From: Methylopila sp. Yamaguchi
GTDB lineage: Bacteria > Pseudomonadota > Alphaproteobacteria > Rhizobiales > Methylopilaceae
DNA length: 64,000 bases
Assembly: GCF_002897035.1 (NCBI RefSeq)
Contig: NZ_BAUX01000001.1
Location: 372,001-436,000 of the forward strand
Direction: 5' to 3'
Made by a program: the position numbers and the translations under genes. Shown here in pieces: positions 1 to 64,000 of this stretch. Position 1 is the stretch's first letter, and the number at the start of each line of letters is the position of its first letter. A model generated the notes under the pieces. It was given only the letters and a program-made list of their open reading frames with translations. It was not told where the DNA came from and ran no database searches.

Positions 1-263
1 CGAACGGCGCGGTTACGTCCGAACCGGCCAGACGGAGCCCTTCCCGTCGGCTGACACCCGGTTCGGGGTCCCGATCGCGCCAAACCTCCGGTTTGAAGTT
101 TTAGCCAAGGCGCTTTGACTTGAGGCCGCCGCTTCAGCGATCTCGCCGCACGTCTGATCGGACATCCGTCCGTCCGACGTAACTGGACCGTATCGGGCGC
201 CGCAGGCTCTTCTCGTCTCGCGGACGCCGCCCTGCGCACAGGCTTCGGTCGCCGACGGCGCAA

Positions 264-1130
264 TCACGGCTGCTGCGTCGTCCTCGCAACATGATCGGTC
301 ACCACGCTTATGAAGGCCCGCAGCCGCTGAAGGCGCCGAATGTCCCGGTGGTACCCCATCCAGATGTCCCGTGAGGGCGGCTCCACGGGCAAATCAAGCT
401 TGCGAAGACCGGCTATCTGGCTTCCGACCACCTGCGGCAGGACGGCGACGCCGATGCCCTGGCGGCTCATCCGCCCCTGCACGTTCCGATTGTTCGACCG
501 GAGGAGCGGCTTCGCGTTCGGGAAGCTCTCGGTGAGCCAGGCGATGTCCGGGAACTGCCCGGTCGAGGTGTCGTGGGTGATGAGCCGGAAACCGGCTCCA
601 TCTCCATACGCCGGCTCAGGCGAGCCTGCAGCGACGTAGACGCCATAGGGCAGACGGACCAGCCGGCGCTGCACCACGTCGGGGCTGTCGAACGGAACGA
701 TCCGGAACGCGATGTCGGCCTCCCGCTGCGCGAGGCTGAAGAGGCGGGTGCCCGTGAGAACTTCCAGATCAACGTGCGGGTAGGCCTTGGCGTAATCGTC
801 GATGATGGGCGGCAGGACGTAGGCGCCGAACCAGTCGGCCGAAGATATGCGCAAAGTCCCCTGGAGATTTTGCTCCTGGCCGGCGAGCCGTCGTTGAATG
901 GTCAGGGCGCTTTCCTCCATCTGCTCCGCCAGAGCGATGACGGCGGTTCCCTCCTCCGTCGGAACGAAACCGTCGGCGGTCCTCTGGAAGAGCGTCTGGC
1001 CAGTAGCCTCTTCGAGCGCCCGGAGCCGGCGCCCGACCGTGGGATGGCTCAGATGAAGCGCCCGGGCGGCGGCGCCCAGCGTGCCGGCGCGGGCTATGGC
1101 CAGAAAGATCCTGACGTCGCTCCATTCCAT
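264..1130 (-). CDS. LysR-family transcriptional regulator
   Basis: A 288-residue DNA-binding regulator. Residues 1-60 form the LysR winged helix-turn-helix (AARALHLSHPTVGRRLRALE), followed by a linker helix and a periplasmic-binding-protein-like effector domain from about residue 88. The family usually activates a divergent target in response to a small metabolite. It faces the dehydrogenase and exporter genes starting at 1299 and 2193, so these are the expected targets. The 165-bp divergent gap holds an inverted repeat that may be its operator. The ligand cannot be told from the sequence. Family assignment is secure; target assignment is inference. Confidence 0.93.
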   Translation of the reverse strand: MEWSDVRIFLAIARAGTLGAAARALHLSHPTVGRRLRALEEATGQTLFQRTADGFVPTEEGTAVIALAEQMEESALTIQRRLAGQEQNLQGTLRISSADWFGAYVLPPIIDDYAKAYPHVDLEVLTGTRLFSLAQREADIAFRIVPFDSPDVVQRRLVRLPYGVYVAAGSPEPAYGDGAGFRLITHDTSTGQFPDIAWLTESFPNAKPLLRSNNRNVQGRMSRQGIGVAVLPQVVGSQIAGLRKLDLPVEPPSRDIWMGYHRDIRRLQRLRAFISVVTDHVARTTQQP

Positions 1131-1164
1131 CGCACACCCGCCTGACCCACAGAAATGAACAGGG

Positions 1165-1188
1165 ATCGTACGATACTGTCAGTTATCG
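1165..1188. promoter_or_regulatory. Putative LysR operator in divergent intergenic region
   Basis: Two overlapping symmetrical elements lie between the LysR start and the SDR start. ATCGTACGAT (1165-1174) is a perfect palindrome. CGATACTG-T-CAGTTATCG (1171-1188) is an inverted repeat with one unpaired base. Position and symmetry suit a LysR-type site, but no protection data exist and the consensus is loose. Confidence 0.4.
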
Positions 1189-1298
1189 AACGAATCCATG
1201 CGCCTACATGCGCCTCATCCCCGCTGGGCTAGGCGGCGCGCAGGCCGCTGTCGCGTCGGCTTACGCCGCGCCCGGCGCCAGCGCTGAAGGAGAGCATG

Positions 1299-2150
1299 AT
1301 GAAAACTTGGCTGATCACGGGATGCTCGTCGGGTCTCGGCCGGCAGCTTGCCGAAGCCGTCGCCGCGCGAGGCGATCGCCTCGTCGCCACCGCCCGTTCG
1401 ACCGACAGCTCGAAAACGCTGTGCGAACGCTATCCGGAGACGGTGCGAGCGATTTCGGTGGACGTCACCCGCGCCGGCGACGCCGCAAAGGCCGTAGCCC
1501 TGGCTGAAAGCGCGTTTGGCGGCCTCGACGTCCTCGTCAACAACGCCGGCTTCGGCTTCATCGGCGCGATCGAAGAGGGCGAGCCCGGCGAATACCGCCC
1601 GATGTTCGAAGTGAACCTCTTCGGCCTGATCGAGACGACCCGGGCCGCGCTGCCGGCGCTGCGCAAACGCGCCGGCGCCCGCATCGTCAATCTCTCCTCC
1701 GGCGCCGGGATCGCCGGGTCCGCGGGGTTCGGCTTCTACAACGCGAGCAAGTTCGCGGTCGAAGGACTGTCCGAAGCGCTTGCGCAGGAACTTCGTCCGC
1801 TCGGCGTGCGCGTGATCATCGTCGAGCCCGGCCCCTTCCGCACCGCGTTTCTCGGTCGGTCGATGGTCACCGCGGCGCGGGAGATCTCCGCCTACGCCGA
1901 GACGGTGCCGGCGAGACGCCAGTACCGTCAGACCAATGACGGCCGGCAGGCGGGCGACCCGGCGAAAGCCGTCGCCGTGATGCTCCAGGCGGTCGATGCG
2001 GAACAGCCGCCGCTGCACCTGCCGATCGGGCCGCGCGCCCATGCGATCGCGGAGCAGAAGCTGGACTCCTTCCGCGCCGACCTCGCCGCCTGGCGCGACG
2101 TCTCCATCGCCACCGACTTCGACGCGCGCAGCCAAATCGGCCCGAACTGA
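1299..2150 (+). CDS. Short-chain dehydrogenase/reductase (SDR)
   Basis: An NAD(P)-dependent oxidoreductase with the classical SDR signature: nucleotide-binding GCSSGLG near the N-terminus, NNAG after beta-4, the catalytic serine in NLSSGAG and the YNASK tyrosine/lysine pair. The sequence belongs to the single-domain group often annotated simply as oxidoreductase, and the substrate is unknown. Two ATG codons are adjacent (1296, 1299); the Shine-Dalgarno AGGAGAG at 1288-1294 fits 1299 better. The exporter gene follows 42 bp downstream and is probably co-transcribed, under the divergent LysR regulator. Confidence 0.9.
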   Translation: MKTWLITGCSSGLGRQLAEAVAARGDRLVATARSTDSSKTLCERYPETVRAISVDVTRAGDAAKAVALAESAFGGLDVLVNNAGFGFIGAIEEGEPGEYRPMFEVNLFGLIETTRAALPALRKRAGARIVNLSSGAGIAGSAGFGFYNASKFAVEGLSEALAQELRPLGVRVIIVEPGPFRTAFLGRSMVTAAREISAYAETVPARRQYRQTNDGRQAGDPAKAVAVMLQAVDAEQPPLHLPIGPRAHAIAEQKLDSFRADLAAWRDVSIATDFDARSQIGPN

Positions 2151-2192
2151 TCGGCGGCGGCGAAGCTGAGGTTCAAGAACGGAAATAGGCAC

Positions 2193-3731
2193 ATGAGCGC
2201 GACGACATGTAACGCCGCGGCCCCCACGGCCGCTCTGGTCCCGAACGGCGACGCCCTGCTTGAGCCGCGGCGCTGGACGATGTTCGTGATCCTGCTGGTC
2301 GGCGCGTTTCTGCCGCCGCTCGACTTCTTCATCGTCAATGTGGCGCTCCCCTCGATCCGGGGGGACCTGGGCGCCTCCTCCTCCGCCGAGCAGCTCGTCA
2401 TTTCCTCCTACGCCGCGCTCTACGCCGTGACGCTCACGACCGGCGGGCGGCTCGGCGATCTGTTCGGTCGCGGCCGCGTGTTCTTTCTCGGCCTGATCGG
2501 CTTCGCCGCCGCCTCGACGCTGTGCGGCTTCGCCTGGTCGCCCTGGGCGCTGGTCGCCGGGCGGGTGCTGCAGGGCGTCACCGCCGCCGTGATGGCGCCC
2601 CAGGCGCTCGCTTCGGTGCAGGCGATTTTCCCGGAGAGGGAGAAGCCGCTCGCCCTCGGCATCTATGGCGCGATCTTCGGTCTGGCCGCGGTGATCGGGC
2701 AGGCCTTGGGCGGCGTGCTGATCGCGTTGGATCTTCTGGGGCTTGGGTGGCGGGCGATCTTCCTGATCAACCTGCCGGTCGCGGCGCTCGTCCTGCTGTT
2801 CGGCGTGCCCCTGCTGAAAGAGACGCGCGCCCGCGACGCGCGCCGGCTCGATCCCGGCGGCATGGCGCTGTCGATGCTGGCCCTCGGCGCGCTGCTCGTG
2901 CCGCTGATCGAGGGGCGTGAGGCGGGCTGGCCTCTCTGGTCCTGGCTGTCGCTGGCCGGCGCCCCGCTGCTGGCGTGGCTCTTCTGGCGTTATGAGACCC
3001 GGCTGGCGCGCTCGGGCGGCGCGCCCCTGCTCGACCCGGACGCCTTGCGGGCGCCGGGATTGGGACGCGCGCTGCTGATCGCGCTGCTGTTCTATTCGAT
3101 CGGCGGCTTTTTCCAGCTGCTCTCCGTCTACCTGCAGGAGGCGCTACGTGTGACGGCGCTGGAGGCGGGCCTCGTCTTCCTGCCGTTCGGCGCCGGTTTC
3201 TTGCTCGGGCCGCTGTCGACGCCTTTCCTCCGACGGGTCTGCGGCGCCTATGTCAATCCGATCGGCATGGGGCTGGAGGTCGCCGGGTTCCTGGGTCTCG
3301 CCGGGCTCCTTGCGGCCACGCTGAGCGGCGCGCATCCGGCGCCGACGCCGCTCGCCGTCATCCTGTTCGTCATCGGTTTTGGGCAAGGGCTCGCGCTGCC
3401 GACCCTGATGCGGATGGTGACCGGCCGGGTCGCGCCGGCGTTTTCCGGCATGATCGCCGGCATCGCGAGCTCGACGCTGCAGGTCAGCACCGCGCTCAGC
3501 GTCGCCGTGATCGGCGGGATCTTCTACGAGGTGCTGGGGGCGCGATCCGATCCGGCCGCCATCACGCGGGCGCTCATCGTGGCGGTCCTGTGCATCGCCC
3601 TCTGTCTCGCCGCAGGCGTGGCTCTGAGCGTCGCCCTCGTTCGGCGGGCTCCTCCTTCGCACGGCGAGGGGGCAGGGGCGGTTTTGAGATCTCCTCCACG
3701 CCGCGCGCCTAGGGGCCCTTCCCGGACGTGA
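2193..3731 (+). CDS. MFS transporter, DHA2 (EmrB/QacA-type) family
   Basis: A 512-residue inner-membrane protein with many hydrophobic helices, consistent with the 14-helix drug:H+ antiporter 2 family. The start of the transporter core, LPPLDFFIVNVALPSIRGDL, matches the family's helix-1 motif D-x-x-I-V-N-V-A-L-P, and GGRLGDLFGRGRVF is the loop 2-3 motif. Members export drugs or hydrophobic metabolites. It follows the SDR gene in a likely two-gene operon controlled by the LysR regulator, so it may export a compound made or altered by the SDR. The last 25 residues are Arg/Pro-rich and probably unstructured. Confidence 0.9.
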   Translation: MSATTCNAAAPTAALVPNGDALLEPRRWTMFVILLVGAFLPPLDFFIVNVALPSIRGDLGASSSAEQLVISSYAALYAVTLTTGGRLGDLFGRGRVFFLGLIGFAAASTLCGFAWSPWALVAGRVLQGVTAAVMAPQALASVQAIFPEREKPLALGIYGAIFGLAAVIGQALGGVLIALDLLGLGWRAIFLINLPVAALVLLFGVPLLKETRARDARRLDPGGMALSMLALGALLVPLIEGREAGWPLWSWLSLAGAPLLAWLFWRYETRLARSGGAPLLDPDALRAPGLGRALLIALLFYSIGGFFQLLSVYLQEALRVTALEAGLVFLPFGAGFLLGPLSTPFLRRVCGAYVNPIGMGLEVAGFLGLAGLLAATLSGAHPAPTPLAVILFVIGFGQGLALPTLMRMVTGRVAPAFSGMIAGIASSTLQVSTALSVAVIGGIFYEVLGARSDPAAITRALIVAVLCIALCLAAGVALSVALVRRAPPSHGEGAGAVLRSPPRRAPRGPSRT

Positions 3732-3852
3732 GATGCTCCACACGGTCCTGCCGGCCGAGCAGAGGCGAAGGCCTTCATCGACACCCTCGGTCCATCGCGG
3801 CGGCGACGCCGTCAGCGGCTGGCTGAAGAGCGGCAACCCGACGGCAGCGAGC

Positions 3853-4260
3853 TCACGGCCGGGCTCCGAAGTTGACCGGCGCGTCGATCCCAACGCCTTT
3901 GGCCGTGAGCCGGATTATCAGGCTCTCGAAAACCTCCGGCGCGCCGCGCTGCTCTTCAATGGCGCATGCGAAAACCGCGGACATGACGAGGTCGAGCGTA
4001 CGGCTGGCCGGTCCGCATTTGACCGCGTTGGTCACGGTGATGGCAACGTTGACCGTCGTCGCGAGGTCGCCGCGCGCCGCCTTTCCCAGTGCTTCGTCCC
4101 GGTCGGCGTCACGCTCATCAGGAGCATGCGGGATCTCGCGGGCGAGCTTGGTGTCGCCGAGCGGCGGCGCCTCGCGTCGCCACAGCGACAGCAGCTCGTC
4201 TTCCCGGTCGATCCAGATGTTCTCGGGCTCCTTCAGCTCGACCGACCGCCAGCGGCGCAC
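3853..4260 (-). CDS. Hypothetical protein (unrecognised)
   Basis: A possible 135-residue protein starting with GTG at 4260. I recognise no family. The composition looks protein-like (balanced acidic and basic residues, a middle segment TTVNVAITVTNAVKCG, a hydrophobic stretch LVMSAVFACAI) unlike the Arg-rich shadow frames nearby, but there is no clear ribosome-binding site and no conserved motif. It sits in a gene-poor stretch between the exporter and the ene-reductase, so it may be a remnant. Confidence 0.35.
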   Translation of the reverse strand: MRRWRSVELKEPENIWIDREDELLSLWRREAPPLGDTKLAREIPHAPDERDADRDEALGKAARGDLATTVNVAITVTNAVKCGPASRTLDLVMSAVFACAIEEQRGAPEVFESLIIRLTAKGVGIDAPVNFGARP

Positions 4261-4763
4261 AGCGATCAGTCGCCGGGACTGATCAGGCCCGGCGAGTGGG
4301 GCTGGAGAAGATCGGCTTAGCCGCGGGAAGCCGCATTAAGTCGCTCGGCTCGGGCCGATCGGCGGCGGTCAATCTGGCGCTATGCAGGAGGTGGTTTGCT
4401 TCGTGAAGCCGCGGCTCGATCTCGTAACGACGTTCATCGCCTCACCGAACCGCCTTAGCTTCAGAGCTCCTGAGCGCCGTGGGGCCCACTCGCCGCATTC
4501 AACAACGCGCAGGGTCATCGCGCTTGAGGTGCGTCGAAAGCTTGTTCGATTTTATCGCTGCACCTCCGTTGGCGGCGTCGATGCAGACTGTCCAATCGCG
4601 GACGAAGTGAAGTCCGTTTCTGACCCGTCGCGGACAGCCGGAGAGACCGCTTTTGGACGGCCATCCCTCTAGCTGCGCGCGCTCAGGCAGGTTGGTCTAA
4701 TCGTCGGAAAGCTAGGGAATATTTGCGCGGACTTCATGGTCCATGATCAACTTCCCCCCGCCC
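4261..4763. other. Gene-poor stretch, nothing recognised
   Basis: About 500 bases with lower GC than the flanks. A 96-codon plus-strand frame (4382-4672) is open but gives a composition I cannot match to a family, and no RNA gene, repeat or terminator is evident. Probably decayed or non-coding DNA. Confidence 0.4.
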
Positions 4764-5876
4764 TCAAGCGGCGGGCTTCGCGAACAGGTCTTTCAGTCGC
4801 GAGGGCTGGCAGCGCAGGTACTGGTCGGCGGCGCGCACCTGTCCGCCAAGCTCGGCCGCGGCGTGCCAAGGCCAGCGCGGGTCGTAGAGGATGGTGCGGG
4901 CGAGCGCGACCATGTCGGCGTCGCCTGTGGCGACGATCGTCTCGGCCTGCTCGTATCCGGTGATCAATCCTACGGCGACCACGGGGATTGAGACCTCGGC
5001 CTTCACCGCGCGCGCCAACGGCACTTGATAGCCGAGCGAGACCGGAATCTTCTGGGCGGGATGCAGCCCGCCGCTCGACACGTGGATCGCGTCGCAGCCG
5101 CGCGCCTCTAACGCCTTGGAGAAGGCGATCGTCTGCTCTACGTCCCAGCCGCCCTCGACCCAATCCGTCGCGGACACGCGCACGGTCACCGGACGCTCGG
5201 CCGGGAACGCCCCGCGCACCGCGTCGAAGAGCTCGAGCGGGAACCGCATGCGGTTTTCCAGCGACCCGCCGTAGTCGTCGTCGCGCCGGTTGGAGAGCGG
5301 CGACAGGAACTGGTGGATCAGATAGCCGTGCGCGCCGTGGAGTTGGACGGCGTCGACGCCGAGCCGGCCCGCACGGGCGGCCGCCGCCGCAAAGGCGTCC
5401 CTGACCTTCTTCAGCCCGTCGGCGTCGAGCGCCCGGGGCGGCGTGTCGCCGTCGGCGAAGGGAACCGCGGACGGCGCTTCGGTCCGCCAGCCGTTCGGGG
5501 ACGTCGGAGCAATGTGATGGCCGCCGAGCCACGGCTTCTCGGTCGAGGCCTTGCGGCCGGCATGGGCGAGTTGCACTGCGATCGGCATGTCGGACCAGCG
5601 CCGCACGGCGGCGAGCGTCTTGCCCATCGCGGCCTCGGTGGCGTCATCGTAGAGCCCGACGTCGCCATAGGTGATGCGGCCCTCGGGGAGCACGGCGGTG
5701 GCCTCGATGGTCAGCAACGCGGCGCCCGACAGCGCGAGTTGGCCGAGATGGATAACGTGCCAGTCCGTCATGCGGCCGTCCTCTGCCGAATATTGGCACA
5801 TCGGCGCAATAACGATCCGGTTCTCGAGTTCGAGCTTGCCGACGGAAATCGGCGTGAAGAGCTGAGGCTGGGCCAA
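4764..5876 (-). CDS. NADH:flavin oxidoreductase, old yellow enzyme (YqjM-like)
   Basis: A 370-residue FMN ene-reductase of TIM-barrel fold that reduces activated C=C bonds with NAD(P)H. The thermophilic-like/YqjM class is indicated by APMCQYSAEDG with Cys27 (flavin redox tuner) and Tyr29, the QLAHAGRK segment around residue 105, the substrate-anchoring H180-x-x-H183-x-Y185 in QLHGAHGYL, and SNRRDDDYGGSLENR. Length is normal for the class. It stands alone; the neighbouring DNA on both sides is gene-poor, so no pathway can be inferred. Confidence 0.93.
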   Translation of the reverse strand: MAQPQLFTPISVGKLELENRIVIAPMCQYSAEDGRMTDWHVIHLGQLALSGAALLTIEATAVLPEGRITYGDVGLYDDATEAAMGKTLAAVRRWSDMPIAVQLAHAGRKASTEKPWLGGHHIAPTSPNGWRTEAPSAVPFADGDTPPRALDADGLKKVRDAFAAAAARAGRLGVDAVQLHGAHGYLIHQFLSPLSNRRDDDYGGSLENRMRFPLELFDAVRGAFPAERPVTVRVSATDWVEGGWDVEQTIAFSKALEARGCDAIHVSSGGLHPAQKIPVSLGYQVPLARAVKAEVSIPVVAVGLITGYEQAETIVATGDADMVALARTILYDPRWPWHAAAELGGQVRAADQYLRCQPSRLKDLFAKPAA

Positions 5877-5957
5877 AGGAGGCTTCCTGATACGGAAGGA
5901 CCGACGCTAAGCGTCAGCCCTTTTGAAGGCGTGAGACTGTCGGCGGAGATAGGCGCT

Positions 5958-6290
5958 ATGTGCTCCACAGTCGAGTTTCGACGAACAGACGCGGATCATT
6001 GGCCACGCCGATCTCGCCGCGTAGGCCTTGCCGAAACGTGATGGGCAGGTGGTCGTTGCGGTATTCCTCGGACAGCGCCGAAAGCTCTTCGGAGACCTCG
6101 ATCCCGGAAATCCGCGCGGTCCGCCCGCCAGCCAGAAGCCGGATTGCCTGGCGAGCGCGCGAGCGCGTCGAGAGCCACGACGATGCGACCGCTCAGGTTG
6201 AGGGGCCCGGTCGGTGGGGGTGGAACAGCACTTCCGTGTCGGGCGCCTGAGCAGCCTCGGAGGACCGCGTCATGGCGGCTACCTCGTCCA
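5958..6290 (-). pseudogene. Decayed gene of unknown family
   Basis: Minus-strand coding-like fragments in different frames follow one another: MDEVAAMTRSSEAAQ from 6290 running to a stop near 6195, then GRIVVALDALARS in a second frame, then TARISGIEVSEELSALSEEY running to a stop at 5958 in a third. The last piece reads like a real protein C-terminus, but frameshifts break the frame at least twice. I do not recognise the parent family. Confidence 0.35.
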
Positions 6291-6371
6291 TGGTCCCGCC
6301 TCAAAGAGCGATGATTCCCGGTCTCCTTGGACCGTCTCAGGGAATGTTAGGGGCGCAGCGATCCGCCTCAA

Positions 6372-6516
6372 CTGACGCCCGTCAATTTAGCGCAGAATTG
6401 GCGCTGCCGAGACCAGCGACGGCGATGGGCCAGCGATCGTTAGCGCCAAGGACATCGCGCCAAGGACGAAGTGTCAGCGGGGATCCGGTCGCGGGCGATT
6501 CCTGACGCCCGTCAAT
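6372..6516. repeat. 15-bp direct repeat with internal dyad symmetry
   Basis: CTGACGCCCGTCAAT occurs at 6372-6386 and again at 6502-6516. Each copy contains the inverted repeat TGACG-CC-CGTCA. The second copy lies inside the ligase-like remnant. It may be a duplication scar or a paired protein-binding site; nothing distinguishes these. Confidence 0.5.
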
Positions 6517-6699
6517 GCCGGACCGGCGCCGGTGGGATATAAGACCCTGCAGATCGTTGGCCCAGCGGCCGCCACCAGCCGCGACCTGCGCCGTCGCCTG
6601 GACGGTGGCGAGACGATCAGCGTCGGGGTGGAGTATCGCGGCCGCACGCCGAGCGGCGGGCTGCGGCACGCGGCGCTTGCGGAGATCCCGGAGCACTAG
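6391..6699 (+). pseudogene. C-terminal remnant of an ATP-dependent DNA ligase (probable)
   Basis: The frame ending at TAG 6697-6699 encodes GYKTLQIVG, then TSRDLRRRLDGG, then VGVEYRGRTPSGGLRHAAL. The pattern V-x-V-E-Y-x-x-R-T-x-x-G-x-L-R-H is typical of the C-terminal OB-fold end of ATP-dependent (LigD-type) ligases. Only about 70 residues survive. There is no nucleotidyltransferase domain upstream, where stops occur at 6373 and 6388. It lies next to an SRAP gene, and SRAP genes are often found near bacterial NHEJ ligase genes, which fits the reading. Family call is inference from a short match. Confidence 0.45.
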
Positions 6700-7202
6700 A
6701 GCTTGCTCCACGGATCGGCGTCTTCATGCGCCTTCTCGATGCTCTTGCGGAGCCTGTTCGCCTTCATGCTTCCGGGCACGGCCCAATACGGGCGGTTTCC
6801 GTGGGCGCCTGGGTAGTACCGCCAGCCGGCGAAACGAGGCACAGGCCGAAGGCCTCTCAGCTCCTGGGGCGCAATGCTGCGAGGAATGCGGACCTCCAGA
6901 CCGAGGGGATCCGATGCGCTCATGAATGCCGCTACGGCCTCCGCTGCTGAAACCGATTTGCCCTCGTCGTTGTAGCGACCGACCTTCACGGTCTCGCCGT
7001 CCGGGATCACAAACACGACGGCAATCGAACTGCGATAGCCGCTGCGGCGGAGTTCCCGAGCCCACTGGAAGGTCGTCATGAAATTTGGGACGACCGGCAC
7101 GCAATAGACGTTCGCCTCCGTTCCCCACGTTTGAGGCTTCAGACCGCTTCGCAGAACCGCGCGCGCCAGCCGAGCATCGGTGATGTGAAGAAATCGAGCC
7201 AA
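6696..7202 (-). CDS. Hypothetical protein, possible ADP-ribosyltransferase-like fold
   Basis: A 168-residue protein starting with TTG at 7202, 29 bp after the SRAP stop codon and on the same strand, so probably co-transcribed. The N-terminus FLHITDARLARAVLRSGLKP with H6-x-T8 and G20, then YCVPVVPNF (Tyr33), resembles the H-x-T / G-[IL] / Y layout of small ART-fold proteins such as KptA. Later come VVFVIPDGETVKVGRYND and IPRSIAPQEL. I cannot name a family, and the fold is a pattern-based guess. The TTG start is the first plausible codon; no ATG lies near it. Confidence 0.65.
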   Translation of the reverse strand: MARFLHITDARLARAVLRSGLKPQTWGTEANVYCVPVVPNFMTTFQWARELRRSGYRSSIAVVFVIPDGETVKVGRYNDEGKSVSAAEAVAAFMSASDPLGLEVRIPRSIAPQELRGLRPVPRFAGWRYYPGAHGNRPYWAVPGSMKANRLRKSIEKAHEDADPWSKL

Positions 7203-7231
7203 CCTCAGTCCCCAGATAGCAGCCGAGTTGT

Positions 7232-7948
7232 TCAGGCGTCGTCGTTCCGGAGCAGCTCCATCTGGTAGGTCTCCGTCGCCGGAGAAATCTCGTCCAGCCC
7301 TCCGTCCTGGCGCAAGCCGCGTGCCACCACGATCAGAGCGTCGTCCGGGAGCGGCCGCTGCAGCGCCTTTGCCTCCGCCCAGTCCCCGCGCAGCCAGACA
7401 TCGATCTCTTCAGCGGCCGTGAGGATGACCGGCATGGCCTTCGGATGGATCGGCGCGACGACCGCGTTCGGCTCGGTCGTGAGGAAGCCGTAGGCGTCGA
7501 CCGTCACCTCGCCCTCGGCGTTCTTCCGCACGCTCGTCCAGGTCGTCCAGATCCCGGCGAACACGGCGAGCGGCCGGCTCTCGTCGCGCGCGAACCACAC
7601 GACCTCCTTCTTCCCGCCCGGCAGCGTGTCGTATTCGCTGAAGCTCGTGAACGGCACGACGCAGCGGTTGGTCGGTCCCAGCCAGCGGCGCCAGTGCGGC
7701 GACGCGGTGTTGCGGATGTTGGTCACGCCGGGATCGGTCGTGGGCCCCTTCAGGGCGAAGACCGGCGACGGCATGCCCCAGCGCGCCAGCGCAAGCTCGC
7801 GGCCGTCGGCGCCCTCGCGCACGATCGGCGCGGAGTAGTCGGGGAAGATGCCCGGCATCGGCGGCAGGTTGCCGGTGCGGTCGACCATCGCGCGCGTCAG
7901 CTCGCGGATCGCCGCCTGGCCCTTGGTGAGCGAGTAGAGATTGCACAT
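7232..7948 (-). CDS. SOS response-associated peptidase (SRAP/YedK/HMCES family)
   Basis: A 238-residue protein that forms a thiazolidine DNA-protein crosslink with abasic sites in single-stranded DNA. The start must be the ATG at 7948, because processing exposes Cys2 (MCNLYSLT) as the catalytic nucleophile; an upstream in-frame ATG at 7963 would bury it. Other family marks are the RWGMPSP segment, [10 protein letters not shown], the acidic residue in FTSFSEYD (the position of the usual YEW-type motif) and the histidine in [10 protein letters not shown]. The following gene at 6696-7202 is probably in the same operon. Confidence 0.93.
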
Positions 7949-8152
7949 GAGCGGCGTGTCCACGCTTGCGTCAGCAACTGATGTGGATCAGCCGCGTTAC
8001 CGTTCTACCGCGAGCGGAGAACGGTGTATGCCGGTACCCTACGCCCTTGTGGCGGAAGCCGAAATCATCGGCCGCACGGACGTCGCCGACGTGCTCACTC
8101 AGGCTGGTCGCACATCGACATCGTCGTGTGCTCGGCGCGACGTCTCGCCTGT

Positions 8153-9565
8153 TCAGCCCGAGATTTCCTCGAGCGACTTTCCTCTGGTCTCGACGCCTAG
8201 CGTCAGCACCGCGACCGCGGCGACGACGAATGAGCCAGCCCCAAGCGCGAACACGCCGGCCGAACCAAGAGTTGGTAAGACCACCCCGATGACAGACGGT
8301 CCGATCAACGAACCGATCCGGCCGACCGCGGAGGCGCAGCCCGCGCCGGTCGCCCGCGCGCGCGTCGGATAGAGCTCCGGCGTGTAGGCGTAGAGCGTCG
8401 ACCACATGCCGAACAGGAAGAACTGCATGACGAGGCCGAACACGATCAGCATCGTGAACGATGGCGCGTTGCCATAGGCGAAGGCTGCGACCGCGGAGCC
8501 GATCAGCATCAGCGCGCACGTGCCCTTGCGGCCCCAGGCGTCGACCAGCCAGGCGGCGGTGATGAAGCCCGGAATGCCCGCGAGCGCGATCAGCACGACG
8601 TATTCGGTCGACTTGGTGTTGGTGAAACCCTGCGCCTGCAGCAGCGCGCCGAGCCAGGTGGTGAGGCCATAGAAGCCGAGCAGCGCGAAGAACCAGACCA
8701 GCCAGATCATCACGGTGCGGCTGGCGTACTCGCCGGCCCAGAGCTCCATGAAGGAGAAGCGGCGCTGGCCCCGCGCGAGGGCCGCGACGGGCTTCGGCTC
8801 CCCGAGGCTCGCTCCGGCCGGCAGCCGCTCCGCGACCTTCCGCTCGATGTGCGACATGACCTTCTCGGCTTCGTCCAGCCGGCCCCGGTCGGCGAGCCAG
8901 CGCGGGCTCTCCGGCACGAGGAAGCGCACGACGAACAGGAACAGCGCCGGGATCGCCTGACACAGGAACATCTCCCGCCAGGTGAAGTGCGTGAGGAACA
9001 GCCAGCTGAGCAGGCCGGCCGCGATGAAGCCGATCGGCCAGAACCCCTCGAGGATCGCGAGGTAGCGGCCGCGCTTCGCCGTCGGGACGAACTCCGACAC
9101 GATCGCCAGCGCGACGGGGAACTCCATGCCCATGCCGAAGCCGAGCAGCAGGCGGGCGTAGCCGAGGGTCGTGGGATCGGGCGCGAAGTAGCACCACAGG
9201 CTGCCCGCGCCCCAGAAGATCATCGAGATCTGGAACACGAGCTTGCGGCCGATACGGTCCGCCGCCATCCCGGAGATCGCCGCGCCGAGGAACATGCCGA
9301 GAAAGCTCATCGACGACAGGAATCCGGCCTGCGCGGTCGAGAGGTTGAACTCGGTCTTGATCGAACCGAGCAGGAAGGTCAGCGAGCCGAGGTCGATCGA
9401 GTCGAAGAACCAGGCGGTCGCGATGATCGCGAAGATCATCTTCTGGTAGCCCGTCATCGGCAGGCGATCGAGCCGCGCCGCGATCATCACGTCGCTCGCC
9501 GTCGTGGCCGACGACGCTCCGGCAGGCGCGGCGGCGCCTCCCGCTGGCAGCGAGATATCCGTCAT
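8153..9565 (-). CDS. MFS transporter (sugar porter/MHS-like)
   Basis: A 470-residue inner-membrane transporter with about 12 hydrophobic helices. Visible signatures are the loop 2-3 motif GMAADRIGRKLVF, PVALAIVSEFVPTAKRGR after helix 4, FLVPESPRWLADRGR before the central loop, and the C-terminal LGVETRGKSLEEISG typical of sugar-porter/SV2-like carriers of aromatic acids, nicotinate or sugars. It is divergent from the GntR regulator at 9766. A 13-bp sequence 86 bp upstream of its start is identical to one upstream of the hydroxylase gene at 13361, so transporter and hydroxylase operon are probably co-regulated. Substrate unknown. Confidence 0.92.
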   Translation of the reverse strand: MTDISLPAGGAAAPAGASSATTASDVMIAARLDRLPMTGYQKMIFAIIATAWFFDSIDLGSLTFLLGSIKTEFNLSTAQAGFLSSMSFLGMFLGAAISGMAADRIGRKLVFQISMIFWGAGSLWCYFAPDPTTLGYARLLLGFGMGMEFPVALAIVSEFVPTAKRGRYLAILEGFWPIGFIAAGLLSWLFLTHFTWREMFLCQAIPALFLFVVRFLVPESPRWLADRGRLDEAEKVMSHIERKVAERLPAGASLGEPKPVAALARGQRRFSFMELWAGEYASRTVMIWLVWFFALLGFYGLTTWLGALLQAQGFTNTKSTEYVVLIALAGIPGFITAAWLVDAWGRKGTCALMLIGSAVAAFAYGNAPSFTMLIVFGLVMQFFLFGMWSTLYAYTPELYPTRARATGAGCASAVGRIGSLIGPSVIGVVLPTLGSAGVFALGAGSFVVAAVAVLTLGVETRGKSLEEISG

Positions 9566-9650
9566 GGCCGCATCCTCCCCCGGTTGCGTGGCTCGAAGCT
9601 CGGGCCCTTTGGGCCTCTTACCCCGACGCTATTTCCGGAAAATGAGAGAT

Positions 9651-9665
9651 GCAACTGATATATTA
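9651..9665. promoter_or_regulatory. Putative GntR operator, copy 1
   Basis: GCAACTGATATATTA lies in the divergent gap between the MFS transporter (start 9565) and the GntR gene (start 9766). The first 13 bases are identical to 13402-13414 upstream of the hydroxylase operon. The core TGATATATTA is a near-palindrome, the expected shape for a GntR/FCD dimer site. The call is inference from identity, position and symmetry. Confidence 0.6.
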
Positions 9666-9765
9666 GTAGCCTTCCAATCCTTCGCCCTTCTCTTTTTGGG
9701 TGGTCGGCGGCGTGCTAAGTCACTCTTCGTCGACGACCAAGCCGCCCCAAGGAAACCGGGAAACC

Positions 9766-10509
9766 ATGAGCGTGACGAAGGTGCGATCGCGACCGCCGCG
9801 CGCTGCGGCGGTCGAGCGTCCGGCGGTCGAGCGTCCCGCCGCAGAGCGCCCCGCGCCGGCGCAGCCCGCGGACGGCGGGACGTTGACTGACCGGGCCTAT
9901 GTGATCCTGGAAGAGCTCATCACCACCCTGCAGCTTCCGCCCGGAGTCTTCCTGAGCGAGATGGCGCTCGCGCAGAGGCTCGGCTTCGGCCGGACCCCGA
10001 TCCGCGAGGCGCTTCAGAGGCTCGCGCGCGACGGTCTGGTGATCGTCGCCCCCCGCCGCGGCATTCTGGTCTCGGAGGTGAACCTGAAATCGCAGTTGCG
10101 CCTGCTCGAGACCCGGCGGGTCCTCGAATCCCTTCTGGCGCGGCTGTCGGCCGAACGGTCGGACGCCGGTGAGCGGGCGCGTTTCGCGGCGATCGCGGAG
10201 GGCATGCGGACCGCGGCGGCGGCCGCCGACGACCTCGCCTTCATGCGGCTCGACCGCGAGTTCAACGACCTGGTCTCGGCCACGGCACGAAACGAGTTTG
10301 CGGCGCGCGCGATGTCCAACATGACCGCCCTGTCGCGGCGCTTCTGGTACCAGCACTACAAGGAGGTCGGCGACCTCGGGCTCTCGGCGCGGCTCCATGC
10401 CGAGGTCGCCGAGGCGATCGCGGCGCGCGACGGCGCGGCCGCGGCCGCGCGATCCGACCGGTTGATGGACTACATCGAGAGCTTCGCCAGAAAGACGCTC
10501 GACGTCTGA
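9766..10509 (+). CDS. GntR-family regulator with FCD domain
   Basis: A 247-residue FadR-subfamily regulator. An unstructured Pro/Ala/Glu/Arg-rich N-terminus (ERPAVERPAAERPAPAQPA) precedes a winged helix (residues about 40-105, with GRTPIREALQRLARDGLV) and an all-helical FCD effector domain. The FCD FH pair that supplies a metal-binding histidine in many members reads FN here (DREFNDLV), so metal binding may differ. ATG 9766 is chosen, with AAGGAA upstream; an in-frame ATG at 9700 has no such site. It is convergent with the PanB-like gene and divergent from the MFS transporter, and probably controls both the transporter and the 13361-10552 operon. Confidence 0.92.
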   Translation: MSVTKVRSRPPRAAAVERPAVERPAAERPAPAQPADGGTLTDRAYVILEELITTLQLPPGVFLSEMALAQRLGFGRTPIREALQRLARDGLVIVAPRRGILVSEVNLKSQLRLLETRRVLESLLARLSAERSDAGERARFAAIAEGMRTAAAAADDLAFMRLDREFNDLVSATARNEFAARAMSNMTALSRRFWYQHYKEVGDLGLSARLHAEVAEAIAARDGAAAAARSDRLMDYIESFARKTLDV

Positions 10510-10518
10510 CGTCGTCTG

Positions 10519-10538
10519 GTCCGGAGCAGATTCCGGAC
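10519..10538. terminator. Possible terminator between convergent genes
   Basis: GTCCGGA-GCAGAT-TCCGGAC forms a 7-bp perfect stem in the 42-bp gap between the GntR and PanB-like stop codons. No U-run follows on either strand, so it may only be a structured spacer. Confidence 0.35.
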
Positions 10539-10551
10539 AGAAGGACCGCCG

Positions 10552-11433
10552 TCAGACCTGCCGGCGGTTCTCGACCATGGCGGCGAACTTCTCGTATTCC
10601 GCCTCGTTGACGCCGTAGGAATGGTCGTCGTCGGGAAACGCGCCGACCTTGACCTCGCGCACATACTCCTTGATCCCCGCCACCGCGACCTCGGTGAGCC
10701 GCGCGTAGCGCTTGGTGAACTTGGGCTTGAAGTCGGTGAAGACCCCGAGCAGGTCGTGGCAGAGCAGGATCTGGCCGTCCGTGCCGACGCCGGCTCCGAT
10801 GCCGATCGTGGGGATTGTCAGCTGCTCGGAAATGAGCTTGGCGATCCGCGCCGGCACCGCCTCGAACTCCAGCATGAAGCAGCCGGCGTCTTCGATCGCG
10901 AGCGCGTCCTCGAGGATCTTGAAGGCCGCGTCCGCGGTCTTCCCCTGGATCTTGAAGCCCCCGAAGGTCGCGACCGTGTGCGGCGTCAGGCCGATGTGGG
11001 ATGCCGTCGGGATTCCCGCGTCCACCAGCGCCTTCAGGATCTGCGCCCGGCTCTTGCCGCCCTGCGGCTTCACGGCGTCGGTGAGCGCCTCCTGCATGAA
11101 GCGCGTGGCGTTTACGAGCGCCCGGTCGATCGTGTTGTAGCTCTGGTAGGGCATGCAGCCGAGCGTGAACGTGTCCGGCGCGCCGCGGCGGATCGCCTGC
11201 GCGTGCATCACCATCATGTCCATGGTCGCAGGGATTGTGTTGGGGTGGCCGTGCGCGATCATCGCGAGGCTGTCGCCCACCACCGCGACGTCGACGCCCG
11301 CCATCTCCGCCCATTTGGCGGAGGTGTAGTCCGGCACCGACATGTAGACCATCTTCTCGCCGGTGGCTTTGGAGGCGCGGATCTGCGTCACGGTGCGCTT
11401 CTCGCGCTTTTCTGACGACGGAGCTGCGGTCAT
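10552..11433 (-). CDS. PanB-like protein (ketopantoate hydroxymethyltransferase family) with altered metal site
   Basis: A 293-residue TIM-barrel protein that aligns along its length with PanB, which adds a hydroxymethyl group from methylene-tetrahydrofolate to 2-oxoisovalerate. Conserved are VVGDSL (Asp54, aligned to E. coli Asp45), RRGAP, SHIGLTPHTV, FGGFKIQGK, the catalytic Glu189 (aligned to Glu181) and GIGAGVGTDGQILLCHD. Two of the three Mg ligands of E. coli PanB are replaced: Asp84 by Cys93 (LGCMPY against LADLPF) and Glu114 by Gln124 (VKPQGG against VKIEGG). The reaction may therefore differ. It is last in a minus-strand run starting with the hydroxylase at 13361, after a 132-bp gap. 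Automated annotation would call it panB, but I withhold the symbol. Confidence 0.85.
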   Translation of the reverse strand: MTAAPSSEKREKRTVTQIRASKATGEKMVYMSVPDYTSAKWAEMAGVDVAVVGDSLAMIAHGHPNTIPATMDMMVMHAQAIRRGAPDTFTLGCMPYQSYNTIDRALVNATRFMQEALTDAVKPQGGKSRAQILKALVDAGIPTASHIGLTPHTVATFGGFKIQGKTADAAFKILEDALAIEDAGCFMLEFEAVPARIAKLISEQLTIPTIGIGAGVGTDGQILLCHDLLGVFTDFKPKFTKRYARLTEVAVAGIKEYVREVKVGAFPDDDHSYGVNEAEYEKFAAMVENRRQV

Positions 11434-11565
11434 ATCGAGTGCTTTCAGGAGGGGTCGCGCGTGAGGCGACGGGAGGCCGGGGCGCTTTGCGCCTGCGGCG
11501 TTCGCCGTCGGGGAACGACCCTCGGGGTGGATCCGCGGGGCCGCGCGATGGACACGTCGCGGCGG

Positions 11566-11871
11566 TTAGGCCGCAGCGGCGTCGTAGGTCGAGACGACGT
11601 CGTCGATGTCGGCCGTCGACATCTCCCACTCGTTCTGGAAGTTCGCCACCACGTCCCGCATGAAGCGCTCAGTCAGCGCCTCGGCCCGCGCCCCGTCGCC
11701 GAAATGATCGGTCAGGATCGCAAACGCCAGTTGCCGCGGGGCGGGACCCTCGTAGCTCCATTCGAAGTCGGCGCCGGCGTAGTCCTTGAGGTCGTCGCGC
11801 GGCTGGAGCGGTTCGCCGTTCACGGTCACCAGAATGCCGTCGATGGTGCGGTCGCCGATATAGGTCTTCAT
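11566..11871 (-). CDS. DUF6166 family protein
   Basis: A 101-residue soluble protein resembling the DUF6166 family: an N-terminal YIGDRTIDGILVTVNGEPL beta segment, then FEWSYEGPAPRQLAFAILTD (the family's gly-pro-x-QLA-A-x-L core) and a helical C-terminus with F-x-N-E-W. Function is unknown. Its start overlaps the stop of the upstream small membrane gene by 4 bp, so the two are translationally coupled. It is the fourth gene of the run that starts with the hydroxylase. Confidence 0.75.
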   Translation of the reverse strand: MKTYIGDRTIDGILVTVNGEPLQPRDDLKDYAGADFEWSYEGPAPRQLAFAILTDHFGDGARAEALTERFMRDVVANFQNEWEMSTADIDDVVSTYDAAAA

Positions 11872-12086
11872 CGCGCGCGCCCCTTAGCGTCCCGGCCCGC
11901 CGGCGTGTTGTCGGCCTTGGACCGCATGACCTCAGGGAAGATCCACAGGCTGACGCCCGTGAACGGCCCGAGGAACAGCAAGGCCATCTGGGGCCCGGTC
12001 TTGCCGAGATGCCCCATGTAGAACCAGCCCGCGGCCGCGGCGAGCAGCACCACGATCGTGAGCCCCATCTTCACCCTAAACGGCAT
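11868..12086 (-). CDS. Small membrane protein
   Basis: A 72-residue protein with two hydrophobic segments (about residues 8-25, LTIVVLLAAAAGWFYMG, and 33-50, MALLFLGPFTGVSLWIF) and a charged, Arg/Lys-rich C-terminus. No family recognised. It lies 27 bp after the four-helix membrane gene and overlaps the DUF6166 gene by 4 bp, which supports it as a real operon member. Confidence 0.7.
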   Translation of the reverse strand: MPFRVKMGLTIVVLLAAAAGWFYMGHLGKTGPQMALLFLGPFTGVSLWIFPEVMRSKADNTPAGRDAKGRAR

Positions 12087-12113
12087 CGCCCCCTCCCTTG
12101 TTGTCGTAGGTTG

Positions 12114-12503
12114 TCAGGCGGCGTAGACGCCGCCGACGACGTGCAGGAGCGCGATCGCGAGAACCGTGCCGGCGAGGAGGATCGCAAGACCCGCCGCGCC
12201 GTCGCGCCAGCGCTCCGGCCACATGTTGAAGATCCCGGGCGCGAACAGGAACGCGAAGCCCGCCACGATGACGACGCTGGTCCAGCGAAGCTCAGCCGCC
12301 GCGTAGATCCCGGTCCCGACGGCGAGCGCAAGAAACGCCAGAGCGTTGACGATCGCAAGCGGAACGCCGGCCGGATGGACCTTAAGGTCGTCGCGGGTTG
12401 ACAGCGGAAAGGCCCCGGCCAGCACGTAGAAGCCCAGTCCCGCGACGCTTGCGAACAGCGCAAACCATGCGAGCGCCCCCAGGTTCGGTTCGATCATGTC
12501 CAT
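12114..12503 (-). CDS. Four-helix membrane protein of unknown function
   Basis: A 129-residue integral membrane protein with four clear hydrophobic segments: LAWFALFASVAGLGFYVLAG, LAIVNALAFLALAVGTGI, SVVIVAGFAFLFAPGIF and AGLAILLAGTVLAIALLHVV. No catalytic motif is visible and I do not recognise the family. It sits 54 bp after the hydroxylase gene. Small multi-helix partners can act as membrane anchors or electron-transfer partners for di-iron oxygenases, but nothing here shows such a role. Confidence 0.75.
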   Translation of the reverse strand: MDMIEPNLGALAWFALFASVAGLGFYVLAGAFPLSTRDDLKVHPAGVPLAIVNALAFLALAVGTGIYAAAELRWTSVVIVAGFAFLFAPGIFNMWPERWRDGAAGLAILLAGTVLAIALLHVVGGVYAA

Positions 12504-12557
12504 TGAGTTCCGGCTCCTCGGTGCGGAGGCCCGACGACGTCGTCGCGCCGATCGACG

Positions 12558-13361
12558 TCATTCGGCGGGCTGCGCGTAACCCTTCTGAGCCGCGGCTCCG
12601 GGAGCCCGCGGCGTGCGCGCGGTCTTCCGCATGTCCGTCTTCACATGCTCGGTCGAGTAGCCGTTGAACAGCGTCCCGATCAGGCCACGGTTGAGGTCGG
12701 AGGTGCCGAACAGCCAGTCCATGATCGGGAACGTCAGGTTCATGTTGCGCTCCATCATGATCGACTGGTCGTGATGGGCGGTGTGGTGCCGCCGGTTGGT
12801 GTTGATGAACGGCATGTTTCTGACGAACCAGTTGTCGTCGACGTGGCAGCAGAAGTGCATGAACTCGTAGATCATGTAGATCGACGTCGTTGTGGTGATG
12901 AACAGCCAGCCGACGTTGGCCGTGAACAGCCAGCCGAGCACGATCGCGCCGGGAATCGACATCAGCGTGAAGGCCGCGAGCGCGTAGGGCGGAAAGAACG
13001 TCACCCGGTAGTCGCGGTGGTCGGCGAACCGCATCTCGTGCTCGGTGAAGAACTGGTGATGCTGCAGCGTGTGGCGGTTGTAGACGGCGCGCGCGACCGG
13101 GTTCTTGGACGGCCGGTGCATGACGTAGCGGTGGATCCACCACTCGACAAAATTGCAGAACAGGAAGGTGATCGGAACGGTCGCAAGCTCCGCCCAGGAC
13201 GGAGCGTCGAGGTTCGACAGGTAGATGTAGAGCGCCGTGAAGCCGATCACGTAGATGATCGCGATGTGCAGCAGGCCATTGTACCAGCCCGCCACGCGCT
13301 GCCGGTAATTCGCCCGGTAAGCGCGCTGCCGTTCGGACATGGTTGTCTGGGTGAGTTCCAT
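12558..13361 (-). CDS. Sterol desaturase/fatty acid hydroxylase family protein
   Basis: A 267-residue integral membrane di-iron oxygenase. The histidine boxes are H77-x4-H82 (HRYVMH), H97-x3-H101-H102 (HTLQHH), H169 in EFMHFCCH, and H192-H193-x2-H196-H197 (HHTAHH), in the usual order between hydrophobic helices. The family hydroxylates or desaturates lipids, sterols or carotenoids using O2 and an electron donor. GGAGGG at 13371-13376 is a good ribosome-binding site. It heads the run down to the PanB-like gene, and the putative GntR operator lies 41 bp upstream. The substrate is unknown; no dedicated reductase is adjacent. Confidence 0.92.
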   Translation of the reverse strand: MELTQTTMSERQRAYRANYRQRVAGWYNGLLHIAIIYVIGFTALYIYLSNLDAPSWAELATVPITFLFCNFVEWWIHRYVMHRPSKNPVARAVYNRHTLQHHQFFTEHEMRFADHRDYRVTFFPPYALAAFTLMSIPGAIVLGWLFTANVGWLFITTTTSIYMIYEFMHFCCHVDDNWFVRNMPFINTNRRHHTAHHDQSIMMERNMNLTFPIMDWLFGTSDLNRGLIGTLFNGYSTEHVKTDMRKTARTPRAPGAAAQKGYAQPAE

Positions 13362-13401
13362 GTTTCCCTCCTGCTTGGACGCCGGTCACCGGCCTTGCTG
13401 C

Positions 13402-13416
13402 GCAACTGATATATCA
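13402..13416. promoter_or_regulatory. Putative GntR operator, copy 2
   Basis: GCAACTGATATATCA contains the perfect palindrome TGATATATCA (13407-13416) and shares its first 13 bases with 9651-9663. It lies 41 bp upstream of the hydroxylase start. The orientation relative to the minus-strand target is the same as for copy 1 and the MFS gene. Confidence 0.6.
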
Positions 13417-13524
13417 TTGGCGCATCACGAAAGCTAGGAGGATTAAAAGTGAGGAGCTGACCACCTATTTTTGGGAAGAGCGGCACGTTCGCGTGGCGAC
13501 AGGCTCGCGCCGCGCCCGGCGCCA

Positions 13525-13880
13525 ATCGAGGGAGCGAGGCAAAACTACCGCGGTAGTGACCCTAGGTTCGAAGTGCTCCTTGTTCATCCTGGTGGACCGC
13601 TGTGGCGAGCGAAAGATTCTCATGCGTGGTCGATCCGAAAGTTGAAATTCAAAGCGGAGAGACCGCCGAGGAGGCCGCCAGACGGGATTTTACAGAAGAG
13701 CTTGGAGTCCCACTCGCCGGCGCGCTCGCGACGCTCGGAACTGTCAAACCTCTAGCAGACAAGATCATTTATGGCTTCTCGTGGTGCGACGACGATGCCA
13801 TTAGCAGCCTTCGTTCGGCAATGGGACGCGCCTTGCAAGCGGCGGCAAGCCCGATCCCGTTATCCAAACCGTCGTGGCGA
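13525..13880 (+). pseudogene. Decayed Nudix hydrolase gene
   Basis: The frame YRGSDPRFEVLLVHPGGPLW is the typical beta-1/2 region of a Nudix protein. After AWSI one C is missing (ATCCG where ATCCCG is expected), and the Nudix box continues in another frame as EIQSGETAEEAARRDFTEEL. The first glycine of the GX5EX7REUXEEXGU box is valine. A further frame change follows near 13800. At least two frameshifts plus a box mutation mean it is not functional. Confidence 0.75.
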
Positions 13881-14003
13881 CCAGCCGTTTTCACTGCAGC
13901 GTACGCGCCCTCGACTTACTGCGTGGGAGGTCATCTCTAGCTGACCATTTCCAAGCGCATCGCGCAGCAGCGCTTCAGATTTCGGTTTCGCCGTTAACTG
14001 ACG

Positions 14004-15181
14004 TTAATGCGGCGTTCGCAGCCGAAGCAAAGCTTGTCGCGTCGCCTCATGTTGGGGAGCCGCAGCGTCTTGCGCGCATCGGAATTTGAGCCTGTCAATC
14101 CAAGCCATCTCCTCGGCTGAGGGGATCGTAGATCCATATCGCCGCTTCAATTCCTTGGATGTGCTTCGACTCCGATTCCCTGTCTTGCTCTCGTCCTCGC
14201 CCATATGACCCATGAACTTTTCTTTCAGAACTTCCGGGACGCCTGCAGCGTCACAGGCCGCGCTGAATGTGTGCCGCGTCGGATGAACGACATGCCTCGG
14301 ATCCGTCGCCACCATGTCAATCTGGCGATTAAGTCTCTTGGACGTTCACCGGAAGGCGGTCGAGGATATCTCGATACTGAAACACGTCGTATTTCCTGTA
14401 ATATCCAATCGGCTTGTCTCCAACGACAGCGGTTAAGACATCGATCCGTCCTGGACAGTCGGCCAGATGCTTGGCGCTCTCGCCCAACTCTTCCTGTTTC
14501 TTAGACGAAAAAGCGGCTACTCGCGTAGATAGCGCGATCCCGGCCGGGCCAGCGATTGCGACACCGCCGCTGCGACTGCCGAATGCACCATGGCCTCCAG
14601 CGTCCCAAGCCCAGGGAGGCGATCAGGGGCGTCGCCGCAATAGCGCCTTCGGGAAGAAGCCGGCGCGGAACACCGACGCCCTGCAGTTCTGCTTGAACGA
14701 AAGCATCGGTGTCCGCCGAAATCAGATCAGCCAGATCGTCGTCCATGATCAGCTTCGGCGCGCCGTCGATGACGATCGGGCGCGACGTTCCACCTCCGGC
14801 GAGGCGCTCCATCGTTATCTGGCATTTCGCTCGATCGGCCCAACGGCGGCGGTCGCCATCGAAATCGTCCATGACATGGTCCAGGATGGCCGCGAGCGCA
14901 GAGCGAGCGTCCGGGCCAAGCCCGGCGCTCCTCAACGTCTCGAATGCCTCCTCGACCACCCGCACGAGCGTCGACGCCCTTCGCCGGGCGATCCGGAAGT
15001 CGCTTGTTTGAACCGAGCGCCGGATGTCCGGTCTGCCAAGGCGAGAAATGAGATCGGATGGGACCGATCTGCGGAACCAGAGCATCTGGCCTCGCCGGCA
15101 AATGTAGCTTGGCGAGATGCTTGGCATGGCACGAATCGCGTTGAACGATCGGCGTGCCGTTTCGGGAAACGAATTTTGCAT
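14004..15181 (-). pseudogene. Decayed tyrosine integrase beside tRNA-Ser
   Basis: The N-terminal part (from 15181) reads ICRRGQMLWFRRSVPSDLIS and DIRRSVQTSDFRIARRRAST, the start of DUF6538-type phage/island integrases. After a frame change the core continues as DVLTAVVGDKPIGYYRKYD and DILDRLPVNVQET up to a stop near 14330. The catalytic C-terminus follows in another frame: HPTRHTF, KEKFMGHMGE and RRYGS (14315-14004). The section carrying the first catalytic Arg is missing. It starts 94 bp from the 3' end of tRNA-Ser, the usual place for an island integrase. Confidence 0.85.
14316..14500. other. Frame-broken middle of the integrase remnant
   Basis: No continuous frame crosses this stretch on the minus strand; it holds the segment ADCPGRIDVLTAVVGDKPIG and a premature stop, and the deletion that removed the middle catalytic region lies at its lower end. 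Confidence 0.6.
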
Positions 15182-15261
15182 CGCTTGGCGGCATCCGTTC
15201 GTGTGACGGTGCGCTGTGACAATGCGAGCGAAAAATCAGGCCATCTGATCGAAAAATATCA

Positions 15262-15275
15262 ACGACTTAAGTCGT
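15262..15275. repeat. 14-bp perfect palindrome abutting tRNA-Ser 3' end
   Basis: ACGACTTAAGTCGT is perfectly self-complementary; its last base is the terminal A of the encoded CCA of tRNA-Ser. It could be the tRNA transcript terminator stem or the remains of an attachment-site arm. No second copy was seen in the window. Confidence 0.5.
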
Positions 15276-15364
15276 GGCGGAGGGAGCGGGATTCGAACCC
15301 GCGATACGGTTTCCCGTATACACACTTTCCAGGCGTGCGCCTTCAACCACTCGGCCACCCCTCC
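15275..15364 (-). tRNA. tRNA-Ser (GGA anticodon)
   Basis: A 90-nt class II tRNA read on the minus strand: acceptor GGAGGGG pairing with TCCCTCC, anticodon loop CTGGAAA giving anticodon GGA, a long variable arm around ATACGGGAAACCGTAT, T-arm GCGGGTTCGAATCCCGC, discriminator G and encoded CCA. The decayed integrase downstream indicates that this gene served as an integration site. Confidence 0.95.
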
Positions 15365-15521
15365 GGAGCAGCGGGGAGTATCAAGCCGCGGAGGCGGTGA
15401 CAAGCGGGGATGACCGAAACTTCGGCGATTGCCGCCGACGGCGCGGCGACCCATGTTCACACCGCGGCCGACGCGGCCGCTGCGCATGCTCGATCCGACA
15501 GTCAAAAGGCCGCCGACGCCC

Positions 15522-15839
15522 ATGATCCGCTTTCTGATTCGCCTGCTCGGCTTCCTCGTGCTCGCCGCCGGCTTCGTGGCGTTGGTCGTCGACGGCGCGC
15601 GGGCGATCGCGTCCGGCGTGGTGACGCTGACGTCCCTCGAGTCGAGCTGGGCGACCTTCGCTCCGCAAAGCCTCACCGACGCCAAGGCCGCCGCCGGCGG
15701 GGGCGCCGCGGCCTCGATTGTCGATCCCGTCCTCGCCTTCCTGCTCTCCGCGCCGACCTTCGCGGTGTTGGTCGCGCTCGGAGTGATCTTGATGCTTCTC
15801 GGCCGGCGTCCGCGCCGGCTGGTGGGCGTCACGCCCTGA
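15522..15839 (+). CDS. Conserved membrane protein of unknown function
   Basis: A protein of about 105 residues with an N-terminal hydrophobic helix (FLIRLLGFLVLAAGFVALVV), a loop containing ASGVVTLTSLESSWATFAP, and a second helix near the C-terminus (FAVLVALGVILMLLG) followed by an Arg-rich tail. Such two-helix proteins are common in Hyphomicrobiales but have no known role. ATG 15522 is chosen because the coding-like composition starts there; an in-frame ATG at 15429 would add a Pro/Arg-rich lead. Confidence 0.65.
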   Translation: MIRFLIRLLGFLVLAAGFVALVVDGARAIASGVVTLTSLESSWATFAPQSLTDAKAAAGGGAAASIVDPVLAFLLSAPTFAVLVALGVILMLLGRRPRRLVGVTP

Positions 15840-15977
15840 CCGCGATCGCGCCCCGCGAGTTGACGAAAGAGTGGCTGCTCCCGTGCTTGCCCGGTCGTTT
15901 CGCGTGTGTCATGCGGGCTTGGGGGCTGCGCGCGCGACCGGGGAGAGCCTGGAACGCCGACGGGGGCTAGTAGGGTC

Positions 15978-16571
15978 ATGATAGCACGCACGCTGGAGCG
16001 CGGCCTGTTCGCCAGCCGCTGGCTGATGGCGCCGTTCTACGTCGGCCTCGTCGTCGGCCTGGCGGTGCTCCTGGTGAAGTTCCTGCAGGAGCTCGTGCAC
16101 TTCGCCGAAGGGGTTTTTGTCGCGACCGAGAGCCAGGTGATCCTGGGCGCGCTGTCGCTAATCGACCTGTCGCTCACCGCGAACCTGATCCTGCTCGTCA
16201 TCTTCTCGGGCTACGAGAACTTCGTCTCGCGCATGGATCTGCATGACCAGAACGAGCGGCCCGAATGGATGGGCAAGGTCGATTTCTCCGGTCTGAAGAT
16301 GAAGCTGATCGCGTCGATCGTCGCGATCTCCGCCATCCAGCTGCTGAAGTCCTTCATGGATCTCAGCGAGACCAGCGACCGCGACATCTACTGGATGACC
16401 GTCGTCCATGTGGTGTTCGTGCTGTCGGGCGTATTCCTCGCGCTGTCCGACTGGCTGACCGACGACGCCCACGGCAAGGCGGGCGACAGCCATGCGCCCA
16501 ACCCCAAGGGCGAATCCGACAGCGAGGCGGCGGCGCGGCATGTCCGCGAGGACGCGGGCGTCGCCGGCTAA
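15978..16571 (+). CDS. UPF0114/YqhA family membrane protein (TIGR00645)
   Basis: A 197-residue inner-membrane protein of the YqhA family. Diagnostic stretches are the N-terminal ERGLFASRWLMAPFYVGLVV, LIDLSLTANLILLVIFSGYENFVS in the middle, and PEWMGKVDFSGLKMKLIASI. Four hydrophobic helices are visible; function is unknown. The start at 15978 matches the family's N-terminus; in-frame codons upstream add an atypical lead. The C-terminal 30 residues are polar and variable. Confidence 0.9.
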   Translation: MIARTLERGLFASRWLMAPFYVGLVVGLAVLLVKFLQELVHFAEGVFVATESQVILGALSLIDLSLTANLILLVIFSGYENFVSRMDLHDQNERPEWMGKVDFSGLKMKLIASIVAISAIQLLKSFMDLSETSDRDIYWMTVVHVVFVLSGVFLALSDWLTDDAHGKAGDSHAPNPKGESDSEAAARHVREDAGVAG

Positions 16572-16618
16572 TCCGGCCGCAAGGGCGATCGGGCCCAGAG
16601 GCCGCGCCGCCATCGCGG

Positions 16619-18322
16619 TCATCCAGGGGCGAGAGCGCGGTGTTCGGGCGAGGACGCCCCAAGCCGGAAGCGTGGGTCGGCGATCGGTCCTTCCACCCGC
16701 ACCGGGGCGCGCAGAGGGGCGCCGCCGAGCGGCGCGAGTTGCCCCGCCAGAGCGAGCCGGCGCGTCGTGAGGTCCGCCTCGCCGGACAACGCGAGCGAGG
16801 CTAGCGGCCCGGACAGTTTCAGATCGTCGCTGCGGGCGACGCCGCGCCTGATGACGGCGGTTCCCTCGGCCGAGGTAACGTCCAGCCGGCCGGGCAGACC
16901 GAACAGCGCCAGCGCCTTGGCGCGGAATCCGCCGATCGCCCGATCGCTCGCGAGCCGGGCGGAGGCGCGGCCATTGAGACTCGCGACGATCTCCGCGATC
17001 GAGCCGCCGACGCCCTCGAGCGCGAGGTCGCCGTCGACCACGCCCGACAGCCGCGTCCCGCCCGCGGCGGCCTCCAGCGCCCGTTCCGAATCGACCCCGC
17101 TCAGCGTGAGCCCGATCTTGACCGACACCGTTCGACCGTCCGGCCGGATCGTGGCGCCGCCGCGGACGACGCCGCCGTAGGCCGCGGCTTCCCCGACGCC
17201 GACGTCGAGCACGCCGTCGGCCACGCCTACGGTCGCGGCCGTGGCGCCCAGGCGGAAATCGCCGACGGTCACAGCGCCGGCCGAGAGCCTGAGGTCGAGG
17301 TCGACGGCGCGAAACGGCCGGGCGTCCAGCGCCGCGGCGCTCCACACGTCCGCGGAGCCGAACAGCGGCGCGAAACCATCGACGTAGTGCGTCACGTCCA
17401 GCGCGCCGGCGTCGAGCGTCGCTTCGATCAGCGGCCGCCCGTCCCGCGCGCCGAAACGCGCCGCGCCGACCAGCGTGGCGTCGTCCACGACCAGCTCCGC
17501 TCGGGTGACCGCGACGCCGTCGCCGTCGACGGTCGCGCTCCCGGTGAGGCTGACCTCGGCGAGCGGGGCCGCCAAAGCCGGCGCGGCGGAGCCGACCCAG
17601 GCGATCATGTCGCGCAGGGACGCGAGCCGGACGCCGAGCCCGCCTTCGAGCCGCGGGGCGGCGCCGCCCGTCGCGGCCCCCTCGAACGCGAGCCGCGCGC
17701 CCGCAGCGGTGAGCCGCAGTTTTGCGCCCGACCGACCCTCGGAGAGAAGCGCGAGCGGATCGGCGATCGAGGCGAGAGCCTCGACCCGCCGGCCGCGGAA
17801 GACGGCCGCTCCGGTGACCGACAGCGGCCGCCCGGCGCGAGGCCAGACGGCGCCGGCGTCGAGGTCGTCGAGACGCCCGCCCGACCAGGTGACGACCGCA
17901 TCGCGGATCCGGATCCGCGGCGGATGGGCGGCGCCGAGCGGGCGCGCCTTCAGAAGAGCCGCGGCGCGTTTGAGGTCGATCGCTTCGGCGTCGATCGCGG
18001 GCGTCTTCAGTTCGAGCTCGTCCAACTCGACCCGGCCCATCAGCAGGGCTCCGATCCGCGGCGTAGCGACCACGGCCCGGACGACGGCCATCGGCGTTCC
18101 GCGCGCATCGGAAACCCGCACGTCCTCCAGCCGTAGTCTCGGCTTGGGAAACAGGACGAAGGAGCTCTCGCCGCGCGCCTCGACCACGAGATCGCCGCCG
18201 GCCGCGACGCCCGATCGCAGCGCCGCCTCGATTGCTCCGGGCGGCGTCCGCACGGCGGCCGCCCCGAGGCCGGCGCCAAGCGCAAGCGCCACGACGGCGA
18301 GGCCGAGAACGATGCGACGCAT
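16619..18322 (-). CDS. AsmA family protein
   Basis: A 567-residue envelope protein with one N-terminal signal-anchor helix ([20 protein letters not shown]) and a long beta-rich body made of repeated short strands, as in AsmA/bridge-like lipid-transport proteins. Near the N-terminus, [18 protein letters not shown] is the typical AsmA start of the groove, and the C-terminal part [20 protein letters not shown] resembles the AsmA_2 region. The family is thought to move phospholipid toward the outer membrane. ATG 18322 is preferred to 18337 because GGGAGCC lies just upstream. It is divergent from the acetoacetyl-CoA synthetase gene. Confidence 0.85.
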
Positions 18323-18497
18323 CGGAACGGCTCCCATGATGCGGAGAAGGACCGGAAGGGCGGGCGCCGCTTATACCGCCGCCGCGCCGAAGGGCCAACT
18401 CGCCCCAGCGCGGCCTCCTCTTCCCCGCGGCGCGGCCGAGCGTGTAGCTTTCGCAGCGATCACGCCCCGCCTACCGCTCACCGGGAGCCGCCCGCCC

Positions 18498-20462
<1,965 letters not shown>

Positions 20463-20669
20463 GAGAGCGAGGCTTCGACCCTGTCGTCCTCCGGGCCAAC
20501 CAGGGGACCTATCTTCGGCGTCGAGCGCCACGACGGACGTGGATGGTCGCATGTGCGGCGCGCTCACCTGGTGGAGGCGCCGTCGAAGCGCGCTCCCCGA
20601 TTGACAGCCCCGGCCGCGCGCCCCAAACGTCCGAACCCGTTTCAGCCCTTCTCCGCGGAGCCCCACCCC

Positions 20670-21512
20670 ATGAGCCATGCCGACATCGCCAACGTGATCG
20701 ACGACGCCTGGGAGCGCCGGGCGGAGATCGGCGCCTCCACCAAGGGTCCGGTCCGTGAGGCGGTCGAACAGGCGTTGGCGGCGATGGACAGGGGCGACCT
20801 TCGCATCGCTGTGCCGGAGAACGGCGCCTGGACCGTGCACCAGTGGGTCAAGAAGGCCGTGCTGCTGTCGTTCCGCCTCAACGACATGGAGCGCATCCCC
20901 GGGGGTCCCGGCGGCGCCGCGTGGTGGGACAAGGTGCCGTCCAAGTTCGACGGCTGGGGCGACGAGCAGTTCAAGGCCGCCGGCTTCCGCGCGGTGCCGG
21001 GTTCGATCGTGCGCCGCTCGGCCTATGTGGCGCCCAACGTCGTGCTGATGCCGTCCTTCGTGAACGTCGGCGCCTATGTCGACAGCGGCACGATGGTCGA
21101 CACCTGGGTGACGGTCGGCTCCTGCGCCCAGATCGGCAAGAACGTGCATCTCTCCGGCGGCGTCGGCATCGGCGGCGTGCTGGAGCCGCTGCAGGCCGGC
21201 CCCGTGATCATCGAGGACGACTGCTTCATCGGCGCGCGCTCCGAGGTCGTCGAGGGCGTCGTCGTCCGCAGGGGCTCGGTGTTGTCCATGGGCGTGTTCA
21301 TCTCGGCGACCACCAAGATCATCGACCGCGCCACCGGCGAGGTCTTCGTCGGCGAGGTCCCGGAATACTCGGTCGTCGTTCCCGGCTCGCTGCCCGGCAA
21401 GCCGCTGCCGAACGGCCAGCCCGGCCCGTCGCTCTATTGCGCGGTGATCGTGAAGCGCGTCGACGCCCAGACGCGCTCCAAGACCGCCATCAACGAGCTG
21501 CTCAGGGACTGA
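20670..21512 (+). CDS. dapD: 2,3,4,5-tetrahydropyridine-2,6-dicarboxylate N-succinyltransferase
   Basis: A 280-residue trimeric enzyme that succinylates tetrahydrodipicolinate in the succinylase branch of lysine/diaminopimelate synthesis. It has the N-terminal helical domain ([20 protein letters not shown]) and a left-handed beta-helix of hexapeptide repeats ([20 protein letters not shown] to [20 protein letters not shown]), with the C-terminal [12 protein letters not shown] 20670 matches the family start. dapE, the desuccinylase two steps later, follows 64 bp downstream in the same direction, so they form an operon. Confidence 0.97.
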
Positions 21513-21576
21513 GGGCCGTTAAACCCGCGATCGTCATGTCCACCTTGCGGGCATGACGGCGCGCAGGACGACGTCA

Positions 21577-22746
21577 ATGACCACTGATCTCGCCGCACTC
21601 GACCCCAAAGACCCCGTCGCGGTGGCGCAGGCGCTGATCCGCTGCGAAAGCGTGACGCCGGCGGAGGGCGGCGCTCAGGCGCTGCTCGAGAGCCTGCTTT
21701 CGCCGCTTGGCTTCGAGGTCTGGCGGCCGACCTTCTCGGACGAGGGCACGCCGGACGTCGCGAACCTCTACGCACGCCGCGGCGAGGGCGAGGCCTTCGT
21801 GCTCGCCGGCCACACCGACGTGGTGCCGACCGGCGACGAGGCGCGCTGGACTGAAGGGCCGTTTTCCGGTGCGATCGCAGGCGGCGAGCTCTACGGCCGC
21901 GGCGCGGTCGACATGAAGGGCGCGATCGCCTGCATGGTCGCCGCCGTCGCCCGAGCGCTCGACGGCGGCGCGCTCTCCGGCCCCGTCGCCTTCCTCATCA
22001 CTGGCGACGAGGAAGGCCCCGCGATCAACGGCACGGCGAAGCTGCTGGAATGGGCGCACGCCCGCGGGGAGCGCTTCTCCGGCTGCCTGCTGGGCGAGCC
22101 CACGAACCCGCAAGCGCTGGGCGACGTCGCCAAGATCGGCCGCCGCGGCAGCCTATCCGGCACGGTGACGCTCCCCGGCCTGCAGGGCCACGTCGCCTAT
22201 CCTCATCTCGCCCGCAACCCCGTGCGCGAGCTCGCGCCAGCGCTCACGGCGCTGATTGGCGAGCCGCTGGACCAGGGCACGGAGCATTTCGAGCCGTCGA
22301 ACCTCGAAGTGGTCGGCGTCCGCAGCGGGACCGGGGCGTTCAACGTCATCCCCGGCGACGCCGCGTTGCAGTTCAACGTCCGCTACAACGATCTCCACAC
22401 CGCGGACAGCCTGATGGCGCTGATCCGCGACCGGCTGGACGACACCCTCGGCGCCGGGGCCTACGTCCTCGCGTTCGAGCCCGCGAACGCCGACGCCTTC
22501 CTCACCGCGCCGGGACCGCTGGTCGACGCCGTGTCCGGCGCGATCGAGGCCGAAACCGGCCGCCGGCCGGCGCTCACCACCGGCGGCGGCACCTCCGACG
22601 CGCGCTTCATCAAGAGCTACTGCCCGGTGATCGAATTCGGCCTCGTCGGCCAGACCATGCACCAGATCGACGAGCGCGTGGCGGTGGCCGACCTCGAGAC
22701 GCTGACGCGAATTTACGAGCGCGCGCTCGCGGCCGCCTTCGGCTGA
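21577..22746 (+). CDS. dapE: Succinyl-diaminopimelate desuccinylase
   Basis: A 389-residue di-zinc amidohydrolase of the M20 family that removes succinate from N-succinyl-LL-diaminopimelate. Visible are the zinc-site motif [10 protein letters not shown], the bridging aspartate in GRGAVDMKG, the catalytic glutamates in TGDEEGPA, and the C-terminal histidine in GQTMHQIDE. The [17 protein letters not shown] segment belongs to the dimerisation domain. ATG 21577 has AGGA about 8 bases upstream; ATG 21553 is an alternative start. It is the operon partner of dapD. The gene converges on the GST gene with only 10 bp between stops. Confidence 0.96.
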
Positions 22747-22756
22747 GCGCCTGCTG

Positions 22757-23371
22757 TCAGCCGAACACCTTCTGGTTCGCCGGCCGGGCGGCGATCCGCG
22801 CGAGGTAATCGTCGAAACGCTTCGGTTCGGGAAGCCGCCCCCAAGACCGCGTCCATCCAAGCATCGATCCCACCATCACGTCGGCCGCGGTGAAACGAGC
22901 GCCCACGATGTAGGGCGTCCGGGCGAGCTGGGCCGCGATCCGCGCCACCGTCGCCTCGAAAGGCGGCCACCCGATCGCGCTTGCGGGCGGCGCAGACGCG
23001 CGTGGATAGGCGGCGTCGGCGAGCGCTGGCTCCACCGCCGCCGCCATATAGACGATCCAGTTCAGATAGGCGCCGCGGGCCGGGTCGCTCGGCGGCGGCG
23101 CGAGGCCGTCCACCGCCGCGGCGTCTGCCACATGGATCACGATCGCCGCGCTTTCGGTCACCACGGTCGACCAGGTCCCATTGGGGCCGCGGTCGACGAG
23201 AGTGGGGAGCTTGCCGTCCGGGTTGAGCGCCAGGAACTCCGGCGCCTTGTGGGTGCGCGCCTCGAAGTCGTGGGGGACGAGTTCGTAAGCCTCGCCGCTT
23301 TCCTCAAGCAGCCACCGCACGCGCTGGGCGCGCGACCGCGGATGGTGATGCAGGACGAAGCGCGGAGCCAC
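22757..23371 (-). CDS. Glutathione S-transferase family protein
   Basis: A 204-residue protein with an N-terminal thioredoxin-fold domain (HHHPRSRAQRVRWLLEE, then PDGKLPTLVD and the glutathione-binding TESAAIVIHVAD) and a C-terminal helical domain containing FTAADVMVGSML, the conserved N-capping box region. The natural substrate is unknown. It starts 6 bp after the mscL stop and is probably co-transcribed with it. Length and motif order are normal. Confidence 0.9.
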   Translation of the reverse strand: MAPRFVLHHHPRSRAQRVRWLLEESGEAYELVPHDFEARTHKAPEFLALNPDGKLPTLVDRGPNGTWSTVVTESAAIVIHVADAAAVDGLAPPPSDPARGAYLNWIVYMAAAVEPALADAAYPRASAPPASAIGWPPFEATVARIAAQLARTPYIVGARFTAADVMVGSMLGWTRSWGRLPEPKRFDDYLARIAARPANQKVFG

Positions 23372-23377
23372 CGCCCG

Positions 23378-23812
23378 TCAGACCCGCGCCTGGCGGCCGG
23401 CGAGCAGGTCGCGGATTTCCCCGAGCAGCTTCACGTCCGGGGGCGTCTCGGCGGCCGCGGCAGGCTTGGCCTCTTCCTTCTTCTTCAGACGGTTCACCGC
23501 CTTGATGATCAGGAACAGGATGAAGGCGATGATCGCGAAGTTGATGGCGATCGTCAGGAAGTTGCCATAGGCGAGCACGGCGCCCTGCTTCTTGGCCTCG
23601 GCCAGCGAGGGGGCGGTCACGGCCGATGACAGACCGATGAAGTAGTTCGAGAAATCCAGCCCGCCGACGATCGAGCCAATGATCGGCATGAAGATGTCGC
23701 CGACGAGGCTCTCGACGATCTTGCCAAACGCCGCGCCGATGATGACGCCGACCGCGAGATCGACGACATTGCCCTTCATGGCGAATTCTTTGAATTCCTG
23801 AAGCACCGACAT
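23378..23812 (-). CDS. mscL: Large-conductance mechanosensitive channel
   Basis: A 144-residue homopentameric inner-membrane channel that opens under turgor stress. The N-terminal helix and TM1 are clear ([20 protein letters not shown], then [17 protein letters not shown]), with TM2 at [20 protein letters not shown] and the cytoplasmic KKKEE bundle. The tail carries a Pro/Ala linker and the helix [12 protein letters not shown]. Family membership and start are secure. Confidence 0.97.
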
Positions 23813-24010
23813 GTCTGACCCTCAACGCTGCGCCGGCATTGGCCGAATGATCGCTGGACGTTAACGGAGCTTTGACGGAAGGCAAGGCGACGGAGTTCTG
23901 GGGGCGCGAAGGTCTCGCGGCTTGCCCGACCCGGACGTGCGAGGGAGGCCGGCGACGGTCGGAAGCAGAAGCGGCCCGTCTGGAATTTCGGTCGCGCTTC
24001 GGACGAAGGT

Positions 24011-24104
24011 CGTCATTCCCCGGTTCATTCGGGGAATCCAGGCTGGTTATCGAGCGTCACGTCGACGGAAGGCTGGATGCCCCGGACAAACCGGGGCATG
24101 ACGA
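24011..24104. repeat. REP/BIME-like palindromic element, copy 1
   Basis: Two hairpins sit in tandem: ATTCCCCG-GTTCATT-CGGGGAAT (24015-24037) and TGCCCCGG-ACAAA-CCGGGGCA (24078-24098). The outer ends CGTCAT and ATGACG are also complementary, so the whole unit can fold as one large cruciform. It resembles the RIME-type repeats of Hyphomicrobiales and lies in the 368-bp leader of the sensor kinase gene. Confidence 0.7.
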
Positions 24105-24180
24105 CTTTGAATTTGCGAGCACTCTGAGCTTCCTGGCGGACGTCTGGGTCGGGCGCGTGCTTTTTGGGCTGGAGGCGAAC

Positions 24181-27100
24181 GTGCAGGGCTGGATCATCGT
24201 CGCGGTCGCCGCCGCCTATCTCGCCCTTCTGCTCGGCGTCGCGGCCTACGGCGAAGCGCGCCGGCCCGCCTGGCTCGCCGGCCGCATACGTCCGCATCTC
24301 TATGCGCTCGGCCTCGGCGTCTACTGCACCGCCTGGGCCTTCGCCGGCGCGATCGGTCTGGCGGCGAGCTCGGGCTGGACCTTCTTCGCGCTGACGCTCG
24401 GCGCAGTGGTCGCGATCGGCGCGTTCCGACCGCTCGTCGCGCGCGTGGTTCGGCTCGCCAAGGCCAACAACATCACCTCGATCGCCGACCTGATCGGGGC
24501 CCGCTACGGCAAGAGCCAGCGCGTCGCGGGCCTCGTTGCGATCGCCGCCGTGATCGGCGCGACGCCCTATCTCGCGCTGCAGCTCAAGGCGATCACCCTC
24601 GCGCTGGGGACGGCGCTGGGGCGCGATCTGCCGGTCGACCCCGCGCTCGCCGCCGCGCTCGCTCTCGCGGTCTTCGCCTGCCTGTTCGGGACCCGCCAAG
24701 TGGAGGCGACCGAGCGCCACGAAGGGCTGATGCTGGCGATCGCGACCGAATCGGTGGTCAAGCTCGGGGCGTTCCTCGCCGTCGGCGCGTTTGTGGTCTG
24801 GAGCCTATTCGACGGCCCAAAGGACCTCTACGCCCGGGCGTCCGCGGCCGGCGTGCTGGCGCCCTTCGAACACGCGCCCTCGGCCGCCTCCTTCGCCGCG
24901 CTCGCGCTGCTCTCGTTCCTCGGCGCTTTCCTGCTGCCGCGCCAGTTCCACGTCACGGTGGTCGAGGCCCGCGACGCCGACGAGACCGCCACCGCGGCCT
25001 GGCTGTTTCCACTCTACGCCCTGGCCATGAGCCTGTTCGTCGCGCCGATCGCGGCGGCAGGACTGACAATGTTCGGAGCCGGGCGCGGGGTCGATCCGGA
25101 CGTCTACGTCCTCGCCCTGCCGCTCGCCGGCGAGGCGCCCTGGGTCGCGGTGATCGCGCTCACCGGCGTGCTGTCGGCCGCGACAGCGATGGTGCTGGTG
25201 GAGAGCGTCGCTCTCTCCATCATGGTGTCGAACGACCTCGTCATTCCCGCCCTGCTTAAAGGCCCCGAGACCTCCCGCCCGGACATGAGTCGCCGCCTGC
25301 TGGGCTTCCGGCGGCTCGCGATCCTGGTGATCCTCTTGGGCGCCTACGCCGCCCACCGGCTCGCGGGCGCGGCGCAGCTGGCGAGCCTCGGCCTCTTGTC
25401 GCTGGCGGCGATCGCCCAGCTTGCGCCGGCCTTCTTCGGCGGCCTCGCCTGGCGGCGCGCGACCGCGCGCGGCGCGATCGCCGGTCTCTCCGTCGGGCTT
25501 GCGACCTGGGCTTGGACGCTCGCCGTGCCGGCTCTGGCCAGCCACTGGCCGGGTTCGGTCGCGTTCCTGGACGATGGCCCCTACGGCCTCAGCTGGCTCG
25601 CGCCGCGCAGTCTGTTCGGCGCCGGCATGGCCGATCCGCTGGCGCACGGCGTGTTCTGGAGCCTGCTGCTCAACACGCTCGCCTTCGTGCTCGTCTCCCT
25701 GCTCCGCGCTCCGTCCCAGATCGAGAGCCAGCAGGCGGAAGCCTTCGCGGACGGGGGCGCGCCGCCTGCGCCGGCGCAGGCTGGCGGCAGCTTGCGCCCC
25801 TGGCGCTCGCGCGTGACGACGAGCGACCTCGTCCAGACCGTCGGGCGCTACCTCGGCGCCGAACGGGCCGACCGGGCCTTCGCGGGCTTCGCCCGCGGTC
25901 GCGGCGTGCCGTTGGAGTCGAAAGCGGAGGCCGACGTGCAGACGCTGCGCTTCGCCGAGCACCTGCTCGCCTCCGCCATCGGCGCGGCGTCGTCCCGTCT
26001 CGTGCTGTCGCTGCTGCTCAGCCGCCGCAACGTGACGACCCAGGACGCGCTGCGCCTGCTCGACGACGCCTCCGCCGCCATGCAGTCGAACCGCGACGTG
26101 CTGCAGACCGCGCTCGACAACGCCCGCCAGGGCATCACCGCGATCGACCGGGACATGAAGCTGGTCGCCTGGAACCGCGAGTTCCGGGAGCTGTTCGACC
26201 TGCCGGAGCAGATGATCCACGCTGGCGTGGGGCTGGACGACATCTTCCGCTTCAACGCCGCCCGCGGACTCTACGGCCCGGTCCACGAGGAGGAGTTCGT
26301 CGCCGACCGCATCCAGCGCTTCGTGGTGCGGCTGGAGACTTTGCGCACCCGCCTGCAGCCCTCGGGCCGCGTGATCGAGATCCGCTCCGCCCGCATGCCG
26401 GACGGCGGCGTTGTGACCACCTACACCGACATCACCGAGACGGTGAACGCCCAGCAGGCGCTGGAGCTCGCGAACGAAAACCTCGAGCGCCGAGTGCGCG
26501 AGCGCACCCGGGAGCTGACGCGCCTCAACCAAGAGCTCGCCCGCGCCAAGACGGTCGCCGACGAGGCCAACATCTCGAAGACGCGCTTCCTCGCCGCCGC
26601 CAGCCACGACATCCTGCAGCCGCTGAACGCCGCGCGCCTGTTCGCGACCAGCCTGGTGGAGCGCACGACCCCTGAGGAGGACTTCGGCCGGCTCTCGCGC
26701 AACGTCGACGCCTCGCTGGACGCGGTTGAGGAGATTCTCTCAGCCCTCCTCGACATCTCTCGGCTCGACACCGGCGCGATGAAGCCAGAGCTCTCGGTGT
26801 TCCGCCTCGACGAGATCACCGGCCAGCTCGGCCGGGAGTTCGCGCCGGTCGCGGCCGAGAAGGGGCTGAAGCTCGCCGTGGTGCCCACAAGCCTCGCCGT
26901 GCGCTCGGATCGTCGGCTCCTCCGCCGCCTGCTTCAGAACCTCGTCTCCAACGCCATCAAGTACACGCCCGCAGGACGCGTCATCGTCGGCGTGCGCCGG
27001 CTGCCGGACAGCCGCATCCGCGTGGAGGTCTGGGACACCGGCCTCGGCATCGCCTCAGGCCAGCAACAACTGGTGTTCCGCGAGTTCAAGCGTCTCGAGC

Positions 27101-27681
27101 AGGGCGCGAAGGTCGCGCCGGGCCTCGGCCTTGGCCTGTCGATCGTGGAGCGCATCGCCCGCGTGCTCGACCACCCCCTGACGCTGCGCTCCAAGCCGGG
27201 AATGGGCTCGGTGTTCTCCATCGAGCTGCCGACCGCGGTGGCGCTTCCTGCGCCGAAGCCCGTCGAGGGCCTCGTCGGCTCGCGTGGCGCCGCGCTCGTG
27301 GGGCTCGTGGTGCTCGCGATCGACAACGAGCCGGCGATCCTCGACGGCATGGCGACGCTGTTGAGCGGCTGGGGCTGCACCGCGCTCACCGCCGCCAACC
27401 AGCGCGAGGCCGAAGCGCTGATGCGCGCGCGCAAGCTAACGCCGGACGCGCTGCTCGCCGACTACCATCTTGACGAGGCGGACGGGCTTGAGGCGATCGT
27501 CAATCTCCGTTGGAAGCTCGGGCAGCCCATCCCCGCGATCCTGATCACCGCCGATCGATCGCCGGGCCTGCGGGAGCAAGCCGCGGAAAAGGACATCCAG
27601 GTGCTTCCGAAGCCGATCCGCCCCGCCGCGCTCCGCGCGTTGCTCGCCCAGCTCCTCGCCCAGCGCGCCGCGGCGGAGTGA
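24181..27681 (+). CDS. SLC5/PAS hybrid histidine kinase (CrbS/MxtR type)
   Basis: A 1166-residue hybrid sensor. Residues 1 to about 510 form an SLC5 sodium/solute symporter-like membrane domain (TSIADLIGARYGKSQRVAGL is the SLC5 signature). A linker (STAC-like), a PAS domain (DNARQGITAIDRDMKLVAWN), a coiled coil, a HisKA domain with His809 (AAASHDILQPLNAARLF), an HATPase domain (NLVSNAIKYTP, GLGLGLSIV) and a C-terminal receiver with Asp1094 (LLADYHLDEADG) follow. CrbS-type kinases control acetate/acetyl-CoA metabolism through a LuxR-type partner, and such a regulator lies convergently at 27822. GTG 24181 is chosen because GGAGG lies 5 bases upstream; the frame is open further up but crosses the palindromic element. 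Confidence 0.93.
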   Translation: MQGWIIVAVAAAYLALLLGVAAYGEARRPAWLAGRIRPHLYALGLGVYCTAWAFAGAIGLAASSGWTFFALTLGAVVAIGAFRPLVARVVRLAKANNITSIADLIGARYGKSQRVAGLVAIAAVIGATPYLALQLKAITLALGTALGRDLPVDPALAAALALAVFACLFGTRQVEATERHEGLMLAIATESVVKLGAFLAVGAFVVWSLFDGPKDLYARASAAGVLAPFEHAPSAASFAALALLSFLGAFLLPRQFHVTVVEARDADETATAAWLFPLYALAMSLFVAPIAAAGLTMFGAGRGVDPDVYVLALPLAGEAPWVAVIALTGVLSAATAMVLVESVALSIMVSNDLVIPALLKGPETSRPDMSRRLLGFRRLAILVILLGAYAAHRLAGAAQLASLGLLSLAAIAQLAPAFFGGLAWRRATARGAIAGLSVGLATWAWTLAVPALASHWPGSVAFLDDGPYGLSWLAPRSLFGAGMADPLAHGVFWSLLLNTLAFVLVSLLRAPSQIESQQAEAFADGGAPPAPAQAGGSLRPWRSRVTTSDLVQTVGRYLGAERADRAFAGFARGRGVPLESKAEADVQTLRFAEHLLASAIGAASSRLVLSLLLSRRNVTTQDALRLLDDASAAMQSNRDVLQTALDNARQGITAIDRDMKLVAWNREFRELFDLPEQMIHAGVGLDDIFRFNAARGLYGPVHEEEFVADRIQRFVVRLETLRTRLQPSGRVIEIRSARMPDGGVVTTYTDITETVNAQQALELANENLERRVRERTRELTRLNQELARAKTVADEANISKTRFLAAASHDILQPLNAARLFATSLVERTTPEEDFGRLSRNVDASLDAVEEILSALLDISRLDTGAMKPELSVFRLDEITGQLGREFAPVAAEKGLKLAVVPTSLAVRSDRRLLRRLLQNLVSNAIKYTPAGRVIVGVRRLPDSRIRVEVWDTGLGIASGQQQLVFREFKRLEQGAKVAPGLGLGLSIVERIARVLDHPLTLRSKPGMGSVFSIELPTAVALPAPKPVEGLVGSRGAALVGLVVLAIDNEPAILDGMATLLSGWGCTALTAANQREAEALMRARKLTPDALLADYHLDEADGLEAIVNLRWKLGQPIPAILITADRSPGLREQAAEKDIQVLPKPIRPAALRALLAQLLAQRAAAE

Positions 27682-27750
27682 GCGATCGACCCTGACGGGG
27701 GCGTCGAGGCTGAGCCCCTCGCTCCGCTCTCCGTGGTCCGGACATGCGAA

Positions 27751-27775
27751 CGGCGCCGAATCCGATTCGGCGCCG
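27751..27775. terminator. Bidirectional terminator-like hairpin
   Basis: CGGCGCCGAAT-CCG-ATTCGGCGCCG forms an 11-bp perfect stem with a 3-base loop in the gap between the convergent sensor kinase and response regulator genes. There is no long U-run on either side, but position and stability suit a shared terminator. Confidence 0.6.
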
Positions 27776-27821
27776 TCGCTTCGTCAATCGTGCTCTGGAC
27801 GGCTGCGCCGGAGCCGGGCTG

Positions 27822-28496
27822 TCAGCTCGCCGCGCGCTCCGGCCACTGGCCGGCTTCGATCTTGGAGGCGGCGATGACCGCCTGAGTGCGGCTCTCGACG
27901 CCGAGCTTGGCGAGGATCGCGGACACGTGGGCCTTCACAGTCGCTTCGGAGACGCTGAGCTCATAGGCGATCTGCTTGTTGAGCAGGCCCTGGCTCAGCA
28001 TCATCAGCACGCGCACCTGCTGCGGCGTCAGCGTGCCGAGGCGGGAGACGAGCTTCGCGGTCTGGTCGTCGGTCGCCAGCGAAAGGTCGAGGTCCGGCGG
28101 CGTCCAGTTGTCTCCCGCCAGCACGGCGCGCACGGCGACTCGCATCTGGGACACGTCGAGGGTCTTGGGGATAAAGCCCGAGGCGCCGAAGTCCATGCAG
28201 CGACGAATGGTCGCCGGATCCTCGTTGGCCGACACGACCACGACCGGGATCGCGGGGTATTGCGCGCGGAGGTACATCAGGCCGGAGAAGCCGCTCACGC
28301 CGGGCATCGTGAGATCCAGCAGCACCAGATCGAAGGAGGAATCCTCCTCGAGAGCTTTGGTGGCGGCGTCGAAGGATCCAGCTTCGACAATCTCGGCCGC
28401 CTCTTCCTTCACCGCTTCTTTAAGTGCGGTGCGGAACAGCGGGTGATCGTCGGCGATGAGCAGGCGGTACGCGGAGGAGTCGGCGATCGTCATCAT
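27822..28496 (-). CDS. LuxR-type response regulator (CrbR-like)
   Basis: A 224-residue response regulator with a receiver domain (acidic pocket Asp16/Asp17, phospho-acceptor Asp61 in LVLLDLTMPG, switch Ser in VVSANED, Lys in FIPKT) and a C-terminal LuxR helix-turn-helix (LTPQQVRVLMMLSQGLLNKQ, then ELSVSEATVKAHVSAIL). It is convergent with the SLC5 hybrid kinase, whose CrbS-like architecture usually pairs with this type of regulator. The likely targets are acetate-activation genes, which are not adjacent here. Two ATG codons (28496, 28493) are possible starts. Confidence 0.92.
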   Translation of the reverse strand: MMTIADSSAYRLLIADDHPLFRTALKEAVKEEAAEIVEAGSFDAATKALEEDSSFDLVLLDLTMPGVSGFSGLMYLRAQYPAIPVVVVSANEDPATIRRCMDFGASGFIPKTLDVSQMRVAVRAVLAGDNWTPPDLDLSLATDDQTAKLVSRLGTLTPQQVRVLMMLSQGLLNKQIAYELSVSEATVKAHVSAILAKLGVESRTQAVIAASKIEAGQWPERAAS

Positions 28497-28633
28497 GAAG
28501 TCGTCTTAGCGCCCCCGCCACACGGAAGTCGATGCGTTACGTAGTCCGTGCCCACATCTTCAACACGTTCGCAGCGAAAGACGCAAGATTTCGTTGCAGC
28601 GCGAAGACCTTCCTTCCCCTGATGACAGCGCTG

Positions 28634-29101
28634 TCATAGCGTCGCTCCGATAAAATGAGCCACGATTTCCCGATCGTGGGGCCGATCGCGATGCTCGACG
28701 AGATAAATTCCCTGCCACGTCCCGAGCGCAGGGGCGCCGGCGATGACGGGTATCGAGAGCGAAACGCCGGTCAGCATGGTCTTCACATGGGCGGGCATGT
28801 CGTCCGGCCCCTCGAGGTCGTGCCGCCATCCAGCGTCGCGCGGGGCCAGCCTGTCCAAGGCGTCCAGAAGGTCGTCGCGCACCTCCGGGCTCGCGTTTTC
28901 CTGGATGGTCAGGGAGGCGGAGGTGTGGCGCACGAACAGCGTCAGGAGGCCGTCTCCGGCGCCCCCTTCGGTCAGCGCGGCCGCCACACGCGCGGTCACG
29001 TCGACGAGGCCCGGTCCGCGCGTGCGCACGGCGATGCGCGCGATCGATTGATGCGGCGCGGGGCCTGAGGACACGCCGGCGACTGTGGAATCCTGGCTCA
29101 T
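28634..29101 (-). CDS. YjbQ/UPF0047 family protein
   Basis: A 155-residue protein of the YjbQ family, reported in E. coli to have a weak thiamine-phosphate-synthase side activity. The signature FVRHTSASLTIQENASPEV and the C-terminal LGTWQGIYLVEHRDRPHDRE are clear; the histidines cluster at the trimer metal site. ATG 29101 gives the normal family length, while in-frame codons upstream cross the start of the divergent esterase. Its physiological role is unsettled. Confidence 0.92.
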   Translation of the reverse strand: MSQDSTVAGVSSGPAPHQSIARIAVRTRGPGLVDVTARVAAALTEGGAGDGLLTLFVRHTSASLTIQENASPEVRDDLLDALDRLAPRDAGWRHDLEGPDDMPAHVKTMLTGVSLSIPVIAGAPALGTWQGIYLVEHRDRPHDREIVAHFIGATL

Positions 29102-29195
29102 CGGCTGAACGTCGCGCCGTCCCGGGCTTGCGGAAAGACCCCCGGCGGCGGTTTCCTTCCAGTCCCGCCGCGCCGCCAGCTTTCCGGACGCCACC

Positions 29196-30152
29196 ATGAC
29201 GCCGCTTCTGACGATTGACCCCGCCGCCTTCGCGCCCGACGCGGCTCCGGAGGGGACCGTCGCCCTGAACGAGCGCCTGATGGCGCAGGCCGCCGGCGCG
29301 CCGGACGCGTGGTCCATCGGCCCCGCGGCGGTGCGCGAGCGACGCAAGCTGGGGCTCAGCCCCTTCATCGGGGAGCCGAAGTCAGAGCGGGCCGAGATCG
29401 TCGCGATCCCGGGTCCGGGCGGCCCGCTGCAGCTCAGGGTGATCGCAGCCCCGGCGCGGGCGACCGGCGTCTATCTCCACATCCACGGCGGCGGCTGGAC
29501 CTTCGGCTCCGCGGACCAGGACGACCCGCGCCTCGATCGCCTCGCCGCGAAGCTCGGCCTCGCCTGCGTATCGGTGGAGTACAGGCTCGCGCCGGAAAAC
29601 CCCTATCCCGCCGCCCCCGACGACTGCGAGGCGGCGGCCCTCTGGCTGGTCCGCGAGGCGAAGGAACGGTTCGGCGTGGAACGGCTGCTGATCGGCGGCG
29701 AATCGGCCGGCGCGCATCTCGCGGTGGTCACCCTGCTGCGGCTGCGCGACCGGCATGGGCTGACGCCTTTTTCCCGCGCGAATCTTACCGCCGGCTGCTT
29801 CGACCTCGGCCTCACGCCGAGCGCCCGCAGCTTCCGGCCGGAGGGCCTCGTGCTCGGCGCGCGTGACCTCAGGATGTTCGTCGCCCAGTACCTGCAGGGC
29901 GGCGAGGACCGTCAGGCGCCCGACGTGTCCCCGCTCTACGGCGACCTCGCCGGACTGCCCCCCGCGCTCTTCACGGTGGGCGGGCGCGACCCGCTGGTGG
30001 ACGATACGCTGTTCATGGCCGCCCGCTGGACCGCGGCGGGCAACAGTGCGGAGCTCGCCGTCTGGCCGGGCTCCCCCCACGTCCACGTGGCGCTGCCCGA
30101 CCCGCAAGCCGAACCGGCGCTGAAACGGATCGAGGCGTTCTTGAAGGAGTGA
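29196..30152 (+). CDS. Alpha/beta hydrolase, HSL family esterase
   Basis: A 318-residue carboxylesterase-like protein. It carries the oxyanion-hole H97-GGGW motif of the hormone-sensitive-lipase group, nucleophile Ser170 in GGESAGAH, the acid in GGRDPLVDDT and the histidine in PGSPHVHVALP. The family hydrolyses short- to medium-chain esters in the cytoplasm. The gene is divergent from YjbQ by 94 bp and converges on a small hypothetical gene 7 bp downstream. No signal peptide is present. Confidence 0.93.
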   Translation: MTPLLTIDPAAFAPDAAPEGTVALNERLMAQAAGAPDAWSIGPAAVRERRKLGLSPFIGEPKSERAEIVAIPGPGGPLQLRVIAAPARATGVYLHIHGGGWTFGSADQDDPRLDRLAAKLGLACVSVEYRLAPENPYPAAPDDCEAAALWLVREAKERFGVERLLIGGESAGAHLAVVTLLRLRDRHGLTPFSRANLTAGCFDLGLTPSARSFRPEGLVLGARDLRMFVAQYLQGGEDRQAPDVSPLYGDLAGLPPALFTVGGRDPLVDDTLFMAARWTAAGNSAELAVWPGSPHVHVALPDPQAEPALKRIEAFLKE

Positions 30153-30159
30153 GGCGGCG

Positions 30160-30372
30160 CTACGACGCCTTCGCGACCGTGGTCAGAAGCGTGCGGGCGA
30201 CGTCGGCGGTGACCCGCCGCCGGTACTTCCGGTGGACCAGCTGGCCGTTGTGGTAGACGTCATGCTCCACGTAGAGCATCTCGCCGTCCCAGCGCAGAAC
30301 GTTGTCGCTCTCCGTGGTCTCGATCACCGCGAGACCCTGGATCAGCTGCCCCTCCTGACGAACGTCCTGCAT
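30160..30372 (-). CDS. Small conserved-looking hypothetical protein
   Basis: A 70-residue soluble protein with alternating beta-rich text (VLRWDGEMLYVEHDVYHNGQ) and a helical end (ADVARTLLTTVAKAS). I recognise no family. The codon pattern is coding-like, and it lies on the same strand as the creatininase and pyroglutamyl-peptidase genes, 75 bp after the former, so it could be the last gene of that operon. Confidence 0.55.
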   Translation of the reverse strand: MQDVRQEGQLIQGLAVIETTESDNVLRWDGEMLYVEHDVYHNGQLVHRKYRRRVTADVARTLLTTVAKAS

Positions 30373-30447
30373 GGCGGTCGGCTTCCTGTTCTTGAACCTT
30401 TTTCGGCGCCCATGGTGGGACGGCTTGCGGCGCTTGTCGAGCCGATC

Positions 30448-31260
30448 TCAGCGGTCCAGGGGGCCCTTCGACAGCCGGTCGAGCGCGAACCGGCTCACGT
30501 CGCGGAGCAGTGCCACGAAAGCCGCCGCGCCGTGGTCGAGAGCGGCCTCGCCCGCTTCCGCCGTCGCGGAGGCGGCGTCGCCGACCGCGCCGGACAGGTG
30601 GAGGTCCTGCGTCATCCAGCCAAATCCGGCCGGCGTCGCGGCGCGGAGGTGCGTGAAGTCGCGCTCCATGGCGTAGGTCGCGGAGCGGAAGTGCTCGGCG
30701 CGGTCCATCTGCACGAGCTCGGGGCGTAGCGCGCGGATGACCGATGTCTCGATCTCGCCGCCGTGGATGCCGTGCCGGAGCTCGTCGGCGGAAAACAGGC
30801 CGGCCGGATAGCCCAGCCGGTGCCAGCTGGTGACCACCGCCAGCATGCCGTGGGCGATCCGAAGATTGCGCGCCACCACGTCGAGCGCGGAGGTGTTGCC
30901 GCCGTGGCTGTTGAGCAGGATCAGCTTGCGCACGCCGGCGCGCGCCACCGAGGCCCCGATCTCGGTCCAGGCGCGGATCGTCGTTTCGGCCGAAAGGGTC
31001 AGCGTGCCCGGGAAGGCGAGATGTTCTGCCGAAGCGCCGATGGTCTGCATCGGCAGCACCGTGACCGGCAGATCCTCCGGGACCAGCTCCAACGCGCGCT
31101 CGAGATAGCCGTCGCCCAGCATGGCGTCGACGCCGACGGGCAGGTGCGGCCCGTGCTGCTCGACGGCCGCCACCGGCAGCACGGCGATCCAGGTCGCCAC
31201 GTCGCCGTTGCGGAACTCCTCCGTCGTCATCTCGGTCCAGCGGCGGCGGGGCAGCGTCAT
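30448..31260 (-). CDS. Creatininase family amidohydrolase
   Basis: A 270-residue metal-dependent hydrolase. The dinuclear-site residues Glu34 and His36 (AVEQHGPHLP), Asp45 (GVDAML), His119 (NSHGG) and Glu169 (HGGEIETS) are all present. The family includes creatininase, MftE and formamide-type amidohydrolases, so the substrate cannot be fixed. It follows the pyroglutamyl-peptidase gene by 18 bp in an operon, which suggests action on a cyclic amide, lactam or small peptide derivative. Confidence 0.9.
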   Translation of the reverse strand: MTLPRRRWTEMTTEEFRNGDVATWIAVLPVAAVEQHGPHLPVGVDAMLGDGYLERALELVPEDLPVTVLPMQTIGASAEHLAFPGTLTLSAETTIRAWTEIGASVARAGVRKLILLNSHGGNTSALDVVARNLRIAHGMLAVVTSWHRLGYPAGLFSADELRHGIHGGEIETSVIRALRPELVQMDRAEHFRSATYAMERDFTHLRAATPAGFGWMTQDLHLSGAVGDAASATAEAGEAALDHGAAAFVALLRDVSRFALDRLSKGPLDR

Positions 31261-31278
31261 CGTCGATCCTCGGAGGCG

Positions 31279-31926
31279 TCAGCTTTCCGCGGCTGAGGCC
31301 GCCGCGAAACGCCTGCTATGCATCAGAAGCGCGCGGACCGCACGCCTCATATCGTCCAAAGGCAGCGTCGGCCGGCCGCCCTGCGCCGCGGGCAGACCCT
31401 CGGCCGCCTGCTCCGGCAGCAGCGGCAGATGCAGGAACGCCGCGTGCAGGCCTTCGACGCCAAGCGCGAGGTAGAGCGTCTGGTTGCAGAGATGGCGGCC
31501 CGCGTCGTGGGAGAGGACGACCGGCAGCCCGTCGCGCGCAAGCTGGTCGGCTGCGCCCGCGAGGTCCGGCCAGGTGGCGTCGCGCGTGTACGGCCCGCTG
31601 CCATCGACCGGCCCCAGCGCGCCGCAGCGTCCGCAGACGTCCGGCGTGCGCAGGTCCCGATCGTTCCGGGCGATCCGCTCGAGCGCGAGGTCGGCGCGGC
31701 CGGCCGCCTGCCCCATGAGCAGGATGTGCGTCGGTCGATGGGCCGCGAGCGCGACGCGCAGATGGCCGGCGATCGCTTCCGTGTCGACGGGGAGGCGAAC
31801 GAAGGCGACCGGCCCGCCCCAGAGCGCGGTCAGCGTCGCGCGCTCGTCCTCCAAGGCGTCGAGCAGGCGCTCGGAGCAGTTCCAGCCGCCGTCGAAGGCG
31901 CCGAAGGCGGTGATCACCAGGCTCAT
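31279..31926 (-). CDS. pcp: Pyroglutamyl-peptidase I (C15 family)
   Basis: A 215-residue cysteine peptidase that removes N-terminal pyroglutamate. The catalytic glutamate lies in LALERIARN, the cysteine in DAGRHLCNQTLYLAL (family F-L-C-N region) and the histidine in AAFLHLPLLPEQ. ATG 31926 starts the protein at SLVITAFGAFDGG, the family N-terminus; the frame runs further upstream through the divergent ATPase gene without meaning. It is the first gene of the pcp-creatininase pair. Confidence 0.88.
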   Translation of the reverse strand: MSLVITAFGAFDGGWNCSERLLDALEDERATLTALWGGPVAFVRLPVDTEAIAGHLRVALAAHRPTHILLMGQAAGRADLALERIARNDRDLRTPDVCGRCGALGPVDGSGPYTRDATWPDLAGAADQLARDGLPVVLSHDAGRHLCNQTLYLALGVEGLHAAFLHLPLLPEQAAEGLPAAQGGRPTLPLDDMRRAVRALLMHSRRFAAASAAES

Positions 31927-31972
31927 GTCGCCATCATAGCGGAGCCCGCGCCGCGTCGGCATAGTGCCGCCG

Positions 31973-32788
31973 ATGACGCACAGCCTATCGCCCACGCCCT
32001 TCGTCGCGCTCGAACGGGTGTCCAAGACCTTCGCCCAGATCAAGGCCGCTCCGCGAGCCCAAGGGGGCGAGCCCTCGGACCGTCCGATCGCCGCGCTCGA
32101 CGGGTTCGACCTGAGGGTCGGCGAGGGCGAGGTGGTGGCGCTGCTCGGTCCGTCCGGCTGCGGCAAGTCCACCGCGCTTCGGATGATCGCAGGCCTGACC
32201 GAGCCGACCTCGGGCGCCGTCGTCTGGCGCGATCCGGCGGCGGCCGGAGACATCGGCGTGGTGCTGCAGGACCCTACGCTCGCGCCCTGGTCGACGGTTG
32301 CGGACAACGTGCGCCTGCCGCTGCGGCTGAAGGGACTGGGCCGCGCGGCTTCGGAGCCGCGGGTGGCGGAGGCGCTGACGCGCGTCGGGCTCGCCGACCG
32401 AGCCGGGGCCTATCCCGGGGAGCTCTCCGGCGGCATGCGTATGCGTGTCTCCATGGCGAGGGCCCTCGTCGCCCGCCCGCGCCTGCTGCTGCTCGACGAA
32501 CCGTTCGGCGCGCTCGACGAGATCACCCGCTTCAAGCTCAACGACGAGTTGCTGGCCCTGAGACGCGAGCATGGATGGGCGGTGGTGTTCGTGACCCACT
32601 CCGTCTTCGAATCCGTCTATCTCGCCGATCGGATCGTGGTGATGACGCCGCGGCCCGGCCGGGCGGCGGCCGAGATCGCCGTGTCGGCGGACGAACCGCG
32701 CTCTTCAGGCTTTCGCATGAGCCCGGCCTACGCCGCGCTCTGCCGAGGGGTGTCGCAGGCGCTCGAGGCTGCAACCGAAGCGGGATAA
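31973..32788 (+). CDS. ABC transporter ATP-binding protein, nitrate/taurine type (orphan)
   Basis: A 271-residue cytoplasmic ATPase of the SsuB/TauB/NrtD group: Walker A GPSGCGKST, Q-loop VVLQDPTLAPW, signature LSGGMRMRVSMARAL, Walker B LLLLDEPFGALDE and the H-loop VFVTHS. An insertion of about 15 residues (KAAPRAQGGEPSDRPI) precedes the first strand. No permease or binding-protein gene adjoins it, so its partners must be elsewhere. GTG 31964 is an alternative start. The gene is divergent from pcp by 46 bp. Confidence 0.9.
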   Translation: MTHSLSPTPFVALERVSKTFAQIKAAPRAQGGEPSDRPIAALDGFDLRVGEGEVVALLGPSGCGKSTALRMIAGLTEPTSGAVVWRDPAAAGDIGVVLQDPTLAPWSTVADNVRLPLRLKGLGRAASEPRVAEALTRVGLADRAGAYPGELSGGMRMRVSMARALVARPRLLLLDEPFGALDEITRFKLNDELLALRREHGWAVVFVTHSVFESVYLADRIVVMTPRPGRAAAEIAVSADEPRSSGFRMSPAYAALCRGVSQALEAATEAG

Positions 32789-32882
32789 CAATCATGGCGC
32801 CTACGCCTAAAGAGTGAGGCGCCGCAGTCGACTTTAAGAAGTCTCTCACGCATAGCATCGGCTGGGCGGCCGAGGCAGATCA

Positions 32883-33371
32883 ATGAAAAGCCCTTACTCC
32901 AAGACCGTCGGTTACGAGCTTGTTCACGCGGCGCGGCTGCACCGCGCCCGCGCCGCGCAGCTCCTCAGTGAACTCGGCCTATTTCCAGGGCAGGAGCAGG
33001 TTCTGACGCTGCTCGCCGGCGAAGACCGCACGATGGGCGATCTCGCCGCTCATCTGCGCGTGCGGCCTCCTACGGCCTCGAAGACCGTCGCTCGCCTCGC
33101 CGCGCAATCTCTGGTCGAGCGCCGGTCGGCGCCGGGCGGCGACGGCCGCGTGGTGCGCGTCGGGCTCACGGACGAGGGCCGGCGCCGTGCCGAAGCGGTC
33201 GAAGGCGTCTGGGCGAGGCTTGAGGCCGAGATGGTGGAAGGGCTGGACGGCAAGGACCGCAAACGGCTGAAGAAGCTGCTCCGCAAGATGGGCCGCACCC
33301 TCGGCGATCAGCTGGGCGGAGCGCCGGCGCCCGCGCCGGCGGACGACCTCGCCGAAGAGGCCGACGAGTAA
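32883..33371 (+). CDS. MarR-family transcriptional regulator
   Basis: A 162-residue winged-helix repressor: the dimerisation helices flank a DNA-binding domain with PGQEQVLTLLAGEDRTMGDL, the recognition helix region VRPPTASKTVARLAAQSLV and the wing RRSAPGGDGRVVRVGLTDEG. The C-terminus ends in an Ala/Pro/acidic tail. Family members usually repress a neighbouring exporter or catabolic gene; the ABC ATPase upstream or the SDR gene 149 bp downstream are candidates. Confidence 0.92.
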   Translation: MKSPYSKTVGYELVHAARLHRARAAQLLSELGLFPGQEQVLTLLAGEDRTMGDLAAHLRVRPPTASKTVARLAAQSLVERRSAPGGDGRVVRVGLTDEGRRRAEAVEGVWARLEAEMVEGLDGKDRKRLKKLLRKMGRTLGDQLGGAPAPAPADDLAEEADE

Positions 33372-33519
33372 CCGTCGCCCTCGCCCTTGGGCCGTCGCAT
33401 GAGCGGCGCTCATGCCCGGACGCCGCAAAGCGGGCTTGTTCTTTTTTTCATCTCGTGAACATTTTTGGCCTCCGGTCGCGCCGACGAGAAGATCGGCCGA
33501 TCCCGTTCGAGGATGCGCC

Positions 33520-34269
33520 TTGGCCAACATCTATGATTTCGCCGACCGCGCCGCGGTCGTCACCGGGGGCGCGCGCGGCATCGGCCGCGCCGTCGCCGAA
33601 CGTCTGATCGAAGGCGGCGCGCGCGTCGCGCTGTGGGACCGCGACGCGGCGAAGGCCGAAGAGACGGCCCGCGAGCTGGGACCCGCCGCCCTGGCCGTCG
33701 CCGTCGACGTGACGGACTACGGTTCGGTGGAGCGCGCCCGCGACGCCACGCTCGACCGATTCTCCCGGATCGACGTTCTGGTGAACAACGCCGGGATCGC
33801 CGGCCCCAACGCGCCGACCTGGGAGTATGACCTCGACGCCTGGCGCCAGGTGATGGCGATCAACCTCGACGGCCCGTTCCACTGCTGCCGCGCGGTGGCG
33901 CCTGTGATGATCGGCCAGGGCTACGGCCGCATCGTCAACGTCGCCTCGATCGCCGGCAAGGAGGGCAACCCGAACGCCCCCGCCTACTCCGCCTCGAAGG
34001 CGGCGCTGATCGCGCTGACGAAATCGCTGGGCAAGGAGCTCGCCGCCTATGACATCGCCGTCAACGCGGTGACGCCGGCGGCCGCTAAGACTGAGATCTT
34101 CTCGCAGATGACCGAGGAGTTCATCGGCTACATGCTATCGAAGATTCCACGCGGACGATTCGTCGAGGTGGAGGAGGTCGCGAGCCTCATCGTGTTCGCG
34201 GCGTCCAAGGAATGCTCCTTCACCACCGGATCGGTGTTCGACGTGTCGGGCGGCCGGGCGACCTACTGA
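33520..34269 (+). CDS. SDR family NAD(P)-dependent oxidoreductase
   Basis: A 249-residue classical SDR with the cofactor motif TGGARGIG, NNAG, catalytic Ser in VASIAGKEG, YSASK and the C-terminal SGGRATY ending typical of sugar- or polyol-type SDRs. The start is TTG 33520: GAGGA lies just upstream and the protein then begins at the usual distance from the glycine motif; an ATG at 33412 would add an atypical Arg-rich lead. Its stop overlaps the transporter start (TGATG), so translation is coupled. Substrate unknown. Confidence 0.9.
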   Translation: MANIYDFADRAAVVTGGARGIGRAVAERLIEGGARVALWDRDAAKAEETARELGPAALAVAVDVTDYGSVERARDATLDRFSRIDVLVNNAGIAGPNAPTWEYDLDAWRQVMAINLDGPFHCCRAVAPVMIGQGYGRIVNVASIAGKEGNPNAPAYSASKAALIALTKSLGKELAAYDIAVNAVTPAAAKTEIFSQMTEEFIGYMLSKIPRGRFVEVEEVASLIVFAASKECSFTTGSVFDVSGGRATY

Positions 34270-35222
34270 TGGCCGACGGCTCCCCGCGGTTCGCGGGCAA
34301 TCTGGAGGCGACGAGCGAGGCGGCGCGCGCGGCGCGGCTGAAGGGCATCGGCCTGATGCTGGCGGCGCTCGCCTGCTTCGCGTGCCTCGACGCGATCGCG
34401 AAGACGCTGAATCACCAGATGCACGCGATCCAGGCGGTGTGGGCGCGGTACGCCTTTCACTTCCTGCTGGCCTTCGTTTTTCTGAATCCCTGGACCACGC
34501 CCGGCATCACGCGGACGAAGAAGCTGCCGCTGCAGATCGGGCGGGCGACGCTCCTGGTGCTCTCGACCGCCAGCAACTTCGTCGCGCTGAAGTACCTGCA
34601 GCTCGACGAAGCGATGACCATCACCTTCGCGACGCCGTTCGTGGTCGCGATTTTGGCCGGACCGATGCTCGGCGAGTGGGTCGGGCCCAAACGCCTTGCG
34701 GCGATCCTGGTCGGCTTCCTCGGCGTGCTGGTGGTGACCCGGCCGGGGCTCGGCGGGATCCATCCCGCCGCGGCGCTGTCGTTCCTGAACTGCCTGTTCT
34801 ACGCGCTCTACATCATCACCACGCGCATGCTCGCGGGGCATGACGCCACCTCGACCACGCTGTTCTACTCGAGCCTGATCGGGGCCGCGCTCGTGACGCC
34901 GCTCGCGCCTTTCGTCTGGACCTGGCCGACGTGGCAGGGCTGGGCGCTCATGGTCGCTGTCGGCGGTTTCGGCGCGCTCGGCCACTACTTCTTCATCGCC
35001 GCCCACAGGCTCGCGCCGGCGGCCGTCCTGTCGCCGTTCATCTACACCCAGCTCATCGCCGCGGCGGCGCTTGGCTTCGTGATCTTCGGCCATGTGCCCG
35101 GCCTGTGGACGCTGGCGGGCGCCGGCATCGTCATCGGCTCGGGGCTCTACCTGCTGATGCGCGAGCGCCGCGGCCGCGTGGTGAAGACGGCAGACATCGC
35201 CCCCGCCGGACCGGAGCGCTGA
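34269..35222 (+). CDS. DMT family transporter (EamA-type)
   Basis: A 317-residue inner-membrane carrier with ten hydrophobic helices in two EamA repeats (first repeat about residues 25-150, second 165-300). GIGLMLAALACFACLDAIAK starts the first repeat, and LQLDEAMTITFATPFVVAIL and RLAPAAVLSPFIYTQLIAA are the matching late helices of each half. Substrates of the family include amino acids and metabolites. It overlaps the SDR gene by one base (TGATG), so the two act together, possibly moving the SDR's substrate or product. Confidence 0.92.
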   Translation: MADGSPRFAGNLEATSEAARAARLKGIGLMLAALACFACLDAIAKTLNHQMHAIQAVWARYAFHFLLAFVFLNPWTTPGITRTKKLPLQIGRATLLVLSTASNFVALKYLQLDEAMTITFATPFVVAILAGPMLGEWVGPKRLAAILVGFLGVLVVTRPGLGGIHPAAALSFLNCLFYALYIITTRMLAGHDATSTTLFYSSLIGAALVTPLAPFVWTWPTWQGWALMVAVGGFGALGHYFFIAAHRLAPAAVLSPFIYTQLIAAAALGFVIFGHVPGLWTLAGAGIVIGSGLYLLMRERRGRVVKTADIAPAGPER

Positions 35223-35241
35223 CGCGGGGGGCGCCCGCGTC
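35221..35241. terminator. Possible terminator between convergent genes
   Basis: GACGCGGG-GGGCG-CCCGCGTC forms an 8-bp stem directly after the EamA stop codon and before the convergent dehydrogenase stop. No U-run follows, so factor-independent termination is uncertain. Confidence 0.4.
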
Positions 35242-35273
35242 TGTCCGGAGTCCGGCGGGAACGACGTCGTCCC

Positions 35274-36167
35274 TTACGCCTTCTCGATCGTCACGCCGTT
35301 GGCCTTCGCCACCAGTTCGGCGATCACCGGCACGTATTCGTCGCCGCGGCCCTGGCTGACAGCGTGGGCGAACATGTTCTTCACCGCGTTCGACAGCGGG
35401 TTCGACATCGCGAGGCCGTTCTCGAGCGACTCGAGGTAGAGGCAGTCCTTCAGCGCGTTGCGGGCGGTGAAGCGGAAGGCCTCGGTCTCGCCGTCGATCG
35501 CCGAGCGCATGAAGGTGTCGTAGTAGCCGTTCATCATCCGCGTTCCGCGCATCCAAGCGTCGAAGGTCTTGGGCGCGATGCCGGACTTGATGGCGACGGC
35601 GAGCGCCTCGGAGTAGAGCGCGCCGTAGCCCTGGGCGACGAAGTTGTTCACGAGCTTCAGCGTGTGGCCGGCGCCGAACGGCCCGACATGCACAACGTTC
35701 GAGGCGTAGGTCGACACGATCGGCTTCACCCGCGCGAAGGTCTCGGGATCGCAGCCGACCATGGTGTCGAGCTTGCCCTCCCACGCCTCGTTCGGCGTGC
35801 GGGCGAGCGGCGCGTCGACCAGCGTGACGCCGATCGCCTGCAGCTCGGCGTGAAGTTTGGCGGTCGAGGTCGGATCCGCCGTCGAGGCGTCGATCACCAG
35901 CGCGCCGGAGGCGAGCCGCCCCTTCAGGCCCGCCACGGTCTCCTCGACCTGCGGCGAACCCGTCACGCAGATCACGACCACGTCGGAGGCGCCGGCGAGC
36001 TCGTCCAAGCTCTTCGCTTCGGTCGCCCCGCGCGCGACGAGGTCCTCGACGGCCTCTCGCTTGCGATGCGCGATCACGGTGAGCGGATAACCCTTCTCGA
36101 CCAGGTTCTTCGCCATGCCGTGTCCCATGAGGCCAAGGCCGACGAAACCGATGCGCTCCATTCCCAA
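35274..36167 (-). CDS. NAD(P)-dependent oxidoreductase, 3-hydroxyisobutyrate dehydrogenase family
   Basis: A 297-residue beta-hydroxyacid dehydrogenase. The Rossmann motif GFVGLGLMGHGMAKNL, the middle VICVTGSPQVEE, and catalytic Lys171 in GAGHTLKLVNNF are present. The substrate-binding motif, normally DAPVSGG, is DAPLARTP (Asp118-Pro125), so the serine and two glycines that bind the carboxylate are changed. The gene starts 3 bp after the ABC permease stop, in the sugar-transport operon, so it probably oxidises a hydroxyacid derived from the imported compound. Confidence 0.9.
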   Translation of the reverse strand: MGMERIGFVGLGLMGHGMAKNLVEKGYPLTVIAHRKREAVEDLVARGATEAKSLDELAGASDVVVICVTGSPQVEETVAGLKGRLASGALVIDASTADPTSTAKLHAELQAIGVTLVDAPLARTPNEAWEGKLDTMVGCDPETFARVKPIVSTYASNVVHVGPFGAGHTLKLVNNFVAQGYGALYSEALAVAIKSGIAPKTFDAWMRGTRMMNGYYDTFMRSAIDGETEAFRFTARNALKDCLYLESLENGLAMSNPLSNAVKNMFAHAVSQGRGDEYVPVIAELVAKANGVTIEKA

Positions 36168-36170
36168 GGC

Positions 36171-37082
36171 TTACTCCTTCACGGCGCCAGTCATCGACGA
36201 GACGTAGTAGTCCACGAAGAACGAGTAGAGGATGACGACCGGCAGGGACCCGAACAGCGCGCCCGCCATCAGCGAGCCCCACTCGTAGACGTCGGAACGC
36301 ACGAGCTCCGTCAGCACGCCGGTCGGGATCGTCTTGCCCTCCGACGACTGGATGAAGGTCAGCGCGTAGATGAACTCGTTCCACGACAGCGTGAAGGCGA
36401 AGATGCCCGCCGAGATCAGGCCGGGCACCGCCAGGGGCAGCATGATCTTGGTGAGGATCTGCCAGCGGCTGGCGCCGTCGATCAGCGCGCACTCCTCCAG
36501 CTCGTACGGGATCGAGCGGAAGTAGCCCATCAGCAGCCAGGTGCAGAACGGCACAAGGAAGGTCGGGTAGGTCAGGATCAGCGCGAACTTTGTGTCGTAG
36601 AGCCCGAGCTTGAACACCATCAGCGCGAGCGGGATGAACAGGATCGACGGCGGCACGAGATAGGCGAGGAAGATGCCGAGGCCGACGATCTTGGAGCCGC
36701 GGAAGCGCAGGCGCTCGATCGCGTAGGCCGCGAACACCGAGGCGACCAGCGACAGCGCGGTGGCGCAGACCGAGATGACGACCGTGTTCCAGAGCCAGTT
36801 CGGGTACGAGGTCTGGAACAGCAGATACTTGATGTGGTCGAGCGTCGGTTTCGCCACCCAGAACGGGCTGTAGTTGGCGTAATCGGTCAGCTGCTCGTTC
36901 GGTTTGATCGCTGTGATCGCCATCCAGTAGAACGGGAACAGCAGCACGAACACGAAGATCGCGAGCGGTATGTAGATCGTGACGATCTTCCGCGGCAGCT
37001 TGTCGTGGAACCCCATGCCGCCTTCGTCGGCGACCTTGGCCTTCTTCGCTCGCGGCGCGGCGGCGGTGTGGACGGCGGTCAT
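36171..37082 (-). CDS. Carbohydrate ABC transporter permease (MalG-like)
   Basis: A 303-residue inner-membrane permease with six hydrophobic helices. The EAA loop reads ELEECALIDGASRWQILTKI, the ATPase contact site, and the family's late helix includes ALTFIQSSEGKTIP. It pairs with the MalF-like permease at 37225, with a solute-binding protein and an ATPase in the same operon. A palindromic element sits just upstream of its start codon. The imported compound is a sugar or polyol; the exact one is unknown. Confidence 0.95.
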   Translation of the reverse strand: MTAVHTAAAPRAKKAKVADEGGMGFHDKLPRKIVTIYIPLAIFVFVLLFPFYWMAITAIKPNEQLTDYANYSPFWVAKPTLDHIKYLLFQTSYPNWLWNTVVISVCATALSLVASVFAAYAIERLRFRGSKIVGLGIFLAYLVPPSILFIPLALMVFKLGLYDTKFALILTYPTFLVPFCTWLLMGYFRSIPYELEECALIDGASRWQILTKIMLPLAVPGLISAGIFAFTLSWNEFIYALTFIQSSEGKTIPTGVLTELVRSDVYEWGSLMAGALFGSLPVVILYSFFVDYYVSSMTGAVKE

Positions 37083-37096
37083 GAAAGCCTCGCAGT

Positions 37097-37208
37097 CGTC
37101 ATCCCGGCCGCAGCGAAGCGGAGAGCCGGGATCGTGCGCCGGGAAAGGCGCTTTGTCCTTGGGGCGATCCCGGCTCTGTGCGGCTGAGCCGCTTCGTCCG
37201 GGATGACG
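37097..37208. repeat. REP/BIME-like palindromic element, copy 2
   Basis: GTCATCCCGG near 37098 pairs with CCGGGATGAC at 37198-37207, and inner arms GAGCCGGGATCG and CGATCCCGGCTC also pair, so the 112-bp unit can form one long imperfect hairpin. It lies between the two permease genes inside the operon, just before the MalG-type start codon, where it could modulate mRNA stability or translation. Confidence 0.75.
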
Positions 37209-37224
37209 ATGAGGGGCCGTTCCA

Positions 37225-38172
37225 TCAGTCCGCTCCCCCCTGCTGCCACTTGCGGCGCTGCAGGCCGAAATAGCTGAACAGGATCGCGCCCAGCAGGAAC
37301 GGGATCATTGCGACCGCGATCGCGGCGCCTTCGCCCAGATTGCCGCCGGGGATGGCGCGCTGGAACGAGAGCGTCGCCATGAGGTGCGTCGCGTTCACCG
37401 GCCCGCCGCGGGTCAGCACGTAGATCAGCTGGAAGTCGGTGAAGGTGAAGAGCACCGAGAAGGTCATCACCACCGCGATGATCGGGGTAAGCATCGGCAG
37501 CGTGACGTGGCGGAAGCGCTGCCAGGAGGTGGCGCCGTCGAGCGTCGCGGCCTCGTGCAGCGAGGGCGAGATGGTCTGCAGGCCGGCGAGCAACGTGATG
37601 GCCACGAAGGGGATGCCGCGCCAGACGTTCGCCGCGATCACCGAGGCGCGCGCGGCCCAGGGATCGCCCAGGAAGTTGATGTTGCTGTCGATGATCCCGA
37701 GCTTGATCAGCGCCCAGGACAGCACCGAGAACTGCGCGTCGAAGATCCACCAGAAGGCGATCGCCGACAGCACGGTCGGCACCACCCATGGCAGCAGCAC
37801 GACGGCGCGGAAGAACGCCTTGAACGGCAGGTGTTCGTTCAGGATCAGCGCGAGCCAGAGGCCGAGCGCGAACTTCAAGATCGACGCCACGAGCGTGTAG
37901 AAGATCGTGTTGAACACCGACAGCAGGAAGACGCTGTCTTCCATCAAGAGCTCGTAGTTCTCGAGCCCGATCCAGATGCCGTCGCGCCCGATCGTGGTGT
38001 CGGTGAAGCCGAGATAGACCCCAAGCCCGAGCGGATAGGTCAGGAACACGAGCAGCAGGATCGCCGCCGGCAGCATGAAGACGAGGCCGAGGAGGTGCCG
38101 GCTGTGCGCGATCCGCGACGTCAGCGAGCGCCTTGCGGCCGGATGGGTCAGGTGATCTGCGGCGGCGGTCAT
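37225..38172 (-). CDS. Sugar ABC transporter permease (MalF-like)
   Basis: A 315-residue inner-membrane permease with six helices. The N-terminal helix follows SRHLLGLVFMLPAAILLLVF, and the EAA loop reads SLHEAATLDGATSWQRFRHV. It forms the channel together with the MalG-like permease. The genes lie in the order binding protein, MalF-like, MalG-like and dehydrogenase on the minus strand, the ATPase being first. Confidence 0.95.
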   Translation of the reverse strand: MTAAADHLTHPAARRSLTSRIAHSRHLLGLVFMLPAAILLLVFLTYPLGLGVYLGFTDTTIGRDGIWIGLENYELLMEDSVFLLSVFNTIFYTLVASILKFALGLWLALILNEHLPFKAFFRAVVLLPWVVPTVLSAIAFWWIFDAQFSVLSWALIKLGIIDSNINFLGDPWAARASVIAANVWRGIPFVAITLLAGLQTISPSLHEAATLDGATSWQRFRHVTLPMLTPIIAVVMTFSVLFTFTDFQLIYVLTRGGPVNATHLMATLSFQRAIPGGNLGEGAAIAVAMIPFLLGAILFSYFGLQRRKWQQGGAD

Positions 38173-38187
38173 GCGTGCCTCTGGGCC

Positions 38188-38290
38188 GTCATCCCGGACG
38201 GCGGCGAAGCCGTCGAGCCGGGATCGTCATCAGGAAAGCGCCTCGTCCGGCGGACGACCCCGGATCGGCCTTAAAGCCGTCCGGGATGAC
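38188..38290. repeat. REP/BIME-like palindromic element, copy 3
   Basis: GTCATCCCGG (38188-38197) and CCGGGATGAC (38281-38290) bound a 103-bp imperfect palindrome with inner arms around GACGGC and GCCGTC. It is located between the binding-protein and MalF-type genes, at a point where operons often show a drop in transcript level after the binding-protein gene. Confidence 0.75.
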
Positions 38291-38306
38291 GCTCCTCAGG
38301 GTCGGA

Positions 38307-39611
38307 TCACGTCCGGTAGTAGCGCTCGGCGCGCTTGGCGGCGCGCTTGACCGCCTCTTCCGGGCTCCGCTGGCCGGTCACGGCTTCGGCGAACATGTCG
38401 ACGAGCACGTAGTCCGCCATGAAGCCCGCCGATGCGGTGCCGAGCGGGCCGGCGTAGCCGTTCGGGCGGAGCGTCTCCGAGGCGACGGCGTAAGGAGCGG
38501 CGAGCGGGTCGGCGGTCCATACCGGGTTGTTCGCGTAGCCCTTCAGCGTCTGGCAGCAGTAGCCGCTCGACTGCGTGACCCAGTCGGCCATCTGCGCCTC
38601 GTCGTACATGAACTGCATGTACGCCTTCACCGCGTTGGGGAACTTCGTGTACTTGAACGCGATCAGCGTCGTGACCTGGAACAGCTCGACCTTCTTGCCC
38701 ACCGGTCCCACGGGGAAGTTCGTGGTCTTCAGATCCGCCGCCATCTCGGCGAGCTTCGGATCCTTCTTGGTGGCGTAGGCGAGTGAGATGCCGTTGGCGG
38801 TCATCGACACTTCGCCCGCGAGGAAGGCGCGGTTGTTGTTGACGTCGAGCCAGCTCTCGGTGCCGGGGATGAAGGTCTTGTAGAGCTCGGAGGCGTACTT
38901 CACCGCCGCGATCGTCTCGGGGCTGTCGAGCACCACCTTGCTGTTCTCGTCGACCACTTGGCCGCCGTGGCTCCACAGCAGCCAGTGCGCGTAGTTGTTG
39001 CCGTCGCCGACGCCGTGGCCATGGGTGAAGCCGGCCGGATGGTTGATGCCCTTGAGCGCCTTGCAGAGCTCGAGGAAGCCCGCGGTGTCCTTCGGGAACT
39101 CGGAGAAGCCGGCCTGCTTGACCCAGCTGTCGCGGTAGCACACCGCGTTGCCGATGACCGCAAGCGGCAGGCCGACGAACTTGTCGCCGCTCTTGGCGTA
39201 GGACGCCGGACCTTCGTACCAGCCGCCATGGGCCGAGCCGATCTGGCCGGCGATGTCGCTCACGTCCAGCAGCTTGTCGGGATACTGCTGCGGATCGTCG
39301 AACCACACGAACATGATGTCCGGACCCGAGCCGACGTTTGCGGCGACCGCCGCCTTCGGACGGATGTCCTCCCAGCTTTCCTTGTCGATCCGAACCTCGA
39401 CGCCGGTCGCTTCGGTGAACTTCTTGGTGTTCGCGATCCAGGCGTCTTCGTCGCCCTTCACGAAGGGGGACCAGCGCAGGACGCGCAGGCTTGCGCCCTT
39501 CTCCGGCTCGATCTTGGCCGCGCCTTGCGCAAAGGCGGGTACGCCGCCGATCAGAGAGGCCGCGCCGAGGCCGGCGCCGGTCGCGAGCACGTCGCGTCGG
39601 GTAAACTTCAT
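38307..39611 (-). CDS. Extracellular sugar-binding protein (ABC importer, family 1)
   Basis: A 434-residue periplasmic solute-binding protein with a Tat-type signal (KFTRRDVLATGAG, cleavage near AFAQG). The mature part has the family 1 fold start RVLRWSPFVKGDEDAWIAN and the central GLPLAVIGNAVCYRDSWVKQ typical of sugar/polyol-binding proteins. AAGGAGGAACCG precedes ATG 39611, which decides the start. It captures the ligand for the permease pair and ATPase in the same operon. Confidence 0.93.
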   Translation of the reverse strand: MKFTRRDVLATGAGLGAASLIGGVPAFAQGAAKIEPEKGASLRVLRWSPFVKGDEDAWIANTKKFTEATGVEVRIDKESWEDIRPKAAVAANVGSGPDIMFVWFDDPQQYPDKLLDVSDIAGQIGSAHGGWYEGPASYAKSGDKFVGLPLAVIGNAVCYRDSWVKQAGFSEFPKDTAGFLELCKALKGINHPAGFTHGHGVGDGNNYAHWLLWSHGGQVVDENSKVVLDSPETIAAVKYASELYKTFIPGTESWLDVNNNRAFLAGEVSMTANGISLAYATKKDPKLAEMAADLKTTNFPVGPVGKKVELFQVTTLIAFKYTKFPNAVKAYMQFMYDEAQMADWVTQSSGYCCQTLKGYANNPVWTADPLAAPYAVASETLRPNGYAGPLGTASAGFMADYVLVDMFAEAVTGQRSPEEAVKRAAKRAERYYRT

Positions 39612-39684
39612 CGGTTCCTCCTTGGGACGTCCGCCGATCGTTCTTGAGCGCCGGCGGTGCGTCGGAAAAAGACGTCGGGACAAA

Positions 39685-40746
<1,062 letters not shown>

Positions 40747-40953
40747 TCAGTGTCCTCCCTGCGCCGGCCGCGCTCTCGAGGGCGCCGCTCGGCAGAGCCG
40801 TCATACGCGATCCGCGCATCAGGCCTGCGCATATTGCACAGATGTTCGGAAGGCGCACAAGAAAATCGGAAGGCCGCTTTCACGTTTTGTGATGGCCTCC
40901 GGGAGCGGCTAAAGTCCGCGCGCTCCTCGTCAATCAATCAACAGGATCGCCTC

Positions 40954-41925
40954 ATGACGCGCCCCGTTTTGCTCCTGACCGGCCGCCCGCCGGAGGCGAC
41001 GCTCGCTGCGCTGGAGGAGGTTTTTGAGACCCATCGCCTGTGGGAAGCGAACCCCGAGGACACCCTCCTTTCGGAGATCGCCGAGGGCGTCCAAGCGATC
41101 GGCGTGTTCGGCAAGCGGCCGGTCAACGAGGCGCTGCTGTCGCGCTTCCCGAACCTCGCGATCGTGTCGAACTTCGGCGTCGGCTACGACCTGGTGGACG
41201 CCGGCTGGGCCTCGAAGAACGGGGTCGTCGTCACCAACACACCCGATGTGCTGAACGACGAGGTCGCCGACACCGCGGTCGGCCTGCTGATCGCCGCAGT
41301 GCGCGAGTTCGGGCCCGCGGAGGCGCATGTGCGCGAAGGGCGCTGGGCGAAAGAGGGCCCCTACCGGCTGACCTCGAGCCTGCGCGGACGCACGGTCGGC
41401 GTCGTCGGCATGGGCCGCATCGGGCAGGTGATCGCAAAGCGCCTGCAGGCCTTCGATCTGCCGATCGTCTACCACTCGCGCAAGCCGAACCCGGAGGTGA
41501 GCTTCCGGCACTACCCTGATCTCGTCGCCATGGCCCGCGACGTTGATACGCTGATCGTCATCATCCCCGGCGGACCGTCGACGGCGAAGCTCATCAACGC
41601 CGAGGTTCTGGAGGCGCTGGACTCCAACGGGGTGGTGGTGAACGTCGCGCGCGGCACGGTGATCGACGAGCAGGCGCTGATCGCCGCGCTTCGGGACGGG
41701 GTCATCCTGGCGGCCGGGCTCGACGTGTTCGAGAAGGAGCCGGAGGTGCCGGCCGAGCTGATCGCGCTCCCGAACGCCGTTTTGCTCCCGCATGTCGGCT
41801 CGGCCTCCGTCGCCACCCGTGCGGCGATGGCGCAGCTGGTGGTCGACAATCTCACCGCCTTCGCCAAGGGCGAGCCGCCGCTCACGCCGGTGGCGGAGAC
41901 GCCGTTCTCAGGCTGGAAAAGCTGA
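40954..41925 (+). CDS. D-2-hydroxyacid dehydrogenase
   Basis: A 323-residue NAD(P)-dependent enzyme that interconverts D-2-hydroxyacids and 2-oxoacids. The cofactor motif is VGMGRIGQ (about residues 151-158), and the catalytic set is Arg233 (NVARGTVID), Glu262 (DVFEKEP) and His280 (LLPHVGSA). The sequence resembles glyoxylate/hydroxypyruvate reductases. The gene is divergent from the sugar importer operon by 207 bp and may act on a product of its substrate, in concert with the hydroxyisobutyrate-dehydrogenase-like gene at 35274. Confidence 0.93.
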   Translation: MTRPVLLLTGRPPEATLAALEEVFETHRLWEANPEDTLLSEIAEGVQAIGVFGKRPVNEALLSRFPNLAIVSNFGVGYDLVDAGWASKNGVVVTNTPDVLNDEVADTAVGLLIAAVREFGPAEAHVREGRWAKEGPYRLTSSLRGRTVGVVGMGRIGQVIAKRLQAFDLPIVYHSRKPNPEVSFRHYPDLVAMARDVDTLIVIIPGGPSTAKLINAEVLEALDSNGVVVNVARGTVIDEQALIAALRDGVILAAGLDVFEKEPEVPAELIALPNAVLLPHVGSASVATRAAMAQLVVDNLTAFAKGEPPLTPVAETPFSGWKS

Positions 41926-41956
41926 GGCCTCCGCTAGCCGTCGCATCTCGCGCGGA

Positions 41957-42568
41957 TCAACGCGCGGCCGTGGCCGTCTCGAACGGGCGGACCGCGCGCA
42001 TCAGCGCGGCGTAGGGGGCGAGCAGGACGAACGCCCCCACGATCTTCACAAGGAAGTCGAAGCCCGCGAGGCTGATCCACAGCGGAACCGCCGGGCCGAC
42101 GCCGAACGGCGTCACGGGGGCCGACATCGCGGCGTCGCCGGCGAAGGCGAGCGTGAAGAAGACAGCGGTGTCGACGGCCGAGCCGAGAAGGCTCGCGGCC
42201 AGCGGCGCCCGCCACCACGCCAACCGGCGCAGCTTCGAGAACACCGCGACGTCGAGCAATTGGCCGAACAGGAACGCGGCACCAGACGCGATCGCGATGC
42301 GCGGCGCAGCCAAACCCAACGACAGCAGCACGGCGGCGGCAAAGCCGACACAGACCACGCGGCGCGCGAGGGCGGGGCCGAACCGTCGGTTCGTCAGGTC
42401 CGTGACGAGAAAGGCGAGCGGATAGGTGAACGCGCCCCAGGTCAGCTTGTCCCCGAGACCGAAAGCCTCGACGGGATGCTGGACCAACACGTTCGACGCC
42501 GCGACGACCAGGGCCATCGCGGCGGCGGGAACGATCAGACTGGCAGGACCGAGAGCGGGACGCGCCAT
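41957..42568 (-). CDS. VUT family protein (YhhQ-like queuosine precursor transporter)
   Basis: A 203-residue inner-membrane protein with about six helices. The signature TYPLAFLVTDLTNRRFGP is that of the YhhQ/VUT family, which imports queuosine precursors such as preQ0 or preQ1. The segment GQLLDVAVFSKLRR and the late helix FDFLVKIVGAFVLLAPY also fit. It lies 28 bp after rpmB on the same strand. Confidence 0.88.
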   Translation of the reverse strand: MARPALGPASLIVPAAAMALVVAASNVLVQHPVEAFGLGDKLTWGAFTYPLAFLVTDLTNRRFGPALARRVVCVGFAAAVLLSLGLAAPRIAIASGAAFLFGQLLDVAVFSKLRRLAWWRAPLAASLLGSAVDTAVFFTLAFAGDAAMSAPVTPFGVGPAVPLWISLAGFDFLVKIVGAFVLLAPYAALMRAVRPFETATAAR

Positions 42569-42596
42569 GAGGTGCGCCCTCCGCGGGACCGCAAGA

Positions 42597-42905
42597 TCAG
42601 GAGGCAGCGGCCTCGGCGGCCGGAGCGTCGCCAGACTTGGCGATCTTGCGCTTCAGCTCGCGCGCGCCCTGGCTGAGGTCGAGCTCGGACGCCTTCGTCA
42701 GGAAGGCGTCGAGGCCGCCGCGGTGCTCCACCGAACGCAGAGCGTGGGCGGACACCCGCAGGCGGACCGAACGGCCGAGCGCCTCGGAGATCAGCGAGAC
42801 CTGCACCAGGTTCGGGCGGAACTTGCGCTTGGTCTTGTGGTTCGAGTGGCTGACCTTGTGGCCGCTCAGCACGGCCTTGCCGGTCAATTCGCAGCGCCGC
42901 GACAT
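42597..42905 (-). CDS. rpmB: 50S ribosomal protein L28
   Basis: A 102-residue ribosomal protein of the large subunit. The N-terminus [20 protein letters not shown] and [19 protein letters not shown] are the family hallmarks. The alphaproteobacterial form is longer than in E. coli, with an Ala-rich tail here. It sits upstream of the VUT gene and divergent from the DUF3108 protein gene. Housekeeping expression is expected. Confidence 0.97.
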
Positions 42906-43180
42906 GGGCTGACTCCTGAAAGTGTAGGTCTTCGACCCGTGTGTCGCCGCCGTTCGGACCAGTCGATCCGGGCGCGGGCGCCACGAGCCTCGAATTGAGA
43001 AGGCGTCGCTATAGACGCGAGGGCTCGAAGCGTCAAGAAATCAAAGCCGCGCGGGCCCGCCGAGCGAAACGAAGCCTCACAAAGGACCGAATCGGCCTTA
43101 GGCTGTATCCTTCGTTTCGTCGCACGCGTCGAACGCGCGCCGTCGTCGACCCAGTCGCTCCGCGAGACCTCAGCCCGCCC

Positions 43181-44050
43181 ATGCCCACGTCAACGCCCGT
43201 CTGGACCCGCCGGCGCCTTGGCGCCTCGGCGCTCGCGCTCGCCGCCCTCGGCTGGGCGATTCCCGCCGCCGCGGCCGAAACCCGCGTCCGCGCCCGCTAC
43301 GACCTGACGCTCGCCGGTTTCGGCATCGGCGCGGCTTCGATGCAGGCGGGGTTCAAGGGCTCATCCTACGACATGAACGTGAGCGCCCGGATGACCGGCC
43401 TCGCGAAATTCCTGACCGGAGGCCGCGGCGCCGCCACCTCGCGCGGAGCGTTCCGCGCCGACCATGTGACGCCGACCGCCTACGCCATCAACACCAAGTC
43501 CGGCGAGAAGGGCCAGGTGATCCGTTTCGCGCTGGTGTCCGGCGCCGTGCGGACCATGTCGGTCGAGCCCCCGCCCCGGACGGAGGGCATCGTGCCGATC
43601 TCCGAAGCCGACAAACGCGGCGTGGTCGATCCCGTGAGCGCGCTGATGATGCCGGTGGCGAGCGGCGGCGACCCGCTGGCGCCCGCGGCCTGCGACCGCA
43701 CGCTGCCCGTGTTCGACGGCCGCCAGCGCTTCGACGTGGGGCTGAAGTTCGACCGCTTCGAGACGGTGAAACCCTCCACCCCAGGACCCGGCCAGTACGA
43801 AGGCAAGGTCGTCGTCTGCAAGGCGGCGTACAAGGCGATCTCCGGCCACCGGCCCGGCCGCAAGCAGGTCGAGTTCATGGAGAGCAACAAGGACATGGAG
43901 ATCTGGCTCGCGCCAGTCGCCGGGACGCCTGTGTTGCTGCCATGGAAGATCGCCGTGCGCACCGAGATCGGGATGGCGGTCATTGCGGCCAGCTCGTTCA
44001 CCGTCGGCGCGCCCGCGCAGCGCGCGTCGATCGAGGACAAGGATCTCTGA
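43181..44050 (+). CDS. DUF3108 domain-containing exported protein
   Basis: A 289-residue protein with an N-terminal signal (TRRRLGASALALAALGWAIP, cleavage after AAA) and a beta-rich DUF3108 domain: RARYDLTLAGFGIGAASMQA at the start and PLLPWKIAVRTEIG-like text (VLLPWKIAVRTEIGMAVIAA) at the end. The family is periplasmic, of unknown function, and is common in alphaproteobacteria. ATG 43181 places the signal peptide properly; the frame is open upstream but Arg-rich. The next gene is the helicase, 227 bp downstream. Confidence 0.88.
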   Translation: MPTSTPVWTRRRLGASALALAALGWAIPAAAAETRVRARYDLTLAGFGIGAASMQAGFKGSSYDMNVSARMTGLAKFLTGGRGAATSRGAFRADHVTPTAYAINTKSGEKGQVIRFALVSGAVRTMSVEPPPRTEGIVPISEADKRGVVDPVSALMMPVASGGDPLAPAACDRTLPVFDGRQRFDVGLKFDRFETVKPSTPGPGQYEGKVVVCKAAYKAISGHRPGRKQVEFMESNKDMEIWLAPVAGTPVLLPWKIAVRTEIGMAVIAASSFTVGAPAQRASIEDKDL

Positions 44051-44277
44051 TCCCGCTCGTGGGGCCCGAGGCGGCCTGGGGCTTTCAGCCGCAGAGCGCG
44101 GCCTCCGCAGAGCCCATCCGAAATCACGAGTCGATTCAAGCCCTTGGAACGAATCGCGAATTTCTTCCGAGTCGCCGATTCGCCCCCCGTTCGTTCCAGA
44201 CTCGTTCCGGTCGAGCACCCTCATCCTTGACTCGCGGGGCGTGCATCCCGCCGCGTCGAGATGCTAAGGAGAGGTGA

Positions 44278-47200
44278 ATGACCGACGTCGCAGAGCTTGC
44301 GCCGGCCGCCGCCTCGGACCTCGCCGCGCCTTTCCGCGGCCGTGGCGTCACGGCGGTGCTCGGACCCACCAACACCGGCAAGACCCACCTCGCCATCGAG
44401 CGCATGGCGGCGCATGGCTCCGGGCTGATCGGCCTGCCGCTGCGCCTGCTCGCGCGCGAGGTCTACGGCCGGCTGGTCGAGAAGGTCGGCGCGGAGAAGG
44501 TCGCTCTTGTCACGGGCGAGGAAAAGATCAAGCCGCTCGGCGCGCGCTACTGGGTCTCGACCGTCGAGGCCATGCCTCGCGACCTCGACGTCGATTTCGT
44601 CGCGATCGACGAGATCCAGCTCTGCGCGGACCTCGACCGCGGCCACGTTTTCACCGACCGGCTGCTGAACCGTCGGGGCCGCTACGAGACCCTGGTGCTC
44701 GGCGCCGCCACCATGCGGCCCTTGGTGGAGCGCCTGCTTCCCGGCGCGAACATCGTCACCCGGCCGCGCCTGTCGCAGCTCTTGTTCGCCGGCGAGCGCA
44801 AGATCACCCGTCTGCCTCCCCGCACCGCGATCGTCGCCTTCTCGGCCGAGGAGGTCTACGCCATCGCGGAGCTCATCCGTCGGCAGCGCGGCGGAGCGGC
44901 GGTGGTGCTCGGCAAACTCAGCCCCCGCACCCGCAACGCCCAGGTCGCGATGTACCAGGCGGGCGACGTCGACTACCTCGTCGCGACCGACGCGATCGGC
45001 ATGGGGCTGAACCTCGACGTCGACCACGTCGCCTTCGCCGGCGACCGGAAGTTCGACGGCCACCAGCACCGCCGGCTGAACCCGGCCGAGATGGCCCAGA
45101 TCGCGGGCCGCGCCGGCCGCCACCTCAAGGACGGCACCTTCGGCACCACCGGACGCTGCGCGCCGTTCGAGCCGGAGCTGGCCGAGCGCATCGAGGCTCA
45201 CAGCTTCGACAGCGTCCGGGTGCTGCAGTGGCGGAACGGGAAGCTGGACTTCGCTTCGCCCGGCGCCCTGATCGACAGCCTGTCTCGACCTCCCGCGGAG
45301 CAAGGCCTTACGCGCGCGCCTGACGCCGACGATGTCCGCGCCCTGATGACCCTCGCGCGGGATCCTGACGTGAGGGACGCTGCGCGGGGCCGCGCGCGGA
45401 CCGAACTGCTGTGGGACGTCTGCCAGGTGCCGGACTACCGCAAAATCGCGCCCGCCCAGCACGTCGAACTTCTCGCGGAGCTCTATGGTTTTCTGAGCTC
45501 TGCGGGTAAGGTCCCGACCGACTGGTTCGCGCGGCAGGTCGCAATGACAGACCGCGCCGACGGGGACATCGACACGCTTTCCGCGCGCATCGCGCATATC
45601 AGGACCTGGACGTTCGTCGCCAATCGCACGGATTGGCTGAGCGCCCCGGACCACTGGCAAGGAGTGACGCGCGGCGTCGAGGACAAGCTTTCGGACGCGC
45701 TGCACGAGCGGCTCGCCCAACGCTTCGTCGATCGCCGAACCAGCGTTCTCATGCGCCGCCTCAGGGAAAAGGACATGCTCGAGGCCGAAATCAACAAGGA
45801 CGGCGACGTGGTCGTCGAGGGCCACCACGTCGGACGGCTCGCGGGCTTCCAGTTCGCCCCGGACTCGTCGGCCGACACCGTCGAGGGCAAGGCGCTGCGT
45901 GCGGCGGCCTCGAAGGCGCTCGCGGGCGAGATCGAGGCCAGGGCCAACCGGTTCTCCAATGTGGGCGACGGCGACGTGGTGCTCGCCTCCGACGGCGCGG
46001 TGCGCTGGCAGGGGGAGCTCGTCGGCAAGCTGTCGAAGGGCGACAAGACGCTCAGCCCCCGCATCCGCATCCTCGCCGACGACCAACTGACGGGCGCGGC
46101 GCGCGAGCAGGTCGAAAAGCGGCTTGACCAGTGGATCCGCGCGCATGTGCAGAAGCTGCTGGGGCCGCTCGCGGCGCTGGAGCAGGCCGAGGACGTCGCC
46201 GGCGTAGCCCGCGGCGTGGCGTTCCAGCTCGTGGAGGAGCTCGGCGTCCTCGACCGTGCGCAGGTGGCGGAGGAGGTCAAGGGCCTCGACCAGCCGTCAC
46301 GCGCGGCGTTGCGCAAGTACGGCGTGCGCTTCGGCGCGCATCATCTCTACCTCCCGGCCCTGATGAAGCCGGCGCCGAGGGCGCTCGCCGCCCAGCTCTG
46401 GGCGCTGAGCCACGGCAAGGACTCGGACGGCAAGGTTGACGACATCGCCCACCTCGCCGCCTCCGGGCGCACCTCGATCCCGGTCGATGCCGAGATCGAC
46501 AAGGGCGTGTACCGGGCGCTCGGTTACCGCGTCTGCGGCGAGCGGGCGATCCGCGTCGACATCCTCGAGCGGCTCGCCGACCTGATCCGCCCCGCGATCG
46601 CCTGGAAGCCCGGCCAGTCCGGCGCGATCCCGGCCGGCGCGTTCGGCGGCAACGCTTTCACCGTGACGGTGGCGATGACCTCGCTCGCCGGCTGTTCGGG
46701 CGAGGATTTCGCGACCATCCTGAAGTCGCTGGGCTACCGCATGGAACGGCGGCCCAAGGCTCAGGCGCCCGTGTCGCCTCCCGTCGCCGCCGCGCTCGCA
46801 GCGCCTGAGGCGGACGGCGCCGAGGCCATCGCGCCGGTCGACGACGTCGCGGAAACCGTCGAAACCGCCGCGCCCGACGTGGCTGAGCCCGACCTGTCGG
46901 TCGAGGGCGCAGTTTCCGACCTCAGCGACGAGGAGGTCGCCGCGACCTCCGACGAGCCGACGTTGAACGACGCCGCGGACGCCGACGACGCGGTCGTCGC
47001 CGCGGACACGCCGGTATTCGACGCCGGCGACCAGGCGCCCGCTCTGATCGACCCGATTGACGCCGACGAGCCGGAGCCGGAGACGGTTGAGGCGGCGTTG
47101 GAGGACGAAGGCGTCGAGACGCCGGAACTTACGGCCGAGATCGCGGAGGCCGCGGCTGAAAGCGCCGCCGAGGCCGCGCTCGACGCCGCGCCGGAAGCGC

Positions 47201-47766
47201 CCGCCGCCGACGCGGTGGCGACCGAGCCCGAGATGATCGAGGTGTGGCGTCCCGCGGGCTTCGGCCGGCGCGACAACCAGCGCCCTCGCGGCCGCGAACA
47301 GGGCCGCGCCGGAGAGCCGCGCGGCGAACGTCCGCATCAGGCGCGCGGACCCCGTCGCGAGAGCGGCGGCGCCGGGCAGCCGCGCCGTGAAGGCGGGGAG
47401 CCCCGTCGCGAAGGCGGGGAGCCCCGTCGCGATGGGGCGGGCCGCCCCGCGGGCGAGCGTCCTCGCTTCGGAAGCGACCGCAACCGCGGCGAAGGCCGGC
47501 CGGGCGGCGGCGAGCCGTTCCGCGGCCGTCGCGACGGCGGGCGCCCCGGGCAGGATCGCCCGCGTCCCGACCGCGAGGACCGTGGCGCGCGGCACGCCGC
47601 GCCGCCGTCGGCTAAGCGGCCCGATCGCGCGCCGGACCCGGACTCGCCCTTTGCGAAGCTCGCGGCCCTCAAGGCCCAGCTCGAGCAGGGCGGCAAGGGG
47701 AGCCCCGGCAAGACCGGCGGCAAGCCCGGCAAGGGTCCCGGCAAGAACGGCGACGCGGACGCCTGA
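44278..47766 (+). CDS. SUV3-like helicase-related protein with disordered tail
   Basis: A 1162-residue superfamily 2 helicase related to mitochondrial SUV3. Motifs are Walker A GPTNTGKT (29-36), DEIQ around residue 116, the motif V region TDAIGMGLNL and motif VI GRAGR (276-280). From about residue 830 the chain turns into an Ala/Asp/Glu-rich acidic region, then from about 985 into an Arg/Gly/Glu/Pro-rich tail with repeats of REGGEPR, likely RNA-binding, ending in Lys/Gly. Helicase, S4, FdxA, CarD and RpoH2 form a block conserved in Hyphomicrobiales. The S4 gene follows 5 bp downstream. Confidence 0.9.
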   Translation: MTDVAELAPAAASDLAAPFRGRGVTAVLGPTNTGKTHLAIERMAAHGSGLIGLPLRLLAREVYGRLVEKVGAEKVALVTGEEKIKPLGARYWVSTVEAMPRDLDVDFVAIDEIQLCADLDRGHVFTDRLLNRRGRYETLVLGAATMRPLVERLLPGANIVTRPRLSQLLFAGERKITRLPPRTAIVAFSAEEVYAIAELIRRQRGGAAVVLGKLSPRTRNAQVAMYQAGDVDYLVATDAIGMGLNLDVDHVAFAGDRKFDGHQHRRLNPAEMAQIAGRAGRHLKDGTFGTTGRCAPFEPELAERIEAHSFDSVRVLQWRNGKLDFASPGALIDSLSRPPAEQGLTRAPDADDVRALMTLARDPDVRDAARGRARTELLWDVCQVPDYRKIAPAQHVELLAELYGFLSSAGKVPTDWFARQVAMTDRADGDIDTLSARIAHIRTWTFVANRTDWLSAPDHWQGVTRGVEDKLSDALHERLAQRFVDRRTSVLMRRLREKDMLEAEINKDGDVVVEGHHVGRLAGFQFAPDSSADTVEGKALRAAASKALAGEIEARANRFSNVGDGDVVLASDGAVRWQGELVGKLSKGDKTLSPRIRILADDQLTGAAREQVEKRLDQWIRAHVQKLLGPLAALEQAEDVAGVARGVAFQLVEELGVLDRAQVAEEVKGLDQPSRAALRKYGVRFGAHHLYLPALMKPAPRALAAQLWALSHGKDSDGKVDDIAHLAASGRTSIPVDAEIDKGVYRALGYRVCGERAIRVDILERLADLIRPAIAWKPGQSGAIPAGAFGGNAFTVTVAMTSLAGCSGEDFATILKSLGYRMERRPKAQAPVSPPVAAALAAPEADGAEAIAPVDDVAETVETAAPDVAEPDLSVEGAVSDLSDEEVAATSDEPTLNDAADADDAVVAADTPVFDAGDQAPALIDPIDADEPEPETVEAALEDEGVETPELTAEIAEAAAESAAEAALDAAPEAPAADAVATEPEMIEVWRPAGFGRRDNQRPRGREQGRAGEPRGERPHQARGPRRESGGAGQPRREGGEPRREGGEPRRDGAGRPAGERPRFGSDRNRGEGRPGGGEPFRGRRDGGRPGQDRPRPDREDRGARHAAPPSAKRPDRAPDPDSPFAKLAALKAQLEQGGKGSPGKTGGKPGKGPGKNGDADA
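47389..47430 (+). repeat. Tandem 21-bp repeat in the helicase tail
   Basis: GAAGGCGGGGAGCCCCGTCGC occurs twice head to tail (47389-47409, 47410-47430), flanked by partial copies. Each unit encodes EGGEPRR in the disordered tail. The copy number could vary between strains without breaking the frame. Confidence 0.7.
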
Positions 47767-47771
47767 ACCCG

Positions 47772-48098
47772 ATGGCGGGACCGGAGGACGTCGCCCCGGC
47801 CCGCCTGCGCATCGACGTCTGGCTGTGGCGCGCGCGGGTCGTGAAGACCCGCGCGCGGGCGGCTGAACTCGCGCAATCCGGCCACGTCCGCGTTAACGGC
47901 CAGCGGATCTCCGCGGCGGGCCGCGGCGTGAAGATCGGCGACGTCCTCACCATCGCTCTTGAGCGGACCGTCCGCGTCCTCCGCGTCGCCGACTTCGGCG
48001 ACCGTCGCGGACCTGCGACGGAAGCGCGCGCCCTGTTCGAAGACTTGGCGCCGCATCAGAATGACAATGCTGCGCCGCAGGACGATCCCCTGGAATAA
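47772..48098 (+). CDS. S4 domain RNA-binding protein (Hsp15-like)
   Basis: A 108-residue protein with a single S4 RNA-binding domain: RLRIDVWLWRARVVKTRARA, AELAQSGHVRVNGQRIS and GVKIGDVLTIAL. Hsp15 binds free 50S subunits carrying nascent chains after heat shock. It starts 5 bp after the helicase stop and belongs to that operon. Whether this homologue acts on ribosomes is inferred from the family. Confidence 0.9.
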   Translation: MAGPEDVAPARLRIDVWLWRARVVKTRARAAELAQSGHVRVNGQRISAAGRGVKIGDVLTIALERTVRVLRVADFGDRRGPATEARALFEDLAPHQNDNAAPQDDPLE

Positions 48099-48299
48099 CG
48101 CAACGATAATGCGTTCCAAAGCGATCGTCCGCACGCATCGTTCAAAAGCTCATTTTTCAGGCATATCTCACCGAATTCTAACTTTTCTGACGTTTCCGTG
48201 AGGAAGGTTGTCGGCCGATCTCATCGCCATTGTTATCGATGGAAGCACGCGATTTCGCGGTGCAGCATGCTTTCGTCGAACCTCTGCGAGGAGCTGGAC

Positions 48300-48989
48300 A
48301 TGGCCGACATCTTCGACGCCGCCCTGCGTTTCCAGGGTGAAGTCTTCACCAAGGACAAGGCGCTCTACCAACGCCTCGCCCGGGACGGGCAGAGCCCAAA
48401 AGCGCTGGTGATCTCCTGCGCCGACAGCCGCGTCGCGCCCGAACACATCACCCAGGCAGGGCCGGGCGAGATCTTCGTCTGCCGCAACGCGGGGAACATC
48501 GTCCCGCCTTTCGCGCAGATGAACGGCGGCGTGTCCTCGGCGATCGAATACGCCGTCGTGGCGCTGGGCGTCGCGGACATCGTGGTGTGTGGGCATTCCG
48601 AGTGCGGGGCGATGAAGGCTCTGCGTCATCCCGCGAGCCTTGAGCCGATGCCCAACGTGAAGGCTTGGCTCAAGCACGCCTCGGCCGCCCAGAGCATCGT
48701 CTGCGAGGCCTACCCGCCGGACATCGACGAGGCTGCGGCCTGTCGGGCGCTGTCGATGGAGAACGTAGTGGTGCAGATCAACCATCTGCGCACCCACCCC
48801 TCGGTCGCCGCCAAGCTCGCCCGCGGCGAGGTCCGCCTGCACGGTTGGTACTTCGAGATCGAGACCGGCACGATCTTCGCCTACGACGGCGAGGCCGGCC
48901 GGTTCGAGCCGATCCGTGGCGACCGGCCCACGCCCGTCGCGGTCGGCCCTGCGCGTCCTGCGGCGCCGCTTGCCATCGCGGCGGAATGA
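48300..48989 (+). CDS. Beta-carbonic anhydrase
   Basis: A 229-residue zinc enzyme that interconverts CO2 and bicarbonate. Zinc ligands are Cys40, His99 and Cys102 (ISCADSRV; CGHSECGAM), with the Asp42/Arg44 pair that gates the site. The C-terminus has GEVRLHGWYFEIETGTIFAY, typical of the bacterial form. ATG 48300 is chosen because GAGGAG lies about 8 bases upstream. The SulP transporter gene follows with only 11 bp between stop and its GTG start, so the pair probably forms a bicarbonate-handling module. Confidence 0.95.
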   Translation: MADIFDAALRFQGEVFTKDKALYQRLARDGQSPKALVISCADSRVAPEHITQAGPGEIFVCRNAGNIVPPFAQMNGGVSSAIEYAVVALGVADIVVCGHSECGAMKALRHPASLEPMPNVKAWLKHASAAQSIVCEAYPPDIDEAAACRALSMENVVVQINHLRTHPSVAAKLARGEVRLHGWYFEIETGTIFAYDGEAGRFEPIRGDRPTPVAVGPARPAAPLAIAAE

Positions 48990-49000
48990 GGAGCGCGCCC

Positions 49001-50532
49001 GTGACCCTGTCCGCTCTGAAGCCGTCCCTTCCCGCCTCGCTGAGCCGGGATCTCCCCGCCTCGATCGTGGTCTTCATGGTCGCCCTGCCGCTGTGCATGG
49101 GCATCGCCGTCGCCTCCGGCGCGCCGGCGGAACTGGGCCTCGTCACCGGCATCGTCGGCGGCGTGGTCGTGGGCCTGATCGGCGGCTCGCCGCTCCAGGT
49201 CAGCGGTCCGGCCGCGGGCCTCGCGGTCGTGGTGTTCGAGATCGTCCGTGAGCATGGCCTCGAGATGCTGGGGCCCATCCTGCTGCTCGCCGGCGCGCTG
49301 CAGATCGCCGCCGGCCTGCTCGGCCTCGGCAAGTGGTTCAAGGCGATCTCGCCCGCCGTGGTTCACGGCATGCTCGCGGGCATCGGCGTGCTGATCGTGG
49401 TGGTCCAGCTCCATGTGCTGATCGACGGCGCTCCGCTGCCGAACGCGCTCGAAAGTCTGATCGCGATCCCCGCCGCCTTCGGCGACGTGATGCGGCTGAC
49501 CACGGTGAAGGGTCCGGCGGCGCTCGCGGTCGGCCTCACGGCCATTCTGGCGATGACCGCCTGGGAAAAGCTTCGCCCGGCGAACCTGAGACTCATTCCC
49601 GGCGCGCTGGTGGGCGTGGCGGCGGGCACGGCGCTGGCCGCGGCTTTCGCGCTGCCGATCAAGCGGGTGGAAATTCCGGAGTCGATCCTCGGCGGCCTGA
49701 ACCTCACCGACGCCGCTGGCCTCGCAGGGCTGATGGCGCCTGGGCCGCTGCTCGCGGCCGTGATCATCGCCGTGATCGCCAGCGCCGAAACGATGCTGTC
49801 GGCGGCGGCGGTCGACAAGATGCACGCCGGACCGCGCACGGCCTATGACCGCGAACTCTCGGCGCAGGGCGTGGGCAACGCGATCTGCGGCGCGCTGGGC
49901 GCGCTGCCGATGACGGGCGTCATCGTGCGCTCCTCGGCCAATGTGCAGGCCGGCGCCGTGTCGCGGTGGTCGGCGGTGCTGCACGGCCTGTGGATCCTGG
50001 CCTTCGTCGCCGCGATCCCGGGGCCCTGGAGGTTGTGCCGACCGCGGCCCTGGCCGGCATCCTGATCGTCACCGGTTGGCGTCTTGTGAGCGTCCAGCAC
50101 GCCCGCGGCCTGTTCCGGCGGCACGGCGCCCTTCCCGCCGCGGTGTGGGCCGCGACGCTCATCGTCGTCGTCGCCGTGGACCTGCTCACCGGGGTGCTTG
50201 TCGGGCTCGCCCTCGCGGGCATCGAGATCGTGCCGCACCTGAAGCGCCGCTACCTCGTCGTGCGCCGCCACGAGACGAAGGACGGCGGCTTGGACATGCG
50301 GCTCGCGGGGGCCGCGACCTTCCTCCAGCTTCCCCAACTCGAGAAGGAGCTCGCCGCCGTGCCGGAGGGCGCGACCGTCACGCTGCGGACCAGCCATCTC
50401 TCCTACATCGACCACACCACGTCGGAGATGATCGCGGATTGGGCCGAACGCCGCACGGGCGGAACGCGGATGCCGGTCGATCGCTCGGCCCCCAGTCACG
50501 AGCGGAGGCTGGCGAACGCCCTTCCCGCCTGA
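49001..50532 (+). pseudogene. SulP-family anion/bicarbonate transporter, frameshifted
   Basis: The N-terminal part (49001 to about 50020) has the SulP membrane core: LPASIVVFMVALPLCMGIAV, GLIGGSPLQVSGPAAGLAVV and [20 protein letters not shown]. At the CCCGGGGCCC stretch (50018-50027) the frame is lost; the other frame continues as [20 protein letters not shown] through the last helices and a STAS-like end ([18 protein letters not shown]) to 50532. One extra G would restore a single protein of about 510 residues. Either an assembly error or a recent mutation explains this. SulP proteins are often coupled or fused to carbonic anhydrase. GTG 49001 has AGGAG upstream; ATG 48986 is an alternative. 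Confidence 0.85.
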
Positions 50533-50630
50533 CCGCGACAGGCGGACGCGACCCCGGGGGCGGCGGCCATGCCGCCCTTGCGAAGCACCCGCGCGTCCGC
50601 TACGTCACCGGTGCGAACCGGGAGACTGGC

Positions 50631-50969
<339 letters not shown>

Positions 50970-51015
50970 CGCTCGCTCACGCGCGGCAGGGCTGTTGCGC
51001 GTGTGCATCTCTTCG

Positions 51016-51044
51016 TTGATTTTCGCGTCCGTTCGTGCTATCCC
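51016..51044 (+). promoter_or_regulatory. Putative sigma-70 promoter for carD
   Basis: TTGATT (51016-51021) and TATCCC (51039-51044) are separated by 17 bases, ahead of the CarD gene, whose leader is about 260 bases. The -10 box is weak but usual for GC-rich alphaproteobacteria. In the 333-bp gap before carD nothing else stands out. Confidence 0.4.
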
Positions 51045-51302
51045 TGCACAACGGTCAAAAACGACGCGCGCCGCCTCGCCGCCATCCCGACGGCTTCAGA
51101 TTTCGGCACAAAACCGAACAGGCTGAATCCTTCAGAGCCGCCTTCGGCCTGGAGCGCGGTCGTTTTTCTCTGACGAAACGAGGCTTCGGACGGCTGAGCT
51201 GGCTCTCGGACGTGCGGGTCTCGGCGCGATCGCCCCGGCGGTTTCCGGGAACGAGGGATGTCCTGGCCCGACCGGCCACGACGAGACGGAGTTCAGAGCA
51301 GC

Positions 51303-51884
51303 ATGAGCACCAAGAAGATCTCCCCGAGCCGGCATGGTTTCAAGCCGCTCGAGCACGTCGTCTATCCGTCGCATGGCGTCGGCCAGATCGTCGCGATCGA
51401 GGAGCAGGAGATCGCCGGCCATACGCTGGAGCTCTTCGTCATCAGCTTCGAGAAGGACAAGATGACCCTTCGGGTGCCGGTCGCGAAGATCGCGAGCGCC
51501 GGCATGCGCAAGCTCTCGGAGCCGACCGTGGTCGCCAAGGCGCTCGAGACGCTGACCGGCCGCGCCCGCGTGAAGAAGACGATGTGGAGCCGTCGCGCGC
51601 AGGAGTACGAAGCGAAGATCAATTCGGGCGACATGATCGCGATCGCCGAGGTGGTCCGGGACCTGTACCGCGCCGACACCCAGCCGGAGCAGTCCTACTC
51701 CGAGCGCCAGCTCTATGAATCGGCGCTCGACCGCATGATGCGCGAAGTCGCCGCCGCCGAGCGGCTGAGCGACATTGAAGCGCAGAAGCTGATCGAGGCG
51801 CAGCTCGCCAAGGGCCCGCGTCGCGGCGGCAAGGCCGAGGACATCGAGGTCGACGGCGAGACCGAGCAGGACGAAGCCGCCTGA
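51303..51884 (+). CDS. CarD family transcriptional regulator
   Basis: A 193-residue regulator that binds the RNA polymerase beta subunit and stabilises the open complex at many promoters. The N-terminal RNA-polymerase-interacting domain shows KPLEHVVYPSHGVGQIVAIE and the C-terminal helical domain has MWSRRAQEYEAKINSGD and SYSERQLYESALDRMMREVA. ATG 51303 is preceded by a weak site and gives the normal length. An intrinsic terminator follows at 51914. Confidence 0.95.
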   Translation: MSTKKISPSRHGFKPLEHVVYPSHGVGQIVAIEEQEIAGHTLELFVISFEKDKMTLRVPVAKIASAGMRKLSEPTVVAKALETLTGRARVKKTMWSRRAQEYEAKINSGDMIAIAEVVRDLYRADTQPEQSYSERQLYESALDRMMREVAAAERLSDIEAQKLIEAQLAKGPRRGGKAEDIEVDGETEQDEAA

Positions 51885-51913
51885 TCGCGGCCAGCGCCCG
51901 CTTCTAGGACTGC

Positions 51914-51938
51914 AAAAGCCCGGCTCCGCCGGGCTTTT
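51914..51938 (+). terminator. Intrinsic terminator after carD
   Basis: AAAAGCCCGGC-TCC-GCCGGGCTTTT forms an 11-bp stem with a 3-base loop, followed by CTTTGTTT. It stops carD transcription and lies 29 bp after the stop codon. Confidence 0.9.
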
Positions 51939-51996
51939 CTTTGTTTACGCGTGCGCGCTAGCGCGGTTTGCCTGCCTTCAAGGCCTTGAAACGGCG

Positions 51997-52016
51997 TGAT
52001 CACGAAACCGTGATCA
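51997..52016. promoter_or_regulatory. Perfect inverted repeat upstream of rpoH2
   Basis: TGATCACG-AAAC-CGTGATCA is a perfect 8-bp inverted repeat with a 4-base spacer, about 95 bp upstream of the sigma-32 start. It is not followed by a U-run and so is more likely an operator than a terminator. CTTGAAA at 51985-51991 resembles a heat-shock -35 box, but no convincing -10 follows. Confidence 0.5.
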
Positions 52017-52111
52017 AAAATCTCCAGTGGGACCATGTCCTTTTTCGGGTCTCACGCGTTTGGCCTCCCGTGAACGCCGTCGTGACGACGGCGCCAACGG
52101 GGAGTGCCGAG

Positions 52112-52981
52112 ATGTCGCAGATGGCCGGAGTTCGCCGCCGCTTCGTTCGGGCCGCCATGGAGGCGCCCTTCCTCGAGCGGCAGGAAGAACACGATCTGGC
52201 CGTCCAATGGAAAGACCAGAAGGATGAGCAGGCGCTGCACCGTCTCGCCGCGGCTCATATGCGCCTGGTCATCGCCATCGCGGCCCGCTTCCGTCATTAC
52301 GGCCTGCCCATGCCCGACCTGATCCAGGAAGGCCACGTCGGCCTTCTGGAGGCGGCCGCCCGGTTCGAGCCGGAGCGCGAGGTGCGTTTCTCCACCTACG
52401 CGACCTGGTGGATCCGCGCGGCGATCCAGGACCACATCCTCCGCAACTGGTCGATCGTCCGCGGCGGCACGAGTTCCGCCCAGAAAGCGCTGTTCTTCAA
52501 CCTCCGCCGCCTGCGGGCCCGCCTCAGCCGCACCGGGGAGGCGATGATGCCCGGCGCGCTGCACACCAAGATCGCGGAAGCGGTCGGCGTCTCGGTGAAG
52601 GACGTCGCGGTGATGGATTCGCGCCTGTCCGGCCCGGACATGTCGCTGAATGCGCCGATGGTCGACAGCGACCCGAACTCGTCGTCCGAGCGGATGGACT
52701 TCCTGGTCGACACGCAGCCGCTTCCGGACGAGACGGTGGGCGACTCGATCGACGGCGAACGCCGGGTGCGATGGCTGCGGTCCGCTCTCACCGTCCTCAA
52801 CGAGCGCGAGCTGAAGATCGTCCGCGCCCGTCGCCTGGCCGAGAACGCCGTGACGCTGGAGGCCTTGGGCGAGCGTCTCGGAATTTCCAAGGAACGCGTT
52901 CGCCAGATCGAGAACCGCGCGCTCGAGAAGCTCCGTCGCGCGCTCGTCGAGCAGCAGCCCCAAGCGACCGCCGCGATGTAA
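52112..52981 (+). CDS. RNA polymerase sigma-32 factor, RpoH2-type
   Basis: A 289-residue alternative sigma factor. Region 2 reads MPDLIQEGHVGLLEAAARFE and RFSTYATWWIRAAIQDHILR; the RpoH box is QKALFFNLRRLRARLS; region 4 is LEALGERLGISKERVRQIEN. In alphaproteobacteria a second RpoH serves photooxidative or general stress. ATG 52112 is chosen because GGGGAG precedes it and the RpoH N-terminus follows; the frame is open to 51968 across the inverted repeat. The CarD-RpoH2 neighbourhood is conserved in the order. Confidence 0.92.
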   Translation: MSQMAGVRRRFVRAAMEAPFLERQEEHDLAVQWKDQKDEQALHRLAAAHMRLVIAIAARFRHYGLPMPDLIQEGHVGLLEAAARFEPEREVRFSTYATWWIRAAIQDHILRNWSIVRGGTSSAQKALFFNLRRLRARLSRTGEAMMPGALHTKIAEAVGVSVKDVAVMDSRLSGPDMSLNAPMVDSDPNSSSERMDFLVDTQPLPDETVGDSIDGERRVRWLRSALTVLNERELKIVRARRLAENAVTLEALGERLGISKERVRQIENRALEKLRRALVEQQPQATAAM

Positions 52982-53031
52982 GGTGAGGTCCGCGGCGAGA
53001 CTTCATTCGCCGCGTCCTTGAGCCTGCCGGC

Positions 53032-54462
53032 TCAAACGATGATGACGCTCGTCGCGTCCACGACGCCGGTCAGATGCTGGAGCCGCGCGAACACCACCCA
53101 TCCGCCGTCGCCCTCGGCGTCATAGGCGATCTCGCCTGTCCGGGCGTCGAACAGCAGGTGTTCGTAGATGTCGGCGGCGGTCGTCGCGCCCTTGGTGAAG
53201 GCGGTGAAGGCCGCGTCGTCCAGCATGATGTGGTCTTCGGCCGCATCGAACGTGCGGATGACGTCCACGTCGCCGTTCGGAGCCTCCGCGAAGCAGAATG
53301 AGTCGGCCCCAGCGCCGCCGTCGAGCGTGTCGACCCCCAAACCGCCCATCAGCGTGTCGTCGCCTCCGCCGCCCTTCAGCCAGTCCGCGCCACTGTAGCC
53401 GCGCAAGAGATCGTCGCCGTTCGAGCCGAGGATCGTGTTGGCGAAGGCGTTCCCGCGCAGTTGCAGGCCGACGTCGCCCAGTCCACGCAGGATCTCGATC
53501 TCCTGGCCGGAGCCGAGGGCGAAATCCGCCGTCGTCCGCACCGTATCGACCCCGCCCTTCTTCGCTTCCTCGACCACGTCATCGGACGAGTCCACGGTGT
53601 AGACATCGTCTCCCGCCCCGCCGCGCATGGTGTCGGCGCCGCCGCGGCCAATGATGATGTTGGCGTTGGAGTTGCCACGCAGGAGGTTGTCGAGGGCGTT
53701 GCCGATGGCGCTTACCGCTACGCCGTCCTTCAACCCGAGCTCTTCGATGTTCGCTCCCAGCCGCCAGTCGACGTCCGCAAAAACTCCGTCGTAGCCGCCA
53801 TCAGCGCGCTCCACGATCACGTCGTTCGAGCCGACGCCACTGTAGAAGTCGTTGCCGAGGCCCCCGATCAACCGGTCGCCCCCTCCTCCGCCGAGAAAGA
53901 GGTCGTCGTAATCAGACCCGACGATACGATCCGCGCTGCCGGCCCGGCCGTTCAGCACTGTTTGAAAATGGCCCTCGCCTTCAAAGCGTAGGGAGGAGGC
54001 GTCGAGCGATGAGCGGTCAGGATCGGCGACCAGCCAAAGCTGGCCGTAGTCCCCCCGCCCGCCGACAAAAACAACATCGAGCGCTTCGAGCTGGCTCCCC
54101 AGCAGATAGATATTTGCCGACGAATAGAACTCGATGCGTTCGATGTTCGAGATCTGCGAGTTCAGGTAATAGCCTCTGGCGCCGACCAGCGTGTCCACGC
54201 CGTCGCCGCCGTCGATGGTGACCTGGTCACCGGACCAGACCTCCGCCAAGATCGTGTCGTCGCCGGCGCCCCCATCCACTACGACCCGATCAAGATCATC
54301 AGCCGCCAGAAAATCCGCGCCGTCGCCCCCGCGCAGCGTGTCGCCATCGCGGGCCGCCCAAAGCGTGTCGGCCCCGCCGAGCCCCAGAAGCTCGTTCGGC
54401 CCTGACGGCGTGCCGCCGCTCTCCAACCAGTCGTTGTCGTCCGTCCCGCGGATTACAGCCAT
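53032..54462 (-). CDS. RTX-type calcium-binding repeat protein
   Basis: A 476-residue protein with several clusters of GGxGxDxLxG nonapeptides (LGLGGADTLWAARDGDTLRG, VDGGAGDDTI, IIGRGGADTMRGGAGDDVYT, LKGGGGDDTLMGGLGVDTLD) that fold into calcium-binding beta-rolls. There is no N-terminal signal peptide; the C-terminus (DIYEHLLFDARTGEIAYDAE) resembles the type I secretion signal region. It is probably secreted by an ABC exporter encoded elsewhere. No enzymatic domain is visible, so it may be adhesive or a carrier. Confidence 0.9.
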   Translation of the reverse strand: MAVIRGTDDNDWLESGGTPSGPNELLGLGGADTLWAARDGDTLRGGDGADFLAADDLDRVVVDGGAGDDTILAEVWSGDQVTIDGGDGVDTLVGARGYYLNSQISNIERIEFYSSANIYLLGSQLEALDVVFVGGRGDYGQLWLVADPDRSSLDASSLRFEGEGHFQTVLNGRAGSADRIVGSDYDDLFLGGGGGDRLIGGLGNDFYSGVGSNDVIVERADGGYDGVFADVDWRLGANIEELGLKDGVAVSAIGNALDNLLRGNSNANIIIGRGGADTMRGGAGDDVYTVDSSDDVVEEAKKGGVDTVRTTADFALGSGQEIEILRGLGDVGLQLRGNAFANTILGSNGDDLLRGYSGADWLKGGGGDDTLMGGLGVDTLDGGAGADSFCFAEAPNGDVDVIRTFDAAEDHIMLDDAAFTAFTKGATTAADIYEHLLFDARTGEIAYDAEGDGGWVVFARLQHLTGVVDATSVIIV

Positions 54463-54677
54463 CGCGCATGCCCCATCGCTCTCGAGCCATCGCGAGGTGG
54501 GCCGACGACGACCGGACTGCTCCGGATGGTCGAGCCGAGTTTGAAAAGTTGAAAGACCCCGCCTTGATGCGGGTTATACATCGATCGACTTGACGGGCAC
54601 CCAACAGACGCGCCGCAAGCGGCGGCTGAGCGCCCCTATCGCAGATTAAGCTTAATCCGGCGCGACCTGGGGGCAGC

Positions 54678-56024
54678 CTACTGCTGCACGCCGGAGGTCG
54701 AGCCGCCCCAGGCGCCGAAGGCGTCGGCGAAAGCCTGGGTCCCCGGCGTGCCCTTCTCGAGCGTCAGCACCGCCCGGCGACCGTTGTCGTACAGGATCGG
54801 GATGTCGAGCCAGCCGCGATCGCGCAGCAGCTGCTCGTTCAACGTGCGCTCGTTCTCGATGTTCGACAGCCCGATCAGGAAGAAGCCGTTGGTGACGCGC
54901 ACCGACAGGCCCTGCACGGGCGCGCCGCGGGTCGCTTCGTCGGCCTTCATCAGGATGCCCGGAACGTTGGCGACGCCGGCGTTGGCGAAGTTCTCCGGAA
55001 GCCGGAACTGCACCTCGATCGTGTGGCTGGCCGGCAGGGTGGCGTCGGCGTTGCGACGGATCGTGATGGTCGCCTTGATCTTGCGCGCGGGAATGTCGAT
55101 GTCGCCGCGGATCGCGGTCTCGAGCGGCTGGCTCTGCCCGGCGTTTACGGACTCGGTGCGCCACAGCACCGTGCCCTCGGTCTGCTCGCCGGACTGCTGG
55201 TCGGAGCCCTCTTCATAGAGGATCGCGCGCTGGGCCACGAGCGGCCCCGGCTGCGACTGGGTTTCGGCGGGCGGAGCGGCCGGAGCGGCCGTCGGCGCGG
55301 CCGGGGGAGCCTGCGGGGCGGGCGCCGGCTCGGCCTGCGGCGCGGGCGCGGTGGGTTCGGGCGCGCGGGCGACGTCCGTCGACGGAGCTTGCGGCGTGGG
55401 TGCCGGGGCCGGCTCGTCGAGCAGGCGGTCGCTGTCTTTGCCGCCGTCGGGCTTAGGGGCGTTCTGCGGCGTGGGAGCCGGGGCGTCGGTCTTCGCCGTC
55501 TCCACCGGAGCCGTCTGCGTGGATCCGCCGTTAAACAGCGCCGCAATCTGGTGCCGTCCGGCCAGAGCGCCGGCGACCACTGCGATCACGACAAGCGCGG
55601 CCAAGGCCACCAGGAGTCCGGAGCGCCGGGCCTTCGGCGCATCGGCGCGCTCGCCTGCCGCGCGGACGATGGGGCGGCCGTCGGCGCGGGCCGCGGGCCG
55701 GTTCGCCGGACGATCCTCCGCCTTCGGCGCCGCAGGGGCCGCCGCATTCGAGGCGGCCTTCGCCACGACGGGAGGTTCCGGCGCGCGCGGCGGCTCGGGC
55801 GCGGCCGCCGGAGCGGGCGCGTGGGCGGCCTCGACCTTTCGGATCGCCTCTTCGAGCTGCATGCGCTCCCGGGCGATGTCCTCCTCGGCGATCGGAGGCT
55901 CGATGCTGCGCAACTGCCGGATGATCGCGCCGCGCGCGCGTTCGTAGACCGCGCGCCGGTTCTCGCCCGTGTTGGTCTCAAGCCCCGCGACCGCGCGCGA
56001 GAGAACTGGGAAATAATCCGCCAT
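54678..56024 (-). CDS. Proline-rich membrane protein of unknown function
   Basis: A 448-residue protein. An N-terminal helical part (RARGAIIRQLRSIEPPIAEE) contains a short coiled coil, then an Ala/Pro-rich linker, a single transmembrane helix (LLVALAALVVIAVVAGALAG, residue about 140), a second Pro/Ala-rich stretch, and a soluble C-terminal domain (RRNADATLPASHTIEVQFRL through WLDIPILYDNGRRAVLTLEK). The arrangement is common in alphaproteobacteria beside purA, 67 bp upstream. The C-terminal domain should lie in the periplasm. Function unknown. Confidence 0.8.
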   Translation of the reverse strand: MADYFPVLSRAVAGLETNTGENRRAVYERARGAIIRQLRSIEPPIAEEDIARERMQLEEAIRKVEAAHAPAPAAAPEPPRAPEPPVVAKAASNAAAPAAPKAEDRPANRPAARADGRPIVRAAGERADAPKARRSGLLVALAALVVIAVVAGALAGRHQIAALFNGGSTQTAPVETAKTDAPAPTPQNAPKPDGGKDSDRLLDEPAPAPTPQAPSTDVARAPEPTAPAPQAEPAPAPQAPPAAPTAAPAAPPAETQSQPGPLVAQRAILYEEGSDQQSGEQTEGTVLWRTESVNAGQSQPLETAIRGDIDIPARKIKATITIRRNADATLPASHTIEVQFRLPENFANAGVANVPGILMKADEATRGAPVQGLSVRVTNGFFLIGLSNIENERTLNEQLLRDRGWLDIPILYDNGRRAVLTLEKGTPGTQAFADAFGAWGGSTSGVQQ

Positions 56025-56091
56025 GAATCACGACATACGGCAGCGCCCGGCCCTCGTCGAGGGCCGGGAAGACACGGAGTCGCGCGGTTTT

Positions 56092-57384
56092 TCAGTCTTC
56101 GAAGGGATCCGCCACAAGAATCGTGTCGGCGCGCTCGGGAGAGGTCGACACCAGCGCCACCGGGCACTCGATCAGCTCCTCGATTCGCCGCACGTACTTG
56201 ATCGCCTGCGCCGGCAGATCGGCCCAAGAGCGCGCGCCGGCCGTGGTTCCGGACCAGCCCTCGATGGTCTCGTAGATCGGCTTCACGCGCGCCTGGGACC
56301 CCTGGCTCGCCGGCAGGCGGTTGATCTGCCCGCCGTCGAGCTCGTAGCCGACGCAGACCTTGATCTCGTCGAAACCGTCGAGCACGTCGAGCTTGGTCAG
56401 CGCGATGCCGTCGATGCCGGACACGCTCGCCGTCTGGCGCAGCGCGACGGCGTCAAACCAGCCGCAGCGGCGCGGGCGGCCGGTGACGGTGCCGAACTCG
56501 TGACCGCGCTCGCCAAGGCGGCGGCCGATCTCGTCGGTCAGCTCCGTCGGGAACGGACCTTCGCCCACGCGGGTGGTGTAGGCCTTGGCGATGCCCAGCA
56601 CGTAGCCGATGGCGCGCGGGCCGAGGCCGGAACCGGTCGCCGCCTGGCCGGCGCAGGTGTTGGACGAGGTCACGAACGGATAGGTGCCGTGGTCGACGTC
56701 GAGCAACGCGCCCTGGGCGCCCTCGAACAGGATGCGGTCGCCGGCGCGGCGGCGCTGCTCCAGCAGCTCCCAGGTCGCGGCGACGTAGGGCAGCACCTTG
56801 GGCGCCGCCGAAGCCAGCTCGTCGTAGATCGCGTCGACGGTCAGCTCGGGCAGGTTGAAGCCGCGGCGCAGCGCGTTGTGGTGGCTGAGCAGACGCTCGA
56901 TCTTGGGCTTCAGCGTCGGCAGGTTGGCGAGGTCGCGCACGCGGATGGCGCGGCGGCCGACCTTGTCCTCGTAAGCCGGGCCGATGCCCCGCTTGGTGGT
57001 GCCGATGCGGGTGCCTTCGCTCGAGTCCTCGCGCAGGGCGTCGAGCTCGCGATGCACCGACAGGATCAGCGTGGCGTTGTCCGCGACCTTGAGGGTGTCA
57101 GGCGTCAACTCCACGCCCTGCCCCTGCAGGCGGCCGATCTCGTCGGCCAGCGCGTGGGGATCGACCACCACGCCGTTGCCGATGATCGAAAGCTTGTTCT
57201 TCCGCACCACGCCGGAGGGCAGCAGGCTGAGCTTGTAGGTGACGCCGTCGATGACGAGGGTGTGGCCCGCGTTGTGGCCGCCCTGGAAGCGGACGACGAC
57301 GTCCGCCTTCTCCGAGAGCCAATCGACGATCTTGCCCTTGCCTTCGTCGCCCCACTGGGCGCCGACCACGACGACGTTCGCCAT
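56092..57384 (-). CDS. purA: Adenylosuccinate synthase
   Basis: A 430-residue enzyme that joins IMP and aspartate with GTP in AMP synthesis. The P-loop [11 protein letters not shown] carries catalytic Asp13, and His41 lies in [29 protein letters not shown] and the active-site loop [13 protein letters not shown] are also diagnostic. Start and length are canonical. A strong terminator-like hairpin with a U-run lies 36 bp upstream on the same strand, in the leader. Confidence 0.98.
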
Positions 57385-57419
57385 CTTGCAAAAATCCTTC
57401 CGCCAGACCGGCCGAGGGC

Positions 57420-57451
57420 AAAAAAAGACCCCGGCTCGGGAGAGCCGGGGT
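57420..57451 (-). terminator. Intrinsic terminator in the purA leader
   Basis: On the minus strand ACCCCGGCTC-TCCC-GAGCCGGGGT (10-bp perfect stem) is followed by C and seven T. It ends 36 bases before the purA start, with no recognisable minus-strand gene upstream to be terminated. It could be an attenuator, the end of a small RNA, or the relic terminator of a lost upstream gene. Confidence 0.85.
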
Positions 57452-57663
57452 TCTCCCGCGGCTTGCTATCGGATCGGGGCCGGCGTGGCAAGGCGGAGGG
57501 CCGCAACGTGGCGGCGGCGCTCGCCGCCAGGCGATCCAAGGCATGCGTCTGAGCGACAGAGACGGCTTGCGGTCCCGCACGATCTTGCAGTGACGCAACG
57601 TCAAGCGGGTGGCGGGTCTTCGAAAGCGAGCCGATATCTCAAGGAGTTCAGAGGATCACTCAC

Positions 57664-58536
57664 ATGGCCGACGCCGCATCCGCTTCATCCGCCCTTCCCG
57701 ACGCGCTGCGCCTCGGCGTCGCCGAACTCGGCGTGTCCGATCTCGGGCGCTCGGTCGCCTTCTATGAAGGCGTGGTCGGGCTTCGGACGGTCGACCGCGC
57801 AGCTCGGGTCGCGACGCTCGGCGGCGCCGACGGCTCGGCCGTGCTCCGCTTGGTGGAGACGCCCGGCGCCCGGCCGAAGCCGAAGGACGCGCCGGGCCTG
57901 TTTCACGTCGCGATCCTCGTACCCGAGCGACGCGACCTCGCCGTGGTTCTCGCGCGGCTCGCCCGCGACCGGGTCCGTCTCGGCGCTTCGGACCACCTGG
58001 TGAGCGAGGCGCTCTACCTCGACGATCCCGACGGCAACGGCCTCGAGATCTACCGTGACCGTCCAAAGGCCGAGTGGCCCTACCGCGACGGCGCGCTCAG
58101 GATGGCGACCGAGCCGATGGCCGCGCAGGAGGTCCTCGCCGAGCTCTCGCCCGGCGCGGATCTCGACGCCGCGATGCCGGGGGGAACCGTCGTCGGCCAC
58201 GTCCATCTTCAGGTCGGGGATCTCGCGGCGGCGCGCAGCTTCTGGATCGACGCCGTCGGCTTCGCCCTCACCACCACCTATCCCGGCGCGCTCTTCATGA
58301 GCGCGGGCGGCTACCACCATCACGTGGCCGCGAACGTCTGGTCCTCGCGCGGGCGCGGTCCGGCGCCCGAGGACGTGGCGGGACTAAGGTCGTTCGAGGC
58401 GGTCCTGCCGGACGCGAACGCGCTCGACGTCGTCGCCACCCGCTTGGAGGCCGGGGGCGTGCGCGGCCTCCGCGACGAGCGCGGCGTGACTGCGAGCGAT
58501 CCATGGGGCTCGACGATCGTCTTCGTCGCGCCGTAA
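57664..58536 (+). CDS. VOC family protein, CatE-like two-domain dioxygenase
   Basis: A 290-residue protein with two tandem glyoxalase/vicinal-oxygen-chelate modules. The first (about 15-130) has LGVAELGVSDLGRSVAFYEG and LYLDDPDGNGLEIYRDRP with the metal-binding Glu; the second (about 175-285) has VGHVHLQVGDLAAARSFWID and HHHVAANVWSS. Extradiol dioxygenases such as CatE share this layout. AAGGAG lies about 22 bases before the start. It is divergent from purA by 279 bp. Substrate unknown. Confidence 0.9.
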   Translation: MADAASASSALPDALRLGVAELGVSDLGRSVAFYEGVVGLRTVDRAARVATLGGADGSAVLRLVETPGARPKPKDAPGLFHVAILVPERRDLAVVLARLARDRVRLGASDHLVSEALYLDDPDGNGLEIYRDRPKAEWPYRDGALRMATEPMAAQEVLAELSPGADLDAAMPGGTVVGHVHLQVGDLAAARSFWIDAVGFALTTTYPGALFMSAGGYHHHVAANVWSSRGRGPAPEDVAGLRSFEAVLPDANALDVVATRLEAGGVRGLRDERGVTASDPWGSTIVFVAP

Positions 58537-58572
58537 GCGCTTTTCCGGAGCCTCAAGGGTCAGCCGGACATG

Positions 58573-58603
58573 AAAAAGGCCGCCACGGCGTACCGTGGCG
58601 GCC
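58573..58603 (-). terminator. Intrinsic terminator after rpoH
   Basis: On the minus strand GGCCGCCACGG-TACG-CCGTGGCGGCC forms an 11-bp stem with a 4-base loop followed by TTTTT. It lies 33 bp after the rpoH stop codon. Confidence 0.9.
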
Positions 58604-58636
58604 CTCTCGATGGACAGCGCGCGAGGCGGGGGCCGT

Positions 58637-59518
58637 TTAAGCCCGCGCCTCGATCTCCGCGACGTTCTTGCGAACCGCGTCCTGCACCTTTTCAAAGGCG
58701 CGCACCTCGATCTGGCGCACGCGCTCGCGCGACACGCCGAACTCGCTCGAGAGCTCTTCCAGCGTCAGCGGATCGTCCGCCAGACGTCGCGCCTCGAAGA
58801 TGCGGCGCTCGCGGTCGTTCAGCACCATCAGCGCGCCCGAGAGCGCCTGGCGGCGGTTGTCGAGCTCCTCGTTCTCCACGAGGCGGCTCTCCTGGCTGTC
58901 GCTGTCATCGACCAGCCAGTCCTGCCACTCCGAGGAGCCTTCGTCTTCGCGCAGCGGCGCGTTGAGCGAGGCGTCGCCGCCGAGACGGCGGTTCATGTCC
59001 ACCACGTCCTGCTCATTGACGCCGAGCTTGACCGCAATCTGCTTGACCTGGTCCGGCCTGAGATCGCCCTCGTCCAGCGCCGAGATCTGGCTCTTCGCCT
59101 TGCGCAGGTTGAAGAACAGCTTCTTCTGGTTCGCGGTGGTGCCCATCTTCACCAGCGACCAGGAGCGCAGGATGTACTCCTGGATCGAGGCGCGGATCCA
59201 CCACATGGCGTAGGTCGCGAGCCTGAAGCCCTTCTCGGGCTCGAAGCGCTTCACAGCCTGCATCAGGCCGACGTTGCCCTCGGACACGACCTCGCCGATC
59301 GGCAGGCCGTAGCCGCGGTAGCCCATCGCGATCTTGGCGACGAGGCGAAGGTGGCTGGTGACGAGCTTGTGGGCCGCGTCGCGGTCGCCATGCTCACGCC
59401 AACGTTTGGCGAGCATGTACTCCTGCTGCGGCTCCAGCATGGGAAATTTGCGGATCTCGTCGAGGTACTTCGAGAGACCGTTGTCGCTTACAAGGATTGG
59501 GAGTGCGGCCGAGGCCAT
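58637..59518 (-). CDS. rpoH: RNA polymerase sigma-32 factor, RpoH1-type
   Basis: A 293-residue heat-shock sigma factor. Region 1.2/2 reads LPILVSDNGLSKYLDEIRKF and GEVVSEGNVGLMQAVKRFEP; RLATYAMWWIRASIQEYILR is the melting region; the RpoH box is QKKLFFNLRKAK; region 4 is LEELSSEFGVSRERVRQIEV. It is closer to the classical RpoH than the gene at 52112. It is followed by an intrinsic terminator and lies downstream of the pseudouridine synthase gene, an order common in the group. Confidence 0.97.
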   Translation of the reverse strand: MASAALPILVSDNGLSKYLDEIRKFPMLEPQQEYMLAKRWREHGDRDAAHKLVTSHLRLVAKIAMGYRGYGLPIGEVVSEGNVGLMQAVKRFEPEKGFRLATYAMWWIRASIQEYILRSWSLVKMGTTANQKKLFFNLRKAKSQISALDEGDLRPDQVKQIAVKLGVNEQDVVDMNRRLGGDASLNAPLREDEGSSEWQDWLVDDSDSQESRLVENEELDNRRQALSGALMVLNDRERRIFEARRLADDPLTLEELSSEFGVSRERVRQIEVRAFEKVQDAVRKNVAEIEARA

Positions 59519-59683
59519 ATGCGTCTCCTTCGTCTAAGGCCCCCGCCCTTGCGGCAGGCCCTGTCGCGACCGCGGGATGCGCCGATCGCTCTGTTGTCCG
59601 CAGTATAACGCGAGGCGTGGCCGAAAGGTGTCAAAACCGCTTCACGGCGCCGTGCGTTTACGCATGGCCGATCTTTGATCTTC

Positions 59684-60700
59684 TCAATGATCCGGCCGGA
59701 CCCTCAGCGCCGTCGCGAGGGCCGCGAGGTCGTCGGGGAGCGCGCTCTCGAACCGCATCGTCTCGCCGGTCGCAGGGTGCGCGAAGCCGAGGACGGCGGC
59801 GTGCAACGCCTGCCGGCCGAGGCCGAGGAGCGCGGCGCGGGCGTCCTCGTCAAGCTTCGAGGCCTTGGTCCGATGGCTCGCGCCATAGACCGCGTCGCCC
59901 ATCAGCGGATGGCCGAGCGAGGCCATGTGCACGCGGATCTGATGCGTGCGGCCGGTCTCGAGCCGGCACTCCACCAGACTGGCGTCCGACGCCTCGAAGC
60001 GCTCGAGCGTCTCCCAGTGGGTGACGGCGAAGCGCCCGTCGCTGCGGATCGCGATCTTCTCGCGGTTGCGCTCGCTGCGGCCGAGCGGCGCGTCCACCAC
60101 GCCGCGGGGATGCCGTGGCAGCCCCCAGACGAAGGCGAGGTAGGAGCGCGCCAGCGGGCCGGTGCGGCCATGGTCGGCGAACTGAGCGCTCAGCGCCCGA
60201 TGGGCGAGATCGTGCTTCGCGACCACCATCAGCCCGCTGGTGTCCTTGTCGAGCCGGTGCACGATGCCAGGGCGCGCCACGCCGCCGACGCCGGACAGGC
60301 TCGCGCCGCAATGGGCGAGCAGGGCGTTGACGAGCGTGCCGTCGGCGTGGCCGGCGGCGGGGTGCACCACGAGGCCGGCGGGCTTGTCGATGACGATGAG
60401 GTGGTCGTCCTCGAACACCACGTCGAGCGCGATCGCCTGCGCCTGCGGCGCGGCGGGCGCGGGCGGCGGCGCGGCCACCACATAGGTTTCGCCCGCGTTG
60501 ACCCGTGCGGAGGGGTCCTCTAGCGTCCGCGCGCCCGCCGAGACGGCCCCCTGGCGCATCAGCGCCTGCAGGCGGGCGCGGGACAGGTCCGGCAGCCGGG
60601 CGGCGAGAAAGCGGTCGATCCGCTCGCCGGCGTCGTCCGGGCCGGCGACGACGGACAGCACGCCGGGGGCCGGCGCCCCTTCAGGAACGGATTGAGACAT
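59684..60700 (-). CDS. RluA-family pseudouridine synthase (RluD-like)
   Basis: A 338-residue rRNA-modifying enzyme. An N-terminal S4 domain (GERIDRFLAARLPDLSRARL) precedes the synthase domain with catalytic Asp in the motif GIVHRLDKDTSGLMVVAK and the later LETGRTHQIRVHMASLGHPL. The family makes pseudouridines in helix 69 of 23S rRNA (RluD) or in other loops (RluA/RluC); RluD-like is the best guess. Its ATG overlaps the divergent DUF6476 ATG by two bases, so one of the two starts may lie further inside. Confidence 0.93.
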   Translation of the reverse strand: MSQSVPEGAPAPGVLSVVAGPDDAGERIDRFLAARLPDLSRARLQALMRQGAVSAGARTLEDPSARVNAGETYVVAAPPPAPAAPQAQAIALDVVFEDDHLIVIDKPAGLVVHPAAGHADGTLVNALLAHCGASLSGVGGVARPGIVHRLDKDTSGLMVVAKHDLAHRALSAQFADHGRTGPLARSYLAFVWGLPRHPRGVVDAPLGRSERNREKIAIRSDGRFAVTHWETLERFEASDASLVECRLETGRTHQIRVHMASLGHPLMGDAVYGASHRTKASKLDEDARAALLGLGRQALHAAVLGFAHPATGETMRFESALPDDLAALATALRVRPDH

Positions 60701-61085
60701 GACGGCGCACGGCGGCTCGAACGGAGCCCCTCTCGGTGATGGCGCGGACGACGAGGATCCCCGCGTCCAGCGTGTCTACGCCCGCCTCCGCAGACTGACG
60801 ATTGTCGGCGGCCTGACGATGGGCGTGGGCTTTCTCGCGCTGATCTCGGTGATCGCGTACCGCGTCGTCAAGTCGACGCCCGCGCCGAGAGTCTTCGTCG
60901 AGCGCGCCCTGGCGCTTCCCGGGGGCGCCCGCGTGGTCTCGACCGCCGCCGACGCCGGGCGCATCTTGGTGACGGTCGAGAGCGAGGGACGCCTCAGCGT
61001 ACACGTGGTCGACGCCGCGACGCTCACGGAGACCGGCCGCCTCGACCTCGCCCCCGGCGGCCCCTCCGCGCCCCCGCTGCGCTGA
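60699..61085 (+). CDS. DUF6476 family membrane protein
   Basis: A 128-residue protein with one transmembrane helix (RLTIVGGLTMGVGFLALISVI, about residues 32-52) and a small beta-rich C-terminal domain (GGARVVSTAADAGRILVTVE) likely in the periplasm. It resembles DUF6476, a family of short alphaproteobacterial proteins of unknown role. It is divergent from the pseudouridine synthase gene, sharing the CATG at 60698-60701, and this pairing is common in related genomes. Confidence 0.75.
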   Translation: MTAHGGSNGAPLGDGADDEDPRVQRVYARLRRLTIVGGLTMGVGFLALISVIAYRVVKSTPAPRVFVERALALPGGARVVSTAADAGRILVTVESEGRLSVHVVDAATLTETGRLDLAPGGPSAPPLR

Positions 61086-61224
61086 CGCGCTCGTCGCTCC
61101 GCCCTCTCGCAACCTCGCCGCGCCGAACCGCCGCAGAGCGCGGGGAGGTCCACCGTCTTCGAATTGTCGCAGCCGAGGCTTGCCGCCGCGGCCGATCGCG
61201 GCTATAGGGTGCGCCGCGCGAAAC

Positions 61225-61300
61225 GCTCCCATCGTCTAGCGGTCTAGGACGTCGCCCTCTCACGGCGAAAACAGGGGTTCGAGTCCCCTTGGGAGCGCCA
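61225..61300 (+). tRNA. tRNA-Glu (CTC anticodon)
   Basis: A 76-nt tRNA with acceptor GCTCCCA pairing with TGGGAGC, anticodon loop CTCTCAC giving anticodon CTC, T-arm AGGGGTTCGAGTCCCCT, discriminator G and encoded CCA. No other tRNA gene adjoins it. Confidence 0.95.
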
Positions 61301-61399
61301 CGCTCTATGATCTCCCATAACATTCGCATCTTAGCGCCAGGCGGCGCGCCTGGTTCTCCAGGTGCGGCAGTGTTCGTTCGAGCGCTCCGCGGCTCCGCC

Positions 61400-61966
61400 T
61401 CATCCTCCTTCGATCCACCGCCGCAGGCGGGCGGCGATGGCCTCGGGCGGGTCGCTTGGGGAGATGCGGTCGACGAGGAGGCCGTTGGCGTCGACGACGA
61501 ACAGGCCGGAGCTGTGCTCCATGGTGTAGCCGCCGTCCGGCAGCCCCGCCTTGCGGGCGGAGGCGCCAAAGGCCCGCGCCGCCGCGGCGACCTCGGCCGG
61601 GGAGCCTGTAAGCCCCACGATCCTGGGGTCAAAGGACGCGAGGAAGGCTTTTAGCGCGCCCGCGTCGTCGCGCTCTGGGTCAATGTCGATGAAGAACGCC
61701 CGGAGGCTTTCCCCCGCGCGGCCGAGCAGCTTGAGCGCCAACGCAAGGTCGTTGAGGGTCGTCGGGCAGACGTCGGGGCACCGCATGAAGCCGAACACGA
61801 CGACGTAAGGCGCGCCGTCCAGCTGGAGCGCGTCGAGCCGGCCGCCGTCGGTCCGGTCGAGCGCGAACGGGCCGACCTGGGTCACCGCCGCAGTCAAACC
61901 GTCGAGGCTGGCGCCCAAAGCCGTGAGCGCGATCGCGGCTGCGGCCAGCAGGCCCCGGCGCCTCAT
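61400..61966 (-). CDS. SCO family copper chaperone
   Basis: A 188-residue thioredoxin-fold protein with an N-terminal signal (RRRGLLAAAAIALTALGASL). The copper site is Cys63-x3-Cys67 (MRCPDVCPTT) and His151 (YTMEHSSG). Sco proteins deliver copper to cytochrome oxidase or to other copper enzymes. The start overlaps the stop of the galactose-oxidase-like gene (ATGA), so the two are coupled, and the natural client is that oxidase. In Streptomyces, Sco supports the GlxA radical oxidase, which fits. Confidence 0.93.
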   Translation of the reverse strand: MRRRGLLAAAAIALTALGASLDGLTAAVTQVGPFALDRTDGGRLDALQLDGAPYVVVFGFMRCPDVCPTTLNDLALALKLLGRAGESLRAFFIDIDPERDDAGALKAFLASFDPRIVGLTGSPAEVAAAARAFGASARKAGLPDGGYTMEHSSGLFVVDANGLLVDRISPSDPPEAIAARLRRWIEGG

Positions 61967-63878
61967 TGGATCCTCACGATCTTCGCCACGCTCGGCACGC
62001 CGCGGGCGTTCATGGCGAACAGCATCCAGTCGCCCTTGAGCAGCGCGCTCGTCCGCGGCAGCCGGATCTGGTAAGTGAGGCCGTCGGTGGTGGCGGCTCC
62101 CACGGCCAGCCGGCGCTGGTCGTTGTTGACCGAGTGCGTGACCGCCCCGAGCCGCACGATCGCGAAGTTGCGGACCGGTCCGTCGGTCGTCACCGTGAAG
62201 GGCCCCGTCGCCGGCGTGGTCGCAGGGGCTGTCAGGATCGTGGGGCGCGCCGCCGGCGTTCCGTCGGAATTCAGCAGATAGGGCGGCGTCAGGATCTCCG
62301 CGTCCGGGTGGTTCGTCGTGCAGATTCCGCACAAGCCGCCGCCGCCGACGAACACCCGGCCGTCGAGCATCAGCACCGCCACGCTGTGGTAGTTGCGCGG
62401 CACGGTCATCGCGGCGAGCCGCACGAAGGTCCCGCTGCCAGGGCTCCACAGCTCCGCGGCCATCACCGACTTGTCGTCGCTGAAGGCGATGGGCACGTTC
62501 ATGCCGCCTGCCACGACCACCTGTCCGTTCGGCAGCGGGACGGCGTTGGCGAAGGCGCGCGGAAACTGCATCGGCCCCTGCTTGACGACCGGCACGGGGA
62601 GCGAGGGCCCACGGCTGAAGTCGATGACGTAGGCCGCGTCTGAGGCCTGCAGGCTCTCATAGGCCGGCGCGCCCCCGAGCTTGAGCAGCTTATTGGCGGC
62701 GTACATCACCACGTCGCCGTTCTGCGAATAGACGTCGTCGCCGCGGGCGCCGGCGGAGGCGATCGCTCCGGCGCCGCGGACGTCGATCCAGTGCATGGCC
62801 GCGCTCGGACCCGCCTTGAGGACGTAGTCGTTGCTCCAGGCGAACAGCCACATGTGGTTGTCGGAGCGGAAGGGCCCGTCGGGGTCGGGGCCGGCCAGGT
62901 CCTCCCCGTTGACGTTCGGCAACTCGCGCCAGCCCTGGGCCGCGTTCCACACCTCGCTCGTCTTGTATCCGATGCCCCCGCTCCACGAGCCGCCGACGGT
63001 GAGGACGTCCCCGTTCGGAAGCACGGTGTCTCCCTGGTAGCCGCGAGGAACGTTCATGGCCGCGCCGGTCGTCCAGGTGTTGGAGCCCGGATCGTAGATG
63101 CTGGTCTTGGCGCTGCTCGACCCGCCGTTGACGAGGATCCGCCCGTCGGTCAACACCGCGGTGCCCGGGCAGAACATGTCGTGGCCGGTGTTCGAGATCG
63201 TCATGGACGACGACGTTCCCGTCTGCGGGTCGAAGATCGTCGTGAAGGTCTTCCCCTGGTCTTCCCCGAAGCTGAACCGGTCGTGCGACGCCCACAGCAG
63301 GATCTTGCCGTTGCGTAAGGTCGAGGCGGCGACGGGAACGAGCGGCAGCGAGATCCGGCTGGACCAGAGCGAGGGCTTCGGCTGCGCGGACAGCGTCCAT
63401 TTCTGGCTCGCCGCCCCCCGCAGGGCGCACGCGTTACGGGGGCGGCGTCGTCGATCGAGACGCTCGCGACGTCGAGGCACTCTCCGGACGCGACGGACAC
63501 GATCTCGGCCCAAGCGGCGTTCGCGCGCAGGGTCCACGACTGGCTCGCCTCGCCATTGCAGGGAAACTGGGTGACGCCCGGGCCGTCGACCGCGCGCGCC
63601 GCAAGGCACATGCCGCTCGCGGCGTTCACGATCCGGTACGCCCCAGCGGTCGCCTTGAAACGCCACTGCTGACGGCTGAGGTCGAGGCAGCGGTTCTGCG
63701 CGACGGCGGACCCCACCCCTGCGCCGACCGCGGGAATCTCGGCGCACATCCCGCTGTTCCGGTTGACGAGCAGCACCACGGCCCGCGTCGGCTTCAGCGA
63801 GGTCTGGGCGTGGGCCGGCCCCACCGCCGCCGCGAGCGCCGCGAGCAAGACGCATCCCGAGACAACTGTTCGCATCAT
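61963..63878 (-). pseudogene. Galactose-oxidase-type copper radical oxidase with ricin-type lectin domain, frameshifted
   Basis: A signal peptide (VSGCVLLAALAAAVGPAHAQ) and a ricin-B lectin domain (NRNSGMCAEIPAVGAGVG, CLDLSRQQWRFKATAG) occupy one frame to about 63420. The rest, a kelch beta-propeller and DUF1929-like end, continues in another frame. A run of six G (63414-63419 on the plus strand as C) lacks one base; seven would join PCGG to AASQKWTLSAQ. All radical-site residues of galactose oxidase are present: Cys in HDMFCPG, Tyr in RGYQ, Trp in GGSWSGG, Tyr-His in RNYHS, and His in THSVNNDQRR. The enzyme would oxidise primary alcohols or polysaccharide ends outside the cytoplasm. Sco follows in the operon. 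Confidence 0.9.
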
Positions 63879-64000
63879 GGCTTCGCGCGGGCTGGAGACT
63901 TAGGCGCGCGGAGAGTTCCGCCCCACGCTACAGGGGGCAAGATCGACTATCAGCGCGCGCGCATCTCCCAATTTCCAGTGCGCGGATGCGGCCTACACCT

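Follow-up and report, generated by a model that had tools for sequence, protein, structure and literature searches.

This locus raises the question of what links two identical 13-bp repeats to the regulator gene that lies between them and to the genes downstream of each. The window analyzed is a 64,000-nt stretch of contig NZ_BAUX01000001.1 from Methylopila sp. Yamaguchi. The original prediction named two identical sites, 86 and 41 bp from minus-strand genes and with a GntR/FCD gene in between, and all of these placements were borne out. The sequence GCAACTGATATAT occurs exactly at 9651-9663 and 13402-13414 on the plus strand, the starts of the MFS transporter gene (9565) and the hydroxylase gene (13361) follow at 86 and 41 bp, respectively, and the regulator is encoded on the plus strand at 9766..10509. 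From the sequence evidence, we consider it very probable that the two sites are operators of this GntR/FCD protein, because the exact pair is unique, the palindrome is conserved, site and regulator co-occur within the genus, the site is rare and a residue of the helix-turn-helix (HTH) fits.

No further exact copy of GCAACTGATATAT is present in the window, where 3e-5 exact occurrences are expected under a first-order Markov model, and the whole genome (4.42 Mb) contains only these two. When up to three mismatches were allowed, the window gave seven matches; shuffles averaged 1.81, and 1 of 100 reached seven. Two of the seven are the same two sites read on the opposite strand. The pair might be a chance duplicate of a 13-mer, and the window does hold 578 repeated 13-mers against about 286 in simulations, so that repeats as such are common. 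However, GCAACTGATATAT is the sole one among the 578 with at least nine A/T positions, a kind of repeat that appeared in none of 30 simulated windows, and other species have kept the motif. Chance duplication is contradicted by this conservation, and we rejected it as scarcely credible.

Both sites are 20-bp imperfect palindromes with 16 of 20 positions symmetric. Predicted Operator 1 (9651..9670, no strand assigned, GCAACTGATATATTAGTAGC) lies in the divergent gap between the MFS and gntR genes, and predicted Operator 2 (13402..13421, likewise without strand, GCAACTGATATATCATTGGC) lies 5' of the hydroxylase operon. Their 12-bp cores, at 9655-9666 and 13406-13417, are symmetric at 10 of 12 positions, and the functional unit is likely to be a 12-bp palindrome resembling CTGATATATCAG. 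The palindromic core first proposed, TGATATATCA, is exact at the second site, but the first site reads TGATATATTA. A simple scan detected no sigma-70-type promoter. TA-rich sequence within GC-rich DNA, 41-86 bp upstream of starts, could also represent promoter elements resembling a -10 box or another structural feature. Against this stand the two-fold symmetry at both sites, the rarity of exact CTGAYATRTCAG (0-3 copies per genome in 38 genomes) and the approximate site-to-start distances, which range from 26 to 233 bp and misfit a -10 box. The -10 reading was rejected for its conflict with symmetry, rarity and variable distance, and promoter or structural elements in general are a very improbable explanation.

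The genes next to the predicted operators form a cluster of a diiron-type hydroxylase, two small proteins, a DUF6166 protein, a PanB paralogue and an importer, which recurs in Alphaproteobacteria and in partial versions elsewhere. The MFS transporter (8153..9565, minus strand) has its best NCBIfam match, among the families listed, to the aromatic acid/H+ symport family (TIGR00895, AAHS) with 269.5 bits, below the curated cut-off of 418.55. The hydroxylase (12558..13361, minus strand) is a membrane protein assigned to the fatty acid hydroxylase superfamily by its PF04116 match and its histidine clusters, in which H77, H82, H97, H101, H102, H169, H173, H192, H193, H196 and H197 are invariant in 73 of 73 sequences. 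It shares such invariant clusters with the fatty acid hydroxylase/sterol desaturase superfamily but has a modest profile score (38.5 against a 31-bit cut-off), and a sequence search of the PDB gave no meaningful match (best E 0.6). It is followed on the same strand by two small hydrophobic proteins, one of 129 aa (12114..12503; found in 62/80 loci), which matched no Pfam or NCBIfam family, and one of 72 aa (11868..12086; 65/80 loci). Then come the 101-aa DUF6166 protein (11566..11871, minus strand; 74/80 loci), the only PF19663 match of the genome, and the paralogue of PanB (ketopantoate hydroxymethyltransferase; 10552..11433, minus strand).

For the regulator, the start at ATG 9766 is preferred over GTG 9700; AAGGAAA lies upstream of this ATG. 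Its GntR winged HTH (PF00392, 60.1 bits, cut-off 27) and FCD domain (PF07729, 70.5 bits, cut-off 24.3) exceed the curated cut-offs, and with a conserved site in orthologous target promoters they place it in the FadR/FCD subfamily. BioR, whose regulon concerns biotin, controls a set of genes unlike the one here. The atypical BioR-type operator of the FadR subfamily, TTATMKATAA (cited in PMC4494728), is likewise an AT-rich palindrome without GT/AC, but its sequence differs from the operator here. According to the same paper, the subfamily consensus is NyGTNxACNy or TKGT/ACMA, from which the predicted operator departs, its CTGAYATRTCAG-like core having GA/TC instead of GT/AC; this mismatch does not exclude membership, because exceptions are listed there. 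The paper also gives Arg as the commonest residue of the FadR subfamily at HTH position 28, where it prefers G/C. By eye, position 28 appears to correspond to position 88 of the window protein, beside the invariant Glu87, and Arg occurs there in 0 of 81 sequences, which fits an operator without the usual GT/AC. Compared with the local FadR/FCD regulons of GlcC, LldR and DgoR (names as in PMC4494728), the system shares the GntR HTH with FCD, an AT-rich palindromic operator, a regulator divergent from its target and apparent control of an importer together with metabolic genes. It is unlike them in its operator (CTGA-YATR-TCAG, without the GT/AC of TKGT/ACMA), in the lack of Arg at the putative position 28 and in its targets, which form an uncharacterised pathway.

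Conservation was followed in a set of 80 loci, fetched for their GntR/FCD orthologues and picked by GntR similarity; many of them are closely related, and at least two of the genomes contribute two loci each, so that the counts are not independent events. A site was scored when the palindrome with at most two mismatches lay upstream of the gene, and 179 permuted-half palindromes served as control. By this measure, a site precedes the hydroxylase gene in 59/72 loci (permuted mean 0.34, maximum 8), the MFS gene in 25/37 (mean 0.32, maximum 8) and, where an ABC importer is the alternative, its binding-protein gene in 17/17 (mean 0.15, maximum 4), and is absent upstream of 13/72 hydroxylase and 12/37 MFS genes. 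Some cluster gene has a site in 69 of the 72 loci with the hydroxylase, a count made without control. Sites are scarcer upstream of the PanB-like (3/20) and DUF6166 (11/74) genes and of the zinc dehydrogenase gene (4/49), where one control palindrome reaches 7. The sharpness of the core profile is partly built in, because its sites were picked for at most two mismatches. Orthologous promoters lacking the motif would have refuted the original prediction; in the fetched loci the motif is conserved. The predicted hydroxylase-to-PanB-like run recurs as a cluster, and where an ABC importer stands in place of the MFS transporter, its binding-protein gene has the motif.

The sites might instead bind another regulator, such as a second GntR paralogue, with the adjacent gntR as a bystander. 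The genome encodes many GntR-like candidates (47 at first look), and the operator does not have the GT/AC given for the FadR subfamily in PMC4494728. Among 13 genomes of the genus, however, the eight with the regulator are the same eight with a match of at most one mismatch, and none of the other five has one (8/8 vs 0/5); furthermore, the sites remain with the gene cluster across many genera. We therefore judge control by another regulator to be improbable. The conserved motif and its restriction in the genus to genomes with the regulator support the proposed small regulon of an importer and a hydroxylase-to-PanB-like run. Exceptions were also found. Three of eight hydroxylase homologues other than our own, from a phylum draw, had no site with at most two mismatches in the 10-15 kb fetched. 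In one genome (G252, that of locus L034 by its contig coordinates) both one-mismatch matches lie outside the cluster promoters, where the sites have two mismatches, and one exact site in G170 sits within a called reading frame (L146). Thirteen stretches with other CTGAYATRTCAG sites from the 38 genomes were inspected and lie mostly near unrelated genes; we take these sites to be mostly chance occurrences.

Under control by the adjacent GntR/FCD protein, a regulator dimer would most likely bind the CTGATATATYAK palindrome and, following the habit of the family, repress the importer gene and the five-gene hydroxylase-to-PanB-like operon. It may also repress its own gene. Autoregulation is plausible here, since Operator 1 lies in the divergent MFS-gntR gap; among gntR orthologues with a usable start, only 8/60 carry a site in the 250 bp before that start. 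A small carboxylic acid, imported or derived from an imported compound, would release the regulator.

Canonical PanB binds its metal through three acidic residues, Asp45, Asp84 and Glu114 in Escherichia coli. Of what we take to be the corresponding positions in the paralogue, the first Asp is kept, but the second (Asp) is Cys and the third (Glu) is Gln, in the window protein and in 20/20 orthologues. The paralogue still scores 279.2 bits with TIGR00222, above the PanB equivalog cut-off of 207.55, and retains the motifs GDS and HIGLTP and the late Glu; a canonical PanB is encoded elsewhere in the genome. In other lineages, the cluster carries a zinc alcohol dehydrogenase gene. The two never occur together in the 80 loci (20 PanB-like, 50 dehydrogenase, 10 neither). 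Many of the lineages with the PanB paralogue are methylotrophs by name.

Two genes stood out by the operator in relatives, one glcD-like (glycolate oxidase) and one for a binding protein of the TctC type, and they direct the substrate search towards carboxylic acids. The glcD-like gene has the operator 5' of it in two other lineages, but not in this genome; in Afipia (L190), one CTGAYATRTCAG site lies upstream of a glcD homologue. Its placement hints at a 2-hydroxy acid product. One TRAP protein of relatives has sorbitol/mannitol-, ketoacid- and lactate-type nearest structures, and two ABC binding proteins have branched-chain/amide-type ones; these matches were too loose for naming a ligand. 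Methoxyacetate was considered as substrate and dropped, with no support by title among the literature matches listed.

Uptake of a small organic acid and its oxidation are perhaps the role of the gene set. The membrane protein of the diiron type would hydroxylate the acid, and a next step may fall to the PanB paralogue here and to the alcohol dehydrogenase in other lineages. A more specific, doubtful proposal is an undescribed route in which a small imported acid would be hydroxylated by the diiron-type enzyme at a methyl or methylene beside a heteroatom or a keto group, so that a one-carbon unit is set free and glycolate or another 2-hydroxy acid is formed. In the lineages that have it, the PanB paralogue with the changed metal site might then capture the one-carbon unit or cleave the product; its counterpart elsewhere might be the zinc alcohol dehydrogenase, which is formaldehyde-dehydrogenase-like. 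The acid might be finished by glycolate oxidase, which stands under the same operator in two lineages.

Open-access literature searches, including DUF6166 and judged in part by title, returned no description of the cluster or the operator. Among the literature matches listed, TGATATATCA had no occurrence in text; PMC13050008 contains the string within a PCR primer. The predicted switch is an ordinary one, and the gene set that it would control is widespread and uncharacterised. It comprises the hydroxylase, DUF6166, two orphan small proteins and a PanB paralogue whose active site has changed residues, and the operator can be used as a search handle for more members of the pathway. A pair of 13-bp repeats has in this way led to a testable regulon that many Alphaproteobacteria share and of which partial versions occur elsewhere.

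The original prediction placed a 13-mer, GCAACTGATATAT, at two positions 86 and 41 bp upstream of minus-strand genes. Both exact copies are present on the plus strand (9651–9663 and 13402–13414), the distances are correct, and no third exact copy was found when the whole window and the whole 4.42 Mb genome were searched. Under a first-order model, 3e-5 exact copies would be expected in the window. Among the 578 repeated 13-mers of the window, GCAACTGATATAT is the sole one with at least nine A/T positions, and no such repeat appeared in 30 simulations of the window. The proposed palindromic core, TGATATATCA, is perfect at the second site, but the first site has TGATATATTA in its place. A 20-bp imperfect palindrome with the 12-bp core CTGATATATYAK is a better description of each site (operator 1, 9651–9670; operator 2, 13402–13421).

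The PF04116 membrane hydroxylase gene begins at 13361 on the minus strand and opens a five-gene run, continuing on the same strand with the genes of two small proteins (129 and 72 aa) and a DUF6166 protein and ending with a PanB-like enzyme (10552–11433). Beyond the PanB-like gene lie the GntR/FCD regulator gene on the plus strand and an MFS transporter gene on the minus strand. The regulator probably starts at ATG 9766, with AAGGAAA upstream, so that operator 1 would end about 96 bp ahead of the start. Upstream of the hydroxylase operon there is a NUDIX-like short reading frame (13602–13940; 23.1 bits against a cut-off of 21.1). Further on, a fragment at 14004–14315 resembles an integrase end by eye, without a Pfam match, and a recombinase-like fragment at 14501–15181 matches PF20172/DUF6538. 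These fragments are adjoined by tRNA-Ser(GGA) (15275–15364), the G+C content of the stretch is lower (0.62–0.63), and 14004–15364 may be what is left of an integrated element adjoining the operon.

Scanning the GntR protein against genome contigs gave 113 relatives, the nearest named one being Methylopila capsulata (97% identity), and the best 80 of the 113 loci were kept. By bit-score thresholds, the DUF6166 gene is present in 74 of these, the hydroxylase in 72, and the small proteins of 72 and 129 aa in 65 and 62, respectively. F3, a zinc alcohol dehydrogenase, is present in 50, a related MFS gene in 39 and the PanB-like gene in 20. The absences are upper limits because contig ends cut some loci. 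The hydroxylase itself was found in 9/297 genomes drawn from the order (E ≤1e-20) and in 9/398 drawn from the phylum (E ≤1e-40), own genome included in both.

The motif was expected to be conserved in orthologous promoters, and it is. Sites matching CTGATATATCAG with at most two mismatches, between 250 bp upstream and 30 bp inside the gene, precede the hydroxylase gene in 59/72 cases, the MFS gene in 25/37 (2 of 39 genes excluded by start and upstream-length rules), the ABC binding-protein gene F9 in 17/17, the DUF6166 gene in 11/74, gntR in 8/60 (20 of 80 excluded by the same rules) and the PanB-like gene in 3/20. For these six genes, 179 control palindromes built from permuted half-sites gave means of 0.02–0.34 and maxima of 1–8. 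The zinc dehydrogenase gene had a site in 4/49 cases, and some control palindromes reached higher there, up to 7; genes expected within operons (72-aa, 129-aa and the ABC genes F7, F10, F11 and F12) had 0 or 1 sites. In 69 of the 72 hydroxylase loci, counted without control, at least one cluster gene is preceded by a site at a distance of no more than 300 bp. The three loci without such a site are L045, L079 and L092, and the miss in L079 is a filter loss, with TTGATATATCAG at 8723 ahead of the hydroxylase match at 8801. Among the eight fetched hydroxylase loci of other genomes in the phylum draw, sites with 0–1 mismatch occur in L154, L155 and L158 and with two mismatches in L156 and L159, and none in L157, L160 and L161. 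The core TRAYATRTYA with weak flanks was derived from 104 sites (98 distinct 24-mers), its sharpness being partly built in because these were chosen at ≤2 mismatches. The site counts are not independent events, since the sample includes many closely related genomes, and two or more genomes contribute two loci each; what supports a conserved operator is the contrast with the controls, together with the spread over genera.

Regulator and putative operator also occur together. Eight of 13 genomes of the genus have a regulator orthologue (E ≤1e-40), CTGATATATCAG is matched at ≤1 mismatch in the same eight, and the other five lack both. G252 is, judged from its contig coordinates, the genome of L034; its one-mismatch matches lie outside the cluster promoters, and the promoter sites have two mismatches. 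In G170 one exact site falls within a called reading frame (L146). The idea that one GntR regulator links the importer and the hydroxylase operon through both sites is supported as far as sequence comparison allows.

Unlike the common operator of the FadR subfamily, with its GT/AC boxes, the window's sites have no GT/AC. Met88 of the regulator (counted from the GTG start), adjoining the invariant Glu87, is taken by us as HTH position 28; among 81 sequences this residue is Gln in 37, Leu in 23, His in 9, Ala in 7, Met in 4, Gly in 1 and Arg in none. The position was placed by eye against the FadR residues and Table 1 of PMC4494728, where Glu-34 is position 27. According to that paper, TKGT/ACMA boxes form the common operator, and Arg, which prefers G/C, is commonest at position 28. 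It names further exceptions, so the regulator is an atypical FadR-subfamily member and not a new kind.

In the PanB-like protein, Cys and Gln take the place of an Asp and a Glu found in the genome's canonical PanB; in E. coli PanB these acidic residues are metal ligands. The Cys and Gln are kept in 20/20 orthologues, one of these truncated. The protein scores above the PanB equivalog cut-off, and automatic annotation would therefore name it PanB. It is mutually exclusive with F3, whose nearest NCBIfam models, all below cut-off, are NDMA-dependent alcohol dehydrogenases and mycothiol- or glutathione-dependent formaldehyde dehydrogenases. At thresholds of 200 and 300 bits, 20 of the 80 loci have the PanB-like gene only, 50 have F3 only, 10 have neither and none has both, so the two may serve alternative versions of one pathway step. 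Two distant versions of the cluster (L158 and L159; hydroxylase identity 49–50%, with MFS gene and operator-like sites) have an iron-containing alcohol dehydrogenase nearby (family scan on the L158 protein), which is perhaps a third alternative.

The importer differs by lineage, being an AAHS-like MFS protein, a liv-type ABC system or a TRAP system. The nearest models of the ABC binding protein F9 are urea-type, below cut-off, and the remaining genes of that system were named by eye. The TRAP system adjoins the DUF6166 gene in L094, and inspection by eye places one there in L097 too; the nearest structures to the L094 binding protein are sorbitol/mannitol-, ketoacid- and lactate-type. Organic acids, given in PMC4494728 as usual effectors of FadR-subfamily regulators, would suit these importers as substrates.

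The same operator also lies upstream of a glcD-like gene in L147–L150 (genus) and in L190, L234, L235, L242 and L244. In the genus genomes G193, G655, G656 and G657 the site is an exact CTGATATATCAG about 65–80 bp upstream. The best NCBIfam matches at these loci are GlcD and GlcE, neither of which reaches its cut-off; GlcF exceeds its own in L149, and a LutB/LldF-type gene lies across from the site in three of the four genus loci (L148–L150). Upstream regions could be used for 43 of 48 loci with glcD homologues, the other 5 being partial hits, and one genome is counted twice. Seven of the 43 carry a site at ≤1 mismatch, three in the genus (G193, G656, G657) and four in Afipia (G672, G696, G697, G698); the 179 control palindromes averaged 0.006 and never exceeded 1. 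No site was found in the fifth Afipia genome, that of L045, or in most remaining genomes of the survey. With G655, whose broken glcD reading was kept uncorrected, the site is present in four of the eight regulator-bearing genus genomes; it is missing in the other four, the window's own included, and in the five genus genomes without the regulator at ≤2 mismatches. On this distribution, the extension of the regulon is lineage-specific. In G655 and G656, CTGATATATCAT lies near where a TctC-type binding-protein gene probably starts (L151, about 5001; L152, about 1426), the assignment coming from a protein scan of L151 only and the called frame in L152 extending across the site. Together, the glcD and TctC sites suggest a pathway ending in glycolate or another 2-hydroxy acid, and the interest of the system lies in this uncharacterised pathway rather than in the control element.
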